Below are positions 1 through 64,000 of a stretch of 64,000 nt of DNA, one piece after another (the first letter of the stretch is position 1; each line of letters starts with the position of its first letter). This stretch comes from Vicinamibacterales bacterium. GTDB taxonomy: Bacteria; Acidobacteriota; Vicinamibacteria; Vicinamibacterales; Fen-181. The notes below the pieces were generated by a model. It saw only the letters and a program-made list of their open reading frames with translations, had not been told where the DNA came from and did not search any database. The stretch spans positions 1 through 64,000 of the forward strand of contig DASXVO010000085.1 in the NCBI GenBank assembly GCA_036504215.1, given 5' to 3'. Position numbers and translations under genes: made by a program.

Positions 1-237
1 TTTGGCTCCAAGGCCAGGGGCGACTCTCGGCCGGACTCTGATCTCGACGTACTCGTGGTCGTCACCGGTGATCGCGTGGGGGCTGAAGACCTGGCCATCG
101 ACATTGCGTTCGACATCAACGTCGCGAGCGATCTCTACATCTCGCCGCGCGTCGTCACGGCGGGATCCCTCACAGATCCTGTGTGGCGCACGACGTTGTT
201 CGTTCAGACGGTCACGCGCGAGAGCGTTGCGTTGTGA
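1..237 (+). CDS. MNT-family nucleotidyltransferase, 3' part (antitoxin-type partner of HEPN)
   Basis: The frame is open from the left edge and ends in TGA at 235-237, so the N-terminus lies outside the window. The first residues read GSKARGDSRPDSDLDVLV, the minimal-nucleotidyltransferase signature (GS-x-ARG-x(5)-SD-x-D) with the two metal-binding aspartates. A short second strand region, IDIAFDI, could supply the third acidic residue. The HEPN gene downstream starts inside this stop codon (GTGA overlap), which is the standard MNT-HEPN pairing. In characterised pairs the MNT protein is the antitoxin, some of which AMPylate the HEPN toxin. That role is known for the family and only inferred here. 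Confidence 0.85.
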   Translation, partial: FGSKARGDSRPDSDLDVLVVVTGDRVGAEDLAIDIAFDINVASDLYISPRVVTAGSLTDPVWRTTLFVQTVTRESVAL

Positions 238-632
238 CGCCGGAAGCCAGTTTCCTCGCTCGGCACCGAATGGAGCGCGCCACGGCCGCCTGTGCGGAAG
301 GCGATCTTCTCGCCGACCAACAGTCACACCGCGGCGCGATGAACCGCTACTACTACGCCGCTTTTCATGCCGCTCGCGCGCTGCTGGCGACATGCGATGT
401 CGACTCAGCGCGTCACGCAGGCGTCATCGCACTTTTCCAGCAGCACTTCGTGAAGACCGGCAGGTTCCCTGCCGAGATCGCTCGCGCACTGCCGCGGTCG
501 TTCGAGAAGCGTCTATCGTCTGATTACTCGGACTTCGTCGAGATCAGTGCCGAGGAAGCCGAGAAGGTGCGGAGCGAAGTTCGTGCTTTCGTCAACGCCT
601 GCCGAGAGTTCCTGGCAAGGCCGCAGGAGTAG
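234..632 (+). CDS. HEPN domain protein (putative RNase toxin of MNT-HEPN pair)
   Basis: A 132-residue protein is read from a GTG start at 234 that overlaps the TGA of the nucleotidyltransferase gene. An upstream ATG at 183 would add 17 residues entirely inside the previous gene, so the overlapping GTG is preferred. The core MNRYYYAAFHAARALL is typical of HEPN proteins. It supplies R38 and H45, an R-x6-H arrangement compatible with the catalytic R-x4-6-H of HEPN RNases. The C-terminal part is a helical region rich in Glu and Arg. Together with the upstream MNT gene it forms a type II/VII-like toxin-antitoxin pair. Alternatively it could be one of the inactive HEPN subunits that only bind nucleotides. 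Confidence 0.85.
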   Translation: MTPEASFLARHRMERATAACAEGDLLADQQSHRGAMNRYYYAAFHAARALLATCDVDSARHAGVIALFQQHFVKTGRFPAEIARALPRSFEKRLSSDYSDFVEISAEEAEKVRSEVRAFVNACREFLARPQE

Positions 633-690
633 CGTTGCCGACCCGGCACGCGACGGGCCCGGATTCCGATGCCGCAGCCTATCCCAAGGG

Positions 691-1599
691 TCAGCGCGGA
701 CGCCCTCTGGTCGCAAGACTGTGGTCGGCGACCAGCGATGATCGCCGATTGCTGAGCGACCTCAGAATCGCATCGAGCACCAAGTCCAGATCCTTCCCCA
801 CATCTTCAGCAAGGAACCGCAACACCACGTAGCCGTTCTCTTGCAGCAACTGGTCCTTACGGCGGTCGCGCCGGTACGCGATTGGGTCCCCCAGATGCTG
901 GGCGCCGTCCAGTTCGACTGCCAGGCGGACATCAGCGCAGAGCAGGTCGACCTCCAAGTTTCCCTGGCCGTCGAACGCAATCGGCAACCGAGCATTCAGG
1001 GTGAAACGCCCCTTGGTGTCCGACATGGTCTCGAGCCGGCGATAGAGAAAGGACTCGGTCGCGCTCCGCGCGCGGGCGGCGCCTTGTGCGTCGAGAGGCA
1101 CTACTCGAGCGACGTGGACGAACAGGCTGGCGAGTGGCGTATCGACACCGTCGCGGACGAGCCGCGGTACGCTGCCGGAGTAGTCGCGTTTCCACACCGG
1201 ATCTGAGGGCAGGGGGACATCGATGGGCCATCCGGGGATCGCCCGCCTCCGCCAAGGCTTCGGCGAGGTCTCGCCGAAGTTCGTCTGCACCGCCGCCGAA
1301 CAAAGGCGGACACTCGCCGGCAAGAGAATACGATAGCCGATCGCTTCGTAGCCGCGGCAACGTCGGTCGAACATCCGCGCCAGCATCGGCACATTGAGAT
1401 CGGCGTAGTCGTACACTCGCACCTCCCTCTTGCCGTCATGCAGGCGGTGCAGCCGACCGGCGTACTGGGCGATCTTGCCAACGATCCGTTCCTCGAGTCG
1501 GTCGAGGTGGTCGTTTTGTTCCGTCAGCACGAGCGGAGGCCGGCCGCCGTTCACCGCATCGACCACGCGGCAAGCCGGAGCCCTGCGAAGGCGGACCAA
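691..1599 (-). pseudogene. 5'-truncated helicase C-terminus fused to DUF559-type endonuclease domain
   Basis: The frame runs 302 residues from a TTG with no convincing ribosome site. Upstream it stays open to about 1770 without an ATG. Residues 19-90 (PLVLTEQNDHLDRL, AQYAGRLHRLHDGKREVRVYD, MLARMFDRRCRGYEAIGY) match the last part of large DEAD/DEAH helicases of phage-conflict systems, but no Walker motifs precede them. Residues about 160-285 carry a DUF559/Vsr-like PD-(D/E)XK fold: EVDLLCADVRLAVELDGAQH, then YRRDRRKDQLLQENGYVVLRF. The fragment ends against the Fic operator region, so the helicase body was probably lost when the Fic module arrived or by deletion. The nuclease part looks intact and might still be expressed. 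A genuine short fusion cannot be excluded. Confidence 0.65.
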
Positions 1600-1761
1600 C
1601 TCCGGCTGCGGTTCAGAATCCGTAGGCTCCCTGCTGTTCCAATCGCAGATATTGCCAGCCTCGTGAGCGAGAACGAGGGACTCCCGGAATCTCGACCTGT
1701 CAGCCCAACTCCTCTTCGCAGTCCGGCACCACCGAGCACCCTGAAAACCCCCTCCGCGTCG

Positions 1762-1824
1762 GCCAAATAAGCGTTAGACTGTTATCGCTTACTTGGCCTG
1801 CCCGTTAATAAGCAGCGCTTACTT
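1762..1824. promoter_or_regulatory. Inverted-repeat operator region in front of the Fic gene
   Basis: A 12-nt inverted repeat (GCCAAATAAGCG at 1762-1773, CGCTTACTTGGC at 1786-1797, one mismatch, 12-nt spacer) is followed by a second hyphenated palindrome, TAAGC-AGC-GCTTA, at 1809-1821. The box CGCTTACTT occurs twice, at 1786-1794 and 1816-1824. The region is AT-richer than its surroundings and lies 12-74 bp before the Fic ATG. This is the expected place for an autoregulatory operator, and the Fic protein has a C-terminal winged-helix-like segment. Binding is inferred. Confidence 0.6.
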
Positions 1825-1835
1825 GTGAGGTCCTG

Positions 1836-2999
1836 ATGCGTACGACTGGCGAATACGTCGATGTCTCGACCGCCGGCGTGTCCGCGCGGGCCTTTGTACC
1901 AGCGAGCTTGCCCCCGGTTCCCGCGGTATCGATTGATGCGGCCCTTCGGTCGCGGCTGGACCGCTCGCTGCTCAAGTTGGGCCGATTGGACAGCATCTCG
2001 GCGTTCCTCCCGAACCCGGACTTGTTCCTGTACAGCTATGTCCGGAAGGAGGCCGTCGTGTCCTCGCAGATTGAGGGAACGCAGTCCTCACTCTCGGACC
2101 TCCTGCTGTTTGAAGTCTCTGCCGCCCCAGGGGTGCCGTTCGATGACGTGGTGGAGGTCTCGAACTACGTCGCAGCTCTCGAGCACGGACTGGCCCGGCT
2201 GAAGGACGGGTTTCCCCTGTCGGACCGCCTGATCCGCGAGTTGCACGAACGCCTGATGCGAAGGGGTCGTGGCGCGGAGCAGCGACCCGGCAAGTTCCGC
2301 ACGAGCCAGAACTGGCTCGGCGGCGCCACACCGGCGCAGGCCGTGTTCGTGCCGCCGCCCGCCGATCGCGTCCCCGACTGCATGGCCGCGCTCGAGCGCT
2401 TTCTGCACGACATCCCAACGTCGACACCTGCCGTCATCAAGGCCGCGCTCGCGCACGTCCAGTTCGAGACGATTCACCCGTTCCTCGACGGGAACGGCCG
2501 ACTGGGGCGCCTCCTCGTGCCGCTGATCCTGCACGTCGACGGCGTCCTCGATCGCCCTCTGCTGTATCTGAGCCTCTACTTCAAGCAACGGCGCGAGGAA
2601 TACTACGCCCGGCTCGGACGGGTCCGAACGGACGGCGACTGGGAGGGATGGCTCGCGTTCTTCGTCGACGGTGTCATCGAGGTGGCGGAGAACGCCGTCA
2701 CCACGGCCCGCCGGCTGGCCGACATGGTGCAGCACGATCGCGAACGTGTGCGCGCCATCGGACGCGGCGCGCCAACGGCCCTTCAGGTGCACGAGTCGCT
2801 CCAACGAGAGCCCGTCACGACGATTCCTCGCCTGGTCACAGCCACGAAACTGTCGGTGCCAGGCGCGACCGCCGCGCTGGAGCGTCTCGTCGCGCTCGAC
2901 CTGGTGCGCGAGGTCACCGGGCGTCAGCGCGGGCGTGTCTACAGCTACGCGCCCTACGTGAGCCTCCTCAGCGAAGGCACGGAACCGCTCGCGAGGTAA
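1836..2999 (+). CDS. Fic family protein (class II AMP-transferase) with C-terminal winged helix
   Basis: A 387-residue protein; the ATG at 1836 is preceded by GAGG at 1827-1830. The Fic core motif HPFLDGNGRLGR spans H214-R225, with all catalytic residues of HPFx(D/E)GNGRxxR present. The N-terminal Fic_N region contains S76-S77-Q78-I79-E80-G81, matching the (S/T)xxxE(G/N) inhibitory helix, so this is an intramolecularly inhibited class II Fic protein. The last 75 or so residues (TALQVHESLQ through VYSYAPYVSLL) look like a winged-helix DNA-binding domain. Fic proteins transfer AMP from ATP to Ser/Thr/Tyr of targets; the target here is unknown. The gene stands alone between nuclease and AbiE-type genes, consistent with a conflict or toxin role. 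Confidence 0.92.
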   Translation: MRTTGEYVDVSTAGVSARAFVPASLPPVPAVSIDAALRSRLDRSLLKLGRLDSISAFLPNPDLFLYSYVRKEAVVSSQIEGTQSSLSDLLLFEVSAAPGVPFDDVVEVSNYVAALEHGLARLKDGFPLSDRLIRELHERLMRRGRGAEQRPGKFRTSQNWLGGATPAQAVFVPPPADRVPDCMAALERFLHDIPTSTPAVIKAALAHVQFETIHPFLDGNGRLGRLLVPLILHVDGVLDRPLLYLSLYFKQRREEYYARLGRVRTDGDWEGWLAFFVDGVIEVAENAVTTARRLADMVQHDRERVRAIGRGAPTALQVHESLQREPVTTIPRLVTATKLSVPGATAALERLVALDLVREVTGRQRGRVYSYAPYVSLLSEGTEPLAR

Positions 3000-3305
3000 C
3001 GGTCGGCGCCCGGGCGCTGACGAATGACTCAACCCACTCTTCGCCGACATGCCGGATCGAACCGATTGCCTGTGGCGAGCGCCAGTGGGTCGAGGACGAC
3101 AAGAGCGCGATCATTGAGCCCGCCGCCCTCACGCCGATCGAGTCGGGTTCTGCGGGCGAATCCTTCAGAGGAAGACTGATCGCAGACACGCGTTCCACGG
3201 TGTCTCCGCGCGGCCAAGGGGTGTCTGGATTCTCCACTTCAATCTCTGCGAAATTCGTGCCGTGTCCCTATTTAAGAACGTATAGCGTATACTATCAGGG
3301 ACATC
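3000..3305. other. Non-coding gap between Fic and AbiEi genes
   Basis: This 306-bp stretch has no gene I can support. A 89-codon minus-strand frame (2968-3237) overlaps the Fic 3' end and has no recognisable motif or ribosome site. The last 40 bp become AT-rich and carry the AbiEi promoter and operator. Confidence 0.5.
3280..3292. promoter_or_regulatory. Palindromic operator candidate before the AbiEi gene
   Basis: GTATA-GCG-TATAC at 3280-3292 lies 13 bp before the ATG at 3306, inside an AT-rich island that also holds -10-like TATACT. AbiEi antitoxins are known to repress their own operon by binding inverted repeats in the promoter. This palindrome is well placed for that. Confidence 0.5.
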
Positions 3306-3938
3306 ATGACGAGTGGCAGCAGACCCACGCGCACCGACAAACTCCAGCGACTCTACGAAGTCGCGGCCACCCAAGCCGGGCACTTCACGGCCGCCCAGGC
3401 GCGGGCGCTTGGATACAGCGCTCGAAGCCTGGTGCACCACGTAGGCGCGGGCCACATCGAGCGGATCCGCCGAGGCTTTTATCGACTCGTTGGTGTGCCG
3501 ACCGCTTCACACGAGGACGTCGTGGCGGCTTGGCTGAGACTGGCTCGTCGGCACGCGGTCGTGTCGCACGAAACGGCGCTTGCCCTCTACGACCTGGCAC
3601 CGTCGCGAGCCAATGAGGTCCATCTGACCGTGTCGCGGGATCGCAGACCACGAACCACTCAGGCCGCGACCGACGCGAAGATCCACACCACCACCACGCC
3701 GCTTCGCCGTGATGAAGTGGCGAGCCGCTTCGGGGTGCAGATCACCTCCCCCGCCCGAACGCTCGCCGATGTCGCCGACATTGGCACTGACCCCAGCGTC
3801 GTCATCGAAGCGACGGCCCGCGCGTTCGCGACTGGCCTCGTTTCGCCGGACGAGTTGAGTGCGGCCGTCGAGCACCGCTCGGCCCGCGTTCAACAGCTTG
3901 TCAAGCGAGCCATTCGGGAGGTAGCCGCCCGTGCGTGA
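3306..3938 (+). CDS. AbiEi-type antitoxin/transcriptional regulator
   Basis: A 210-residue protein with the layout of type IV AbiE antitoxins. An N-terminal winged-helix domain (DKLQRLYEVAATQAGHFTAAQARALG, then a segment ending in HIERIRRGFYRLVG) is followed by a central ISHETAL-like motif (VVSHETALALYDL), the P-x-x-VHLTVSRDRRPR strand and SPARTLADVADI. The last 60 residues are the C-terminal helical antitoxin domain. The start ATG lies just after a promoter-embedded palindrome. The gene overlaps the next, nucleotidyltransferase gene by 8 bases, so the two are translationally coupled. In the family this protein represses the operon and counteracts AbiEii. Confidence 0.88.
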   Translation: MTSGSRPTRTDKLQRLYEVAATQAGHFTAAQARALGYSARSLVHHVGAGHIERIRRGFYRLVGVPTASHEDVVAAWLRLARRHAVVSHETALALYDLAPSRANEVHLTVSRDRRPRTTQAATDAKIHTTTTPLRRDEVASRFGVQITSPARTLADVADIGTDPSVVIEATARAFATGLVSPDELSAAVEHRSARVQQLVKRAIREVAARA

Positions 3939-4812
3939 CTACGCGACGCCCGCTGCGTTTCACGCGGCCGTCGAAGCGACGCTGCGAGCTCGTGCGCATC
4001 GCCTCAGCGTTCCTGCCTACATTGTTCGCCGACAGGCGGCGCTCGAACGACTGATGGTGCGGCTGGCCAGAGTGGCGCCCGGTCGCTGGGCGGTGAAGGG
4101 CGGCATGGCGCTCGAGACCAGGCTCGGTGAGCGCGCACGCGTATCGGTCGATCTGGACGCGGATCACATCCAGGGCGGTGAAGCCGCCCGCGCCGACCTG
4201 CAACGCGCGGCCGTCGACGACGTGGATGATTACTTCGCGTTCGCTCTCGTCAGCAGCGATGCCCTTCAAGAAGTCGGGGTCCGTCTGGCCGTTCGGTACG
4301 GACTCGAGAGCTCGCTCGCAGGACGACCCTTCGAGCCAGTCCAGGTGGACGTCACGATTGCGCCACCCGAATTATGGGACGCTCAACCGGCGCAACGACC
4401 TGGCCTGCTCGCCGGCCTTGGGCTGGCCCCCATCACTCTCATGTTGGTGCCGCTGGAGCGCCACGTCGCCGAGAAACTGCACGCCTACACTCGGACCTAC
4501 AAAGGCGGCGGAAACACCAGGGTCAGGGACATCGTCGATCTGCAACTCATTCGGGAACACGAGCACGTCGACCCGGCGGCGCTCCGTGACGCGATTCGGC
4601 ACGTATTCGATCGCCGGGCGACGCACATCGTGCCCGAGCGCCTTCCGCCGCCCCCGCGCGCACTGCGCGTGGCGTATCGCCGAGAAGCAGAACGGGTCGG
4701 CCTCCTCGCGTCTCTCGACGAGGCATACCTGGTCTTGGCTGATTGGCTGGATCCTGTGCTGGCCGAGATTCATCAGCCCGACACCGAAGGCAAGAGGCCA
4801 CGTAGGCGTTGA
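3931..4812 (+). CDS. AbiEii-type nucleotidyltransferase toxin
   Basis: A 293-residue protein starting at GTG 3931, eight bases inside the AbiEi gene. The AbiEii/NTase signature is clear: KGGMALETRL at 56-65, then R-x-S-V-D74-L-D76 with the two catalytic aspartates, a further acid in VQVDV (D140), and the conserved E-K-LHAY block at 181-186. Family toxins are nucleotidyltransferases that modify tRNA or other targets and arrest growth; some give abortive phage resistance. The gene ends in a basic tail. The pair closes the conflict island, and the next gene is on the other strand. Confidence 0.9.
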   Translation: MRDYATPAAFHAAVEATLRARAHRLSVPAYIVRRQAALERLMVRLARVAPGRWAVKGGMALETRLGERARVSVDLDADHIQGGEAARADLQRAAVDDVDDYFAFALVSSDALQEVGVRLAVRYGLESSLAGRPFEPVQVDVTIAPPELWDAQPAQRPGLLAGLGLAPITLMLVPLERHVAEKLHAYTRTYKGGGNTRVRDIVDLQLIREHEHVDPAALRDAIRHVFDRRATHIVPERLPPPPRALRVAYRREAERVGLLASLDEAYLVLADWLDPVLAEIHQPDTEGKRPRRR

Positions 4813-4852
4813 CGCCGCCCGGGGCCGTTCGATGTCTCGCCAGCACGCCGGA

Positions 4853-4876
4853 AGTGGAGGTGGCGGATTCTCCACT
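4853..4876. terminator. Stem-loop after the AbiE-type operon
   Basis: AGTGGAG (4853-4859) and CTCCACT (4870-4876) form a perfect 7-bp stem with a 10-nt loop, 40 bp after the AbiEii stop. No T-run follows, so termination is only a possibility. Confidence 0.3.
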
Positions 4877-4955
4877 CCCATTCATCTCGCGCTCCCCCTC
4901 GAGAGCGTGAAGGCGTGATTCGTGGACGACAATTCCCGATGTCTGCCCAGCGACC

Positions 4956-6140
4956 TCAAGCAGGTTCCGTCGGACCGGGCCTGCGTCGCAGCCGGATGGC
5001 CAGCCACACGGCCGCCGCGCCCAGCGCGAGGATCGCGACCAGGACGAGGTGGCCGAAGCCGGGTGTCCGATCGAGGACGAACCGGTCGGGCCGGTCCGGG
5101 TCGACAAAGCACGTCGTGATCGTGCCGGAACGGTAGGGCGCCACCAGCCTCTCGGCCCGGCGGCTGACGAAGATGTGGCTGTCTGACCAGAAGCCCAGCG
5201 CCGTCACCCATGTCCGGCCCGAGCGGTACCGCGTCACCGCCTGTGGAGCGTAGGAGCCGCTGCGGGCCTTCGTCCCGCGGCCGCCGCTCGCTGGCGGTTC
5301 GTAGGCGGCAACCGCGTCCACGACGGTGCACGAGACCGGCTCCCACGACCGGAGCATCGCGATGTCGGTGACGAGCGTGCGGGTGCCGTCAACCGCGAAC
5401 AGGCCGCCGATCGTCAGGGTCGCGAACACGGCAACCGCACCGCCGGCGGCGAGTCCCGCCGCCATCGGCAACCCTGCCACGCGCCTGCGCAGCCAGACCC
5501 AGAGGCCGATCGACACGCACAGCGCGCCCAGCAGGACGCACTCGTACGGCCCTACGATGACCGGCCCGACGCGCACGCCCCATCCGGGCCGGCTTCCGCG
5601 GGCCTCCCCGACCTCGACGGTCTCGGTGCGGTGGACCGCCAGGGATTCTCCGTCCCTGGCCGCGGCGACGGTCAGTTGCAGTCCTGAACCGTACATCCAG
5701 CGCGGCGCGACCACCGAGAACTCGACGCGGCGGTCGCCGCGCGCGGGGATCGTTCCGCGCCAGGAGACCCGACGCTCGCCCGGATCGAACCGGACGTCCG
5801 CGCCCTCGGCGGCGCCGCCGAAGAGGAACCGGTCGCCCATCTCCGCCGAGACCGAGACGTCGACCGGTTCGTCCGAGGTGGACCGGACGACCATCGCCAC
5901 CGCGATCGGCTCGCCCGCCGGGGCGCGCCTGGGAACGACGAGCTCCGACCTGGCCAGCGTCGGGTCCTCCGGCGACTGGGCGGCAGGCGTGCCGGGCGCC
6001 TGGAGAACGGCCAGCGTGACGAGGAGGGAAATGCGCGTCAGGGATCGGCGGCTTTGTGAAAGCACGGAGAACCTCGCCTTCCGGCCGGACCGCGCGGCGG
6101 CACGCCGGATTGAGAGCACACGAGTGTCTTTGCCAACCAT
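4956..6140 (-). CDS. DUF3592-domain membrane protein with exported N-terminal domain
   Basis: 394 residues when started at the ATG at 6140, which has AGGA eight bases upstream. An ATG at 6149 would add three residues. A hydrophobic signal or anchor (SLLVTLAVLQAPGTPAA) is followed by an exported beta-rich region of about 150 residues, then two adjacent membrane segments (ECVLLGALCVSIGLWVWL and the Ala/Gly-rich stretch after it). A DUF3592-like extracytoplasmic segment follows (WEPVSCTVVDA, PQAVTRY, GTITTCFVDPDRPDRFVLDR with the two conserved cysteines), then a last membrane helix and a basic C-terminus. DUF3592 has no known biochemical function. It stands alone on the minus strand and is divergent from the GH28 gene. 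Confidence 0.75.
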   Translation of the reverse strand: MVGKDTRVLSIRRAAARSGRKARFSVLSQSRRSLTRISLLVTLAVLQAPGTPAAQSPEDPTLARSELVVPRRAPAGEPIAVAMVVRSTSDEPVDVSVSAEMGDRFLFGGAAEGADVRFDPGERRVSWRGTIPARGDRRVEFSVVAPRWMYGSGLQLTVAAARDGESLAVHRTETVEVGEARGSRPGWGVRVGPVIVGPYECVLLGALCVSIGLWVWLRRRVAGLPMAAGLAAGGAVAVFATLTIGGLFAVDGTRTLVTDIAMLRSWEPVSCTVVDAVAAYEPPASGGRGTKARSGSYAPQAVTRYRSGRTWVTALGFWSDSHIFVSRRAERLVAPYRSGTITTCFVDPDRPDRFVLDRTPGFGHLVLVAILALGAAAVWLAIRLRRRPGPTEPA

Positions 6141-6334
6141 GTTGTTCATCCTGAGCGCTCTGGAACGAATGGTGTTGCTCCACAGCCGTCCACTTCAGAG
6201 GAGGCCCCGGATGAAACTCTATCGTAATACCAATGGATGTAGACTGAACGACGCCTCATCGGGACGGGCGCCACGGTGATGGAGAACTCTGGCCCGGCAT
6301 CCGTCCGATTGGTGATCGCCCTCCGAGGAGCCGT

Positions 6335-7666
6335 ATGACTCGTTCCTGCCTCTCCTGCGTGATTCTCGCCGTGTTGCTGTTCCCGGCGCTCGCGGACCAC
6401 GTCGGACGGCTCGACGCCGTCGGCGCGGGCTCGTCGGTCGAGCGCCTCAGGCCGGCGCTGCCGAGGATTCCCGGCCGCACGTTCAGGCTCGCGGACTTCG
6501 GTGCCGTGGGTGACGGCAAGACGCTCAACACCGAGGCGTTCAGCAAGGCCATCGCCGCCGTTGAGAAGGCTGGCGGCGGCAGGCTGGTCGTGCCGAAGGG
6601 CGTCTTCCGCACTCGGCCCTTCACGCTCTGCTCGAACCTCGATCTGCACCTCGAGGCCGGCGCGGTGATCCAGGCGCCGGATACCTTCGAGGCCCTCGGC
6701 CTGCCCGATCCCCGCACGCTCACGTCCCAGGCCGAAGTGGCCGCGAAGGTGAAGGTGCCAGCCCCCCTCATCAGTGGCCGGAATCTCCACGACGTGGCCC
6801 TGACCGGCTCCGGGACGATTGACGGCAGCGGCCGCCACTGGTGGGAATGGTCCGAGCGCGCGGCGCGCGCCGTGGCCGGCACCGAGCCGGGGCGGGTCGT
6901 CTATCCGCGCCCGAACCTCGTGGTGATCAACGGGTGCGAGCGTCTCCACGTCGCCGACCTCACCCTGACCAACTCGTCGAAGTTCCACCTGGTGCCGAGC
7001 AACATCACCGACCTCACGATCGAACGCATCAAGGTTCGCGCGCCGTTCGACGCGCCCAATACCGACGCCATCGATCCCGGTCCGGGCACGAACTTCCTGA
7101 TCCGGGACTGCGACATCGACACGGGCGACGACGACATCGTCATCAAGAACGGCGGGACGAACATCCTGATCGAGAACAACAGGATCAAGCACGGCCACGG
7201 CATTTCGATCGGATCGGGCACGACCGCAGGCATCCACCACATGCTCGTCCGCCACTGCACGCTCGAGGGCACGGACAACGGCATCCGCATCAAGTCGATG
7301 CGTGGCGCCGGCGGTCCGGTTGACGACATCCGGTACACCGACATCAGGATGAAGAACGTTCCGAATGCCATCGTGTTCATCCTGGACTACGTCGACAACA
7401 ACCGCCCCGACTTCAAGGGCGATCCAACCAGGGTCCCCTCCATCCGGGACGTCCTCATCGACAACGTGACGATCGAGGGCTCGGAGAATGCCGGACGGAT
7501 TGTCGGCCTGCCCGACAGCCCGATCAGGGGCCTCACGTTTCGCAAGGTCCGGATCACGGCGGAGCACGACCTCGTCATCAAGGACGCCGACCCGCCCGTG
7601 TTCGACCGCGTGACCCGCACCATCAAGAAGGGCGTCGCTCCTGCCCGCGCCAGGATCATCGAATAG
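6335..7666 (+). CDS. Glycoside hydrolase family 28, secreted polygalacturonase-like
   Basis: A 443-residue protein with GAGGAG just upstream of the ATG. Residues 1-20 are a signal peptide (CVILAVLLFPALA). The right-handed beta-helix begins at FGAVGDGKTLNTEAF. All four GH28 catalytic/substrate signatures are present: NTD (242-244), GDD (264-266), GHG (287-289) and RIK (318-320). GH28 enzymes hydrolyse alpha-1,4-galacturonosyl links in pectin by inversion, using the three aspartates. The length is normal for the family, and the C-terminus ends without an anchor, so a periplasmic or secreted enzyme is likely. Substrate could be homogalacturonan, xylogalacturonan or rhamnogalacturonan. Its proximity to the CE1 esterase array fits a plant cell-wall diet. 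Confidence 0.95.
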   Translation: MTRSCLSCVILAVLLFPALADHVGRLDAVGAGSSVERLRPALPRIPGRTFRLADFGAVGDGKTLNTEAFSKAIAAVEKAGGGRLVVPKGVFRTRPFTLCSNLDLHLEAGAVIQAPDTFEALGLPDPRTLTSQAEVAAKVKVPAPLISGRNLHDVALTGSGTIDGSGRHWWEWSERAARAVAGTEPGRVVYPRPNLVVINGCERLHVADLTLTNSSKFHLVPSNITDLTIERIKVRAPFDAPNTDAIDPGPGTNFLIRDCDIDTGDDDIVIKNGGTNILIENNRIKHGHGISIGSGTTAGIHHMLVRHCTLEGTDNGIRIKSMRGAGGPVDDIRYTDIRMKNVPNAIVFILDYVDNNRPDFKGDPTRVPSIRDVLIDNVTIEGSENAGRIVGLPDSPIRGLTFRKVRITAEHDLVIKDADPPVFDRVTRTIKKGVAPARARIIE

Positions 7667-8041
7667 TACCTGATGTGGTAGTCGCTCCAGGTGTTGGTGA
7701 CTTCGGTGGGGTAGAGTTCCTTGCCACCTGCCGAGGTATGCGCGGGGGGATCGGACGGCCTGCCGATCTGCACGACTCCGACCCCTGCAACGGCGGAGTG
7801 GGCGCAAGCCACGACCAGCGTCGCGACGCACATGACGGAACCGTACTGCATGGATACCCTTTCGGTGATGGACACGTCCATCCCGGCCAGGCATTCCGCC
7901 GCAGGGATTCGCGCCAATTGTGACCGATCGGGGAGAATGCGGGATGAACCCGCGAGATGGCGAGATGGCGTCCGAGCGCCTGGAGGCACCATGGCATTCA
8001 TGCTACTGGATCTGATGTGGCAGTTCCTTTGGAGGTGAGGG
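7667..8041. other. Intergenic stretch with a possible minus-strand signal-peptide remnant
   Basis: No complete gene is supported in these 375 bp. On the minus strand an ATG at 7851 begins a peptide with a signal-like start (MQYGSVMCVATLVVACAHSA) that reads on as about 40 plausible exported residues and then runs into the antisense of the GH28 gene. It may be the 5' remnant of a deleted secreted-protein gene. GGAGG at 8031-8035 is the ribosome site of the next gene. Confidence 0.35.
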
Positions 8042-8755
8042 ATGCATTCGATGAAAGTCTGCATTGTCGGGGCCTCTGGGAAACTCGGCAGGCACATGGT
8101 GCAGCACGCGCTCGACCGGGGCTACGAGGTGGTTGGCGTCTGTCGCGAGCGCAGCGTAGGCAAACTCGACGCGTTCAAAGGGCGCATCACAGTCGTCCCC
8201 GGCGGTACGAACGACCGCGAGGTCATCAAGAAGGCTGTCGCAGGGTGTGACGGGGTGCTCACCGTGCTGGTTCCTTGGGGAGTTCACCAGTACTCGTCGG
8301 GGACGGCCCAGGCGGTACTCGACCACGCGCGTCCGGGCGCGCGGCTGATCTTCTCCTGCGGCTGGCACATTACGCGGGACGGCCAGGACGTGTACTCGCG
8401 GACCTTCAAAGCGGCCGTGAAGGTCGTGGGCTGGCTCGCGCGGCTGGTTCGCGCGGTGGAGGTCGACGACCAGGTGGAGGCGTGCCGGCGGGTGTTTGCC
8501 AGCAACACCCGGTGGACGGTCGCGCGCGGGAGCGACCTTGAAGAGGGCGAGAGCCAAGGCCTGCCCGTGTGGAGTCGGCACGTGGGTGATCCCATCCTCG
8601 AGAGCAATATGACGCGCCGCGTGGACTTCGCCCTATTCATGGTAGAGGCCCTCGAGAACGACGAGTTGGTCCACGAAGCCCCGGCAATTGTCGGATGCCG
8701 CACACCCTCGGCGCTCGCACACGCCGCTGCTGTTGGGCCGGGCCATGACCGCTGA
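8042..8755 (+). CDS. NAD(P)-binding oxidoreductase, atypical short-chain/NmrA-like
   Basis: A 237-residue protein. GGAGGTGAGG lies immediately upstream, allowing a start at 8042 or at the second ATG (8051). The N-terminal Rossmann motif MKVCIVGASGKLGRHMV gives GxxGxxG. It is followed by a basic specificity loop (CRERSVGKL), which suggests NADP(H), a DG-VLTVLVPWG strand and an LIFSCGWHI strand. It resembles NAD-dependent epimerase/NmrA-type reductases, but the YxxxK catalytic dyad of classical SDRs is not evident. Substrate is unknown. It sits alone between the GH28 gene and a decayed permease fragment. Confidence 0.75.
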   Translation: MHSMKVCIVGASGKLGRHMVQHALDRGYEVVGVCRERSVGKLDAFKGRITVVPGGTNDREVIKKAVAGCDGVLTVLVPWGVHQYSSGTAQAVLDHARPGARLIFSCGWHITRDGQDVYSRTFKAAVKVVGWLARLVRAVEVDDQVEACRRVFASNTRWTVARGSDLEEGESQGLPVWSRHVGDPILESNMTRRVDFALFMVEALENDELVHEAPAIVGCRTPSALAHAAAVGPGHDR

Positions 8756-8982
8756 ACGGTCCGGCGACGGCCTCCCACGCGACTTCAGCACAAACCGCTT
8801 CACGCTCGCGCTGGCGAACGGAAACTGACGGTCGTCGCCAGCGCCGCCGTCGCGGTGATCGGCATCACACCCCGAACTTCGTGGAGACCGGCGTGGCAGC
8901 CCCCGACTGCTGGCTGAGGGTTCACTCGCCCCCTGGTGCACGCCGATCCACAGTGGCTTCGCGACGGTGAAAGCCCCAGGTC

Positions 8983-9235
8983 GCGCCTGTTTGTCCGCTT
9001 GGCGCCACGCGGCTCGGCCTGGTCAGGCAACTGCTCACCGAAAGCGCCGCAGGCCCCATCGCCGCGGCGGTGGCGCCCGTCCTCACCTGGGGGCTGCTCG
9101 GGGTGGCCGTGACGCTGGTGGCAGAGGCGCCGACTCCCGAGTATTGCCGGTCAGCTACATGGTCGCCCGGCGCACGCGTCAAGTCGGCATCCGAATGGCC
9201 CTCGGCGCGCGGAGGCACGACGTCGTTCCGGGCCG
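8983..9235 (+). pseudogene. Decayed ADOP/MacB-like permease fragments
   Basis: Two FtsX-type permease pieces survive in different frames. 8983-9117 encodes PLGATRLGLVRQLLTES followed by a hydrophobic segment (VLTWGLLGVAVTLVA), the first FtsX domain of an ADOP permease. About 9145-9210, in another frame, encodes SYMVARRTRQVGIRMALGA, the start of the second FtsX domain. The 300 residues normally between them are missing. An intact relative is present at 24072-26750. The surrounding DNA from 8756 to 9296 has no gene I can support. Confidence 0.7.
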
Positions 9236-9296
9236 CGAGCACTCCCGTGATGTCCGTCTCGCCCGGTCGTCACGGTCGCGCGTGACGGCGGTCCAA

Positions 9297-10484
<1,188 letters not shown>

Positions 10485-10553
10485 TCACCGCTTCCCATGG
10501 TCTCGGCCCGGCTCACACACCTCGCTGAGACCACGGGAAGCGCCAGGGCGTGC

Positions 10554-18022
<7,469 letters not shown>

Positions 18023-18111
18023 GAAATGACTCCTTGCTGGGGAACACCGGCTGTTCACAGTCGCAAGCACTGCACGGGGAACCGTAGGTCTCCGCCTCGC
18101 GAGAACCCGTT

Positions 18112-18131
18112 CGGCACGGCCGCGCGTGCCG
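18112..18131. other. Hairpin in the carboxylesterase-receptor gap
   Basis: CGGCACG (18112-18118) and CGTGCCG (18125-18131) form a perfect 7-bp stem with a 6-nt loop, 18 nt after the carboxylesterase stop. The 126-nt gap otherwise shows only the receptor ribosome site. It may modulate read-through from the upstream gene. Confidence 0.35.
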
Positions 18132-18148
18132 TCGCCGGGCGGATCCGT

Positions 18149-19846
18149 TCACGTTCCGCTGGTCAACTTCCGCAGTTCGCGGTCCGGATCGAACTGCACG
18201 GCGCAGGTGTCGTCGAACACCATCACCTCGCCCGCGTCGGGGCTGAAGGCGGGCCATTTCGGCAGGCCCGGGTGGTTCGGGTTGCCGGTGCGCGCGAAGG
18301 CGATCCACGCATCGCTCATCCGCCCGGCCAGCTCCCTGGCCTCGGGCGAGCCGCCCGTCATGGCCGCGCACCGGTCCGTATTGTCGAACACGAATGGCAG
18401 CTCGCTGCAGTGAAACGCCCGCGGCCGGCCGTCGAGAATTGGCGTCTGCCACGTGAACCAGTAGAGGAATGCCGGCGCCGCACCGAGCGCCCGCTTGCGC
18501 GTCGCCTGCACGATGGCGTTGTGGCGTTGCGCTGCGGCCGACATGCGCGAGAAGACGTCCGACGGCCTCGCGCCTGGCATCGCACGCCGGTAGGCGGCGA
18601 CGGCCTGCGCCCCTTGCCCACCATAGGCGGCCGTCGCCCGCGCCTGCAGCTCCTGCTCGGTGATGGCCTCGACACCCGGCGTCTGGATCTCGTTGCCGAA
18701 CTCGTTCAGGGTCGAACCGATCAACATCGGAATGTCCGCGGAGACGGCGGGCGCAACCGGGTCGAACGGGTGATGCGGGACGTGCTTGCCGTCCACGACC
18801 GCCGCGAGCCCGGCGCGGTCGGCAGCGACGAGCCGGGAAAGCCCCCCGGGCCGGCCGGCCGGCCCCATCTTGCGCTGCGCCGCCTGCGCAGCCTCGAGCA
18901 GGTGCGCGTGTGGCATTGTGTGGAGCTGGTCAACTTGCGACGCCGAGAGCCCGAGTTCCGCCAGGGTGAGCGCGGCAAGCTTCGCCGCGCTCTCGGCCGG
19001 CACCATCCGAAGTCCGGACCCGCTGTGCACCGCAGCCCGGTGGAACAGCCCTCGCGCCGCCGGCATCGCCATGACCGTGCTCACCTTTGCGCCACCGCCC
19101 GACTGCCCGAAGATCGTCACATTGCCGGGATCGCCCCCGAAGCTGGCAATGTTGTCGTGCACCCATTGCAGGGCGGCGACGATGTCCAGCATGCCGGCGT
19201 TCCCGGAGTCCGCGTAGCGGCTGCCGCAGGCGCTCAGGTCGAGGTAGCCGAGCACATTCAGTCGGTGGTTGAGCGAGACGACCACGACATCGCCGCGCCG
19301 GCTGAGGCGCTCGCCGTGATACGCCTTCAACTCCTGGCCCGAACCGGCGAGGAACTGGCCCCCGTGGATCCACACGAGCACCGGCCGCTTCTTGTTGTCG
19401 TTCAGCCCCGGCGTCCAGACGTTCACGCGCAGGCAGTCCTCACCGGGCTGCCCGTCGTCCCACTCGAAGACGAATGCCTCTTCGTCGTTCTTCCAGCCCG
19501 TGCGTGGCCCTTGCGGGCACGTCGGCCCGTAGTACATCGCGCTACGGACGCCCGCCCACGGCACCGGCTTGGACGGAGGCGCGAAGCGGGCCTGCCCTTC
19601 CGTGGACGCGGCGTACGGAATGCCCCTGAACGTGAGGATGCCGCCGCTGACGAACCCCCGAACCTTCCCTGCTGCGGTCTCGACGACGGCCTTCCGATCG
19701 GAGGCGATGACGAGCGGAGCCGCCGCGGGGGCCGGTGCCTGCGCCAACGCGGACACCGGCGACGCGGCGCACACGGCCGCCGTGCCCGCGATGGTCACGG
19801 CCCCGGCCAGAACGTCGCGACGGCTCGGCAGCGACTGATCGTCCAT
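18149..19846 (-). CDS. Tat-exported carboxylesterase, type B family
   Basis: 565 residues from the ATG at 19846 (AAGGA upstream). A longer frame to 19939 puts 31 unrelated residues in front of the signal. The N-terminus PSRRDVLAGAVTIAGTAAV is a twin-arginine signal. Type-B carboxylesterase features follow: GIPYAAS, EDCLRVNVWTP (140 region), oxyanion HGG (161-163) and nucleophile S249 in GQSGGG, where most relatives have GESAGG. ELPFVFDN near the C-terminus carries the usual histidine region (FHCSE). Family members hydrolyse p-nitrobenzyl, aryl and fatty esters, and some act on cell-wall phenolic esters. It is first in the minus-strand run leading to the receptor and CE1 array. A two-box element lies 131-162 bp upstream. 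Confidence 0.92.
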   Translation of the reverse strand: MDDQSLPSRRDVLAGAVTIAGTAAVCAASPVSALAQAPAPAAAPLVIASDRKAVVETAAGKVRGFVSGGILTFRGIPYAASTEGQARFAPPSKPVPWAGVRSAMYYGPTCPQGPRTGWKNDEEAFVFEWDDGQPGEDCLRVNVWTPGLNDNKKRPVLVWIHGGQFLAGSGQELKAYHGERLSRRGDVVVVSLNHRLNVLGYLDLSACGSRYADSGNAGMLDIVAALQWVHDNIASFGGDPGNVTIFGQSGGGAKVSTVMAMPAARGLFHRAAVHSGSGLRMVPAESAAKLAALTLAELGLSASQVDQLHTMPHAHLLEAAQAAQRKMGPAGRPGGLSRLVAADRAGLAAVVDGKHVPHHPFDPVAPAVSADIPMLIGSTLNEFGNEIQTPGVEAITEQELQARATAAYGGQGAQAVAAYRRAMPGARPSDVFSRMSAAAQRHNAIVQATRKRALGAAPAFLYWFTWQTPILDGRPRAFHCSELPFVFDNTDRCAAMTGGSPEARELAGRMSDAWIAFARTGNPNHPGLPKWPAFSPDAGEVMVFDDTCAVQFDPDRELRKLTSGT

Positions 19847-19970
19847 GTGGTCGTTGTCCTTCTTCTTCAACAAGGAGGTGAGTCGGTCGGCGCGACCGAG
19901 AGGTCGGCGGCCAGGAATGTGGAGCGTCATGACGCGCACCTGTTTACACTGATACGGAGGCGTTCGTTAG

Positions 19971-20024
19971 CGGTTTGTTACGAGCCGGACCCTGCTGTCA
20001 CGAGCCGGTCACCAGTTTGCGAGC
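19971..20024. promoter_or_regulatory. Candidate LytTR operator, tandem boxes at 20-bp spacing
   Basis: GTTACGAGCCGG (19977-19988) and GTCACGAGCCGG (19997-20008) are direct repeats exactly 20 bp apart. A weaker third copy, TTTGCGAGC, ends at 20024. The flanking block GGTTTGTTACG is repeated before the sugar symporter gene at 23571. The site lies in the divergent region between the carboxylesterase and the LytS/LytTR genes. LytTR regulators typically bind two direct boxes on one face of the helix about two turns apart, which this spacing allows. Confidence 0.6.
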
Positions 20025-20120
20025 ACTCGCGCTACTCTTGCTGAGCGCTGAGCGCGACGCGGTGCCAGGCCGGAGACAGACTTGTCCGGGTGACGTTCGA
20101 GTACAGGGAACGGGGACACG

Positions 20121-21281
20121 ATGCTACGCTCGATCGTCGAAGCGCTTCCGGGCCGGGTCGCGGCGACGGATCCTCCCGTCGAGGCGACCGGAGTCGTGCC
20201 CAGGCGCCGTCCCCCGCGCTGGCTGCTGGTAGCCGGGTTCTGGACCCTGGTCGTGCTGGTCTACTCGACCCGGATGATGCGGGTCGCCCCGTCCGCGTGG
20301 GTCCCGATCTCGTGGTTCGAGTCGCTGAAGATCGCCGCGGCCCAGTGGTACACGTGGGGCCTGCTGTCGTTCGGCATCTACTGGGTGAACCGGAAGCTGC
20401 CCTTCGGGAAGGACGCCCTCGTACGGCGTCTGCTGTGCCACGTGCCACTCAGTCTCGCCTTCACCGTCGGTTACACCTACGTGAACTACGGCGCAACGCT
20501 CCTGCTCGGCACGCCCCTCGACTTGCCCTGGCTCGGACCGTCCCTGCTCGAAACTCTGACCCGCGCCGGCTACCGCCTGGGAACGTTCGTCTACTGGTCA
20601 ATCGCCGCAATCTGCATGGCACTGGACTACCAGAGCGACCTGAAGGACCGCGAGGTCCGCGCCGCCGAGCTGGAGCGCCTGCTGACCGAGGCGCGCCTCG
20701 CCACGCTCCGATCGCAACTCGATCCGCATTTCCTGTTCAACGCGCTGAACTCCATCTCGGCCTACGTCGAGAGCGCGCCGCGCGAGGCGCGCCTGATGAT
20801 CGAGCAACTGGGCGATCTCCTGCGGCTCTCGCTCGAACACGCGGACGAGCAGGAGGTTCCGCTCGAACGCGAGCTCATGTTCGTCGACCGGTACATGCAA
20901 CTCCAGCTCGTCCGGTTCGCCGGGCGGCTCGACGTGCAGGTACGCGTAAACGACGACGTGCTGACAGCCGCCGTGCCGACGTTCATGCTGCAACCGCTCG
21001 TCGAGAACGCGATCCGCCACGGCGTCTCGAAACTCTCGACCGCGGGCTCCATCGAACTGTCGGCCTGGCGCACGGGCAGGAATCTCCGGGTACGCGTGCG
21101 GGACAACGGACCGGGCGTGCCCCCCGGATGGACACTCGACGAGCACGTGGGCATCGGCTTGGGCAACACCCGGGCGCGGCTGGAACAGCTGTACGGAAAG
21201 GGCGAGTACTCGCTCGAGGTGACGACGGACGCTGAGGCGGGTACCTGCGCGGACGTCACGATCCCCTATCACGTCGAATAG
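20121..21281 (+). CDS. LytS-family sensor histidine kinase
   Basis: A 386-residue protein. Four membrane helices occupy residues about 34-165. A short coiled linker (DREVRAAELERLLTEARLATLRSQL) leads to the His_kinase domain with phospho-acceptor H203 in LDPHFLFNALNSI. The ATP-binding part has QPLVENAIRHGV (N box) and DNGPGVPPGW (G box). The family couples membrane signals to a LytTR response regulator, and the next gene, 20 nt downstream, is one. There is no periplasmic sensor domain, so the input is likely sensed in the membrane. Divergent from the esterase operon, it is best read as the local regulator of the carbohydrate locus. Confidence 0.95.
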   Translation: MLRSIVEALPGRVAATDPPVEATGVVPRRRPPRWLLVAGFWTLVVLVYSTRMMRVAPSAWVPISWFESLKIAAAQWYTWGLLSFGIYWVNRKLPFGKDALVRRLLCHVPLSLAFTVGYTYVNYGATLLLGTPLDLPWLGPSLLETLTRAGYRLGTFVYWSIAAICMALDYQSDLKDREVRAAELERLLTEARLATLRSQLDPHFLFNALNSISAYVESAPREARLMIEQLGDLLRLSLEHADEQEVPLERELMFVDRYMQLQLVRFAGRLDVQVRVNDDVLTAAVPTFMLQPLVENAIRHGVSKLSTAGSIELSAWRTGRNLRVRVRDNGPGVPPGWTLDEHVGIGLGNTRARLEQLYGKGEYSLEVTTDAEAGTCADVTIPYHVE

Positions 21282-21301
21282 TTCTGCGGCAGGTGACGAC
21301 C

Positions 21302-22081
21302 ATGGGAAAGATCAGGACGATCGTCGTCGATGACGAAAAGCCCGCGCGGGTGCGTCTGATCGAGTTGCTGAACCGCGAGGCCGACTTCGACGTGCTCGGC
21401 ACGGCGACAGACGGTCGCGAGGCGGTCGACCTGATTCGCGATATCAAGCCCGACCTGGTGTTTCTCGACGTCCAGATGCCGACGCTCGACGGCTTCGGCG
21501 TCCTGCAGGAACTCGCGCCGGACGAACTCCCGGTCGTCATCTTCGTGACGGCGTACGACAAGTACGCCATCCAGGCCTTCGACGCCCATGCGATCGATTA
21601 CCTGCTGAAGCCGTTCAGCGATCAGCGGTTCGAGAGCGCCATCAAGCGCGCCCGCAAGTACCTCGAGACGCCGGAGGCTCGTGAACAGGCCGAACTGCTC
21701 ACGGCGGCCACGCAGGAACGGCGGAGCGTCGACGCGCGCTCCGGCTTCCTCGAGCGGCTCGTGGTGAAGGCGAGCGGCAACGTGACGTTCCTCGATGTCG
21801 ACGACGTGGACTGGATCGAGGCGGCGGGCGTGTACGTGTACTTGCACACCGGGCCCAAGGTCCATCTCTACCGATCGAGTGTCACCCAACTGCTGCAACG
21901 CCTCGATCCGCGCCGGTTCGTCCGGGTCCACCGCTCGGCCGCGGTCAACACGGCGCGGATCAGCGAGCTGCGCGGCCGGTCGCACGGCGACTTCACGGTC
22001 GTCCTGCAGAACGGCGCGGAAGTCGCCATGAGCCGCGGCTACCGCGCGGCCCTGGAATCATGGCTGCGCCAGCCGATTTGA
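21302..22081 (+). CDS. LytTR-family response regulator
   Basis: 259 residues from the ATG at 21302, with GGCAGG just upstream; a GTG at 21293 is an alternative. The receiver domain has the acidic pocket (VVDDEKPAR), phospho-acceptor D56 in LVFLDVQMP, T in FVTAYDKYA and K in DYLLKPFS. A linker of about 40 residues follows. The LytTR DNA-binding domain covers about residues 155-255 (FLDVDDVDWIEAAGVYVYLHT, FVRVHRSAAVNTARI, VAMSRGYR). It forms a two-gene operon with the kinase. Two candidate binding elements lie at 19971-20024 and 23571-23607, upstream of the esterase operon and the symporter. Confidence 0.95.
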   Translation: MGKIRTIVVDDEKPARVRLIELLNREADFDVLGTATDGREAVDLIRDIKPDLVFLDVQMPTLDGFGVLQELAPDELPVVIFVTAYDKYAIQAFDAHAIDYLLKPFSDQRFESAIKRARKYLETPEAREQAELLTAATQERRSVDARSGFLERLVVKASGNVTFLDVDDVDWIEAAGVYVYLHTGPKVHLYRSSVTQLLQRLDPRRFVRVHRSAAVNTARISELRGRSHGDFTVVLQNGAEVAMSRGYRAALESWLRQPI

Positions 22082-22121
22082 CGCCTGCCGCGCTGTTGAA
22101 TTCGGCCACGTGCTGCTGCTT

Positions 22122-23441
22122 CTATCCCCCCACCAACGCCTTGGTAGCATGGACGTGGCCCTTGAGACCGTAGAACGCGATGTAGACATAGCAGAGGATC
22201 GGCACGAAGAACGCGTGCTGGATCCCGATCGCGTCTGCGAAGACTCCCTGGATGACAGGGACGATCGCGCCCCCGACGATGGCCATGCAGAGGATCCCCG
22301 AACCCTGGCCCGTGTGGCGGCCGAGGCCATCGACGGCGAGCGTGAAGATCGTCGGGAACATGATGGAGTTGAACAGCCCCACCGCGAGGATCGCCCACAT
22401 CGAGACATGGCCCGTGGTCAGCATCGTCGTCAGCACCAGGACGGCCGCCGCGCAGGCGTTGAACGTCAGCACGCGACCCGGCCGGATCACCCTCATCACC
22501 CCCGCCCCCACGAATCTGCCGACCATCGCACCGCCCCAGTAGAACGACAGGTAGCGGCCCGCATCCGCCGCCGAGAGGCCGCCGATGTCGGACTGACCGA
22601 GGAAGTTCACAAGAAAGCTGCCGATGGCGACTTCGCCGCCGACGTACACGAAGATCGCCACCGCCCCGAGAACCAGGTGGGGGTACTTCCAGGCGCTCGG
22701 CTGATCGCCGGCCCCCGCAATCCCGTCGCCGGCCGGAGTCGAGGCCGCTTCAATCACTGGCAGTTTCAGAAACGCGAAGACCGCGGCGATCACGAACAGC
22801 GACGCCGCGAGTCCCAGGTAGGGCACCTGCACCGACGCGGCCTCTGCGAACTGGTACGCGGTCAAGTCGGATGAATTCAGCGCCGCCAGTTCTTCCGCGC
22901 TCTTGGCGGCGACCGACAAGATCAGCAACGACCCGAACAGGGGTGCCAGCGTCGTTCCCAGCGAATTGAATGCCTGCGTCAGCGTCAGCCGGCTGGAGGC
23001 CGTCTCCGGCTTGCCGAGAATGGCCACGTACGGATTGGCGGACACCTGGAGGAGCGTAATCCCCGACGCGAGCACGAACAGCGCCGTGAGGAAGATCGGA
23101 TAGGACCGCGTACCCGCGGCCGGGTAGAACATCAGGCAGCCGACGCCGGCGGTCACCAGGCCGATGACGATGCCGCGCTTGTAGCCGACTTTCTCGACAA
23201 TGAGGCCGGACGGGAGCGAGACCACGAAGTAGGCCGTGAAGAACGTGAACTGGATCAACATCACCTGGGTGTAGTTCAGCGAGAACACCGTCTTCAGGTG
23301 CGGAATCAGGATGTCATTGAGGCAGGTGATGAACCCCCACATGAAGAAGAGGGTGGTGAGGATCGAAAGTGCCGCGGTGTAATCCTGCGCGTGTGAAGCG
23401 GACGTCCGTCGCGGTGTCGTCGCCGGTGCTGCCTGGGCCAT
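22122..23441 (-). CDS. Sugar:H+ symporter, FucP-like major facilitator
   Basis: 439 residues from the ATG at 23441, which has AGGAGG seven bases upstream; the longer frame to 23540 is rejected. Twelve membrane helices can be traced. The pattern is that of the fucose/glucose/galactose:H+ symporter branch: [25 protein letters not shown] in helix 1, ANPYVAILG with QAFNSLGT between helices 4 and 5, and [16 protein letters not shown] in helix 8. It would take the monosaccharide released in the periplasm across the inner membrane. It converges with the LytTR gene, and its upstream region shares the operator-like element with the esterase operon. Confidence 0.92.
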
Positions 23442-23570
23442 ATCGCTCCTCCTGTGACCTTCAGTAGGCTTCGCCTCTGAGAACCGTCGTCGTCTGGTCG
23501 CGCCGGGACTCGGACTTCCGCCTTCCGCCCGCGCGGGCATCTAACCACAGACGATCAGAGAGCGCCTATA

Positions 23571-23607
23571 GGTTTGTTACGGGAGGGACCGGACGGTTGC
23601 GAGCCGG
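23571..23607. promoter_or_regulatory. Candidate LytTR operator upstream of the symporter
   Basis: GTTACGGGAGGG (23576-23587) and GTTGCGAGCCGG (23596-23607) are 20 bp apart, as in the element at 19977-20008. The block GGTTTGTTACG at 23571-23581 is identical to 19972-19982. The boxes lie 135-166 bp upstream of the symporter start; the first copy lies 131-162 bp upstream of the carboxylesterase start, in the same orientation. Confidence 0.6.
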
Positions 23608-23662
23608 CACGGAGGCCCCGAGGCTGTTTGGCTGCGTGATGCTCGGCTCCGCCTGCATCCCC

Positions 23663-23700
23663 TTGCTTACCTAGGGCACTCCCGTGTATGCTCACCTAGG
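23663..23700 (+). promoter_or_regulatory. PadR gene promoter with paired ACCTAGG boxes
   Basis: TTGCTT (23663-23668), 18 bp, TATGCT (23687-23692) reads as a sigma-70 promoter. ACCTAGG occurs at 23669-23675, inside the spacer, and at 23694-23700, over the start site and Shine-Dalgarno sequence (AGGAA at 23698). The palindromic CCTAGG boxes are 25 bp apart. PadR repressors commonly bind paired sites over their own promoter, so autoregulation is likely. Confidence 0.55.
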
Positions 23701-23708
23701 AAACCGAT

Positions 23709-24044
23709 ATGAGCAAACCGACCGATCTCGTTCAGGGCACCCTCGACCTGCTCATCCTGAAGATCCTGGCGCTCGAGCCCTTGCACGGGTGGGCCATCAG
23801 CCTTCGCCTGAAATCCATCTCCAAAGACGTGCTGCAGGTCACCGAAGGATCCCTCTACCCTGCACTGCACAAGCTGGAGCAGGAAGGCTGGATCACGGCC
23901 GAGTGGAAGCAGACCGAGAACAACCGCCGCGCGAAGTTCTATTCGCTCACCCGCCTCGGCAGAAGGCAACTCGCCTCGGAGGCGGCGAACTGGCAGCGGC
24001 TGTCGTCCGCCATCTCGCACGTCATCCGGCTATCGGAGACGTAG
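23709..24044 (+). CDS. PadR-family transcriptional regulator
   Basis: A 111-residue protein of standard short PadR length. The N-terminal winged helix reads LVQGTLDLLILKILALEPLHGWAISLRL, then VTEGSLYPALHKLEQEGWI and RAKFYSLTRLGRRQL, all family hallmarks. The C-terminal dimerisation helix is short. The start lies six bases after AGGAA, overlapping a CCTAGG box. The large ADOP permease gene begins 27 nt downstream. PadR-ADOP pairing is very common in Acidobacteriota, where the regulator probably responds to a compound handled by the permease. Confidence 0.96.
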   Translation: MSKPTDLVQGTLDLLILKILALEPLHGWAISLRLKSISKDVLQVTEGSLYPALHKLEQEGWITAEWKQTENNRRAKFYSLTRLGRRQLASEAANWQRLSSAISHVIRLSET

Positions 24045-24071
24045 GGAGCGCTTCGCAGAGAGGTATTCGGC

Positions 24072-26750
24072 ATGCCGCTCTTCGTGAAAGTCCGACGTTT
24101 CCTGCGAAACCTCCTCGCGTCCCGTCGCGTGGAGGGAGATCTGGACGAGGAGATTCACTTTCACCTCGACATGCTGACCGAGTCACACATCCGAGCGGGC
24201 ATGGCGCCGATGGAGGCCCAGCGTGCCGCGCGGATCGAACTGGGCGGGATCGAACAGGTGAAAGAACAGGTTCGCGAAGGACGCCTCGGCTACTGGCTCC
24301 ACTCCGTGCTCGCCGATTGCCGCTACGCCCTGCGGCAATTCCGCAAGAACCCCGGCTTCACCGCCGTCGCCGTCCTCACCCTGGCCCTCGGCATCGGTGT
24401 GACGACGGCGATCTTCAGCGTCGTCTACGGCGTGTTGTTGAGGCCGCTGCCGTACCCCGATCCGAACCGGATCATGGCCGTCTTCGAAGTCACCTCGAAG
24501 GGCAGGCCGTCGCGCCTGGCGGACCCGAACTTCGACGATTTTCGCGACCAAAGCCGCAGCTTCCGGGCGATGGCCAAGTACCAGGACAACGTCGCGTCCG
24601 TTTCGGGAGCTTCGCAGCCCACGCGCACGACGGTTGCCCGCGTCTCGCCCGGCTTTCTCGAGGTCTTCGGTGTCCAGCCGATCCTCGGGCGGGGGTTCAA
24701 TGCCAGCGACGGGAGGCAAGGGGCCAGCCCGACCGTTCTCGTCAGCCACGAATACTGGAGGCAGTTGCTCGGATCGCCGCGGGATCTCTCGCGGTCTCGC
24801 CTGAAGATCGATAGCGCGGTCTACTCCGTCATTGGGGTGCTCCCGGCCGGGTTTCGTTTCCCGGCAGACGTCGAGCTGTGGCTGCCAGCCGATCTGGAGG
24901 GCGAGAACCCGAGCCGGACGTCGCACAACTACAACGCGGTCGGGCGCCTCCGCGACAGTGTGACTGTCGATCAAGCGAATCGAGACATCAGCGCGATAGC
25001 CAGGCGCATTCACGACGGGTCGAGCGAGCAAGGCGACTATCTCCTCGAGGATGGACTTGTCCTTCCGCTCCAGGACTCGATGACGGGCAAGGCCCGATCC
25101 CCACTGCTGGTCCTGCTCGGTGCGGTCGGATTCCTGCTTCTCGTGGCGTGCGCGAACGTGGCGAATCTCCTGCTGGCTCAAGTGTCGGCGAGAGCGCGCG
25201 AACTCGCCGTTCGCAGCGCGCTCGGTGCGGCGCGCGGACGGCTGATCCGTCAATTCCTCACCGAAGCATTCCTGCTCTCGCTGGTGGGCGGGGGCCTTGG
25301 CGTCGTGGGAGCGTTCTGGGGTGTGGCGGGGTTGGTGGCGCTGGCGCCGGCCAATCTGCCGCGACTGGACAGCGTCTCGATCAGTATTCCAGTGCTGGTG
25401 TTCGCGTTCCTCCTTTCCACAGCCATCGCCGCCGGCCTCGGAGCGTTCACCGCGGCACGCGCGACCGCCGGCGACCTGCGCGAAATCCTCGTGGAAGGCG
25501 GGCGCGGACAGGCTGGGTCGCAAGGGAGTCAGCGCGTTGGCCGGGTTATCGTGGCGCTGCAGATTGCGATCACACTGGTTCTCGTGGTCGGAGCGGGACT
25601 GTTCGGGCGCAGCCTGATGAAAGTGCTCGACGTGAATCCCGGCTTCCGCGTGGACAGGATCGTCACGATGGACGTCTCGCTCCCGTGGCTGACCGATCCC
25701 GAAGCCAAGGCGGGTCAGGCGAGCTTCTACTCACGCTTGATCGAGCGCCTCAGACAGATCCCGGGCGTGCGCAACGTTGGCGCGGCGAGCAGCCTGCCGC
25801 TAGCGGATGGCGGCCTTCCCGACGGCGAATTCCTGTTGATGGACCAGCACGAGGTTCCCAAGACGGTTGACGGTCTCGTGGCGATGTTCCAGCACAAGGA
25901 GCGGCTGGGCATCGCGGATTTCTGCGTCGCCACGGACGGCTACTTCCAGGTTCTCGGCATTCCGCTCATCCGAGGGCGAATCTTCGACGATCGCGACAGG
26001 GCGAATTCCCCGCACGTTGCCGTGATCAGCCAGTCGCTCGCGCGCGACCGGTGGCCGGGCCAGGACCCCATCGGCCACACCATTGAATTCGGGAACATGG
26101 ACGGCGACTTGCGCCTGCTGACCATCGTCGGGATCGTCGGCGATGTGGGCTATTACGGCCTCGATGTGCCGCCGCGTCCGACTGTCTACGTGAACGTGTT
26201 CCAGCGGCCGCGCGCAGCGATCAGCTTGACGATACTGAGCGACGCCGACACCGAGTTGGTCGCGTCGGCCGCGCGAGGCATCCTGAAGGACCTCGACCCC
26301 GAGATCCCGACGAGGTTCCGGACGCTGTCGCAAGTGTATTCCGCGTCGTTGGGGTCGCGGCGTTTCAATGTCATCCTCATCGGACTGTTCGGCATCACCG
26401 CGCTGCTGCTCGCCACGACAGGCGTGTTCGGCGTGATGGCCTATTCGGTCAGCCGCCGCACGCGGGAAATCGGCGTGCGCATCGCTCTCGGGGCGGCCAC
26501 CGGTGACGTGCTGAAGATGATTGTGGGCCAGGGATTGCGCACGATCTTCGTTGGGGTGGCCGCAGGGTTGGCCGGCTCGCTGGCGCTGACGCGCACCGTG
26601 GAGTCGTTGCTCTACGGCGTGACGGCCACCGATCCGCTGACGTTCGGCGGTATGACCCTGCTCCTCGTGGGGGCAGCGCTGCTCGCGTGCTACATTCCGG
26701 CACGTCGGGTCACGAAAGTTGACCCCGTGGTGGCGTTGCGGTACGAGTGA
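24072..26750 (+). CDS. ADOP-family ABC transporter permease (MacB-like, duplicated FtsX)
   Basis: An 892-residue protein. An N-terminal helical domain typical of PadR-linked permeases (DLDEEIHFHLDMLTESHIRAGM) leads to the first membrane helix (FTAVAVLTLALGIGVTTAIFS). The MacB periplasmic core domain follows, then the first FtsX domain (about 340-440: LLVACANVANLLLA, ARELAVRSALGAARGRLIRQ). A second periplasmic domain and second FtsX unit (about 770-890: TREIGVRIALGAATGDVLKM, PARRVTKVDPVVALRYE) follow. There is no ATPase domain or adjacent ATPase gene, as is usual for this Acidobacteriota-expanded group. Function is probably macrolide/lipid/peptide efflux or mechanotransmission, not established for ADOP proteins. 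Confidence 0.95.
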   Translation: MPLFVKVRRFLRNLLASRRVEGDLDEEIHFHLDMLTESHIRAGMAPMEAQRAARIELGGIEQVKEQVREGRLGYWLHSVLADCRYALRQFRKNPGFTAVAVLTLALGIGVTTAIFSVVYGVLLRPLPYPDPNRIMAVFEVTSKGRPSRLADPNFDDFRDQSRSFRAMAKYQDNVASVSGASQPTRTTVARVSPGFLEVFGVQPILGRGFNASDGRQGASPTVLVSHEYWRQLLGSPRDLSRSRLKIDSAVYSVIGVLPAGFRFPADVELWLPADLEGENPSRTSHNYNAVGRLRDSVTVDQANRDISAIARRIHDGSSEQGDYLLEDGLVLPLQDSMTGKARSPLLVLLGAVGFLLLVACANVANLLLAQVSARARELAVRSALGAARGRLIRQFLTEAFLLSLVGGGLGVVGAFWGVAGLVALAPANLPRLDSVSISIPVLVFAFLLSTAIAAGLGAFTAARATAGDLREILVEGGRGQAGSQGSQRVGRVIVALQIAITLVLVVGAGLFGRSLMKVLDVNPGFRVDRIVTMDVSLPWLTDPEAKAGQASFYSRLIERLRQIPGVRNVGAASSLPLADGGLPDGEFLLMDQHEVPKTVDGLVAMFQHKERLGIADFCVATDGYFQVLGIPLIRGRIFDDRDRANSPHVAVISQSLARDRWPGQDPIGHTIEFGNMDGDLRLLTIVGIVGDVGYYGLDVPPRPTVYVNVFQRPRAAISLTILSDADTELVASAARGILKDLDPEIPTRFRTLSQVYSASLGSRRFNVILIGLFGITALLLATTGVFGVMAYSVSRRTREIGVRIALGAATGDVLKMIVGQGLRTIFVGVAAGLAGSLALTRTVESLLYGVTATDPLTFGGMTLLLVGAALLACYIPARRVTKVDPVVALRYE

Positions 26751-26766
26751 TCGAGCGGAGGCCTGG

Positions 26767-27462
26767 TCACGCGACGGTGCCGAACAACCGGCCGACCAGC
26801 GCGGTGGCGCCCATGGCGACCGCGCCCCAGAAGACGACGCGCACGGCCCCAGCGACGAGAGGCGCGCCGCCCAGCCGGGCAGCCGTGGCGCCGAGCGCCG
26901 ACAGCAGGACCAGCGAGCCGGTACCGACCGCGATCGTGACGTTGGCGACGGGCATGACCAGGACCAGCACCAGTGGGAGCGTGGCGCCGACTGCAAACGC
27001 CGCCGCGGAGGCCAGCGCCGCCTGAATCGGCCGCGCACGGGTCATCTCGGACATGCCGAGCTCGTCACGCGCGTGAGCGCCGAGCGCGTCGTGCGCCATG
27101 AGTTGTTCGGCAACCTGCGCGGCGAGTTCCGGGGTCAGGCCGCGCCCCCTGTAGATTTCGGCCAGTTCCGCCCGCTCGAGCGCGGGCGACGTCGCGAGCT
27201 CGCGGCGCTCCCGTTCGAGATCCGCGCCCTCGGTGTCCGACTGCGAGCTGACGGACACGTACTCTCCCGCCGCCATGGACAGAGCGCCCGCCACGAGGCC
27301 AGCAACCGCCGCAAGCAGAATCGGGGCACGCTCGGACTGCGCGGCTGCCACACCGACCACCAGGCTGCTCGTGGAGATCAAGCCGTCGTTGGCGCCGAGC
27401 ACGGCGGCTCGCAGCCATCCGATATGTTCGGTGCGGTGGAACTCGGAGTGTCTCGCGGGCAT
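26767..27462 (-). CDS. VIT1/CCC1-family metal transporter
   Basis: 231 residues from the ATG at 27462, chosen because relatives start about ten residues before the conserved HR-x(4)-WLRAAVLGANDG; an ATG at 27495 would add 11 residues. Helix 1 is GWLRAAVLGANDGLISTSSLVVGVAA and helix 2 contains AGALSMAAGEYVSVSSQSD, both diagnostic. A cytoplasmic metal-binding helical domain (about residues 75-145, rich in Glu) and three more helices follow. The family moves Fe2+ and Mn2+, in bacteria probably as a detoxifying exporter. It lies behind the spmA-spmB-ldcA genes on the same strand, separated by a strong hairpin. Confidence 0.93.
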   Translation of the reverse strand: MPARHSEFHRTEHIGWLRAAVLGANDGLISTSSLVVGVAAAQSERAPILLAAVAGLVAGALSMAAGEYVSVSSQSDTEGADLERERRELATSPALERAELAEIYRGRGLTPELAAQVAEQLMAHDALGAHARDELGMSEMTRARPIQAALASAAAFAVGATLPLVLVLVMPVANVTIAVGTGSLVLLSALGATAARLGGAPLVAGAVRVVFWGAVAMGATALVGRLFGTVA

Positions 27463-27480
27463 ATGGCGAAAGAGATTGTA

Positions 27481-27522
27481 CACCCCCTCATTCATCCACG
27501 GTTGTAGACGAACGAGGGGGTG
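27481..27522 (-). other. Strong RNA hairpin upstream of the VIT1 gene
   Basis: Read on the minus strand, CACCCCCTCGTTCGT (27522-27508) pairs with ATGAATGAGGGGGTG (27495-27481): 13 Watson-Crick pairs plus two G-U wobbles and a 12-nt loop. On the plus strand the wobble positions would be A-C mismatches, so the fold belongs to the minus transcript. It lies between the ldcA stop and the VIT1 start. No U-run follows, so a terminator or a 5'-leader control element are both possible. Confidence 0.6.
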
Positions 27523-27539
27523 AGGACATTGCAGGTCGC

Positions 27540-28481
27540 TCAGGCCACGCCGGGCTGCAGCAGTTCAAGGGTTCTCGCCCGGGCGTTCAACCTGACCTCG
27601 ATCCCATAGGGCAACGTCAACTGGTCGGGCACATGGCCCACCGCAAGGTTGGCCAGGATCGGGATCTTCAACGGCAGCAGACGGTCCGCAATGACCTCGT
27701 GCAGCGTGAAGCTGTGCCTGGCCGGGCAATTCCTCGGTTCGGTGTCGGTGAAGATACCCAGGGCCAAGCCGGCTGCATCCGACAGCTTTCCCGAAGCCAT
27801 CAGCTGGGTCAGCATGCGGTCGACCTTGTAGGGTTCCTCACCCACATCTTCGATGAACACGACACGACCGCACGTCTCCACCTCGTAGTCGGTCCCCAGG
27901 CTGGCCGTCAGGAGGCTCAGGGTGCCTCCGGTCAACGGCCCGTGCGCGATCCCTGGCCGCAGGGTCTTTGGCGGGCGTCCCTTGGAGAAAGGGACACGTC
28001 CCACAGGCTCCGGGGACATCAGCGCTCGCTCGAGTGAACGCAGCGAGAACGAGGTCCACGCGCTGTCCGTGCAGGGCATGGGCCCCCAGAACGAGACCAG
28101 GCCGGCCTTCTGCAGGGCCAGGTGCAGGACGGTGATGTCCGAGAACCCGATGACGGCCTTGGGGTGACGCCTGGCGAGACGGAGATCGAATCCCGGCAGG
28201 AGGCGGGAAACGCCGTACCCGCCCCGCGAGCAGAAGATCGCCTTGATGTCGGGATCCCGAAACGCGGCCTCGAGGTCCTGCCGCCGCTCCTGGTCCGACC
28301 CGGCGAGGTACCCGTGTTCAGCAAGGGCATGGCTGCCGGGCACGACTGACAGTCCGAGCTGTTCCAGGCGTGTCTTCCCGCGCAGAAAGAGACTTCGGCT
28401 TTTCGGCGGCGACGCGGGCGAAATCAGTGCCACCTTGTCTTTGCGCACCAACCGAGGGGGAGAGATCAGCGGAGTCGTCAT
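27540..28481 (-). CDS. ldcA: LD-carboxypeptidase (muramoyl-tetrapeptide carboxypeptidase, family S66)
   Basis: 313 residues from the ATG at 28481, two bases after the stop of the spmB-like gene; the longer frame to 28772 lies inside that gene and is rejected. Family S66 triad regions are all visible: Ser in IFCSRGGYGVSRLL, Glu in VVFIEDVGEEPYKVDRML, His in LAVGHVPDQLTLPYG. The enzyme removes the terminal D-Ala from L,D-linked tetrapeptides during cell-wall recycling and is normally cytoplasmic; no signal peptide is seen. Tight coupling to spmA/spmB-like genes links it to peptidoglycan metabolism, though an S66 enzyme acting on other peptides (MccF-like) is an alternative. Confidence 0.92.
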   Translation of the reverse strand: MTTPLISPPRLVRKDKVALISPASPPKSRSLFLRGKTRLEQLGLSVVPGSHALAEHGYLAGSDQERRQDLEAAFRDPDIKAIFCSRGGYGVSRLLPGFDLRLARRHPKAVIGFSDITVLHLALQKAGLVSFWGPMPCTDSAWTSFSLRSLERALMSPEPVGRVPFSKGRPPKTLRPGIAHGPLTGGTLSLLTASLGTDYEVETCGRVVFIEDVGEEPYKVDRMLTQLMASGKLSDAAGLALGIFTDTEPRNCPARHSFTLHEVIADRLLPLKIPILANLAVGHVPDQLTLPYGIEVRLNARARTLELLQPGVA

Positions 28482-28483
28482 GG

Positions 28484-29020
28484 TTAGAAAAGGAGTCTGC
28501 AAATGATGTACGCGGCGATGATGCCCGCCAGGTCCGTGATCAGGCTCGCGGCCAGGGTGTAGCGCGTGCGGCGGACGGCAATGGAACCGAAGTAGACGGC
28601 CATGACGTAGAAGGTCGTCTCGGTGCTTCCCTGAATCACGCTGACCAGTCGGCCGACGAACGAATCGGGACCATAGAGTTTGAAGATGTCGGAGCTGAGA
28701 GCGAAGGCAGCCGAGCCCGACAGGGGCCGCATCAGCGATGAAGGCAGGGCTTCCACCGGGAAGCCGACCCACGCAACGACGGGCTGGAGAATCGCCACCA
28801 TCCAGTCCATGGCGCCGCTTGCCCGGAACATGCCGATGGCCACCAGGATGGCGACCAGGTACGGCATGATGCGGACGCCGATCTGAAAGCCCTCCTTGGC
28901 GCCCTCGATGAAACTCTCATAGACGCGGATGCGTTTCGCCGCGTAGGCGTACGTCGGGATGCCGAGGATCAGCAGAGGCACAACCCAGCTGGAGGCGGCA
29001 TTCAGCAGGTCCTTGGTCAT
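28484..29020 (-). CDS. spmB: Spore maturation protein B-like, nucleoside-recognition (Gate) membrane protein
   Basis: 178 residues from the ATG at 29020, which overlaps the spmA-like stop by four bases (ATGA). Membrane helices are separated by the Gate-domain loop AKEGFQIGVRIMPYLVAILVAIGMFRASGAMDW. The family motif LPSSLMRPLSGSAAFAL and the stretch STETTFYVMAVYFGSIAVRRTRY are typical of SpmB. In Bacillus SpmA/SpmB affect spore-core dehydration. Here the organism shows no other sporulation gene, so a vegetative transport role is more likely. The product ends two bases before the ldcA start. Confidence 0.93.
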   Translation of the reverse strand: MTKDLLNAASSWVVPLLILGIPTYAYAAKRIRVYESFIEGAKEGFQIGVRIMPYLVAILVAIGMFRASGAMDWMVAILQPVVAWVGFPVEALPSSLMRPLSGSAAFALSSDIFKLYGPDSFVGRLVSVIQGSTETTFYVMAVYFGSIAVRRTRYTLAASLITDLAGIIAAYIICRLLF

Positions 29021-29616
29021 GCGGGATCTCCCTGGAGTTTCCTTCCCTGCCAGCGGGCGAACACCCTCGACACCACCACGGCCACGGCCATCGACGCCAG
29101 GGTGGACAGGATGGTGGCGACGATGATCTCGGATGGGTTCTTGGAACCTGCGGCCGCGCGCAGGCTGATGATCATCACCGGAATGAGCTGCAGCGAACTC
29201 GAATGCAAGGCCACGAACATGCACATGGCGTTCGATGCGCTCTCTTTATCCGGGTTCAGGTTCTGCAGCTCCTGCATGGCCTTCAGGCCCATGGGAGTGG
29301 CCGCGTCGCCCAGCCCGAGAATATTCGCGCCGAAGTTCATGGCGATCGCGCCAAGTGCCGGGTGATCTTTGGGTACCTCTGGAAACAGGAATCGAAACAC
29401 CGGGCGCAGGGCCCTGGCCAGGACCTGGACCAGGCCACTGTCCTGGGCCACCCGCATCAGGCCCAGGAACAGTGTCATGCCGCCCACCAGCCCGATGGCC
29501 AACTCCACGGCGGTCCCGGCGGACTTGAAGGCCGCATTGGACACCTCCGGCATGGTCCCTTTGAAGACCGCCGTGATCACCGCCGTGGCAATCAGCAACA
29601 ACCAGACAATGTTCAT
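29017..29616 (-). CDS. spmA: Spore maturation protein A-like, nucleoside-recognition (Gate) membrane protein
   Basis: A 199-residue protein. The first helix (NIVWLLLIATAVITAVF) is followed by the Gate domain AVELAIGLVGGMTLFLGLMRVAQDSG. The conserved FPEVPKDHPALGAIAMNFGANILGLGDAATPMGLKAM is the clearest SpmA signature. HSSSLQLIPVMIISLRAAAGS and a last helix complete it. It is the first gene of a three-gene minus-strand operon with overlapping junctions (spmA-spmB 4 nt; spmB-ldcA 2-nt gap). The pair probably forms a two-component membrane transporter whose substrate is unknown. Confidence 0.94.
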   Translation of the reverse strand: MNIVWLLLIATAVITAVFKGTMPEVSNAAFKSAGTAVELAIGLVGGMTLFLGLMRVAQDSGLVQVLARALRPVFRFLFPEVPKDHPALGAIAMNFGANILGLGDAATPMGLKAMQELQNLNPDKESASNAMCMFVALHSSSLQLIPVMIISLRAAAGSKNPSEIIVATILSTLASMAVAVVVSRVFARWQGRKLQGDPA

Positions 29617-29867
29617 ATTGGCTTGTCCTTCCCTCCAGCCGACCAGGCCAACCCCGAGCCCTGGCGACGAGCGGCCTGATTCTATCCTGCAACCCGGTTT
29701 GCCTGGGACCGCAGATGTGGAGCGGTCTCGACCGGCCCGAGGTCTCTGGACCAGGGATTACAGAAGGATCGCTCCGCCGGCCCGCCATCAGAGTCAACGC
29801 GAGGGAACCGGGATCGGTGGAGTCGTGGCACACTACGGCAAGAAGGTCACCCTGTCGGGAGCCTGCC

Positions 29868-30296
29868 ATGACCAACGAGACAATTCGAGAGCACTGCCTG
29901 GGCCTGCCATTCGTCACGGAGATCGTCCAGTGGGAAGAACACCTGCTCTTCAAGGTCGGCGGCAAGATGTTCGCCATCATCGCCCTCGATGGCCACAGCT
30001 GCAGCCTGAAGTGCACGCCCGAGAAGTACGCGGAACTGGTCGAGATGGCCGACGTCGTGCCCGCTTCCCACAACATGTGGAAGTACCAATGGATCACGAC
30101 CGAGACTCTCACCGCTCTGCCCGACCGCGAGTTCCGGGCGTTGCTGTCCGCGTCGTATGAGATCGTACGGGCCGGGCTGCCGAAGAAGATCCGGGCCGAG
30201 CTGGACGCCGGGCGCAGTCCGGTGATTGCGCCGTGGGTCTCGAAGAAGAAAGGCCGCACCAAGAAGCCCCCGACCGTGCCTCGAACCTCGACGTGA
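29868..30296 (+). CDS. MmcQ/YjbR-family protein
   Basis: 142 residues from the ATG at 29868 with GGGAG six bases upstream; the frame extends to 29715 without support. The YjbR fold reads REHCLGLPFVTEIVQWEEHLLFKVGGKMFAII, then LKCTPEKYAELVEM and HNMWKYQWITTE, all conserved in the family (CyaY-like fold). The C-terminal tail is lysine-rich (KKKGRTKKP), consistent with nucleic-acid binding. Function of the family is not established. It stands alone, divergent from spmA and in the same direction as the following glycosidase. Confidence 0.9.
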   Translation: MTNETIREHCLGLPFVTEIVQWEEHLLFKVGGKMFAIIALDGHSCSLKCTPEKYAELVEMADVVPASHNMWKYQWITTETLTALPDREFRALLSASYEIVRAGLPKKIRAELDAGRSPVIAPWVSKKKGRTKKPPTVPRTST

Positions 30297-30359
30297 CCAC
30301 CGATCCGGAGCCGCACCTCCCTTCAGCTCCGAGTCGATGAGGCGTATGCTGACGTCCCT

Positions 30360-32804
30360 ATGCGAAACGGAACCTTCAATGCGCGTCCACGTTGTTTATT
30401 CCTAGGCGGGCATCAGCGACTGATCGTCATCGGCGCCGCCGTTCTCGCGTCCGGATTCTTCTGCGCGCTGGAGGCTCGGGACCCGTTCCCGGTCGGCCCA
30501 TCCGCCGCCGCTCGGGAAACCGGCCGCTCGATCGTGACGGCAGGACAGCCAGCCGAGCTCGACGTGCGCACGTCGGGGCCGAACAGCCTGCGGGTGACGC
30601 TCAAGCCGATCACCTTCAAGGACGAGTTCCCCGCGAACCCCGCGGTCTCCTCGCGCCTCTATCCGTCGCCGGGCCTCATTGTGCGCGACCTCGGGGCCCC
30701 AGTCCGAAAGGTCGTCGGACGCTTCGAGGTGGAGGTGCGGCCGGAGCCGCTCACGGTCACGGTCAGGCGTGCCGGCGGCCAACTGGTACAGGAGATCGTC
30801 TTCGAGCCCGACGGCAGCCTGTCGTTCCCGCTCGGCGAGAGCCCGGTCCTGGGCCTGGGGGAAGGAGGGCCGAGGCCGGTCCGCGGCCTCCCCTGGCGCG
30901 AACAGCCCGTGCAGTTCGACCGCCGCGGGGCGCTGGACGAGATGGAGCCGCGCTGGCAGAGCGACATGTACGGCTCGCGCAACCCGGCGCCGATGCTCCT
31001 TGGCACGAGCGGCTGGGGCCTGTTCGTCGCAGCCCCGTGGGTGCGCGTCGATCTCCGGAAGGGCGACCGTGGCGTGTGCCTGCCGTGGAAGCCGCCTGCC
31101 GCTGGCGCTCCGCAAACCGAGGGCAACCAGCAGCAGAACCTCGGGAAGGGTCTGCCGCCTGCGGACGCCATCATTCCCGGGCTCTACGACCTCTTCGTCT
31201 TCGACGCGCGCGACCCGGCGGGTGCGCTCGGCGACTTCGCGGCCATCACCGGCCGGGCGGCGATGCCGCCCAAATGGGCGCTCGGCTACATGCAGTCGCA
31301 CCGCACGATCGAAAACGACGCGCAGTTGCTCGAGATCATCGACACCTTCCGCGCCAAGCGGCTCCCGCTCGACGCGGTCATCTACCTCGGCACGGGATTC
31401 TGCCCGCGCGGGTGGAACACCAAGCAGCCGTCGTTCGAGTTCAACCCCGACGTGTTCAGGCGCGACCCGAAGGCCGTTCTCGCCGACATGCACGCGCGCC
31501 ACGTGAAGGTCGTCGTCCACGTCGTGCCATGGGACCGCAACAGGCTGCCGACGCTCCACGGATCGATTCCAGCTCGCCCCGGAGAAACGGTGGACGAGTC
31601 GCATCTCAAGGCCTACTGGCAGCAGCACCTCGGCCTGGTGAACGCGGGCGTCGACGCCTTCTGGCCGGACGAGGGCGACTGGTTCAACCTGTTCGAGCGG
31701 ATCGAGCGCCACAAGCTGTACTACCAGGGGCCGCTCTCGACCGGTGCAGACGTCCGCCCGTGGAGCCTCCAGCGAAACGGCTATCCCGGGATCGCGCAGT
31801 GGGGAGGCTGGGTCTGGTCGGGCGACACCGAGTCGTCGTGGAAGACGCTCGAGGCACAGATCGCCGTGGGCCTCAACTACTCGCTGAGCATCGGACCGTA
31901 TTGGGGCTCGGACATCGGCGGCTTCTACGCCAACAGCGAGTTGACGGGCGAACTCTACGCCCGCTGGCACCAGTTCGCCGCGTTCTGCGGGTCGTTCCGC
32001 TCGCACGGGAGAACGTGGTGGACCCGCCTCCCGTGGGGCTGGGGAGGTAGCGACATCGGACCGCGCGAAAACGACAACAGGAACGCGCCCATCCCGCCCG
32101 GCGATCCGCGCAACATCCTGCCGTCGGAACTGAACAACCCGGCCATCGAGCCGGTCGTCAAGAAGTACTCCGAACTCCGCTACCAGTTGATGCCGTACAC
32201 CTACACGCTCGCGTGGGAAGCCCGCGAGAAGGGACTGCCGTTGATGCGCGCCCTGTGGGTGCACTATCCAGACGACGAGCGCGCCCGGGGGATCGGTGAC
32301 GAGTTCTTGTGGGGGCGCGACCTGCTCGTGGCGCCGGTGTTCACGAAGGGCGCCGCGGCGCGGCAGGTGTACCTTCCGCGCGGCGACTGGTACGACTGGT
32401 GGACGAACTCCCGGCTCGCCGGCGGACAGACGATCACCCGCGCGGTGGATCTGGCGACGATGCCGATCTACGTGCGCGCCGGTGCGATCATCCCGATCGA
32501 TCCGGTTCGCCAGTACACGGGCCAGGCCGTCGAAGAGCCGACGACACTCAGGGTCTACCGCGGCGCCGACGGCCAGTACACGTTGTATGAAGACGACGGG
32601 ATCAGCCAGGACTACCTGAAAGGGAAAGGCACGTGGACGAGGATCACGTGGAACGACGGGGCGAGACGGTTGACGATTGAACCGGGAGCGCCGGGCGGGG
32701 CGACAAACGTGGTCGTCCGCCGCCGGTTCAGAATCCTCCTGGTGCCGGACGGCGCGGCACGGGACGTCACGTATTCGGGATCGCGGGTTGGCGTCGCCTT
32801 CTGA
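30360..32804 (+). CDS. Glycoside hydrolase family 31 (alpha-glucosidase/alpha-xylosidase type), exported
   Basis: An 814-residue protein with an N-terminal hydrophobic signal (IVIGAAVLASGFFCALEA). An N-terminal beta-sandwich (about 60-290) leads to the (beta/alpha)8 barrel starting at PPKWALGYMQS. The nucleophile is D437 in DAFWPDEGDW and the general acid D489 in WVWSGDTESSW, both in the expected GH31 spacing. IGPYWGSDIGGFY and LMPYTYTLAWEA follow, then C-terminal beta domains ending with YRGADGQYTLYEDDG. GH31 retaining enzymes release alpha-linked glucose, xylose or galactose; the branch is not resolved by eye. An exported form fits trimming of oligosaccharides in the periplasm. Confidence 0.94.
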   Translation: MRNGTFNARPRCLFLGGHQRLIVIGAAVLASGFFCALEARDPFPVGPSAAARETGRSIVTAGQPAELDVRTSGPNSLRVTLKPITFKDEFPANPAVSSRLYPSPGLIVRDLGAPVRKVVGRFEVEVRPEPLTVTVRRAGGQLVQEIVFEPDGSLSFPLGESPVLGLGEGGPRPVRGLPWREQPVQFDRRGALDEMEPRWQSDMYGSRNPAPMLLGTSGWGLFVAAPWVRVDLRKGDRGVCLPWKPPAAGAPQTEGNQQQNLGKGLPPADAIIPGLYDLFVFDARDPAGALGDFAAITGRAAMPPKWALGYMQSHRTIENDAQLLEIIDTFRAKRLPLDAVIYLGTGFCPRGWNTKQPSFEFNPDVFRRDPKAVLADMHARHVKVVVHVVPWDRNRLPTLHGSIPARPGETVDESHLKAYWQQHLGLVNAGVDAFWPDEGDWFNLFERIERHKLYYQGPLSTGADVRPWSLQRNGYPGIAQWGGWVWSGDTESSWKTLEAQIAVGLNYSLSIGPYWGSDIGGFYANSELTGELYARWHQFAAFCGSFRSHGRTWWTRLPWGWGGSDIGPRENDNRNAPIPPGDPRNILPSELNNPAIEPVVKKYSELRYQLMPYTYTLAWEAREKGLPLMRALWVHYPDDERARGIGDEFLWGRDLLVAPVFTKGAAARQVYLPRGDWYDWWTNSRLAGGQTITRAVDLATMPIYVRAGAIIPIDPVRQYTGQAVEEPTTLRVYRGADGQYTLYEDDGISQDYLKGKGTWTRITWNDGARRLTIEPGAPGGATNVVVRRRFRILLVPDGAARDVTYSGSRVGVAF

Positions 32805-33253
32805 CACCGCGCCACGATGCCGTCGATGTCGACGAGGCCGTTATGGAGACTCCGAACTCACGCGACGAACGATCCGGCGGGTGTCGTCGTCGCCGTGCCG
32901 ATCGCGGAGAACGGTGAGGTGCCGGCGTCGATGCCAGGGCTTTGCGGCAGCAGCTCGCGAGTCTTCGTCGCGCCTCCGTTGTCCCGCAACGGGCCGACGT
33001 CCGGTCGACGTCCAGGATGTCGCTGGCCGCGATCGGGCGGCACGCCTTCCCACCGTGCTCGCGCCGACACTCATCGGTCGCGCCGATCTTCCGGCAAGGC
33101 TGAGTCGTCGGCCGGTTGGATGTAACGAGGAGGACGGTGTCGTGGAGGAGGGAGGAGCGGACCCGAGGGCATTCCGGCAGGAGGATGATCGAGCGCGCTG
33201 GGGCGGACGCCGCCCCAGCACCGCTCTGTGACATCCGGGCGCCGGGAGGACCC
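32805..33253. other. Gene-free gap of about 450 bp
   Basis: Several high-GC frames cross this stretch, but none carries a motif, a ribosome site or plausible composition. It separates two converging genes (GH31 and the SnoaL-like lipoprotein). I see no repeat or terminator worth calling. Confidence 0.4.
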
Positions 33254-33751
33254 TTACCGCGTCGGAGGGACAACCGGAGGAAGATCGCTGCTCATGATCT
33301 GCCACTCGAACTTCCACTGCCCGCCGAACTTGCGCACGATCCAGATCACCTTGCCACGATCGTGCCGTGCAGCACTCCCGTCGGGCGGTCGCAGTGTGAG
33401 CGTGAAGGTGCCGGCGACGTACGCGAGCGGCCCATGCCCCTCAATCGCAATCGGCTCGATGGCCAGGTCGGTGGCCCCCTCGTCCTTCACACGCCCCTGG
33501 TAGTAGCCCTTCACGGTGTCGATGCCTCGCAGGATGCTCTGGTTCGCGGGCATCAACGCGGCGTTGCCCGAAAAGAACGTGCCGATCTTCGCGACATCCT
33601 TCGCGTTGTATGCGGCCACGAAATCGCGGACCATCTGCTTGATCTGATCGGCATCCGACGGGCCGAACTCCTGCGACGAGCTCGATCCCGCACAGGCCCC
33701 GAGGCTGACCACTGCTGCAAGCACGAGTACCTGTCGCAACCATCGATGCAT
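33254..33751 (-). CDS. SnoaL/DUF4440-like lipoprotein
   Basis: 165 residues from the ATG at 33751 with AGGAGG nine bases upstream. The signal peptide ends in a lipobox (VVSLGAC), so the protein is membrane-anchored. The remainder matches the SnoaL-like cone fold of the DUF4440 type: DADQIKQMVRDFVAAYNAKDVAKIGTFFSGNAALM, then GIDTVKGYYQG, and WIVRKFGGQWKFEWQIMSSD. Family members include steroid isomerase-like enzymes and binding proteins; no catalytic residues can be assigned here. It precedes, on the same strand, nothing obviously related. Confidence 0.85.
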   Translation of the reverse strand: MHRWLRQVLVLAAVVSLGACAGSSSSQEFGPSDADQIKQMVRDFVAAYNAKDVAKIGTFFSGNAALMPANQSILRGIDTVKGYYQGRVKDEGATDLAIEPIAIEGHGPLAYVAGTFTLTLRPPDGSAARHDRGKVIWIVRKFGGQWKFEWQIMSSDLPPVVPPTR

Positions 33752-33886
33752 CGTCGTGCCCCTCCTTGCCTGCATTGTAGGCCAGTTGCGCCGGCCAGCC
33801 TAGCGGTCCAGGCCGATCGCGTGCGAGCGCAGATCTCGTTCAGCCCTCCTGTGGCCAAGTGGGGACGGGGCCGTTCCTCCTCGCTC

Positions 33887-36800
33887 CTAGACGTCGGTTC
33901 CTCGCGGTGACACGCGAATGCCCGCTGGGCCATCGTCAGGTGACCGGTGCGTGGTGAGCTTGCCGCACTCGGCGTAGATCTTCTCGGCATCAGCCGCCAC
34001 TTCGCGGGGCAGGCGGCCCGCCGCGACCAACTTGCCAAGCCGGTTCCGGCTGAAGGGACACCGGTGTGTCGGTGTCCGGAACCAACAATCGCCATCAGCT
34101 CGCTTGGCCGTCGGAGTGAGCAACGGGATCGGGGAGCCCCAGAGATTGGCCTGCTCGCGGTCGAAGTCGTCGGTCAGGCCCCAGGCGGCGGCCCATCTGG
34201 TCTGCGCTTCCCGTTCACCCGGCTCTCTCGGATCGCCCTGCCCCGTCGGCCCGCTCAGGCGCGCCAGCGTCGCCAGCGTCATGGCGCACCCATGGGCGAT
34301 GCTCTGGGCCTGCCGCAGGCTCCTGAACCCGAGCATCGGATGGAATCCGTACGTGTCACACAACCAATGAGCCTTGACCGTGACGACGTGGAGATCGACC
34401 GGCGTCCACGCGTTGTCGGCCGTGTACAACCGTCTGAAGTCGTCCTGCGCTCCGGCGAACGCATCGACCTTCTGGTTGTAGCTGATGCTGACGACCCGCT
34501 TTCTGACGGCGGGCCACGCACCGGCGATCTTCCGCACCTCGGCGAGATCGTCGAGTTCTGGGATCTCGGGCTCGAGCGACGCCGTCAACAGCAGGTGGGG
34601 AACCGGCAAGCCGTCGAGCGTTGTCGGGCGCCGTTTGGCCAGCCCTGCATCCTCGGCCCGATCCAGGAACTGCGCGACGGCGTAGAGAGGCAGGTTGTCC
34701 ATGACGCCGCCGTCGGTGAACTGGTGGAGATCGGGCAGATCCGGACACACCTCGAAGCCCTGCCGGGGGCGGAACACGCCGGGAAACGCGCTGCTCGCCA
34801 GCAAGGCATCGAGGAGCCGCGTTCTCCGAGGAGGATTCTGATCGCCCTTGGGCAACATGCCCAGCACCTCGAGCTTACCGCTCTGGAGGTTCGTCGTCGT
34901 CACCAACAGGTACCTGAAATTGACCTGTCGACCGAAGTCCTCGAAGGTGATCTCCGACCCCGTGTGGTCGGGCGAGAGGACGTGCTTCTCGATCAGCCAG
35001 CGAAGACGTTCGGCGCCGAGGACCTCGAGACCGACCCCGCTGCGCTCGAGGTAGTGCTGGAGAGCGTCCAGCACCTTCCGGGAGGCACTGCCCCACGGTT
35101 GCTGGCGCACGATCCGCACGAGGTCCAGGAGTTCGAACGGCGCCACATAGAGGAGCCGTTCGATGCCTGCCACGACTCGCCGCGCCGTCCGACCGAAATA
35201 TGCCGTACCGCCGAGGTCGTAACGCCGGAAGAGGCGGTCCAGATCGCGGAGCGACACGCGGGTTTCGCCGGCTCGTAGCGTCAACCGTCTCACGAAGTCG
35301 GCGAAACGATCCGTGAGGATCAGTCGGTCGAGTTGCAGGAAGGTGGCGGCCAGCAGCGCACTGGTCTCATCGCGGCTCCGGCACGTGCCGACCGGCGAGG
35401 TCCGAGGCGTGGCGAAGAACCTGGTTGCCATCGCGGCGACGATCGATCCGACTGACGATCCGACGAACAGCTTCGGCGACAGGCCCGCCTCGGACGCGCC
35501 GATCATCACGCCAATCTGAAACACGCCACGAAACACGCCCCCGCTCATGAGCAGAACGCTCCACGGAGAGCCATCCGCGACGGGTGCACTCGCCACACCA
35601 GGGTCGACCCGCTCTTCGGCGGCCGCACCCGCCTTGGCGCTCGCGTCCTCGGGTGTCCTGGCAGCCAGGTCCGTGGCCGCATCGGCACCAGCCATGCGCG
35701 ACGCCCGCGCCGGGCAGCAGGCGCAGATCTCCGGCAGGCCGGGGCCGATGCTCTCGACGTGCGACGGCAACGGCACCAGGTTCGCGGCCCATCCGGCACA
35801 GCGCAGCGCAGTCCTCTGGCCACGCTCCGTGAGAAACGCCTGCAACGTGGCCCGGCAACCCTCCGCAACGGCCTCGTGGACGATGTCCTGCCGCTCGCGT
35901 TCGGTTGAGGCCGCCGCCAGCCGCTTGTTGACTTGCAGAGGGCTCGCCGCGTCGATCGGCTTGATGACGACGTTGAGGTAGGTCTTGTTGGCGCCGCCGG
36001 TGGTGGCCCTGTGCGGGTCCAACAATTTCGTGTAGCACTCCGTCAGTTGCCGTTCGAGCGTCGCGACCTGTTGCCGCTGGAGTTCGAGGACCCGCGCGAC
36101 GACATCGGTGAGGCGCGTGTGCGGAACGGTCTCGGCTCCAGTGCCGGCCGCCGATGGAAAGGGCCCGACGGCGTAGACCACGATTTGACCGGCGCTCGGA
36201 TTGACTCGCGTCCGCAGGTAGTCCATCAACGCCGTGATCGGCTCGTTCGCGATATTCGTGCCGTCCACATAGATGTGTTCGCCTCCATCGACTTGCAGGC
36301 TGACCGGCTTCAGAAAAGGCGAGACGGCAAGTGACGCCATCAAGGCGTCCACAATCGATACCTCCGACGGCCGGAGTGCATGGTCCTTGACGTCGGCGTC
36401 GGGAATTGCCGTCAGGGTCCTCTTTGCCAGATCCGCCGCGGCGGGGGCCACGTGCAGGCGACGCAAGCCGAGGTCCTGGCCGTCCCTGTGGTCCTCGCGC
36501 GAGAGCGACCACAGCGGGCGCGGCGCCTTGCTGGCCGACGACGCCTGATTCGGCGTTCGGGCGCGATCCAACACCTTTTGCAGCTCCAGCGACGATTCGC
36601 CGTAGTAGTCCGGGTCGAACAGCCGCACGAGGATCTGCTTGAGGTCATAAGACCCCGCCAGTTCCTCCCGCAGGTCGTAATACTTCAACAGGCGACGCGT
36701 GCAGACCGTCCATAGACGGGACGTCACGTGCCAATGCCAGGCCGTGAGGCCCGCGAGCAACACGACCGCGATCGCGATGATGAACGTGAGCGGTGCCACG

Positions 36801-37609
36801 AACGGCAAGGCCGCCACCACAGCGGGCGCAAGCAGCCACAGACCAGCGAACACGATGTAGGCCATCACCCACAGCAGCCGGGCCAGGATCTTCCGCAGCG
36901 GACGCCGCCATACCGACAACAGACGAGCGGCCGTCCTTCCGGACGCGCTGGCCGGGCCTCGCGGCATCACGACCCCGCGCACGAGCCCGAGGAGCGGCCC
37001 AATCAGGTGATGGGCATACAGCAGCACCAGGCCCCACAGGGAGAGCACCAGCGCAACGGTCTGACGGAACCGAACGGATCCGCGAAGCGCTGGAAGCGCG
37101 CGAAGCCCAAGCCCGATGCGTACGAAGCGGGTTGCCGCGGAGATCGGCAGGCCGACGGCGAGGATGTCGTTGGCGAGCCTGATGAGGCCGGAGCGCGACC
37201 CCACGGCCTCGTTCCGGTCGCGGCGCTCGTCCTCGACGTAGGTCGGTTGCACGAGCGACTGCAGCGGATGCTGCGCCTCGATCTCGTGAGGATCCGGGAG
37301 CAGCGACCTGAGCAGCTCGCCCGGAGCCTGGCTGTAAGCCTGCACGAAGGTGCGGAGTCTTGCGGCGCGGTCGTCCTCTCGCTGGCCGAGAATCTCGGCC
37401 ATCGCGGCCGCGCCTACCGCGCCCGCCGACACCCCCGAGAGCACGTGCGGCGGCTTCTCCCGATGAATGAGCAGCCACGCCTGCGCCACCCCCAGGTACA
37501 TGACCGTGTCGAAGCCCCCGCCGCGGAACGCAAAGGCCTCGACCTCCTCGCCGTCGGCACCGATGAGGGGAAATACTCCGCGCGACGAGGCCGTGGCCGT
37601 GTCGCTCAT
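33887..37609 (-). CDS. Double-patatin membrane phospholipase-like protein
   Basis: A 1,240-residue protein with two patatin (PNPLA) domains. The first has oxyanion FRGGGF (29-33), nucleophile S61 in GVSAG and D449 in YVDGT; its domain is split by two or three membrane segments (about 185-212 and 246-292). The second begins near 685 with MSGGVFRG, nucleophile S719 in GSSVG and D966 in TDGG. Both Ser-Asp dyads are intact. Patatins hydrolyse acyl esters of phospholipids. The start overlaps the stop of the DUF2235 gene by four bases (ATGA), so the two are coupled. A Cys-rich spot (CACCPA, about 629) and a C-terminal HRCPFSRNRLGK segment are unexplained. Two catalytic domains around membrane helices in one chain is unusual. 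Confidence 0.85.
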   Translation of the reverse strand: MSDTATASSRGVFPLIGADGEEVEAFAFRGGGFDTVMYLGVAQAWLLIHREKPPHVLSGVSAGAVGAAAMAEILGQREDDRAARLRTFVQAYSQAPGELLRSLLPDPHEIEAQHPLQSLVQPTYVEDERRDRNEAVGSRSGLIRLANDILAVGLPISAATRFVRIGLGLRALPALRGSVRFRQTVALVLSLWGLVLLYAHHLIGPLLGLVRGVVMPRGPASASGRTAARLLSVWRRPLRKILARLLWVMAYIVFAGLWLLAPAVVAALPFVAPLTFIIAIAVVLLAGLTAWHWHVTSRLWTVCTRRLLKYYDLREELAGSYDLKQILVRLFDPDYYGESSLELQKVLDRARTPNQASSASKAPRPLWSLSREDHRDGQDLGLRRLHVAPAAADLAKRTLTAIPDADVKDHALRPSEVSIVDALMASLAVSPFLKPVSLQVDGGEHIYVDGTNIANEPITALMDYLRTRVNPSAGQIVVYAVGPFPSAAGTGAETVPHTRLTDVVARVLELQRQQVATLERQLTECYTKLLDPHRATTGGANKTYLNVVIKPIDAASPLQVNKRLAAASTERERQDIVHEAVAEGCRATLQAFLTERGQRTALRCAGWAANLVPLPSHVESIGPGLPEICACCPARASRMAGADAATDLAARTPEDASAKAGAAAEERVDPGVASAPVADGSPWSVLLMSGGVFRGVFQIGVMIGASEAGLSPKLFVGSSVGSIVAAMATRFFATPRTSPVGTCRSRDETSALLAATFLQLDRLILTDRFADFVRRLTLRAGETRVSLRDLDRLFRRYDLGGTAYFGRTARRVVAGIERLLYVAPFELLDLVRIVRQQPWGSASRKVLDALQHYLERSGVGLEVLGAERLRWLIEKHVLSPDHTGSEITFEDFGRQVNFRYLLVTTTNLQSGKLEVLGMLPKGDQNPPRRTRLLDALLASSAFPGVFRPRQGFEVCPDLPDLHQFTDGGVMDNLPLYAVAQFLDRAEDAGLAKRRPTTLDGLPVPHLLLTASLEPEIPELDDLAEVRKIAGAWPAVRKRVVSISYNQKVDAFAGAQDDFRRLYTADNAWTPVDLHVVTVKAHWLCDTYGFHPMLGFRSLRQAQSIAHGCAMTLATLARLSGPTGQGDPREPGEREAQTRWAAAWGLTDDFDREQANLWGSPIPLLTPTAKRADGDCWFRTPTHRCPFSRNRLGKLVAAGRLPREVAADAEKIYAECGKLTTHRSPDDGPAGIRVSPRGTDV

Positions 37610-39858
37610 CGACGTCCTCCACCGCCCTGCCTGGTCACCGTCACGATGGCCGCCCCTCCCCTGTTGTTCTCGTACAGGGAGCGCCAGAAGGGCGATGGCA
37701 ACAGCGCGTCGTTCACGTAGAGGAAGATGCGGCCAGACTGTCGGGCGGTGAACTCGCTGAATCCCGGAGCGAGGGAATGGTATTCAGCGCCGCTCGCCCC
37801 GACGCGGACGACGGGCACGAACCAGTTCCAGGCCAGCACCCGCCTGAACGGGAGCGCCGGGTAGAAGACGGCCGGCCGCCGCCCGCTCGTGAATCCGGCC
37901 GGCGTTGTCACCAGGATGTCGCCGTCGTGCCACATGGCCTGCGGCTCTTGGGGAAGTTGGATGCCGATGCGATAGCGTTCGCCCCGCTCGACCCGCACGC
38001 CTGTCGCCCCACAGAACTCGTCGGGAGTGAACTCCACCGCCCAGGCACCAGGACCCGTGTTCGTGGTGTGGAGAACGGGTCCGTCGTCGCGGCACACGAA
38101 ACCCGACAGGTTCGCCGATTCGAAGGCCGCGCGATTCGCCGCGCCGATCACACCGACCACGAGTGCGACGAGCATCGTGACGCCGAAACAGAACGGGACG
38201 AGGTACGCGTTCAGCACCCCGAAGAGCCCGCGATACCACCGACTCGTCCGCAGCCGATACACCAGATTGCCTGGAACCGGGTGTGGCTGAACGGCCTTCG
38301 GCGGGGCGGCGACGATCGAACTCCAGAGACTCCGCATCCTGTCCGCAATCGCCTGCTTCAGGACGCTGCCAAGGTAGAGGGTCGCCGCGATCAGGAGGCC
38401 GCCGGCCAGGAGATGCAGCGGGTAGCTGCGATAGCAGGCGATCCAGGGTTCAGCCAGCGCCGGCAGCACCTTGGCGACGAGATCGACGAGGCCGGACAAC
38501 GCCGGCGCGTCGCCGTCGAGGAACCCGAGCCTGTCCTGGTAGGCGACAAACGGGCGCAGGGCAACGACCAGGGACACGGCCACGGACGTGAAGTACACGA
38601 CCCGCCGCCACCACACCAGGTCCCAGACCGCTTCCTGATCGCGGGACCGCGACAGGGATTGGGTCGCATCCTCGTAGGGGTTGGCCACGCCGTCGAGGAT
38701 CGACCCTGAGGAATCGACGACCGCGTAGTTCGCTGGCAGCACGACGGGCGCATAGCCGTCGGTTCCCGCGCGAATGCGCTCGAATGCGCTCTCGTGGATC
38801 TTCGGCCGGGCGACACTGACCCCGGCCGTCCGATCGCTGGAGAGCTTCGCGATGGCGCGAGGCTGATAGCGGTAGTACCCTGCCAGCCCGTGCCGGGAGT
38901 CGTAGATCGGGCCGTTGGTGTTGGCCTTGGTCCGCCACGCCGCAATGGCTCCTCCCTGCATCAGCAAGCCGCGTTTCACGGCCTGTTCCGCCATCCACAG
39001 CAAGGAGACGTGCGCGAGCGAGTCGTCCGGATAGCCGCCGCCGACGTTCGAGTGCACTCCGGCGAACCACACCTGGGTGATCCGCTCCTGGGCGATGTGA
39101 CTGGCGGGCTGCTGGCCGGCCTCGGTCCACAGCAGCGGGTGGAACGTGTTCCGCTCGTCGTCCAGCGAGAGGACGTGGCACGCCTTGTCGACGAGAGGGG
39201 ACAGTCGGCGGTCGCGCATCGACAGCGGCCATACCCACTGGTCCCAGCCCTTCGTCAGCTCGTCGATCGGCAGGCCGTAGGCGTCGACCGTGTCCCACAC
39301 GCCGACGAAGTCGATGTGCTGGTTCGTCAGTCGCTCGGCCTTGTCGTACGACTCGAGGCGGCGAATCCAGTCCCACGCGGACAGCAGCGCGTCCCGGACG
39401 TTTCGTATCGGCGTCACCAGCCCACGCGTCGCGTTGTAGCGGCGCCGATAGTGCCTGAACGCCCAGGCGACCAGCCGCGACAAATCGCTGCCGTCCTGGC
39501 CGACGATGATGCCCTGGCTGTCGATGAGGCCGATCAGCACGCGGATCGTGAACGCCCCGCGGCTGAAGCCGAGGGCGAAGACGTGGTCGCCCGGGCGGTA
39601 GTTCCTGCACAGGAAGGCGTAGAGGTCCCGCACGTTCCTCTTGAGCCCCCAGCCGAGCGCGCCGCCGAGGAACGCCATGGGCTTGAACGCCGACGTGCCC
39701 ACCCCATTGTCGTAGAAGGCGATCTGGTCCCCGCCGGACAGATCGAGAGCGTCGTAGATGCGCCAGACGTTCGTCTTGAACAGCTTCGCTGCGCTGTTCC
39801 CGGTTCCATCCGACAGGAGAACGATGTTCTTCGGACGCGGGGCGGCTCGATCGGCCAT
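37606..39858 (-). CDS. DUF2235 alpha/beta hydrolase with C-terminal membrane domain (Tle1-like)
   Basis: A 750-residue protein with GGAGG seven bases before its ATG. The DUF2235 domain is unmistakable: KNIVLLSDGTGNS at the N-terminus, FYDNGVGTS, nucleophile S99 in ALGFSRGAFTIRVL and DFVGVWDTVDAYG. After about residue 400 come several membrane helices (near 415-435, 455-475, 485-505, 555-580), then an exported beta-rich tail. The DUF2235 fold includes type VI secretion phospholipase effectors of the Tle1 group, but no secretion genes are nearby and the membrane anchor argues against a secreted effector. It is translationally coupled to the double-patatin gene, so a joint lipid-hydrolysing role is likely. 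Confidence 0.88.
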   Translation of the reverse strand: MADRAAPRPKNIVLLSDGTGNSAAKLFKTNVWRIYDALDLSGGDQIAFYDNGVGTSAFKPMAFLGGALGWGLKRNVRDLYAFLCRNYRPGDHVFALGFSRGAFTIRVLIGLIDSQGIIVGQDGSDLSRLVAWAFRHYRRRYNATRGLVTPIRNVRDALLSAWDWIRRLESYDKAERLTNQHIDFVGVWDTVDAYGLPIDELTKGWDQWVWPLSMRDRRLSPLVDKACHVLSLDDERNTFHPLLWTEAGQQPASHIAQERITQVWFAGVHSNVGGGYPDDSLAHVSLLWMAEQAVKRGLLMQGGAIAAWRTKANTNGPIYDSRHGLAGYYRYQPRAIAKLSSDRTAGVSVARPKIHESAFERIRAGTDGYAPVVLPANYAVVDSSGSILDGVANPYEDATQSLSRSRDQEAVWDLVWWRRVVYFTSVAVSLVVALRPFVAYQDRLGFLDGDAPALSGLVDLVAKVLPALAEPWIACYRSYPLHLLAGGLLIAATLYLGSVLKQAIADRMRSLWSSIVAAPPKAVQPHPVPGNLVYRLRTSRWYRGLFGVLNAYLVPFCFGVTMLVALVVGVIGAANRAAFESANLSGFVCRDDGPVLHTTNTGPGAWAVEFTPDEFCGATGVRVERGERYRIGIQLPQEPQAMWHDGDILVTTPAGFTSGRRPAVFYPALPFRRVLAWNWFVPVVRVGASGAEYHSLAPGFSEFTARQSGRIFLYVNDALLPSPFWRSLYENNRGGAAIVTVTRQGGGGRR

Positions 39859-39965
39859 GGGATGCCTCCGTCTGATCGGCGGTGGATGCCGAGCGACTCG
39901 AGTGTGCCGATGACCTCGCCGACGTGGGACCTGATTGAAACGACGAACCGGAGAGCCTTGGACAG

Positions 39966-39994
39966 ACAGTAGCGGTGACTGCGCGCCCGGTCAA
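39966..39994 (-). promoter_or_regulatory. Promoter of the DUF2235/patatin operon
   Basis: On the minus strand TTGACC (39994-39989), 17 bp and TACTGT (39971-39966) give a near-consensus sigma-70 promoter. It lies in the 230-bp gap behind the alpha/beta hydrolase gene and about 108 bp before the DUF2235 start. The lipolytic pair can therefore be transcribed independently of the upstream hydrolase operon. Confidence 0.55.
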
Positions 39995-40088
39995 TCCATT
40001 GCACGGAAAATCTTCACGCCGCAGAATCGCGCGGCAGGGCGGGGCTCTTTGGCACGGAACTGACCGGCGCGGCCCTTCACGGAGGCGG

Positions 40089-41096
40089 TCAGGGACGGCG
40101 CGATCCGGCGGTGGTCCGGACCCGCGAACTGGACCTCGATGTCGACGAGGACGCCCGTTTGATCCGCGAGCGCCCGGGAGGCGTTGGTTGCACGGTGATC
40201 TCGAGCCGTTGCTCCACCGTCAAGTCAGCGTACCACTCCGACAACGACTCGGCGGCCGCAAGCGCCACGACGAGCTCGATGACCTCCGGGTCGCTGTGGA
40301 TCATCACGTGGTTCAGGTCGTCGCAGCGTTCAATCGACACGTGGGCGTAGGTGTATCCCCACTTCTCCGGATCCACAATCGAGGCGTGCTTCTCCGAGCG
40401 CCGCCCTGCGCCCTCCGGCACGAACGCGTTGCTCCGCTCTTCGACAATGCCATCGTGTGGCCGCTGGATCTGGGGGGCCCACAGGGGAAAGAGCGCCAGC
40501 AGTTCGAATCCGACTCCAAGTGCAGCGAACAGCCTCGTCGACATCCTTCCATCGGCCCAGTCCCCACAATCCAGGATTGCACGCCCCTCGTGGAAATAGC
40601 GTGCTGGAAGCGAGACGTACTCGACGCCGCGCGCGAATGTCTCCCCCGTCGCAATCGGCTCCTTCATGAGCTGTGAGATGCGTGTCAATTCGAGGATCCC
40701 GGGGTGACGGAAGACGGCTGACACCCGCCCGGTGGCCTGGAGGACGAGTTGCGCGAGCAAGCCGGCCGTTGCGGTCCTCATGGCGCCGAAGTTCGGGGTC
40801 GCCAGCATGATGACTCGCCGTACGGTCGGCGCGTCCCCCGAGAGCACGGCGAGGCGGGCCACCAGGCCTCCCATGCTGTGACACACGAGGACGACCGGTC
40901 CCTCGATCCTCGCCAGCAGATCGGTCAGGGCTTGCGCGTTGTCCTCCAGGTCGCGGTGATAGTCGTACTCGAAGGTCACGCACGCCTCGAACACGCCCCG
41001 CGCCGTGCAGGCGTCGCTCATGTCCTTGAAGATGACGCCCGACGAGAAGATACCGTGCACGAACACCACGGTGGACCGGACGGCCGTCGAGTTCAC
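40089..41096 (-). CDS. Alpha/beta hydrolase, lipase-like esterase
   Basis: 335 residues from a GTG at 41096 that overlaps the preceding stop by four bases (GTGA). TVVFVHGIFSSG supplies the oxyanion region and S74 sits in VLVCHSMGG, the GxSxG nucleophile elbow. MLATPNFGAM follows, as in triacylglycerol lipases and PGAP1-like hydrolases. The histidine is probably within NHVMIHSDPEVIELV near the C-terminus. No signal peptide or membrane helix is seen, so it is probably cytoplasmic. The last 30 residues are Ser/Arg-rich. It is the second gene of a short operon just upstream of the DUF2235/patatin pair. Confidence 0.82.
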   Translation of the reverse strand: MNSTAVRSTVVFVHGIFSSGVIFKDMSDACTARGVFEACVTFEYDYHRDLEDNAQALTDLLARIEGPVVLVCHSMGGLVARLAVLSGDAPTVRRVIMLATPNFGAMRTATAGLLAQLVLQATGRVSAVFRHPGILELTRISQLMKEPIATGETFARGVEYVSLPARYFHEGRAILDCGDWADGRMSTRLFAALGVGFELLALFPLWAPQIQRPHDGIVEERSNAFVPEGAGRRSEKHASIVDPEKWGYTYAHVSIERCDDLNHVMIHSDPEVIELVVALAAAESLSEWYADLTVEQRLEITVQPTPPGRSRIKRASSSTSRSSSRVRTTAGSRRP

Positions 41097-41842
41097 GATG
41101 CCCTCCGTTCACCTGACAGACGCGCTTCCGGCTCGAGCCACTGGCTGACGAACAGCTGCACGCCTCGCCCGGGCCGGTCGGGCCTGGTGGTCAGGGCACG
41201 TCCCATGTTGCAGCGGATCGTCATCATCGGCGCGCTTCCGCCGACCGGTCGTCCGCAGACGGTCGGCACCGACGCCACAACGGTCCCGTGGCTGTCGAGC
41301 CTGATCAAGCAGATCGCCGCAAGGTCGGATGACGCGGCCGTGACCGACCGCGGCAGTTGAACACAGAAGTGAAGAAACTCGCTGTCCTGGCTCGAGGGAG
41401 ATACGCCAGGCGCGCATTCGAGCAGCGGTGACGCGAGAATCAGGTTTTGATCCTCAGCAATCTGAAGACCGTGGTCCGGTTCCACCTCGGAGGCTCCCCG
41501 CGCAAAACGCTCCGCGGCGTCCGCATCGCTTGCCCACGGTCGGTCGTCGACGGGCGGCAGTCGGAACCGATCCCCACCAAGGCGGCTTGAAACCGCCATG
41601 TGACCGGCTTGGTCGGGTCCCCAGGCGAGGAGCGCCAGCAGTTCCCGTTCTCCACCCAGGCCGCGGATCATCGGCGTCAGGTGTTCGAGACCGAACTCTT
41701 GAAAACGACCAGCCGTGGGCGCGAGGTCTGGCGGCGCCAGCGCTTTCATGGATGACAGCAAGTACCGCAACCGCGAGCGCAGATACGCGCTCTCCTGGAG
41801 GCGGGTGAGGCTCTCGACATCGTGCGCGCCCTCGACAATCAC
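41093..41842 (-). CDS. Unrecognised 249-residue protein, coupled to the esterase
   Basis: I do not recognise this protein. It begins at GTG 41842, overlapping by four bases the stop of a 16-codon frame with a good ribosome site, and ends four bases inside the esterase gene. An N-terminal helical part (VESLTRLQESAYLRSRLRYLLSSM) is followed by mixed alpha/beta sequence and a C-terminal stretch with two strand-like segments (AAICLIRLDSHGTVVASVPT, MMTIRCNMGRAL). No membrane helix, signal peptide or known catalytic motif is seen. Packing between coupled genes and normal codon composition support a real gene. It may be a regulator or partner of the hydrolase. Confidence 0.6.
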   Translation of the reverse strand: MIVEGAHDVESLTRLQESAYLRSRLRYLLSSMKALAPPDLAPTAGRFQEFGLEHLTPMIRGLGGERELLALLAWGPDQAGHMAVSSRLGGDRFRLPPVDDRPWASDADAAERFARGASEVEPDHGLQIAEDQNLILASPLLECAPGVSPSSQDSEFLHFCVQLPRSVTAASSDLAAICLIRLDSHGTVVASVPTVCGRPVGGSAPMMTIRCNMGRALTTRPDRPGRGVQLFVSQWLEPEARLSGERRAS

Positions 41843-41889
41843 CTGGCGAGCCGCGAACCGACCTTGATCCTGATCTCAGCGGAAGTCAT
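41839..41889 (-). CDS. 16-codon ORF, leader peptide or displaced N-terminus of the next gene
   Basis: ATG at 41889 is preceded by GAGGGAG at proper distance and opens MTSAEIRIKVGSRLAR, ending in TGA at 41841-41839 that overlaps the GTG of the 249-residue gene. The ribosome site is better than that of the GTG itself. Either this is a coupled leader peptide, or the larger protein truly starts here and a one-base change (biological or sequencing) separates the frames. Confidence 0.4.
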   Translation of the reverse strand: MTSAEIRIKVGSRLAR

Positions 41890-42025
41890 GACGGCTCCCT
41901 CGGAAGAAACACTCGGAAGCCCGTGGGCTCAACCTGCCCTCGTGGTGCGCCGGCCGCGGTCGTCGTCGCGTTCGACGGATTGCGCTCGTCAGGACGATTG
42001 GAGGCTGTGGGAACCTCAGGCCCGC

Positions 42026-43168
42026 TCACGGCCGGACGCCGAACGCGCGTGCGATCTCCTCGGGCGGCCGCCGACTGATGGTCTCGTTGATCTGGAGCGT
42101 GCCCTCGGTCGCGCCCTTGGCGCCGCCGAGGACGATGCCTGCCTGGGCCAGGCGCTCTCTGAGTGCGTCCAGCGTGCCGCCGGAGGCCAGCGCGAACCCG
42201 AACACGTTGCTGCCCCCTTTCACCCGCTCGACCCGGAATCTCGTGTCGGCCTCCAGGAGCCGCAGCAGCGTTTCTCCCTGGCGAACCGCCGCGGCGTATC
42301 GTTCCGCGAAGCCTTCGAGGTAGTGTAACGCCACGGCGGCCGTCTCCCACCCCTGGTAGACGAGCGACCCGAACTGGTGGCGCAGCGTGGTGACGCGATC
42401 GACCACCTGGCGCGACCCCGCGAGGATGGCGCCAAACGGCGCGTTGAAGTACTTGTAGAGCGAGACGTAGACCGTGTCGAACTCCGCCGCGTACTGCGCG
42501 GGCGAGACGCCCGTGTAGGCCGACGCCAGGAACATCCGCGCGCCGTCGAGGTGCGTCCCGATCTGTTGCGTCCGCGCATACGCGCAGACTCGCTTCATCT
42601 CGTCGAAGTCGAACGCCTGTCCCTTGGTCCTGCGGACCGGTGATTCGATCGCGATGACACCGACCGGCGCCGGGTACGGCGGCCCTGCAGCCTGCGCCAC
42701 CGCCTGCGTCACCTCGTCGAGGCGGAGCGTCGCCCGGCCTGGCCCCAGCGGCACGAGGTTCAACCCGGACAGCAGCTGCCCGCAGTCGCCCTCATCCCGG
42801 TAGAAGTGGCTCTCCGCCTGGACGAGGACCCGGCGCCGTTCGCCCGCCAGCACGCGCACGGCGAGGTGGTTCGCCAGCGTCCCGGTCGGCAGGAAGAGCG
42901 CGCTCTCCTTGCCCAGGGCGGCCGCAAATCGTCGCTCGAGTTCCTCGACGGGGCCGCCGTGAAGATATGTGTCCCGGTGGAACCCGTCCGAGCCGGCGAT
43001 CCTCGTCAGCAGCCGGGCGTACTCCAGCGGCGAGAGGCTCAATCCGTCTCCGGCCAGGGAGACCCGCTCGGCCTGTTGCGCCTGACCTCGGAGTCCGGCC
43101 GTCAACACCAGCCCGACGGCGGGGGTCGCGGCGGATTTCAGAAACGTGCGGCGTCTGATGATCGGCAT
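42026..43168 (-). CDS. Threonine-aldolase-like PLP enzyme with Tat signal
   Basis: 380 residues from the ATG at 43168. The N-terminus IIRRRTFLKSAATPAVGLVLTAG is a clear twin-arginine signal. The rest is a fold-type I PLP enzyme of the threonine aldolase/beta-eliminating lyase family: ALFLPTGTLANHLAVRVL, AESHFYRDEGDCG, IESPVRRTKGQAFDF, LDGARMF (the Asp that holds the PLP nitrogen) and the Schiff-base lysine in VSLYKYFNAPFGAIL. Family enzymes cleave L-threonine or L-allo-threonine to glycine and acetaldehyde, normally in the cytoplasm. Export of a folded cofactor enzyme is the typical Tat use. The substrate in the periplasm is unknown. No operon partner is evident. Confidence 0.88.
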   Translation of the reverse strand: MPIIRRRTFLKSAATPAVGLVLTAGLRGQAQQAERVSLAGDGLSLSPLEYARLLTRIAGSDGFHRDTYLHGGPVEELERRFAAALGKESALFLPTGTLANHLAVRVLAGERRRVLVQAESHFYRDEGDCGQLLSGLNLVPLGPGRATLRLDEVTQAVAQAAGPPYPAPVGVIAIESPVRRTKGQAFDFDEMKRVCAYARTQQIGTHLDGARMFLASAYTGVSPAQYAAEFDTVYVSLYKYFNAPFGAILAGSRQVVDRVTTLRHQFGSLVYQGWETAAVALHYLEGFAERYAAAVRQGETLLRLLEADTRFRVERVKGGSNVFGFALASGGTLDALRERLAQAGIVLGGAKGATEGTLQINETISRRPPEEIARAFGVRP

Positions 43169-43592
43169 GAACACGGAGTGTAGCGGTGTCCGCCCTCGCC
43201 CGTCCATCGGCAGGCCCACCGGCGAGTGGAGGGCGGCGGCATCCTCGGCACCGGCCACCATTGGTATTTCACGGGCCAGGGGGACGCTGAACATGGGTGT
43301 GGCCGCCTGCTTCTCGGCGCTCGAAGTCGTGCCCCTCACGCTGCTGACGCTCGACGCGTCGGACTTCATCCGCCTGAGAACCCGACGGTGCGAGGAGTGT
43401 GGGGAGGAACTGTCGGACCGGGCCCGCGACGACCGGAAGCGCGCGCACCGCGGACGTGACATCCATGCGCTCTCATGGAGCCCGCCCCGTTGGGCGCTCG
43501 ACACGCCGCCCGCTCGCGGTCCTCGCTGGAGAACGCCCCGCACTGGGCCAGGGGCTGACACCGAGGCTGACCGGGCACCGGCCGCCGAGCGT
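43169..43592. other. Gene-free gap of about 420 bp
   Basis: Between the aldolase-like gene start and the end of the hybrid kinase gene. Only shadow frames cross it. It must hold the aldolase promoter, but I cannot point to a convincing -35/-10 pair. Confidence 0.35.
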
Positions 43593-46469
43593 CTACGTGT
43601 CCAGCACCTCTCGCAGCCTCCGCCTCAGGTCGTCGGCGGTGAATGGCTTCCCGATGAACGCGATCCCCGGGTCGAGCACACCGTGGTGCACGATCGCGTT
43701 TGCCGTGTACCCGGACATGAAGAGCACCTTGAGTCCAGGAGAGGTCGCGCACAGACGGTCAGCCAGTTGCCTCCCGCTGATCTCCGGCATCACGACATCG
43801 GTGAGGAGGGCGTCGATCGGCCCGGGCGCCCGGCCCACCACGGCAAGTGCTTCGCTCGCGTTCGCAGCCGTGAGCACGGTATACCCGCTGTGCTCGAGAA
43901 TCCGCTGCACGAGGCCCCGCACCTGCGGCTCGTCTTCGACGACGAGGATCGTCTCGGTTCCGCCGCTGCTCTGCGTAGGCGTCGATGGCCGCGGGGCGGA
44001 CGGCGTTCCAGCCGTGCCGGGGAAGTAGACCTTGAACGTGCTGCCCTTGCCGGGCTCGCTGTAGACCCACACGTGGCCGCCGTTCTGTTTCACGATGCCA
44101 TAGACGGTGGACAGCCCGAGGCCCGTCCCCTTGCCCGGGGTCTTCGTCGTGAAGAACGGCTCGAAGATCTGGGCTTGTGTCTCGGCATCCATGCCACACC
44201 CGGTGTCAGCCACCGACAGCATCACGTGGCGGCCCGGCACGACACCGACGTGCTCGCCGGCATAGTGGTCGTCGAGCTCGACATTGGTCGTCTCAATCGT
44301 GAGCTTCCCACCGTCCGGCATCGCATCGCGGGCGTTGACGACGAGGTTGACGAGCACCTGTTCGATCTGGCCGCGATCGATCACGACGGGTTGGACGGCA
44401 TCCGCACACACGGTCACGAGGTCGATGTCCTCGCCGATCAGCCGCCGGAGCATCGGATCGATGCGCCGGACGATCTCGTTCACGTCGAGCACTTCCGGTT
44501 GGCGCACCTGTCTCCGGCTGAACGCGAGCAGCTGTGCCGTCAGCCGCGTTGCTCGATCGCCGGCTTCGCGGACGGCCGTCAGGTATCCCCGGGCGGGGTG
44601 TGAGTCCGTCAGGTCGTCGGCGGCCAGGTCGGCGCAGTTGTTGATGATCGTCAGCAGGTTGTTGAAATCGTGCGCGATTCCGCCGGCGAGTTGGCCGATG
44701 GCCTCCATCTTCTGCGACTGCTGGAGCTGGTGCTCGAGACGGCGCCGCTCGGTGACATCGTTGATCACCACCATCCGGGCGTCCCGGTCCCCGAAGCGGA
44801 CGCGCTGGCCCGTGACCTCCACGTCGATGAGGGCGCCGCCCTTCGTCTTGTGTCGGACGAGATCGGTGCGGGGCGCCGTGTCCGGCCCGATGACGCTCAC
44901 GATCTCGTGCAGCCGTTCGACGTCCTCCGGCGGACGGATGTCCCGCAGGTCCATGCGCGCGAACTCGTCCCTCGTATAGCCGTACTGCTGGCAGGCGGCC
45001 GCGTTGACCGCCAGGAACTCCAGCGTCGCGAGGTCGAAGACCCACATCGGGAACGGGCTGTTCTCAAACAGTGCGCGGTAGTACGCTTCACTCTCGTTGA
45101 GCGCGCGCTGGGCATCGACTCGCTCGCTGATATCGCGGGCGAAGATCACGGTGCCGGACTGCCCTTCGTACAGAATCGGCGCGGCCGAGAGTTCCACGGG
45201 CACCGGCGTCCCATCCAGCCGAAGACACGTCTCCTCGACGAGGGGCATCGCCTGCCGATCGTCGCCCGGAGTGAGGATCTGGTCCTGCACGCGAACCCGG
45301 TCGAGTGGAGGGATCCGCTCGATCACCGGCTGCGTCACCAGCTCCGCGGCGGTCGCGGCGCCGAACAGTCGTTGGGCGGCTGGGTTCAGGTACGCGAATC
45401 GGCCATTGGTCTGAACGAACACCGCTTCGCCAGCGTGCTCGATGAGGGTTCGAAAGCGGCTCTCGGAGTCGTACAGCGCGCGGTAGACGTTCCGCTGGCG
45501 CCGCCGCGAGAGGTACCCGAGCGCCGTGCCGGCCAGCAGGACCCCAAGCGTCACGAGTGCCACCGTCACCCGCGTGCTCTGGCGTGATTCGGCGAGCACC
45601 TCGTCGAGATCCGCCTTGACGATCATGAACCACGGCGATCCCGGGACCGGACGGATGTCGGCGAGCACCGGGATCCCACGGTAGTCCACGCCTTCGAATC
45701 GGCCCACGGTTCCGAGCGTGGCTCGAACCGCCGGTCGTTCACCCGCCTCGACCGGGATTCGGAACCTCAGCGCCGTGTTCCGCCGATGCCGCAGCTCGTT
45801 CAGGAAGAGGACCGCGCCATTGTCGCGACGCACCAGCGACGACTCGGCCGTTCGACTCACTGTCGGCCAGGTGTTCAGGACGGCATACAGGCTCAGCCGG
45901 GGATCCGACCTGGTGACGAGGGCGGCCATCACGCCGCCTGTGCTGTCGATCAGCGGAGCCACCGCGTCCAGGCGTGGGTCGGCGCACGTCGCGCAACGAA
46001 AGAAATCGCTCAACACGGCGCGCCGGGAGGCGACGGCCTCCTCGACGACCGCCCGCAGCGGGGCTTCCCCCGGCGTCGGCTCGCCGCGCGCCGACATCAG
46101 CACTGCGCCGTCCCTGGAGACGATGAGGACGTCGGCGTAGCCGAGATCGCGCTGCGTTACCGTGAGGTATCGCTGCACGGCTGCTCGCAGGCTGCTGTCG
46201 TCGCGGGCCCGAAGCCACCGATCGACGGTCGATGCGAAGAGCGGCCAGTCCGCGAGCACTCGGACGCCAGCCACGCGCTCGGCACGCCACGCCACGATCT
46301 GCTCGACCTTCAGGCGTCCGATCGTGGTGAGTTCGTTGTATCGGGCGGCGAGGACCTCGCGCTCCTGGAATCGGCTGAACTGCCAGCCTCCAACGGCGAG
46401 CGCCATCGCAACGACCCCGAACACGAACCAGGGCCATCGCTCCGACTGGAGCGGGGCGGCCTCGGCCAT
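43593..46469 (-). CDS. Hybrid histidine kinase with extracytoplasmic sensor, PAS domains and receiver
   Basis: A 958-residue protein. Helix 1 ([18 protein letters not shown]) and helix 2 ([20 protein letters not shown], about 300-320) enclose a Cache-like periplasmic sensor of some 265 residues. Two PAS domains follow (about 335-450 and 455-575). The dimerisation/phospho-acceptor site lies in [16 protein letters not shown] and the ATPase domain has [22 protein letters not shown] and [17 protein letters not shown]-terminal receiver carries [13 protein letters not shown] and the phospho-acceptor Asp in LLTDVVMPE. There is no DNA-binding output and no partner regulator next door, so it probably feeds a phosphorelay encoded elsewhere. 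Confidence 0.95.
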
Positions 46470-46550
46470 ATCGCACGCTCCAGGGGCAGCATGGTTGGAC
46501 CGGCGGCGAATCGAAAGGCCTGCGCTCCTCGCACGGGACGAAGAACGCAG

Positions 46551-46582
46551 GGTTGACGCAATCGTAGCCGAGCAATGCTACG
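46551..46582 (+). promoter_or_regulatory. Promoter-like element sharing a 14-mer with 52160
   Basis: GGTTGACGCAATCG (46551-46564) contains TTGACG; 17 bp later comes TGCTAC. CGTAGC (46563) and GCTACG (46577) form an inverted repeat across the spacer. The same 14-mer stands at 52160-52173. It points rightward toward the VOC gene with a leader of about 170 nt. Confidence 0.4.
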
Positions 46583-46732
46583 TTGACAAGCCACATGGGG
46601 ACCGAGTCGGTGACGGTCCCGAACCCGGCCTGCCGGGCTTCCGGCTGCCCGGCAACCTCATCGAGGCTCAGCACGAATCGCGCCGTCTCACCCTTGCACT
46701 TCGCGTCGACGTCACCACACAATCGAGTACTG

Positions 46733-46746
46733 TGGTCTCGAGACCA
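46733..46746. promoter_or_regulatory. Perfect 14-bp palindrome before the VOC gene
   Basis: TGGTCTCGAGACCA is a perfect palindrome ending one base before the AGGAGG (46747-46752) of the VOC gene. It could be an operator over the start region or a hairpin next to the ribosome site. Confidence 0.45.
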
Positions 46747-46757
46747 AGGAGGTCGAG

Positions 46758-47252
46758 ATGGCGAAAGCGAAGAGTGCAGTTCCCGAAGGGTACCACACGG
46801 TCACGCCGCAGCTGACGCTCGACAACGCCGTGCAGGCCCTCGATTGGTACAAGAAGGCCCTGGGCGCGGAGGAAGTGGCGCGTGCCGTCGGCCCCGATGG
46901 GAAGATCATGCACGCGGAGGTGCGCATCGGCGATTCGCGCATCATGGTGAACGACGCGATGATGGGTGGAAAGGGACCCAAGGCGATGGGCGGGTCGCCG
47001 GCCTCGCTCTGGATCTACGTGGAGGACTGCGACTCGCTGTTCAACCGCGCCGTCGCAGCCGGCGCGCAGGTTGTTGGCGGGCCCATGGGGGCCGTGGGCG
47101 ATCAGTTCTGGGGCGATCGCTGCGGGACGTTCACCGACCCGCACGGATACCGCTGGACGATCGCGACGCACAAGGAAGACCTCTCGCCCCAGGAGATGGA
47201 GCAGCGGCAGGCGGAGTGGATGAAACAGTTTGCGCGGCAGACCCAAGGCTAG
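46758..47252 (+). CDS. VOC-family (glyoxalase/PhnB-like) protein
   Basis: A 164-residue protein with AGGAGG six bases before its ATG. It has the two beta-alpha-beta3 modules of the vicinal oxygen chelate fold in the PhnB/3-demethylubiquinone arrangement: TPQLTLDNAVQALDWYKKALGAEEV, HAEVRIGDSRIMVND, then LWIYVEDCDSLFNRAVAAGA and FWGDRCGTFTDPHGYRWTIATH. The last motif carries the conserved metal-site or substrate-site residues. The C-terminal helix is charged. Activity is unknown; relatives include bleomycin-resistance-like binding proteins and epimerases. It is a lone gene, divergent from the hybrid kinase. Confidence 0.93.
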   Translation: MAKAKSAVPEGYHTVTPQLTLDNAVQALDWYKKALGAEEVARAVGPDGKIMHAEVRIGDSRIMVNDAMMGGKGPKAMGGSPASLWIYVEDCDSLFNRAVAAGAQVVGGPMGAVGDQFWGDRCGTFTDPHGYRWTIATHKEDLSPQEMEQRQAEWMKQFARQTQG

Positions 47253-47349
47253 ATATCTTCCAGGCGCCAGAGCGTGACGAATGAAGCGAGTTCGGCGGAT
47301 TGAGGCGAAGCTTCACTGGTCGCCGGCCGCAGGTCTCGTGGACCGTCGT

Positions 47350-47377
47350 GCGGGATCTCGCCAGCCGGGGATCCCGC
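47350..47377. terminator. Stem-loop between converging VOC and DUF5916 genes
   Basis: GCGGGATC (47350-47357) and GATCCCGC (47370-47377) form a perfect 8-bp stem with a 12-nt loop. It lies about 100 bp after the VOC stop, in the 260-bp converging gap. No T-run follows on either strand. Confidence 0.35.
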
Positions 47378-47515
47378 GCGAAGTCAACCGGCATTCCCGA
47401 GTGATTCGGCTCTCCCCTTCGACTCAGTGGTGTTGACCGACGTCTCGCGCAGGGGACGCCCGTTTCAGAGAGTGCGCAGGGCGCGAAGCATCGTCAGTAC
47501 AAGCGAGCTCAGGGT

Positions 47516-49867
47516 CTATCGACGGAACTGGTACGCGATCTTCAGGAAGAACCCGTCGCTCATCCGCTCGAGGTGGTTCGCGAGCGGGTTCAGGCGATCG
47601 GCCGCCAGCGAACTGCCGTAGCCGAAGAAGGCGACCGTGCCGGGCGTCGGTTTGTACGACGCGAGCCAGTCGAGGCGCAGGCCTGTCCTCGATTGCGCGG
47701 CCGGGGACGCACCGTCGACGACGAGCGGCACGCCGTCAGCGGCGTCGATCAGGATCGCCTGCCGCTGCGACTGGTACTCGGCGACCATGCGGAAGAATAC
47801 CGACCGCAGCACCTGGTATTCGACCTTGAACCGCGGAATCACCGTTCGCGCGAACTCGCTGCCGTCCCGCTCCCGCGCGATTCTCGAATACGTCGCCGTC
47901 GCCTCCATCCGAAGCGCCCCGGTGGGGCGCGCGCTCACTGTGGCGCTCAGGCGCGTTTCACGTCCGCCGGCGCCTTCCTTGAAAACAGCGACCGGCCCAC
48001 GCTGCGCGTCGAGCTGAGCGTTGAAGGTCCGGAAGATTGGTGTCTTGAACGTGATGCTCGGCGTCACGCCGGACACACGGTCGTTCGGGCGGTAAGCGAT
48101 CGCCTGATCGTCGCCGGCCACGCGGTACGCGGCAAACGCCTCGGGCTCGAATCGCCAGGACACCCGCTTCACCGTCGCGTTTGCGTTCCAGCCGCCGCGC
48201 CACTGCGATTGCACGGTGAACTGGTCGGTGCCCTCGAGCGGTCCCCGGTCGAACGAGTCGTATCGCCAGATCCGCGTGACGTTGACGCGGGGCGAAACGG
48301 TCTCCAGCCGCGAGCCGCGTGCGCCGTACCATGAGTACCGGTTGGAGACACGCGCCTCGACGACGTTGTTCCTCGGCACGTACCCGGCGGCGGCCTCGAA
48401 TCCCGGCCCCGTGCCGGTCACCTTGTAGTTGAAACCGAAGGCGCGCCCGGTGCGATCCCATTCGAGCATCCACAGCGGCGCCCCGTGAGTCCCGGTCGCG
48501 TCGGCGGTCCAGGATCTCCCGGCTTGCGCCTGGACGTAGTACACACGCTTGAAGATCACGCGGGTGTCGGCGGCAACCACCCGGCTGTAGGCGCCGCCGG
48601 CGGTCCGGTCGGTGAAGGTCAGACCGACGGTTGAGTTCGGTCCGACGTCGTGCCGGAGGCGGGCGACGTTGAACAGGGCGCCGCCGCTGTCCTCCTTTTC
48701 CTTCACGGCGAGGTACGCGATGTTCAGCCCTCCGAGCTTGCCGGTCACCTTGCCCCCGGCAATCGGGTTGACAATCTTTCGGCTGTACACCAACTGGTTC
48801 GGCGCGGCGAACAGTTCAATGCCTTCGAGGAAGAAGGGACGCTTTTCCGCGAAGAACAGCGCAAACCGCTCGTTCACGGTCACCTGGCTCGCGTCCGATT
48901 CGACCTGGCTGAAGTCCGGGTTCACGGTCGCATCGAGCGTCACGTTGGTTGTGGAGAACCGTAGATTGACCCCGGGATTGATGTCCGCGTTGCCCCGCAC
49001 GAGCGGTGACGCGACGTCACCGCGGGATCCGTTCACGGCCGTCGTCAGGACCGGCTGAATCTCGGTCACGACGCCGCGCTGCATGTCGTGCAGGCCGTCG
49101 ATGCCGCCTGCCTGCGCCAGGAAACTCTCGCCAGCCCGGCGGGCATCGGTCCACGTGTCGAGATAGCCGGTCCGCTGCACGGTCCGCAGGACGTTGAGAC
49201 CCCATCGCTGTGGCCCGTTGCCGGAATAGCGCAGGCTCTTGAACGGGATGCGCAGCTCAACCACGTACCCGTCCTCGGTGATACGGCCCTTCGAATCGAA
49301 CTGGTAGTCCGGGTTCTTGTCGGTCGCCCCACCGGCCTGGCGGAGCGCTCCGCCGTCCTGTTTCAAGTTGCCCGCGTTGAAGCCGGCCTCGCTCAGCACG
49401 CCGTCCTGCTGAATGCCGTACGGGTTCACGGTGAAGAAGAATGCGCGACGGTGGTCGTTGAACGTATCGAGGTAGACCGTGACGGTGTCCTCGGAGTCGA
49501 GGTTGTCGCGGTCGGCCACCGTCGCCCGGATGGACGACGGGTCCCGGTCATGCGCGACGATCCCGACGTGCAGCGCCGTCGGCGAGTACCAGACGAGGAC
49601 CTCGGTCTGTTCCTCGGCCGGACGCCCGTCAACGGGCTGATACTGCGAGAAGCCGCCCAGCCTTGCGGCCCGCGACCAGACGGCCTCGTCCAGCCGACCG
49701 TCCACCTGCACCGCAGCTTCGATGCGGGGAATGGTTACCGTGGGCGCGCCGCGTCCGTCGATGACTGCTGGCGCGCGCGGGCCGGCGTTCGCCTGCGAGT
49801 CGGCGGTCGGCGGGAGTGAGGGCGCGGATTGGGTCAACTGCAGCAGGAATAGAAGCGATATGAACAC
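47516..49867 (-). CDS. DUF5916 outer-membrane protein with CBM9-like N-terminal domain
   Basis: 783 residues from a GTG at 49867 (GGGGA upstream). The signal peptide is FISLLFLLQLTQSAP. A CBM9/DOMON-like sandwich follows (IEAAVQVDGRLDEAVWSRAARLGGFSQYQP, DTVTVYLDTFNDHRRAFFFTVNPYG, ELRIPFKSLRYS). From about residue 250 the DUF5916 beta-barrel region starts (VTLDATVNPDFSQVESD, ERFALFFAEKRPFFLEG), ending in aromatic strands (FFLKIAYQFRR). The family is common in Acidobacteriota and Bacteroidota. Its role is not established; a surface carbohydrate- or peptide-linked porin is plausible. It is a single gene preceded on the same strand by a hybrid kinase. Confidence 0.93.
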   Translation of the reverse strand: MFISLLFLLQLTQSAPSLPPTADSQANAGPRAPAVIDGRGAPTVTIPRIEAAVQVDGRLDEAVWSRAARLGGFSQYQPVDGRPAEEQTEVLVWYSPTALHVGIVAHDRDPSSIRATVADRDNLDSEDTVTVYLDTFNDHRRAFFFTVNPYGIQQDGVLSEAGFNAGNLKQDGGALRQAGGATDKNPDYQFDSKGRITEDGYVVELRIPFKSLRYSGNGPQRWGLNVLRTVQRTGYLDTWTDARRAGESFLAQAGGIDGLHDMQRGVVTEIQPVLTTAVNGSRGDVASPLVRGNADINPGVNLRFSTTNVTLDATVNPDFSQVESDASQVTVNERFALFFAEKRPFFLEGIELFAAPNQLVYSRKIVNPIAGGKVTGKLGGLNIAYLAVKEKEDSGGALFNVARLRHDVGPNSTVGLTFTDRTAGGAYSRVVAADTRVIFKRVYYVQAQAGRSWTADATGTHGAPLWMLEWDRTGRAFGFNYKVTGTGPGFEAAAGYVPRNNVVEARVSNRYSWYGARGSRLETVSPRVNVTRIWRYDSFDRGPLEGTDQFTVQSQWRGGWNANATVKRVSWRFEPEAFAAYRVAGDDQAIAYRPNDRVSGVTPSITFKTPIFRTFNAQLDAQRGPVAVFKEGAGGRETRLSATVSARPTGALRMEATATYSRIARERDGSEFARTVIPRFKVEYQVLRSVFFRMVAEYQSQRQAILIDAADGVPLVVDGASPAAQSRTGLRLDWLASYKPTPGTVAFFGYGSSLAADRLNPLANHLERMSDGFFLKIAYQFRR

Positions 49868-50124
49868 GTGATGGTCCCCGGATCTGCCGGCACGACGTCA
49901 ACGAGCGATTGTTCACCAGATCGAGGGCTGCAAAACTGCGAAGCGGAGTATAGCCGACTCCGGCCCGGGCCAGGCGGTCGCCGAGGGCGGCGCACACACC
50001 GGTCTGGCGCGGCCGCGTGTACTCCACTCAGGGTGATGTGACGATCCGGGCGGCTCCCTCGTGCTTCGCCAGGACGGCCGAAGGCCGCCAGCCGCATGGC
50101 GCAAGCCGGACTGCCGCAAGGTGG

Positions 50125-51951
50125 TTAGTTCGCACCGTCGAGGACGGTGCGGAGCGCGCGAGCCAGGCTGTGAGGCGTAAACGGCTTCCAAAGAAATGGC
50201 GCGCTCACCGAGGGCGGCAGGGCGTGACCTGACATGAACAGCACCTTGATGGCGGGACGCAACTGCCTGATCCGATCGACCAGGTCCAGCCCCGACAGCG
50301 CAGGCATCGCAACGTCGGCTAGTACGAGGTCAATACTCTGAAGGTGCTCGTGCGCCAGCGCCAGCGCTTGAGCGCCATCGGCCGCGCCCAGCACACGATA
50401 GCCCTGTGCCAGCAGGCCTTCGACGGCCAGTTGAAGGACGAACGGGTCGTCTTCGGCGACCAACACCGTTTCCGACCCTCTGATCGTCGCCGTCTCGGCG
50501 TGTTCCGCCGACTGCTCGCCGGCGTCGCTCGTGCATGGGAAGTAGAGTTCGAACTGCGTCCCCCGGCCGGGCTCGCTGTCAACCCAGATGTAGCCCCCGC
50601 TCTGCTTGACGATGCCGTAGACGGTGGCAAGCCCGAGGCCGGTACCTTCACCCTCTGGCTTGGTTGTGAAGAAGGGCTCGAAGATGCGTGCCTGCGTCCC
50701 CTGATCCATGCCGCAACCGGTGTCGGCCACAGCGACGACGACATACGATCCGGCGGCGACTCGTGCGCCTCCGCGGACGATGGGGTCTGGCACGGTGACC
50801 TGGCGAGTGGTCATCGTCAGGCGCCCGCCCTCCGGCATCGCATCGCGGGCGTTCACCGCCAGGTTCATCAGCACCTGCGTCAGCTGACTCGGGTCCGCCG
50901 TGATCCGGCCGACGCGCGGATCCAGGACCACGTCAAGCGCGATACCGGAGCCGATGAGGCGCTGCAACAGCGACCCGAGTTTGGCCACGGCCTCGTTCGG
51001 ATCCAACACCACCGGCTGGAGAACCTGGCGTCGGCTGAACGCGAGCAACTGGCGCACGAGCTGGCTGGCCTGATCCGTTGCCTCCATGATGTGCCGAACG
51101 TTCTGGGCCTGCGGGTGATTGGCGCCGAGGCCGTCGAGCGCGATGTCGGAGAATCCCACGATGGCAGTCAGCAGATTGTTGAAATCGTGTGCCACGCCTC
51201 CGGCCAGGCGCCCGATGGCCTCCATCTTCTGACCCTGACGAAGCTGTTCTTCCAGCCGGCGGCGATCGGTAATGTCGCGCACGACCGTGTGGAACCCGGT
51301 CACGCGACCGTCCGAGACCGCGAGGCCGGTTCGCACATCCGCCACGATTGTCGAGCCGTCTGCACCACGGAGATTGACTTCGAGCGCGACCGCTCCTCCG
51401 GGACCGGTCGCAAGCAGCTTTCTCCTGGCTTCGATAACCTGCTGGTGGCTTTCTGGGAGGACGAATTCGACACTGCGCCGGCCGATCATCGACTCCGCGA
51501 CGTAGCCACCGAGACGCGGCCCGGCACCATTGATAGAGACAATGCGGCCCTCGAGGTCGTCGTTCAGGATGACGTCGCTCGACAACTCGCACAGGTGCTG
51601 ATACCGGCGCTCACTCTCGTGCAGGGCGCGCACGGCCCGTCGGTGCCCATCGATGAACCAGATGGTCGGCAGCGAGATGAGAGCGGCGCCGACAGACTCG
51701 ATCGGTCTGACCGGCGGGTCGAGCATCCACGTCGTGGCGATCAGGCCCAAGAGGGCCATGAGCAGTCCCGGCTCCCGGCCGCCATAGAGCGTGAGCAGCC
51801 CGCCCACGATCATGAACGGCGCGAACGGAAGTCGGCCGACGAGCAGCGGAAACGCGTGAGAAGCCCCCCATGCAACCAGCGCCCCTGCCACCGCCAGCGA
51901 GAGGCTCAGCCATCGCCGACGATGCCATTCACGCACAGCGCCGTTGTACAT
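50125..51951 (-). CDS. Hybrid histidine kinase with four-helix membrane input, PAS and receiver
   Basis: A 608-residue protein. Residues 13-100 form about four membrane helices in the DUF4118/KdpD-like style (LTLYGGREPGLLMALLGLIATTWMLDPP). A PAS domain covers about 115-230. The phospho-acceptor is H255 in [19 protein letters not shown]; the ATPase domain has [21 protein letters not shown] and GEGTGLGLATVYGIV. The receiver starts near 487 with VLVAEDDPFVLQL and has its Asp in LVLADVAMPALSG. It is closely similar in the transmitter part to the kinase at 43593, suggesting a paralogue pair. No output domain is present. It is followed on the same strand by the DUF5916 gene after 257 bp, so co-regulation is possible but not evident. 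Confidence 0.95.
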   Translation of the reverse strand: MYNGAVREWHRRRWLSLSLAVAGALVAWGASHAFPLLVGRLPFAPFMIVGGLLTLYGGREPGLLMALLGLIATTWMLDPPVRPIESVGAALISLPTIWFIDGHRRAVRALHESERRYQHLCELSSDVILNDDLEGRIVSINGAGPRLGGYVAESMIGRRSVEFVLPESHQQVIEARRKLLATGPGGAVALEVNLRGADGSTIVADVRTGLAVSDGRVTGFHTVVRDITDRRRLEEQLRQGQKMEAIGRLAGGVAHDFNNLLTAIVGFSDIALDGLGANHPQAQNVRHIMEATDQASQLVRQLLAFSRRQVLQPVVLDPNEAVAKLGSLLQRLIGSGIALDVVLDPRVGRITADPSQLTQVLMNLAVNARDAMPEGGRLTMTTRQVTVPDPIVRGGARVAAGSYVVVAVADTGCGMDQGTQARIFEPFFTTKPEGEGTGLGLATVYGIVKQSGGYIWVDSEPGRGTQFELYFPCTSDAGEQSAEHAETATIRGSETVLVAEDDPFVLQLAVEGLLAQGYRVLGAADGAQALALAHEHLQSIDLVLADVAMPALSGLDLVDRIRQLRPAIKVLFMSGHALPPSVSAPFLWKPFTPHSLARALRTVLDGAN

Positions 51952-52159
51952 GTGGTTCCCAGAGCCAGTGCCGCCGATCGGAACAATCGCAGATAACTTC
52001 TGACCGTGGGACGATACGGCGAGAATGGGCAGCAGATCAAGCCCGGCCGGAATTCACCGTGCAAACCTCGGGGGCGTGCCCGCGTTCGGGCGACCAACAA
52101 CGACCGAAGAGTTTTCACACGTGGAACCGCAGCCGCAGTGGTCGAGGCGGCCTGGCTGA

Positions 52160-52190
52160 GGTTGACGCAATCGCGGCGGGCCGCGTAGCC
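52160..52190 (+). promoter_or_regulatory. Promoter-like element, second copy of the GGTTGACGCAATCG 14-mer
   Basis: GGTTGACGCAATCG at 52160-52173 matches 46551-46564. TTGACG is followed after 18 bp by TAGCCT. It points toward the metzincin-like gene, leaving a leader of about 200 nt that begins with a hairpin. Confidence 0.4.
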
Positions 52191-52200
52191 TGTGAGTGAT

Positions 52201-52228
52201 GGTCGCCCCTCGGCCCCCCGAGGCGACC
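52201..52228. other. GC-rich hairpin in the presumed leader
   Basis: CCTCGG (52208-52213) and CCGAGG (52218-52223) form an inner stem with a 4-nt loop. GGTCG (52201-52205) pairs with CGACC (52224-52228) beyond a two-base bulge. It would lie at the 5' end of a transcript started from the element just upstream. Confidence 0.35.
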
Positions 52229-52395
52229 GCGAACGGCCCCCCACGAAAACGCATCACGGCCACCAACAGGCAGCGGGCGTGTCGAGCGCTCGTCCGCTGG
52301 TGTTGCACCTCGCCCCACGCGCGAGTCCTGCCCATGGTGTTGGTGCGCTGACGTGCTCCCCCTCGAATCCAGCCGCGTAGATCGCGGGAGGACCG

Positions 52396-53427
52396 ATGCG
52401 TCAGGTCTGTTTGATTCCCGTCGCCACGATCCTGGTCGCCGCCATCTTCTCTGCGTGCAGTTCGGCGCCGGTCTCGCCCACCCCTGCCGCCTCGACGACG
52501 TCCCTCGTCACCACCACGCCGACATCATCGACGGCGACCGGACGAACCGTGGACGCCCTCACGGGCGCGCCCCTCCCGTCGGTCACCGTGAGCCTGGACG
52601 ACGGCGTGTCGGCAACGACGGGTGCGGATGGCACATTCCATCTCACGGCGTCGGAGGCCGGCCCGTGCAGCGTCACCGTCTCCGGTCAGGGCGTGGTCCA
52701 ACATGAGACCGAGATCAGGATGCCGGCGGCGAACACCTCGCTGTCCCTGATTCCGTCGCACTTCGACATGGCGACGTTCGACCAGATGATGCGGAGCGGC
52801 GGCGCGCTCCACCGGTGGACGACGGCGCCCTCGCTGGTCATCATCGACGCCGTCTTGCGGTTCACGGCGGTCTCGGATTCGACCTTCTCAGCGCTCGACG
52901 AACGCCTGACGGCCGGGGAGCGCGCATCGATCGCCGCGGACCTCGGGTGGGGGCTGTCCCAGGTGACCGGCAACACGTTCGCGACGTTCGCCTCGGTGAC
53001 GGTCGAATCGCCGTCGCCGGGCGCGACAGTCGATCTCTTCTCGCGCGAAGACCGCATTGTCGTCGCCCGGTTCCGTGGGCTGTCCCAAGGGACCGGATAC
53101 TGGGGGTACGGCAGATACGCGCTCCGCGGCAACGACGTGGTGGCCGGGGCCATCATGCTCGACCGCGACTTCGACGCGGCTCACAGCCCGTACATGCGGT
53201 CACTGCGCGTTCACGAGATGGGGCACGCCCTGGGCTACTGCCACGTGACGGGCCGCCAGTCGTTCATGAACGCGACCGCAATCTATGAACCGAACGACTT
53301 CGACCGCGATGCCAGCCGCATCGCATTCCAGCGGCCTCCCGGCAACCAGCCGCCGGACCGCGACCCGGCGGGGTCGCGGCTGGGCATCCGCGCCGGCGCC
53401 ATAACGTGGGGCACGATCACGCCCTGA
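52396..53427 (+). CDS. Metzincin-like zinc metalloprotease lipoprotein with Ig-like regulatory domain
   Basis: A 343-residue protein. A lipobox (IFSAC, C21) follows a short signal. A Thr/Ser/Pro linker leads to a carboxypeptidase-regulatory-like domain (about 48-118: GRTVDALTGAPLPSVTVSLDDG). The protease part has the extended zinc motif HEMGHALGYCH (H273, E274, H277, H283) and a Met-turn candidate, M291 in SFMNAT, eight residues after the last ligand, as in matrixin-like metzincins. The C-terminus is rich in Pro and Asp. Processing of surface or extracellular proteins is likely. It converges with a cupredoxin-like lipoprotein gene 22 bp away. Confidence 0.85.
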   Translation: MRQVCLIPVATILVAAIFSACSSAPVSPTPAASTTSLVTTTPTSSTATGRTVDALTGAPLPSVTVSLDDGVSATTGADGTFHLTASEAGPCSVTVSGQGVVQHETEIRMPAANTSLSLIPSHFDMATFDQMMRSGGALHRWTTAPSLVIIDAVLRFTAVSDSTFSALDERLTAGERASIAADLGWGLSQVTGNTFATFASVTVESPSPGATVDLFSREDRIVVARFRGLSQGTGYWGYGRYALRGNDVVAGAIMLDRDFDAAHSPYMRSLRVHEMGHALGYCHVTGRQSFMNATAIYEPNDFDRDASRIAFQRPPGNQPPDRDPAGSRLGIRAGAITWGTITP

Positions 53428-53449
53428 TTTGCCTCGACGCCTCCTGCTC

Positions 53450-53869
53450 TCAGCAGTGAGGACCGCTGCACGGCGGGGCCGTCCCGTTCGCGCCGTTGAT
53501 GACGCCGACCTCCGTCGGGTGCATCACGCAGTAGTAGTGGGCGCCATCGGTCTTCAGCACCGTCGGCCCGCTCAGCGACTCCAGGTCGATCACTCCCGTG
53601 TCGAATGACCCGTCGGTGCTCACGATGCGGTGGGTGCTCCCGGGATCCGAGTTGACCCAGATTACCGTCGAGCCCGGGCCGGCAGAAGCCGGACTCGGAT
53701 CGAACGACGCGTTCTGGCTCCCTCCCAGGATGACGATCTGGACGGAGACCGCGCTGCCCCCGCCGCCGCCCAGCACGGAGGGCGTTGGACTGGCCGGCAC
53801 GGACGAACTGGCGCAACCGTAGACGACACCTGCGATCAGCACGACCGCAGCAAGGGTTCTTGTCCGCAT
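53450..53869 (-). CDS. Cupredoxin-like lipoprotein with altered copper site
   Basis: A 139-residue protein with a lipobox-like VVYGC (C19) and a Gly/Ser linker. The plastocyanin-type fold reads VSVQIVILGG, FDPSPASAGPGSTVIWVNSDPGSTHRIVSTDG and HYYCVMHPTEVG. Copper ligands would be H80, C114 and H117. In most relatives the axial Met lies in a C-x2-HP-x-M-x-G pattern; here that position is Glu (E120). A preceding Met (M116) and a C-terminal pair of cysteines (APPCSGPHC) are further oddities. The protein may hold copper weakly or serve another role. It converges with the metzincin-like gene. Confidence 0.82.
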   Translation of the reverse strand: MRTRTLAAVVLIAGVVYGCASSSVPASPTPSVLGGGGGSAVSVQIVILGGSQNASFDPSPASAGPGSTVIWVNSDPGSTHRIVSTDGSFDTGVIDLESLSGPTVLKTDGAHYYCVMHPTEVGVINGANGTAPPCSGPHC

Positions 53870-54401
53870 ACTGTCGTTCTCCTTCTCGACCGATTCCCCG
53901 GTTCGGCCTGTGTGCTGGCGACGGTTGCAGCAAGGGTGCCAACGATTCGAAGCTGAAGAACTGAGGGATTTGCCTCAGTGCCCCCAACGTCGGGCGCCGC
54001 CCTGTCGAACGGCGAAGATCGCCGTCGAATTGCGAAAATCGAACGTGCGTGCTGTCGAGGCGGCGGCACGCATTCCCAACGGCGTGACGGTCAGGATCCC
54101 GACCCGGTTCTCACGCAGCGTGAACCCCGTAACGGAGAACGTCAGGCGGAGCGTGCAGCCGGTGCATCGCCGGACGACGGCCGACATCCCCGCGAGACGA
54201 GGGGATGGAACCGCGCGGGCCTCGACAGACGCGTGCGAAACCGCTTGACGTGCGTGAGACGGCCGTCATAATGAACGCCTGGGGCGCGGCTGTGCTGGCA
54301 CCGATGTGTCCGAGACTCGCGGTCTGTCACCGCCCGCCACCGGCTCGGCACGCCCTCTGACCTGCCCCTTGATATCGGCGCCATTTCCCAGGAGAACAGC
54401 C
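53870..54401. other. 530-bp divergent intergenic region
   Basis: It lies between the cupredoxin-like gene and the M14 peptidase gene. A 70-codon minus-strand frame at 53975-54187 has some exported-protein flavour but no start context or motif. The M14 ribosome site (AGGAG, 54390-54394) is at its right end. Nothing else can be supported. Confidence 0.4.
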
Positions 54402-57056
54402 TTGCGACACATTCGACGCGTCAGCGCGCTTGCGTGCGTGCTCGTCGCCTCCTTCGTGACACTCGCCGCGGCGCAGTCGATTCCGACGCCGTCCGACTTC
54501 CTGAAAGTCACCGTCGGAGGCGACGGCGTGCTCATCAGCTACGACCAGGCGGTCGCCTACTGGAAGGCCGTGGCTGAGAAGAGCGAGCGCATCAAGGTCC
54601 AGGAGCTCGGTCAGACTTCGATGGGGCTCCCCTACGTCGTTGCCATCGTCACGTCGCCCGAGAACCACAAGAAGCTGGACTACTACCGGGACCTCAACGA
54701 CCGGCTCTACGACCCGCGAAAGACCACTCCGGCGCAGGCCAAGACGCTGATTGCGGAGGGGAAGACGATCGTCGCCATTCAGATGGCGATCCACGCCACT
54801 GAAGTCGGTGCGGCACAGATGTCGCCGGAGCTGGCGTACCGCTTCGCCACCGACAACTCGCCCTGGATGAGAGACGTGCTCGACAAGACCATCATCGTGC
54901 TCTCGCCGTCGCACAATCCGGACGGGATGAACATGGTGGCGGAGTGGAACAGGAAGGTGGCAGGCAGCAAGCTGGACCCGTCCACCCTGCCGTTCCTCTA
55001 CCACAAGTACGTCGGCCACGACGACAACCGCGATTGGTACATGTTCACGCAGAAGGAGAGCCAGATCAGCGTGGAGAAGATCTGGAACCACTGGCACCCG
55101 CAGATCAGCTACGACCTCCACCAGATGGGCTCGAACGCGGCGCGCATCTTCGCACCGCCCTACGTCGACCCGTGGGATTCGAATGTCGATCCGATCGTGC
55201 GCGCCAACGTCACCTGGCTCGGCGGCGCCATGGCCAACCGGATCATCGGGGCGGGTAAAGAGGGGGTCGCGGTGCAGGCGATCTACGACGCCTGGACCCC
55301 GGCGCGCGGCTATGTGAACTACCACGGCGGCGTCAGGATGCTGACCGAAGCCGCCAGCGTGAAGCTCGCCAACCCGGTCGAGGTGACGTTCGATCAGTTG
55401 GCGCGAGGCATCGGCTACGACGCGAAGACCGTGTCGTGGAATTTCCCGCAACCGTGGCGCGGGGGCACCTGGCGGCTGCGCGACATCATGGACTACGAGC
55501 ATCTCGCCATCGACGGCGTGCTCGAACACGCGGCGCGAAACCGCGAGCAGTGGCTGTCGAACTTCTACCGCGTCAACGCGAACGCCGTCGGCCGGAAGGA
55601 CCCGGAGAGCGGCAGGCAGAAGCCGTATGCCATCGTGATCCCCGCGGATCAGAAGGACCAGGCCAGCACGTTCAAGATGCTCTGGGCGCTCCAGTTCGGA
55701 GACGTCGAGATCTCGCGCGCGAAGGCGGCGTTCACCGCCGGCGGCAGGCAGTATCCGGCCGGCTCGCACGTGATCCTGATGGCGCAGCCGGCCAGTTCCT
55801 ACGCCAAGACGCTCACCGAGATCCAGCACTATCCCGACCTCCGCCAGTACCCCGGCGGTCCGCCGCAGCGCCCGTACGACGTGACGGCCTACACCATGCC
55901 GCTCATGATGGGCGTCGAGACGGTCACCGTGCAGGAGCCCTTCCAGGCCGACCTCGATCTCGTGAAGGAACGGATCGCGCTGCCGTCGGGCCGCGTGGCC
56001 GGCGTGCCGGTCGCCAGGGCGAAGGCGTACCTCTTCAAGCACGACAACGGCGGCATCATGGCGCTGACCCGGCTCGCGAAGCTCGGCGTGCGCGTGGAGT
56101 GGAGCACGGTGGCGTTCACCTCGGGCGGCGTGCAGTACCCGACGGGCACGATGGTCGTGCCGCTCGCGGGCCAGCCGAAGACGATGAAGGCCACCCAGGT
56201 GCACCAGGCGGTGGCGGCGGCGGCCAAGGCGTGCCCCGTTGAGTTCGTGGCGATCGCCGACAAGGTGCTGCCGGCTGGCAGGGCCGTGAGGATGCCGCGT
56301 GTCGCGATGTACAAGTCGTACGTCGCGTCGATGGATGAAGGATGGACCCGCTGGCTCTTCGAGCAATGGGAGGTCCCGTTCACCTCGCTCGAGAACAAGG
56401 ACGTCCGGGCCGGAGCGCTGCGCGCGAAGTACGACGTGGTCGTGCTCCCGCAGCAGAGCGCGCCGAGCATGATCAACGGACACCGGCCGGGTGCGGTTCC
56501 GGATGAGTACGCCGGCGGTCTGGGAAAGGAAGGGGTGGCCGCGCTCAAGGAGTTCACCGAGGCGGGAGGCACGTTGATCGCGCTCGACGCGGCCAGCATG
56601 CTGCCGATCGAACAGTTCGGCCTGCCCGTGAAGAACGTGCTGGCCGACACCCGGGGCAACCATGAGGCGCTCGGACCGGACTCGGCGACCTTCTATGGTC
56701 CCGGCTCGATCTTGAAGGCCGTGGTGGACGTGAACAGCCCGATCGCCTACGGTGCGGAACCCGATGGCATGATCTGGTTCGAGCAGAGCCCCGCGTTCGC
56801 AGTCTCCGGCAATGCAAAGACGATCGTGAGCTATCCGCCGCAGGGTTCGGTGCTGCTGAGCGGATGGCTGCTCGGCGGCGAGAAACTGAACGGCCGTTCG
56901 GCGGTCGTCGAAGCGCCGCTCGGCAAGGGTCGTGTGGTGCTCTTCGGTTTCCGGCCCCAGTACCGGGCGCAGACCTGGTCGACCTTCAAATACCTGTTCA
57001 ACTCGCTCTACTACGCGACGATGGACGAGGCGACGTCGACGGTGAGAAAGAAGTAG
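54402..57056 (+). CDS. M14-family zinc carboxypeptidase-like exported protein
   Basis: 884 residues from a TTG at 54402, which has AGGAG seven bases upstream and is directly followed by a signal peptide (RHIRRVSALACVLVASFVTLAAAQS); an ATG at 54306 would place 32 odd residues in front. The M14 zinc site is H131-x2-E134 (AIHATEVGAAQ) with the third ligand H240 in SYDLHQMG. SHNPDGMNM is the substrate-carboxylate region. The domain ends near residue 380. A long C-terminal part with a glutamine-amidotransferase-like flavour (about 600-860) follows. Such large M14 proteins are frequent in Acidobacteriota and probably degrade peptides in the periplasm. Specificity cannot be read from the sequence. 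Confidence 0.9.
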   Translation: MRHIRRVSALACVLVASFVTLAAAQSIPTPSDFLKVTVGGDGVLISYDQAVAYWKAVAEKSERIKVQELGQTSMGLPYVVAIVTSPENHKKLDYYRDLNDRLYDPRKTTPAQAKTLIAEGKTIVAIQMAIHATEVGAAQMSPELAYRFATDNSPWMRDVLDKTIIVLSPSHNPDGMNMVAEWNRKVAGSKLDPSTLPFLYHKYVGHDDNRDWYMFTQKESQISVEKIWNHWHPQISYDLHQMGSNAARIFAPPYVDPWDSNVDPIVRANVTWLGGAMANRIIGAGKEGVAVQAIYDAWTPARGYVNYHGGVRMLTEAASVKLANPVEVTFDQLARGIGYDAKTVSWNFPQPWRGGTWRLRDIMDYEHLAIDGVLEHAARNREQWLSNFYRVNANAVGRKDPESGRQKPYAIVIPADQKDQASTFKMLWALQFGDVEISRAKAAFTAGGRQYPAGSHVILMAQPASSYAKTLTEIQHYPDLRQYPGGPPQRPYDVTAYTMPLMMGVETVTVQEPFQADLDLVKERIALPSGRVAGVPVARAKAYLFKHDNGGIMALTRLAKLGVRVEWSTVAFTSGGVQYPTGTMVVPLAGQPKTMKATQVHQAVAAAAKACPVEFVAIADKVLPAGRAVRMPRVAMYKSYVASMDEGWTRWLFEQWEVPFTSLENKDVRAGALRAKYDVVVLPQQSAPSMINGHRPGAVPDEYAGGLGKEGVAALKEFTEAGGTLIALDAASMLPIEQFGLPVKNVLADTRGNHEALGPDSATFYGPGSILKAVVDVNSPIAYGAEPDGMIWFEQSPAFAVSGNAKTIVSYPPQGSVLLSGWLLGGEKLNGRSAVVEAPLGKGRVVLFGFRPQYRAQTWSTFKYLFNSLYYATMDEATSTVRKK

Positions 57057-57067
57057 GCGTATCCGTG

Positions 57068-57103
57068 GGGCGCCGTCAGCAGTGTCCGGCTGCGGCGGCG
57101 CCC
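57068..57103. terminator. Bidirectional stem-loop between M14 and propeller genes
   Basis: GGGCGCCG (57068-57075) and CGGCGCCC (57096-57103) pair perfectly, with an inner CAGC/GCTG stem. It starts 12 bp after the M14 stop and lies 29 bp before the stop of the converging gene. Confidence 0.5.
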
Positions 57104-57131
57104 TCACTGAGCGGGACTTCCGTCCTCTGCG

Positions 57132-59756
57132 TCAGCGGTTGTCCGGCCGAGTGGCCTCTCTGGAAGCGTCGAACCGGGCCAGGCACTCGGGGCAGATGCC
57201 GTGGCTGAAGGTCGCCTCCGAGTGGTCGCGGACGTAGACCTCGATCTGTTCCCAGTAGCCGCCGTCGTTGCGGACCTTCTTGCACCAGGCACAGATCGGC
57301 AGCAGCCCGCGCAGCGTATTGACGTCAGCCAGGGCACGGTTCACGCGCTGCTGGAGTTCCTCTTCGAGGCGCCGATGCTGGCGCAGTCGCCACCTGAGGC
57401 CGCCGGTCACCACGCCCACGGCGCCCAGCACGACGGCAAAACCAAACCACGCGGTCTGATAGACGAACGGCTCGACGTTGACCTCGAACGGCGCGGAGGC
57501 CTCGCTCCATGTCATGCCGTCGGCCGATGCCGCGATCTGGAACCGGTAGTTGCCGTGGGGAAGGCTGGGATAGAACGCTTCACGCTGGGTTCCCGCATAC
57601 ACCCAGTCGCCCGAGAGTCCATCCATCCGCCACCGGAACCGGATCCGGTCGGCATCGAGCAGCGTCTTCGCCGTGTAGCGGATCGTGAGCGTGCCCGCGC
57701 CAGGGGGAAGCCGCACCGCTTGACCGGGATCCCGTGTGATGCCGTTCGCCGTCACTTCCTCCAGTCGAACCATCGGCGCGCTGGCCGGCGCCGGGATGTT
57801 CGACGGGTCAACGACGACAAGTCCTCTGTAACTGGGAAGCCACAAGCGTCCTCGAGAATCGACAGCGCCCGAGGGGGACTGACCTCCCGCGAACGTCGTG
57901 CTCCGGAGCGCGTCGGACGCTCCGTAGGCCACCGACGTCACCTTGCCGATGCGCCCGTCCGCGAAACTGTCGAGCTGATTCCGAGAGACGCGAAAGAAGC
58001 CCCGGTTGCACGTCATCCAGAGGTTGCCCGCGCGATCCTCGAGAATCGTCTCCGCGAAGCCATCCCAGAGTCCGTCCGACGTGCGGATCGTGACGAGTCG
58101 GTCATCACGCAGGCGGGTAATCCCGCCGCCGCCGGTGCCGACCCAGAGGCTGCCGCGGGCGTCTTCGTGAAACGCCATGACCTTGTTCGACGCGAGGCCG
58201 TCCTTGGTCGTCAGGGCGCGGAACGCTCCGCCTCGAAGCCGAACGAGCCCGTCGCCGGCCGTTCCGAACCAGAGCGTCCCGGCGTGATCCTCGAACATCG
58301 AGACGACTCCGTCGAGCGGTACCCCTGGGGCGGTGACCGCGACGATGCGGTGCCCGTCGAATCGGCCGAGGCCCGTCATCGTCCCGACCCAGAGCGTTCC
58401 GGCGCGATCCTGATAGACGGCGCGGACGTCGGCGCCCGGAAGGCCCTCCGCGATTCCGTACACCGTGATCCGTCCTTTGTTCAGCCGGGCGAGCCCTGAG
58501 GTGTAGGTCCCGATCCAGAGGGAGCCGTCCCGGTCCTCGCAGAGCGACGACGCCTCATCGCTCGGCAGGCCGTCCTTCGTGCGTATCGTGGTGACGGTGT
58601 TCCCCTCGATCCGATTCACGCCGCCGCCGGCGGTCGCCACCCATGTCGCGCCGTCGCGCGTGTGGAGCACGGCGCGGGTGTTGTTGTTCGAGAGGCCCTC
58701 GGGTACCCCGAAGACGAGGAAGCGCCGGTCGCGCAGGCGGTTCAGCCCGCCCACCCACGTTCCCACCCACAGGCTGCCCTCGCGGTCCGCATAGAGCGAC
58801 CACACCTGGTCTGCCGAGAGACCTCCGGCCGACGAGAGGGAGGAGAAGCGTCCGGCGCTCATCCGGCAGATTCCCGCACCCCACGTCCCGATCCAGAGCG
58901 TCCCCTGCGCGTCGAGCGCGAGAGCCGCGAGTTGGTTGCTGGGAAGGCCGTCGGCCACGGTGTATGTCGTGACCCTGCCGTGATACACGCGTGCGAGGCC
59001 GGCGCCCGCCGTCGCCGCCCAGACCCCGCCCTCGGCGTCTGACAGCACGGCGCGGACTTCGGCGTGCGGAAACCCGGTGCTGGATTGAAGCGTCTCGAAG
59101 CGGCCGCCCGAATATGACACGAGTCCCCCACCCGTCGTGCCGATCCAGAGCGTGCCGTCGCGGTCGAAGGCGACCGAGCGCAACTTGTCGGTGGGCAGGC
59201 CGTCGGCCTTTCGGAACACCCGGGTTGCGCCCTTTGCCCAACGGACCAGGCCGTTGTTGGTCGCAGCCCACACGGCCCCGTCCTTCGCCTGGCAGAAGGA
59301 CCACACCGCCGACCCGGCGGTCACTTCTTCACCGAACGCGATCCGGAAACGTCCGTCCTTGTGGATGACGGCGGCGCCTGACCGCCCAATCCAGAGGTTT
59401 CCCTCTGCGTCCTGCATCATGCCGAGCACCGAACCCGAGCCGAGTGCAGGGACCGTGCGGGCATCGAACACCGTGAAGCGGACGCCGTCGAAGCGGGCGA
59501 GGCCGTCGAGCGTCCCCACCCAGAGGTAGCCGTCCCTCGTCTCGGTGATCGCCTGGACGGTGCTCTGCGGCAGGCCCTGTTCGGTCTGCCAGCGATCGTT
59601 CTGATACTGCGTGAGCGCACGCGTGGGGTTGAGGGCTTCGGCGGGCAGCGCGGCGACGGTCAACCCGAAGAGCAGCATCGCGACGGGCCCCACGCCCGCG
59701 GTCGCGCGGCGCTTCTTCCCCCGATGTCCGAACGCACGCCAGCTCAGCATGTACAT
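57132..59756 (-). CDS. Reporter-propeller sensor protein without kinase, Cys-rich C-terminal module
   Basis: 874 residues when started at the ATG at 59756; the open frame to 59972 is not supported, and TAAAAT ends 8 bp before this ATG. A signal or anchor precedes two seven-bladed propellers (about 50-640) built of repeats such as DGYLWVGTLDGLARFDG and GTLWIGTTGGGLV. A Y_Y_Y Ig-like domain (about 650-770) and one membrane helix (WFGFAVVLGAVGVVTGGLRW) follow. Instead of a HisKA/HATPase domain, the cytoplasmic end is a short coiled coil and a module LLPICAWCKKVRNDGGYWEQIE with CPEC, four cysteines in all. That module is seen at the end of various PAS and response-regulator proteins; its function is unknown to me. 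Confidence 0.88.
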   Translation of the reverse strand: MYMLSWRAFGHRGKKRRATAGVGPVAMLLFGLTVAALPAEALNPTRALTQYQNDRWQTEQGLPQSTVQAITETRDGYLWVGTLDGLARFDGVRFTVFDARTVPALGSGSVLGMMQDAEGNLWIGRSGAAVIHKDGRFRIAFGEEVTAGSAVWSFCQAKDGAVWAATNNGLVRWAKGATRVFRKADGLPTDKLRSVAFDRDGTLWIGTTGGGLVSYSGGRFETLQSSTGFPHAEVRAVLSDAEGGVWAATAGAGLARVYHGRVTTYTVADGLPSNQLAALALDAQGTLWIGTWGAGICRMSAGRFSSLSSAGGLSADQVWSLYADREGSLWVGTWVGGLNRLRDRRFLVFGVPEGLSNNNTRAVLHTRDGATWVATAGGGVNRIEGNTVTTIRTKDGLPSDEASSLCEDRDGSLWIGTYTSGLARLNKGRITVYGIAEGLPGADVRAVYQDRAGTLWVGTMTGLGRFDGHRIVAVTAPGVPLDGVVSMFEDHAGTLWFGTAGDGLVRLRGGAFRALTTKDGLASNKVMAFHEDARGSLWVGTGGGGITRLRDDRLVTIRTSDGLWDGFAETILEDRAGNLWMTCNRGFFRVSRNQLDSFADGRIGKVTSVAYGASDALRSTTFAGGQSPSGAVDSRGRLWLPSYRGLVVVDPSNIPAPASAPMVRLEEVTANGITRDPGQAVRLPPGAGTLTIRYTAKTLLDADRIRFRWRMDGLSGDWVYAGTQREAFYPSLPHGNYRFQIAASADGMTWSEASAPFEVNVEPFVYQTAWFGFAVVLGAVGVVTGGLRWRLRQHRRLEEELQQRVNRALADVNTLRGLLPICAWCKKVRNDGGYWEQIEVYVRDHSEATFSHGICPECLARFDASREATRPDNR

Positions 59757-59764
59757 TTGCGTGG

Positions 59765-59793
59765 ATTTTACCTGATGACGGCCGGTGTCATCA
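59765..59793 (-). promoter_or_regulatory. Promoter close to the propeller gene start (possibly leaderless)
   Basis: On the minus strand TAAAAT (59770-59765) follows TGATGA (59793-59788) at 17 bp. The ATG chosen at 59756 begins 8 bp after the -10 box, so transcription would start at or next to the start codon. Confidence 0.4.
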
Positions 59794-59890
59794 CCGGCTT
59801 GTGTCGGGCCATGCGCGCCTGGCCGTGCCAGCCGCGTGGCTCCGCCGGCGCCGCTCCGGCAAGGGCCGCGACCCGGGTCGGCGGCGACAT

Positions 59891-60361
59891 CTACTTGTCC
59901 CGATCCAGCCACGTCGTCGCCGACGGGCCCGTCCCCGTCACGTGAAGGATCACCTCTCCATCCTTCGCCCACGTGAAGTGCGGTTGTTTCCGCGGCTCGG
60001 TGAAGACACTGCCGGGCGGCAACGCGGTCATCTTCGTCTCGTCGAACTTCCCGCCGTACCCGACGAGCAGCGTGCCGCTCATGACAAGGACGATTCGCTC
60101 CTCAGGGTGGAAGTGCGGCGGGATACGAAGACCGGCTGGCAGCCTGGTGCGGGCCGCGTACGGACCAGGCTTGTCGACATCGCCGACCACGCGGGCCTGG
60201 TAGGTGCCGTTGGGCATGGCCACGAAGTGCAGATCGGCCTGCCGCACCATGGTCAACTCGAGGGCGCGGTCCTGGGCGATGGCGAAGCCCGCGATGGCGG
60301 TCACCGCAATGGCCGCCGCGACCGAGACCGCGGCTCTTCTGCCAATCCGAGTGCTGTTCAT
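59891..60361 (-). CDS. Exported cupin-domain protein
   Basis: 156 residues from the ATG at 60361, which has GGGAGG six bases upstream; the frame extends to 60382. A signal peptide with a basic start (RIGRRAAVSVAAAIAVTAIAGFAIAQ) precedes a single cupin barrel. The metal-binding first motif is PPHFHPEERIVLVMSG (H-x-H-x3-E) and the second ends HFTWAKDGEVILHVTG. It would bind a divalent metal in the periplasm. Relatives act as dioxygenases, isomerases or binding proteins; the substrate is unknown. It stands alone upstream of the propeller gene on the same strand, 134 bp away. Confidence 0.88.
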   Translation of the reverse strand: MNSTRIGRRAAVSVAAAIAVTAIAGFAIAQDRALELTMVRQADLHFVAMPNGTYQARVVGDVDKPGPYAARTRLPAGLRIPPHFHPEERIVLVMSGTLLVGYGGKFDETKMTALPPGSVFTEPRKQPHFTWAKDGEVILHVTGTGPSATTWLDRDK

Positions 60362-60796
60362 GGCATCCTCCCTCGACTTCACTCCGAAGGACTGAACTGG
60401 ATTTCAACTCTACCCTCAGAGCCTCTACCGCTTCAATGCGGGTGGCCGCCCGGGTACGAGCCCTGCGAGGCCGGAGACGACCAGATGTCCCCAACTGCAC
60501 AGACGCTCGTCAGCGACCGCCCTGTTCGGTGTGATACCAGTGGCATCTTGCGATGGCGGGCGAGGGCGCGGTCGCCACCCACACGGTTCTCAGCTCGACC
60601 AGCGGCTGCCTCATCGTCAGCTCCTCGGAGTCGGAGGGACGGCGGCGGCGTAGGGGCCCACGCTCGAGGGAGGATTGGCCGCCAACCCCGCCGGCGCGAC
60701 GAAGGGCGAGATTCGCGCCTCCAGACAGGCTACAATCCCTGAGCGGCGACCCGTACACCAGTTTCGTCCACATCCTTCCCGAAAGGGGGCGCGGGC
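60362..60796. other. 435-bp divergent intergenic region
   Basis: It lies between the cupin gene (minus) and the yidB-like gene (plus). A good -10 box, TACAAT, stands at 60731-60736 with a weak GAGATT 17 bp before it, and GAAAGGGGG precedes the yidB-like ATG. No gene is supported. Confidence 0.4.
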
Positions 60797-61222
60797 ATGG
60801 GTTTCCTCGACGCACTCCTCAAGCAAGGTCCCGCCATCGCGCAGATGGCGGCTGCCAATCCTCAGGTCGTCAAGGCGGCGCTGTCGCTCCTCAGCTCTCG
60901 CGACACCTCCGTCGGTGGCTCGGGCGGACTTGCCGGTCTGGTCGGAGCTTTCCAGCAGAAGGGACTCGGCGATATGGTGTCCTCCTGGATCTCGACCGGC
61001 CCGAATCCGCCGGTCACCGGTTCTCAACTCGAGCATGTCATGGGCGCGGACGCGCTGGGGCAGTTCGCACAGGCGGCTGGGGTCTCGCCGGCGTCCGCCG
61101 GCGGCGCGCTGGCGTCCGTGCTTCCCGGCCTGATCGATCACCTGACGCCGCAGGGCACGATGCCGCAGGGCAACGCCCTCGAAGACGCGATCGGATCGCT
61201 GCTCGGATCACTCGGCCGGTAA
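60797..61222 (+). CDS. YidB/DUF937-family protein
   Basis: A 141-residue protein. The DUF937/YidB pattern is clear: MGFLDALLKQG, a Gly/Ala-rich centre (GGSGGLAGLVGAFQQKGLGDMVSSWISTGPN), then ITGSQLEHVMG-like VTGSQLEHVMGADALGQFAQAAGVSP and ALASVLPGLIDHLTPQG. It has no signal peptide or membrane helix. The function is unknown. It is followed after 38 bp by a LysM protein gene on the same strand. YidB and LysM/BON proteins are often small abundant envelope-stress proteins, so a shared promoter is plausible. Confidence 0.92.
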   Translation: MGFLDALLKQGPAIAQMAAANPQVVKAALSLLSSRDTSVGGSGGLAGLVGAFQQKGLGDMVSSWISTGPNPPVTGSQLEHVMGADALGQFAQAAGVSPASAGGALASVLPGLIDHLTPQGTMPQGNALEDAIGSLLGSLGR

Positions 61223-61260
61223 TCCGTCGCCATTCGGCTCACTCGTCACAGGAGGTCAAG

Positions 61261-61638
61261 ATGGCACTGGCTGACAAGTACGGAGACGTGCTCGGGCTCG
61301 CGCAACAACTGGGCGTGAAGAACGGCAACTGGAAGGAAGAGGGCGGAAAGATCCAGATGTGGGGGACGACCACCTACCAGCTCGAGGCGAACCTGCTCTG
61401 GGACAAGATCAAGGAGCACGCCGGCTGGGAGAGCGAAGTCGCGGCCGACATCAAGGCCGAGAACAGCGACATCTACGGTATCTACGAGGTGAAGTCGGGC
61501 GATACCCTGTCGAAGCTCGCAAAGAGCTTCCTGGGCGACGCCAACCGGTACATGGACATCTTCAATGCCAATACGGGCCAGTTGAAGGATCCGAATCAGA
61601 TCCGGGTCGGCCAGAAGCTGACCATTCCCAACCGGTAG
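61261..61638 (+). CDS. LysM-domain small protein (Kbp/YgaU-like)
   Basis: 125 residues from the ATG at 61261 with AGGAGG five bases before it. The first 75 residues (ALADKYGDVLGLAQQLGVKNGNWKEEGGKI, GTTTYQLEANLLWDKIKEHAGWESEVAADIKAE) resemble the BON-like half of the potassium-binding protein Kbp (YgaU) but are divergent. The last 50 are a complete LysM domain (YEVKSGDTLSKLAKSFLGDANRYMDIFNAN, IRVGQKLTIP). There is no signal peptide, as in Kbp. A strong stem-loop terminator follows. Potassium or peptidoglycan binding is possible. Confidence 0.9.
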   Translation: MALADKYGDVLGLAQQLGVKNGNWKEEGGKIQMWGTTTYQLEANLLWDKIKEHAGWESEVAADIKAENSDIYGIYEVKSGDTLSKLAKSFLGDANRYMDIFNANTGQLKDPNQIRVGQKLTIPNR

Positions 61639-61654
61639 TCCCAACTCGCTCCTC

Positions 61655-61684
61655 GGGCCGCGCGCGCATCTGGTCGCGCGGCCC
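61655..61684 (+). terminator. Stem-loop terminator after the yidB-lysM pair
   Basis: GGGCCGCGCG (61655-61664) and CGCGCGGCCC (61675-61684) form a perfect 10-bp GC stem with a 10-nt loop, 17 bp after the LysM stop. A short pyrimidine run (ATTCCCTC) follows. Confidence 0.55.
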
Positions 61685-61754
61685 ATTCCCTCGCCGTCTG
61701 CTCGTGCCCTGGCCTCGACCTCGAGGTGAGTGCCCCCGGCCGCGAATATTTGTA

Positions 61755-61784
61755 TTGAAAGTCGACACGACGCGCATTTACCAT
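61755..61784 (+). promoter_or_regulatory. Promoter of the ribbon-helix-helix gene
   Basis: TTGAAA (61755-61760), 18 bp and TACCAT (61779-61784) lie in an AT-rich island, 21 bp before the ATG at 61806. Confidence 0.5.
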
Positions 61785-61805
61785 AAAGAAATTGAAGACA
61801 CACCG

Positions 61806-62339
61806 ATGACATACCCTGTGCCCCGTCGAGGGCGACCCACGAAGTTCGGCCGCCCGGCGCAGGCCGTGACCATCACCCTCCCGGATGACATCGTGGCGGC
61901 GTTCAGGTCCGTGGATCCAGACCTGAGCCGCGCGATCGTGCGCCTGGCCGAGGCGTCCGGGTCGAAGATCGTGCCGCGCCGTCCGGTCGAGTTGTCCCAC
62001 TACGGCCACAGCGCCGTGATCGTCCTCGAGCCGACGAAGATCCTCGAGCGGTTGCAGGGCGTGCAGCTCGTGCCGCTGCCCGATGGCCGGGCCCTGATCT
62101 CGCTCGACGAAGGCACCGGAGTCGCCGAGTTCGAAGTCCGGGTTCGCGATACGCTGGCCGCCGGGTCGGCGTCTCCTGACGAGCGGACCGCGCTCGAGGC
62201 CCTCGGCGACATCCTGAGAGAGGCTCGCCGCTCGCGCAGCGTTACCATCCGCCAGCGCAACATCATTGTCCTGGAGTCACAGAGCGCCAGGCACACCACG
62301 AAGACCGGGCGGGAGCCCGTGCGATCGAAGGAGAGATAG
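61806..62339 (+). CDS. Ribbon-helix-helix DNA-binding protein
   Basis: 177 residues from the ATG at 61806. A basic arm (PRRGRPTKFGRPA) leads to a ribbon-helix-helix segment: strand AVTITLP, helix DDIVAAFRSV and helix DLSRAIVRLAEASG. The next part (about 55-115) is beta-rich, with LSHYGHSAVIVLEPTKIL and LVPLPDGRALISLDEG, and may bind a ligand. The C-terminus is basic with RSVTIRQRNIIVLES. Transcriptional regulation is likely; targets are unknown. It has its own AT-rich promoter and is followed after 4 bp by a lipoprotein gene, so the two probably form an operon. Confidence 0.75.
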   Translation: MTYPVPRRGRPTKFGRPAQAVTITLPDDIVAAFRSVDPDLSRAIVRLAEASGSKIVPRRPVELSHYGHSAVIVLEPTKILERLQGVQLVPLPDGRALISLDEGTGVAEFEVRVRDTLAAGSASPDERTALEALGDILREARRSRSVTIRQRNIIVLESQSARHTTKTGREPVRSKER

Positions 62340-62343
62340 ACAC

Positions 62344-63495
62344 GTGAGATTAGTGAGCATCATTCCGGCCCTCATGGTCGTCGTGGCCGTGTCGGCGTGC
62401 AGCAACAGTTCGTCGACGCCGTCCACCCCGTCCACCCCGACGGCACCGACGACCCCGCCGACGCTGACCAAGCCCGCTCTGGACTCGCCCTCGGATGGCG
62501 CGCAACTCGACAACGTCCGGCCGACGCTGACCGTCGTGAACGGCACTTCTAACCAGTCCGGAACCAAGACGTACGAGTTCCAGGTGTCCGACAGTTCGAG
62601 CTTCTCGGCCAGGGCGGCTTTCGACGGTTTCTACGCGACGACCGTGAGCGGTACTGGCGTCGCCGAGGACCCCAGCGGCAAGACGACGTTCACCCCCACA
62701 CAGGACCTCCAGCCCACCACGAAATACTACTGGCGGGCCCGGATGGTGCAGGGCACGACCAACTCCGACTGGTCCGATGTCCGGACGTTCAAGACGAAAC
62801 TGGTTGGCTACAACAAGCCGGGCGCGCTCTACGATCCGCTCGTCAACAACGTAACGATCGGCACGATCGGCGGCTCCGGCAACATCACGTGGGTGCCCGG
62901 GCAGGGCATCCGGATGAACGACGAGCTCGCCTACGTCGTCTACGATCTGCCGCAGGTCTTCAGCAGCGGCGAGATGTCGGTCGAGGTTACCGGGCTCTCT
63001 CCCGGCGGCCAGCCTGGCAAGGCGAGGATCTTCTCGATGCTCGATCGGCTGGGGGCGATTGCGTCCTCGAGCAAGTACTCGTTCAACGTGCAATACCGCG
63101 GCGTCGGCGGCGTTCCCGACAACTGCATCACCTGGAAGGCCGTACTCGGCGACAACGACCACTCGGTGGAGGCATACGTCGACCGCTTTCAAATGGTCTT
63201 CACCCTCGACCCGTCGAAGGTGTACCTGTGGCAGGGGTTCTGGACGCCGACCTCGTTCAGGCTGGTTGTGAAAGAGGGCGGCACGACGGGCCCCGTGGTG
63301 TACGACCAAAAAGCGGACGCAACCCCGGGCACCAGCAACTGGAACCCGGGGAAGGTGTACGCGTTCATCGGGACCAACAACGGCGCCTTCGTGCGGAACG
63401 ACGGCACGCGCGTGGGCATGACGGTCAGGAACCTCTGGGTGGGCAGCACGCCGCGGCCAGCGACGCTCGGCAGCGCCATCGACTTCCGGCGCTAG
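62344..63495 (+). CDS. Surface lipoprotein with FN3-like and concanavalin-like region
   Basis: 383 residues from a GTG at 62344, with GAAGGAG ten bases upstream inside the end of the previous gene; the longer frame to 62266 lies within that gene. The lipobox is VAVSAC. A Ser/Thr/Pro linker follows, then an Ig/FN3-like domain (LTKPALDSPSDGAQLDNVRPTLTV through YYWRARMVQGTTNSDWSDVRTFKT, about 45-150). The remaining 220 residues (GNITWVPGQGIRMNDELAYVVYDLP to VGMTVRNLWVG) look like a lectin-type beta-sandwich. No catalytic motif is evident. A cell-surface binding protein for polysaccharide is a reasonable guess. Its start is coupled to the ribbon-helix-helix gene. Confidence 0.82.
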   Translation: MRLVSIIPALMVVVAVSACSNSSSTPSTPSTPTAPTTPPTLTKPALDSPSDGAQLDNVRPTLTVVNGTSNQSGTKTYEFQVSDSSSFSARAAFDGFYATTVSGTGVAEDPSGKTTFTPTQDLQPTTKYYWRARMVQGTTNSDWSDVRTFKTKLVGYNKPGALYDPLVNNVTIGTIGGSGNITWVPGQGIRMNDELAYVVYDLPQVFSSGEMSVEVTGLSPGGQPGKARIFSMLDRLGAIASSSKYSFNVQYRGVGGVPDNCITWKAVLGDNDHSVEAYVDRFQMVFTLDPSKVYLWQGFWTPTSFRLVVKEGGTTGPVVYDQKADATPGTSNWNPGKVYAFIGTNNGAFVRNDGTRVGMTVRNLWVGSTPRPATLGSAIDFRR

Positions 63496-63543
63496 CCACA
63501 GCCGTCCGATCTCGCTGACTCCGTCGCGACGGCCAGTCGCGGC

Positions 63544-63571
63544 GGGTCAGCCGAGCCGGGTCAGCCGAGCC
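63544..63571. repeat. 14-bp tandem duplication
   Basis: GGGTCAGCCGAGCC occurs twice back to back (63544-63557, 63558-63571) between two converging genes. It is probably a slippage duplication. Confidence 0.7.
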
Positions 63572-63594
63572 GGTGGGGATTCTCTCGTCGAGCC

Positions 63595-63879
63595 TCAGCT
63601 CCAGGTAATCTGATACTCGGTGTGGTGTGCGCCGCTTGCCATGGAGAGACCGATCGTGGCGCGTGGTGATTTCACGCCGGAGATCTCGAGCGCCCGTTCC
63701 ATCCAACCCTTGATTCGATGTTCGACGATCGTGTGCGGCGTTTCGAACTCGGTGATGCGGAGGCGGATCGTCTTGTCGCCCTTCTCGACGACCTGCATCG
63801 CGCTCGGCTGATAGTAAGTCGGCATGATGGCACTCGCCCGCGAAACCAGTGAGTCCACAGACCCCAGCTTCACGAACAC
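63595..63879 (-). CDS. C-terminal part of a DUF2378/V4R-like sensor protein (5' truncated or frame-disrupted)
   Basis: The stop is at 63595 and the frame is open leftwards of a GTG at 63879, continuing without an ATG to about 63997 as Gly/Ala-rich sequence unlike a protein domain. The recognisable part reads KVFVKLGSVDSLVSRASAIMPTYYQPSAM, then LRITEFETPHTIVEHRIKGWMERALEISG and a final TEYQITW. This is the second half of a roughly 180-residue family related to V4R/heme-binding sensors found in Myxococcota and Acidobacteriota. The usual first half is missing, so the gene is either 5' truncated, frameshifted near 63885, or uses the internal GTG to make a half-protein. Confidence 0.5.
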   Translation of the reverse strand: MFVKLGSVDSLVSRASAIMPTYYQPSAMQVVEKGDKTIRLRITEFETPHTIVEHRIKGWMERALEISGVKSPRATIGLSMASGAHHTEYQITWS

Positions 63880-63935
63880 CTTGCCCCGGTCACCTGCTCC
63901 TCCGGAGTCGTGCCGGCCCGAACCAGCACGCGGGG

Positions 63936-64000
63936 CTACAGCGTGGCCGGCACCGCCGGCGCGACCAGCACCTCCACCCGGTGCTCCTCGTGGTCATCGA
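63936..64000 (-). CDS. C-terminal end of an unidentified gene at the right edge
   Basis: On the minus strand a frame enters from the right edge and ends in TAG at 63938-63936 after about 20 residues (HEEHRVEVLVAPAVPATL). It is too short to identify. It may be the end of a separate gene or, given the disrupted neighbour, the shifted upstream part of it. Confidence 0.25.
   Translation of the reverse strand, partial: DDHEEHRVEVLVAPAVPATL

Follow-up and report, generated by a model that had tools for sequence, protein, structure and literature searches.

A spmA-spmB-ldcA gene cluster in a Vicinamibacterales genome lacking two sporulation markers: a candidate transporter and peptidase operon

A 64,000-nt stretch of DNA from a Vicinamibacterales bacterium (hereafter the window) carries a tight spmA-spmB-ldcA cluster, in which two genes for Gate-domain membrane proteins are followed by a gene for an S66-family peptidase. 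S66 genes recur beside spmAB in several phyla and in three arrangements, and genes for other D-alanine enzymes also adjoin spmAB. Our preferred interpretation, which we put forward tentatively, is that the cluster is a vegetative operon for a transporter and a peptidase, in which the cargo of SpmAB would come from the trimming of stem peptides, D-alanine being the likeliest candidate.

Organization of the cluster and its surroundings

The features of the cluster are as follows:

29017..29616, minus strand: spmA, SpmA-type Gate-domain membrane protein, 199 aa (Pfam Gate PF07670, 58.3 bits)
28484..29020, minus strand: spmB, SpmB-type Gate-domain membrane protein, 178 aa (Pfam Gate PF07670, 50.8 bits)
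27540..28481, minus strand: ldcA, S66-family (LD-carboxypeptidase) serine peptidase, 313 aa (PF02016, 125.1 bits; PF17676, 114.4 bits)
29017..29020, minus strand: spmA stop overlapping the spmB start by 4 nt (ATGA), from the junction sequence
28482..28483, minus strand: gap between the spmB stop and ldcA start, 2 nt, from the junction sequence

The ORFs and Pfam matches place the three genes on the minus strand exactly where an earlier reading, made from the sequence without database searches (the sequence-only reading), had put them. Its description of an 'overlapping operon' stands for spmA and spmB and fails for spmB and ldcA, as the junction sequence runs from the TAA stop of spmB through 2 nt to the ldcA ATG; the 410-aa ORF listed for ldcA is an in-frame extension into spmB DNA. 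The three genes are presumably co-transcribed. The promoter scan returned no promoter-like sites and the terminator scan returned one terminator-like site, both at or below the level of shuffles, and Rfam and tRNA scans of the window gave no matches.

Downstream of ldcA lies a VIT1-family gene on the same strand, while a YjbR-family gene is positioned divergently upstream of spmA. A hairpin of 19 pairs with a 4-nt loop (27481-27522, minus strand) sits between ldcA and the VIT1 gene and overlaps the listed VIT1 start (27495); it may represent a terminator, a VIT1 regulator or a sign that VIT1 starts later. The G+C content of the cluster (63.9%) is slightly under that of the window (66.5%), a difference that we do not take as evidence of transfer.

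Sporulation markers in the genome

The organism had been called apparently non-sporulating, and this holds for the two markers that made up our test: Spo0A_C and SpoIVA_ATPase each returned 0 matches in the 5.92-Mb genome of the window, which is rated as 100% complete, and both matched in the B. subtilis control. Spore genes elsewhere in the genome, which the sequence-only reading had named as a finding that would speak against it, did not appear in the form of Spo0A or SpoIVA. A sporulation role is the source of the Spm name and does not define the sequence, and it finds no footing in a genome without these two markers; SpmA and SpmB are therefore assigned by sequence only, not as spore genes.

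SpmA and SpmB as the probable halves of one transporter

Both proteins contain the Gate domain PF07670 (Pfam cut-off 29.6 bits) that marks the SpmA/SpmB family. The window SpmA aligns with 19 relatives at 41-56% identity and SpmB with 22 relatives at 44-60% identity, and the conservation is full length and extends to Clostridia (SpmA 53% and SpmB 50% against a Romboutsia locus, L111). Against NCBIfam PRK10519, SpmB scores 43.7 bits, under the cut-off of 111. In 69 of 123 loci, SpmA and SpmB form one reading frame, which argues that the two work together, and we infer that they form one complex.

The structure was modelled on a fused SpmAB from the window's order (L055, 443 aa, 57-row alignment) rather than on the window's own pair, and the predicted model reached a pLDDT of 91.9 and a pTM of 0.89. 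In VIA-align, twelve concentrative-nucleoside-transporter (CNT) entries rank first, the best being 3tij (Z 14.4, 276 residues, 4.3 A, 19% identity, model residues 39-441), a score to be read with the aligner's note that the best Z is typically 14 for helical models without a clear Foldseek match. They are followed by ArsB (Z 13.2), the AbgT-type YdaH (Z 11.3), and INDY and TRAP entries. Foldseek with the same model returned nothing at E <= 0.001 (best 1.9e-3, an AbgT-type transporter), and a sequence search of solved structures with the SpmAB profile returned 0 matches. Support for a CNT relationship extends beyond the Z score, since SpmA and SpmB match the Gate family, in which a passage of PMC5629000 includes the CNTs. 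As the best fold matches of the fused relative are CNTs, SpmA and SpmB probably constitute one two-part elevator-type transporter with a fold related to that of CNTs, SpmA providing the N-terminal half and SpmB the C-terminal half.

SpoVV is likewise described as a CNT-like protein of the Gate family in that passage (PMC5629000). SpmAB shares the Gate family with CNTs and SpoVV/YlbJ, and the model of the fused relative has the CNT match given above; however, the window's SpmAB is split in two chains, and its neighbours indicate neither a nucleoside nor dipicolinate.

LdcA and the other S66 genes of the genome

LdcA contains both S66 domains at the scores listed above, and its best solved relative is 6uuk ('Muramoyltetrapeptide carboxypeptidase', E 3.5e-37). 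Ser114, Glu211 and His283, which we take to be the catalytic Ser-Glu-His of S66, are conserved: of 51 rows, 49 carry all three, one has a gap and one an Asp. No membrane segment was found by hydropathy. Against the NCBIfam equivalog PRK11253 (E. coli-like muramoyltetrapeptide carboxypeptidase), LdcA scores 145.5 bits where the cut-off is 378; hence, we call it an S66 family member and not a PRK11253 equivalog. Over its full length, LdcA is matched best by a tetrapeptide carboxypeptidase, and the MccF matches are partial, which is suggestive only of activity on stem tetrapeptides rather than of an MccF-type activity. Compared with the S66-family LdcA of peptidoglycan recycling, the window LdcA shares both domains and the Ser-Glu-His residues but falls below the equivalog cut-off and is tied to spmAB, which E. 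coli ldcA is not.

The genome holds three S66 genes. The second, the other cytoplasmic-looking one, forms a tandem pair with mpl in which about 10 nt separate the two reading frames (G000:C35:320058-322470; L083 6758-9425). An N-terminal extension resembling a signal sequence is present in the third paralogue (L082 6998-8020) and in several unlinked S66 proteins of the phylum. With three S66 genes, one of them in tandem with mpl, we rejected the possibility that the spm-linked LdcA is the only recycling LdcA of the genome. AmpG is also present (410.8 bits, cut-off 350), so SpmAB is not needed for muropeptide import, and a role in place of AmpG is disfavoured. Since AmpG and the Mpl-tandem S66 already supply the usual recycling route, the spm-linked LdcA would appear to be separate and dedicated. 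Among the ten linked genomes searched, the linked S66 is the sole S66 in eight and the other two have two each; of the unlinked genomes in the same search, G307 has none and G308 has two.

Recurrence of the S66-spmAB link

Three sets of loci were surveyed. In the phylum sample, SpmB was matched in 42 of 297 genomes, giving 42 loci (L077 and L080 are one genome); a weak match, L081, was dropped as it has no SpmB. The 80 named loci are the best 80 of at least 577 relatives in a collection of 84,980 species' genomes. The 90 clostridial loci comprise the 30 best and 60 picked lower in the list, SpmB being present in 214 of 249 genomes (L178 is from the genome of L111 and repeats its locus). S66 counts were taken from tblastn and neighbouring genes from a greedy longest-ORF script, which missed the S66 gene in L039 and L047.

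An S66 gene adjoins spmAB in 11 of the 42 phylum loci (the window's own and, divergent from spmAB, those of 10 out of 13 genomes in a family designated f36) and in 10 of the 80 named loci (best 80 of at least 577). These 21 adjacent S66 genes among 122 loci (42 from the phylum plus the best 80 of at least 577) compare with 0.15-0.27 expected, and one further S66 gene lies far from spmAB in the same loci. Considering the named loci (best 80 of at least 577) together with the window, S66 is on the same strand as spmAB; it lies downstream in the window, Goldiibacteriota, Romboutsia, Tissierella and a Thermoanaerobacterales MAG, and upstream in three Marinimicrobia, L089, L092 and a Kangiella MAG. 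The Goldiibacteriota trio is 72% (SpmA), 68% (SpmB) and 58% (LdcA) identical to that of the window. At the best 80 of at least 577 loci, the 121 adjacent genes (within 400 nt, 100-1200 aa, longest-ORF script) fall into 139 Pfam families, of which S66 is the commonest (10), followed by the 2-hydroxyacid dehydrogenases (5); the alanine dehydrogenase C-terminal domain occurs three times. In the majority of loci, no S66 gene adjoins spmAB: 31 of the 42 phylum loci, 70 of the 80 named ones (best 80 of at least 577) and 87 of the 90 clostridial ones.

The neighbourhood is thus not unique to this genome, the outcome that would have counted against the sequence-only reading. That reading had framed the survey as one outside Firmicutes; the S66 link was found there and also in Clostridia (Romboutsia, Tissierella and the Thermoanaerobacterales MAG).

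Conservation and transfer of the trio

A sample of 60 genomes, made up of the window's own and those of relatives, yielded SpmA in 15. Within the family, it occurs in two of seven genomes searched, those of the window and of a member of another genus (G561, locus L310), and is absent from all four same-genus genomes searched and from a further family member. The G561 trio has the same order (spmA, spmB and ldcA at 82, 86 and 69% identity), with the same 4-nt spmA/spmB overlap and 8 nt before ldcA. Between the two genomes, dN/dS values of 0.114/1.039 for SpmA, 0.087/0.711 for SpmB and 0.231/0.989 for LdcA (ratios about 0.11-0.23) show that all three genes are under purifying selection. None of the VIT1, YjbR, ABC permease and GH31 genes that flank the window cluster was found in the 12 kb around the G561 trio, so the conserved unit is the trio and not the region.

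A tree of 51 S66 proteins sorts the 23 linked ones into four groups (window plus Goldiibacteriota, Clostridia, Marinimicrobia plus Kangiella, and f36); four changes of linkage state are needed, at least two of them forced by well-supported branches. The SpmAB tree (113 thinned rows) needs six changes, at least three of them forced, and groups an Acidobacteria MAG (L126) with a genome of the window's order (G206) with support of 99, which points to Acidobacteriota as the window's phylum. G561 is absent from both trees. The Goldiibacteriota MAG is the partner of the window in both trees, for SpmAB and for LdcA (support 100), and the fused SpmAB proteins of the window's order fall elsewhere; this placement would fit transfer as a block in either direction.

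This pairing, with the patchy occurrence of the trio in the family (two of seven genomes), could be taken to mean that the cluster came together by chance and was spread by horizontal transfer, with no functional link between its genes. We consider this very improbable and reject it on the adjacency numbers (21 against 0.15-0.27 expected in 122 loci, the named ones being the best 80 of at least 577) and the three arrangements: transfer of one block cannot yield upstream, downstream and divergent placements with distant S66 lineages. The purifying selection on all three genes also stands against it.

Other neighbours of spmAB and the probable cargo

S66 is not the only wall or alanine enzyme gene found beside spmAB. 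In 5 of 80 loci (best 80 of at least 577; Pfam for L120 and L089), S66-spmA-spmB comes after a gene of the S13 DD-carboxypeptidase type. In 27 of the 90 clostridial loci and in two Paenibacillus loci, spmAB lies immediately behind an S11 DD-carboxypeptidase gene, which is the familiar dacB-spmAB layout. Alanine racemase adjoins spmAB in phylum member L073, in Romboutsia L111 and in L235 (behind a FemAB gene), a rare placement (1/42 phylum loci, 1/80 named loci from the best 80 of at least 577, and 2/90 clostridial loci, one genome being counted twice). Up to 5 of 80 loci (best 80 of at least 577; Pfam for L140) have an alanine dehydrogenase gene close to spmAB, an amino-acid permease gene is beside spmB in two loci of that set (best 80 of at least 577), and an Amidase_3 gene is upstream of spmAB in L093.

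Further neighbours were noted in passing. Five Ignavibacteria/Bacteroidetes loci (L099 8557-9864, L115, L121, L137 and L138) encode related proteins directly downstream of spmAB, the L099 member having 435 aa and no Pfam match. Several f36 genomes (L040 7738-10248 and related loci) have a gene for a membrane H+-pyrophosphatase after spmAB, and a glutamine-amidotransferase/C26-type gene is upstream of S13-S66-spmA-spmB in three loci (L089 592-1251; L092 4379-5035, by Pfam; L134 4398-5051).

The reactions of S66, S11, S13, racemase and dehydrogenase enzymes have alanine as their common metabolite. As alanine (D-alanine for the carboxypeptidases) is what the LD- and DD-carboxypeptidases, alanine racemase and alanine dehydrogenase share, D-alanine or alanine would be the likeliest cargo of SpmAB, with stem peptides next. 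In the mechanism that we propose, LdcA would act as a cytoplasmic S66 peptidase that cleaves the terminal D-alanine off peptidoglycan stem tetrapeptides, and SpmAB would transport a product of this trimming, working with LdcA in the cytoplasm. Because DD-carboxypeptidases work on the outer side of the membrane and LdcA on the inner side, these neighbours do not point D-alanine in one direction. Also weighing against the mechanism are the rarity of adjacent alanine racemase, the lack of SpmA in all four same-genus genomes searched and the LdcA score under the PRK11253 cut-off.

Alternatively, SpmAB might import free stem tri- or tetrapeptides for LdcA to trim on arrival, by analogy with AbgT, which with AbgAB takes in and splits p-aminobenzoyl-glutamate. 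The case for this rests on peptidase analogies, as that for D-alanine does on the shared metabolite. One such analogy is E. coli yjiH-yjiG-iadA, in which two genes for Gate-domain proteins overlap by 4 nt and iadA follows 12 nt downstream on the same strand; like the window cluster, it has two overlapping Gate genes and then a same-strand peptidase gene, although iadA encodes an isoaspartyl dipeptidase (amidohydrolase) and not an S66 peptidase. YjiG resembles SpmB (hhalign 96.2%), whereas YjiH as a true SpmA is unsupported (hhalign 1.3%), with no recognizable SpmA likeness beyond the Gate domain, which weakens the analogy. A gene with a diaminopimelate-dehydrogenase domain after S66 in L118, an M14 carboxypeptidase gene before S66 in L132 and the presence of AbgT-type YdaH (Z 11.3) among the fold matches of L055 would also suit a peptide cargo. 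On the other hand, neighbouring alanine racemase and dehydrogenase genes require no such cargo, AmpG is present in the window's genome, and known CNT-type transporters carry solutes smaller than stem peptides. Taken together, we regard stem-peptide import as unlikely.

No more probable, in our estimate, is that LdcA and SpmAB belong to the same wider process, such as envelope turnover or stress, without sharing a metabolite, the SpmAB solute being unrelated and the genes merely co-regulated. The variety of neighbours at most SpmAB loci (139 families in 121 genes at the best 80 of at least 577 loci) agrees with this, as does the cargo of another Gate-family protein, SpoVV, which according to a passage of PMC5629000 carries dipicolinate. 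Co-regulation alone accounts poorly for the recurrence of S66 in three arrangements and several phyla, with other D-alanine enzymes beside SpmAB.

Overall, the proposal of the sequence-only reading that SpmAB is linked to peptidoglycan-peptide turnover gains support from the recurrent adjacent S66, and its presence in an organism without the two spore markers tested is likewise supported. Its further suggestion that SpmA and SpmB carry a cell-wall compound is favoured by the predicted transporter fold and the alanine and D-alanine enzymes beside spmAB, and weakened by the many loci that lack an S66 gene.

Relation to spore formers and significance

The link between dacB and spmAB is already known: in B. 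subtilis, spmA and spmB are downstream of dacB, as stated in a passage of PMC13188902. The dacB-spmA-spmB cluster, which acts in spore core dehydration, resembles that of the window in placing spmAB beside a peptidoglycan carboxypeptidase gene (dacB directly upstream); it differs in that the window's peptidase is of the S66 family and encoded downstream, in a genome without Spo0A and SpoIVA. The open-access literature that we searched contained no report of a spmAB-ldcA link. In two further papers, the mechanism (PMC5376575) and the activity (PMC3533761) of SpmA/SpmB are described as not understood.

A broader and more doubtful extension of the D-alanine reading is that SpmAB, known so far only for its part in spore core dehydration, is a D-alanine or stem-peptide transporter serving whichever carboxypeptidase or alanine enzyme its host employs. 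In vegetative cells, it might handle D-alanine from wall turnover; in spore formers, it might clear the D-alanine released by DacB-type trimming and so link cortex trimming to core dehydration. Counting against a wall-derived cargo, the B. subtilis spm mutants are described as having raised core water, not a wall defect (PMC13188902).

The recurrent pairing of spmAB with alanine-releasing or alanine-converting enzymes, also in the absence of Spo0A and SpoIVA, makes a substrate hypothesis testable outside sporulation. If it is true, it would account for a gene pair that spore-forming bacilli and clostridia are listed as sharing, and peptidoglycan-peptide recycling would gain a transporter.
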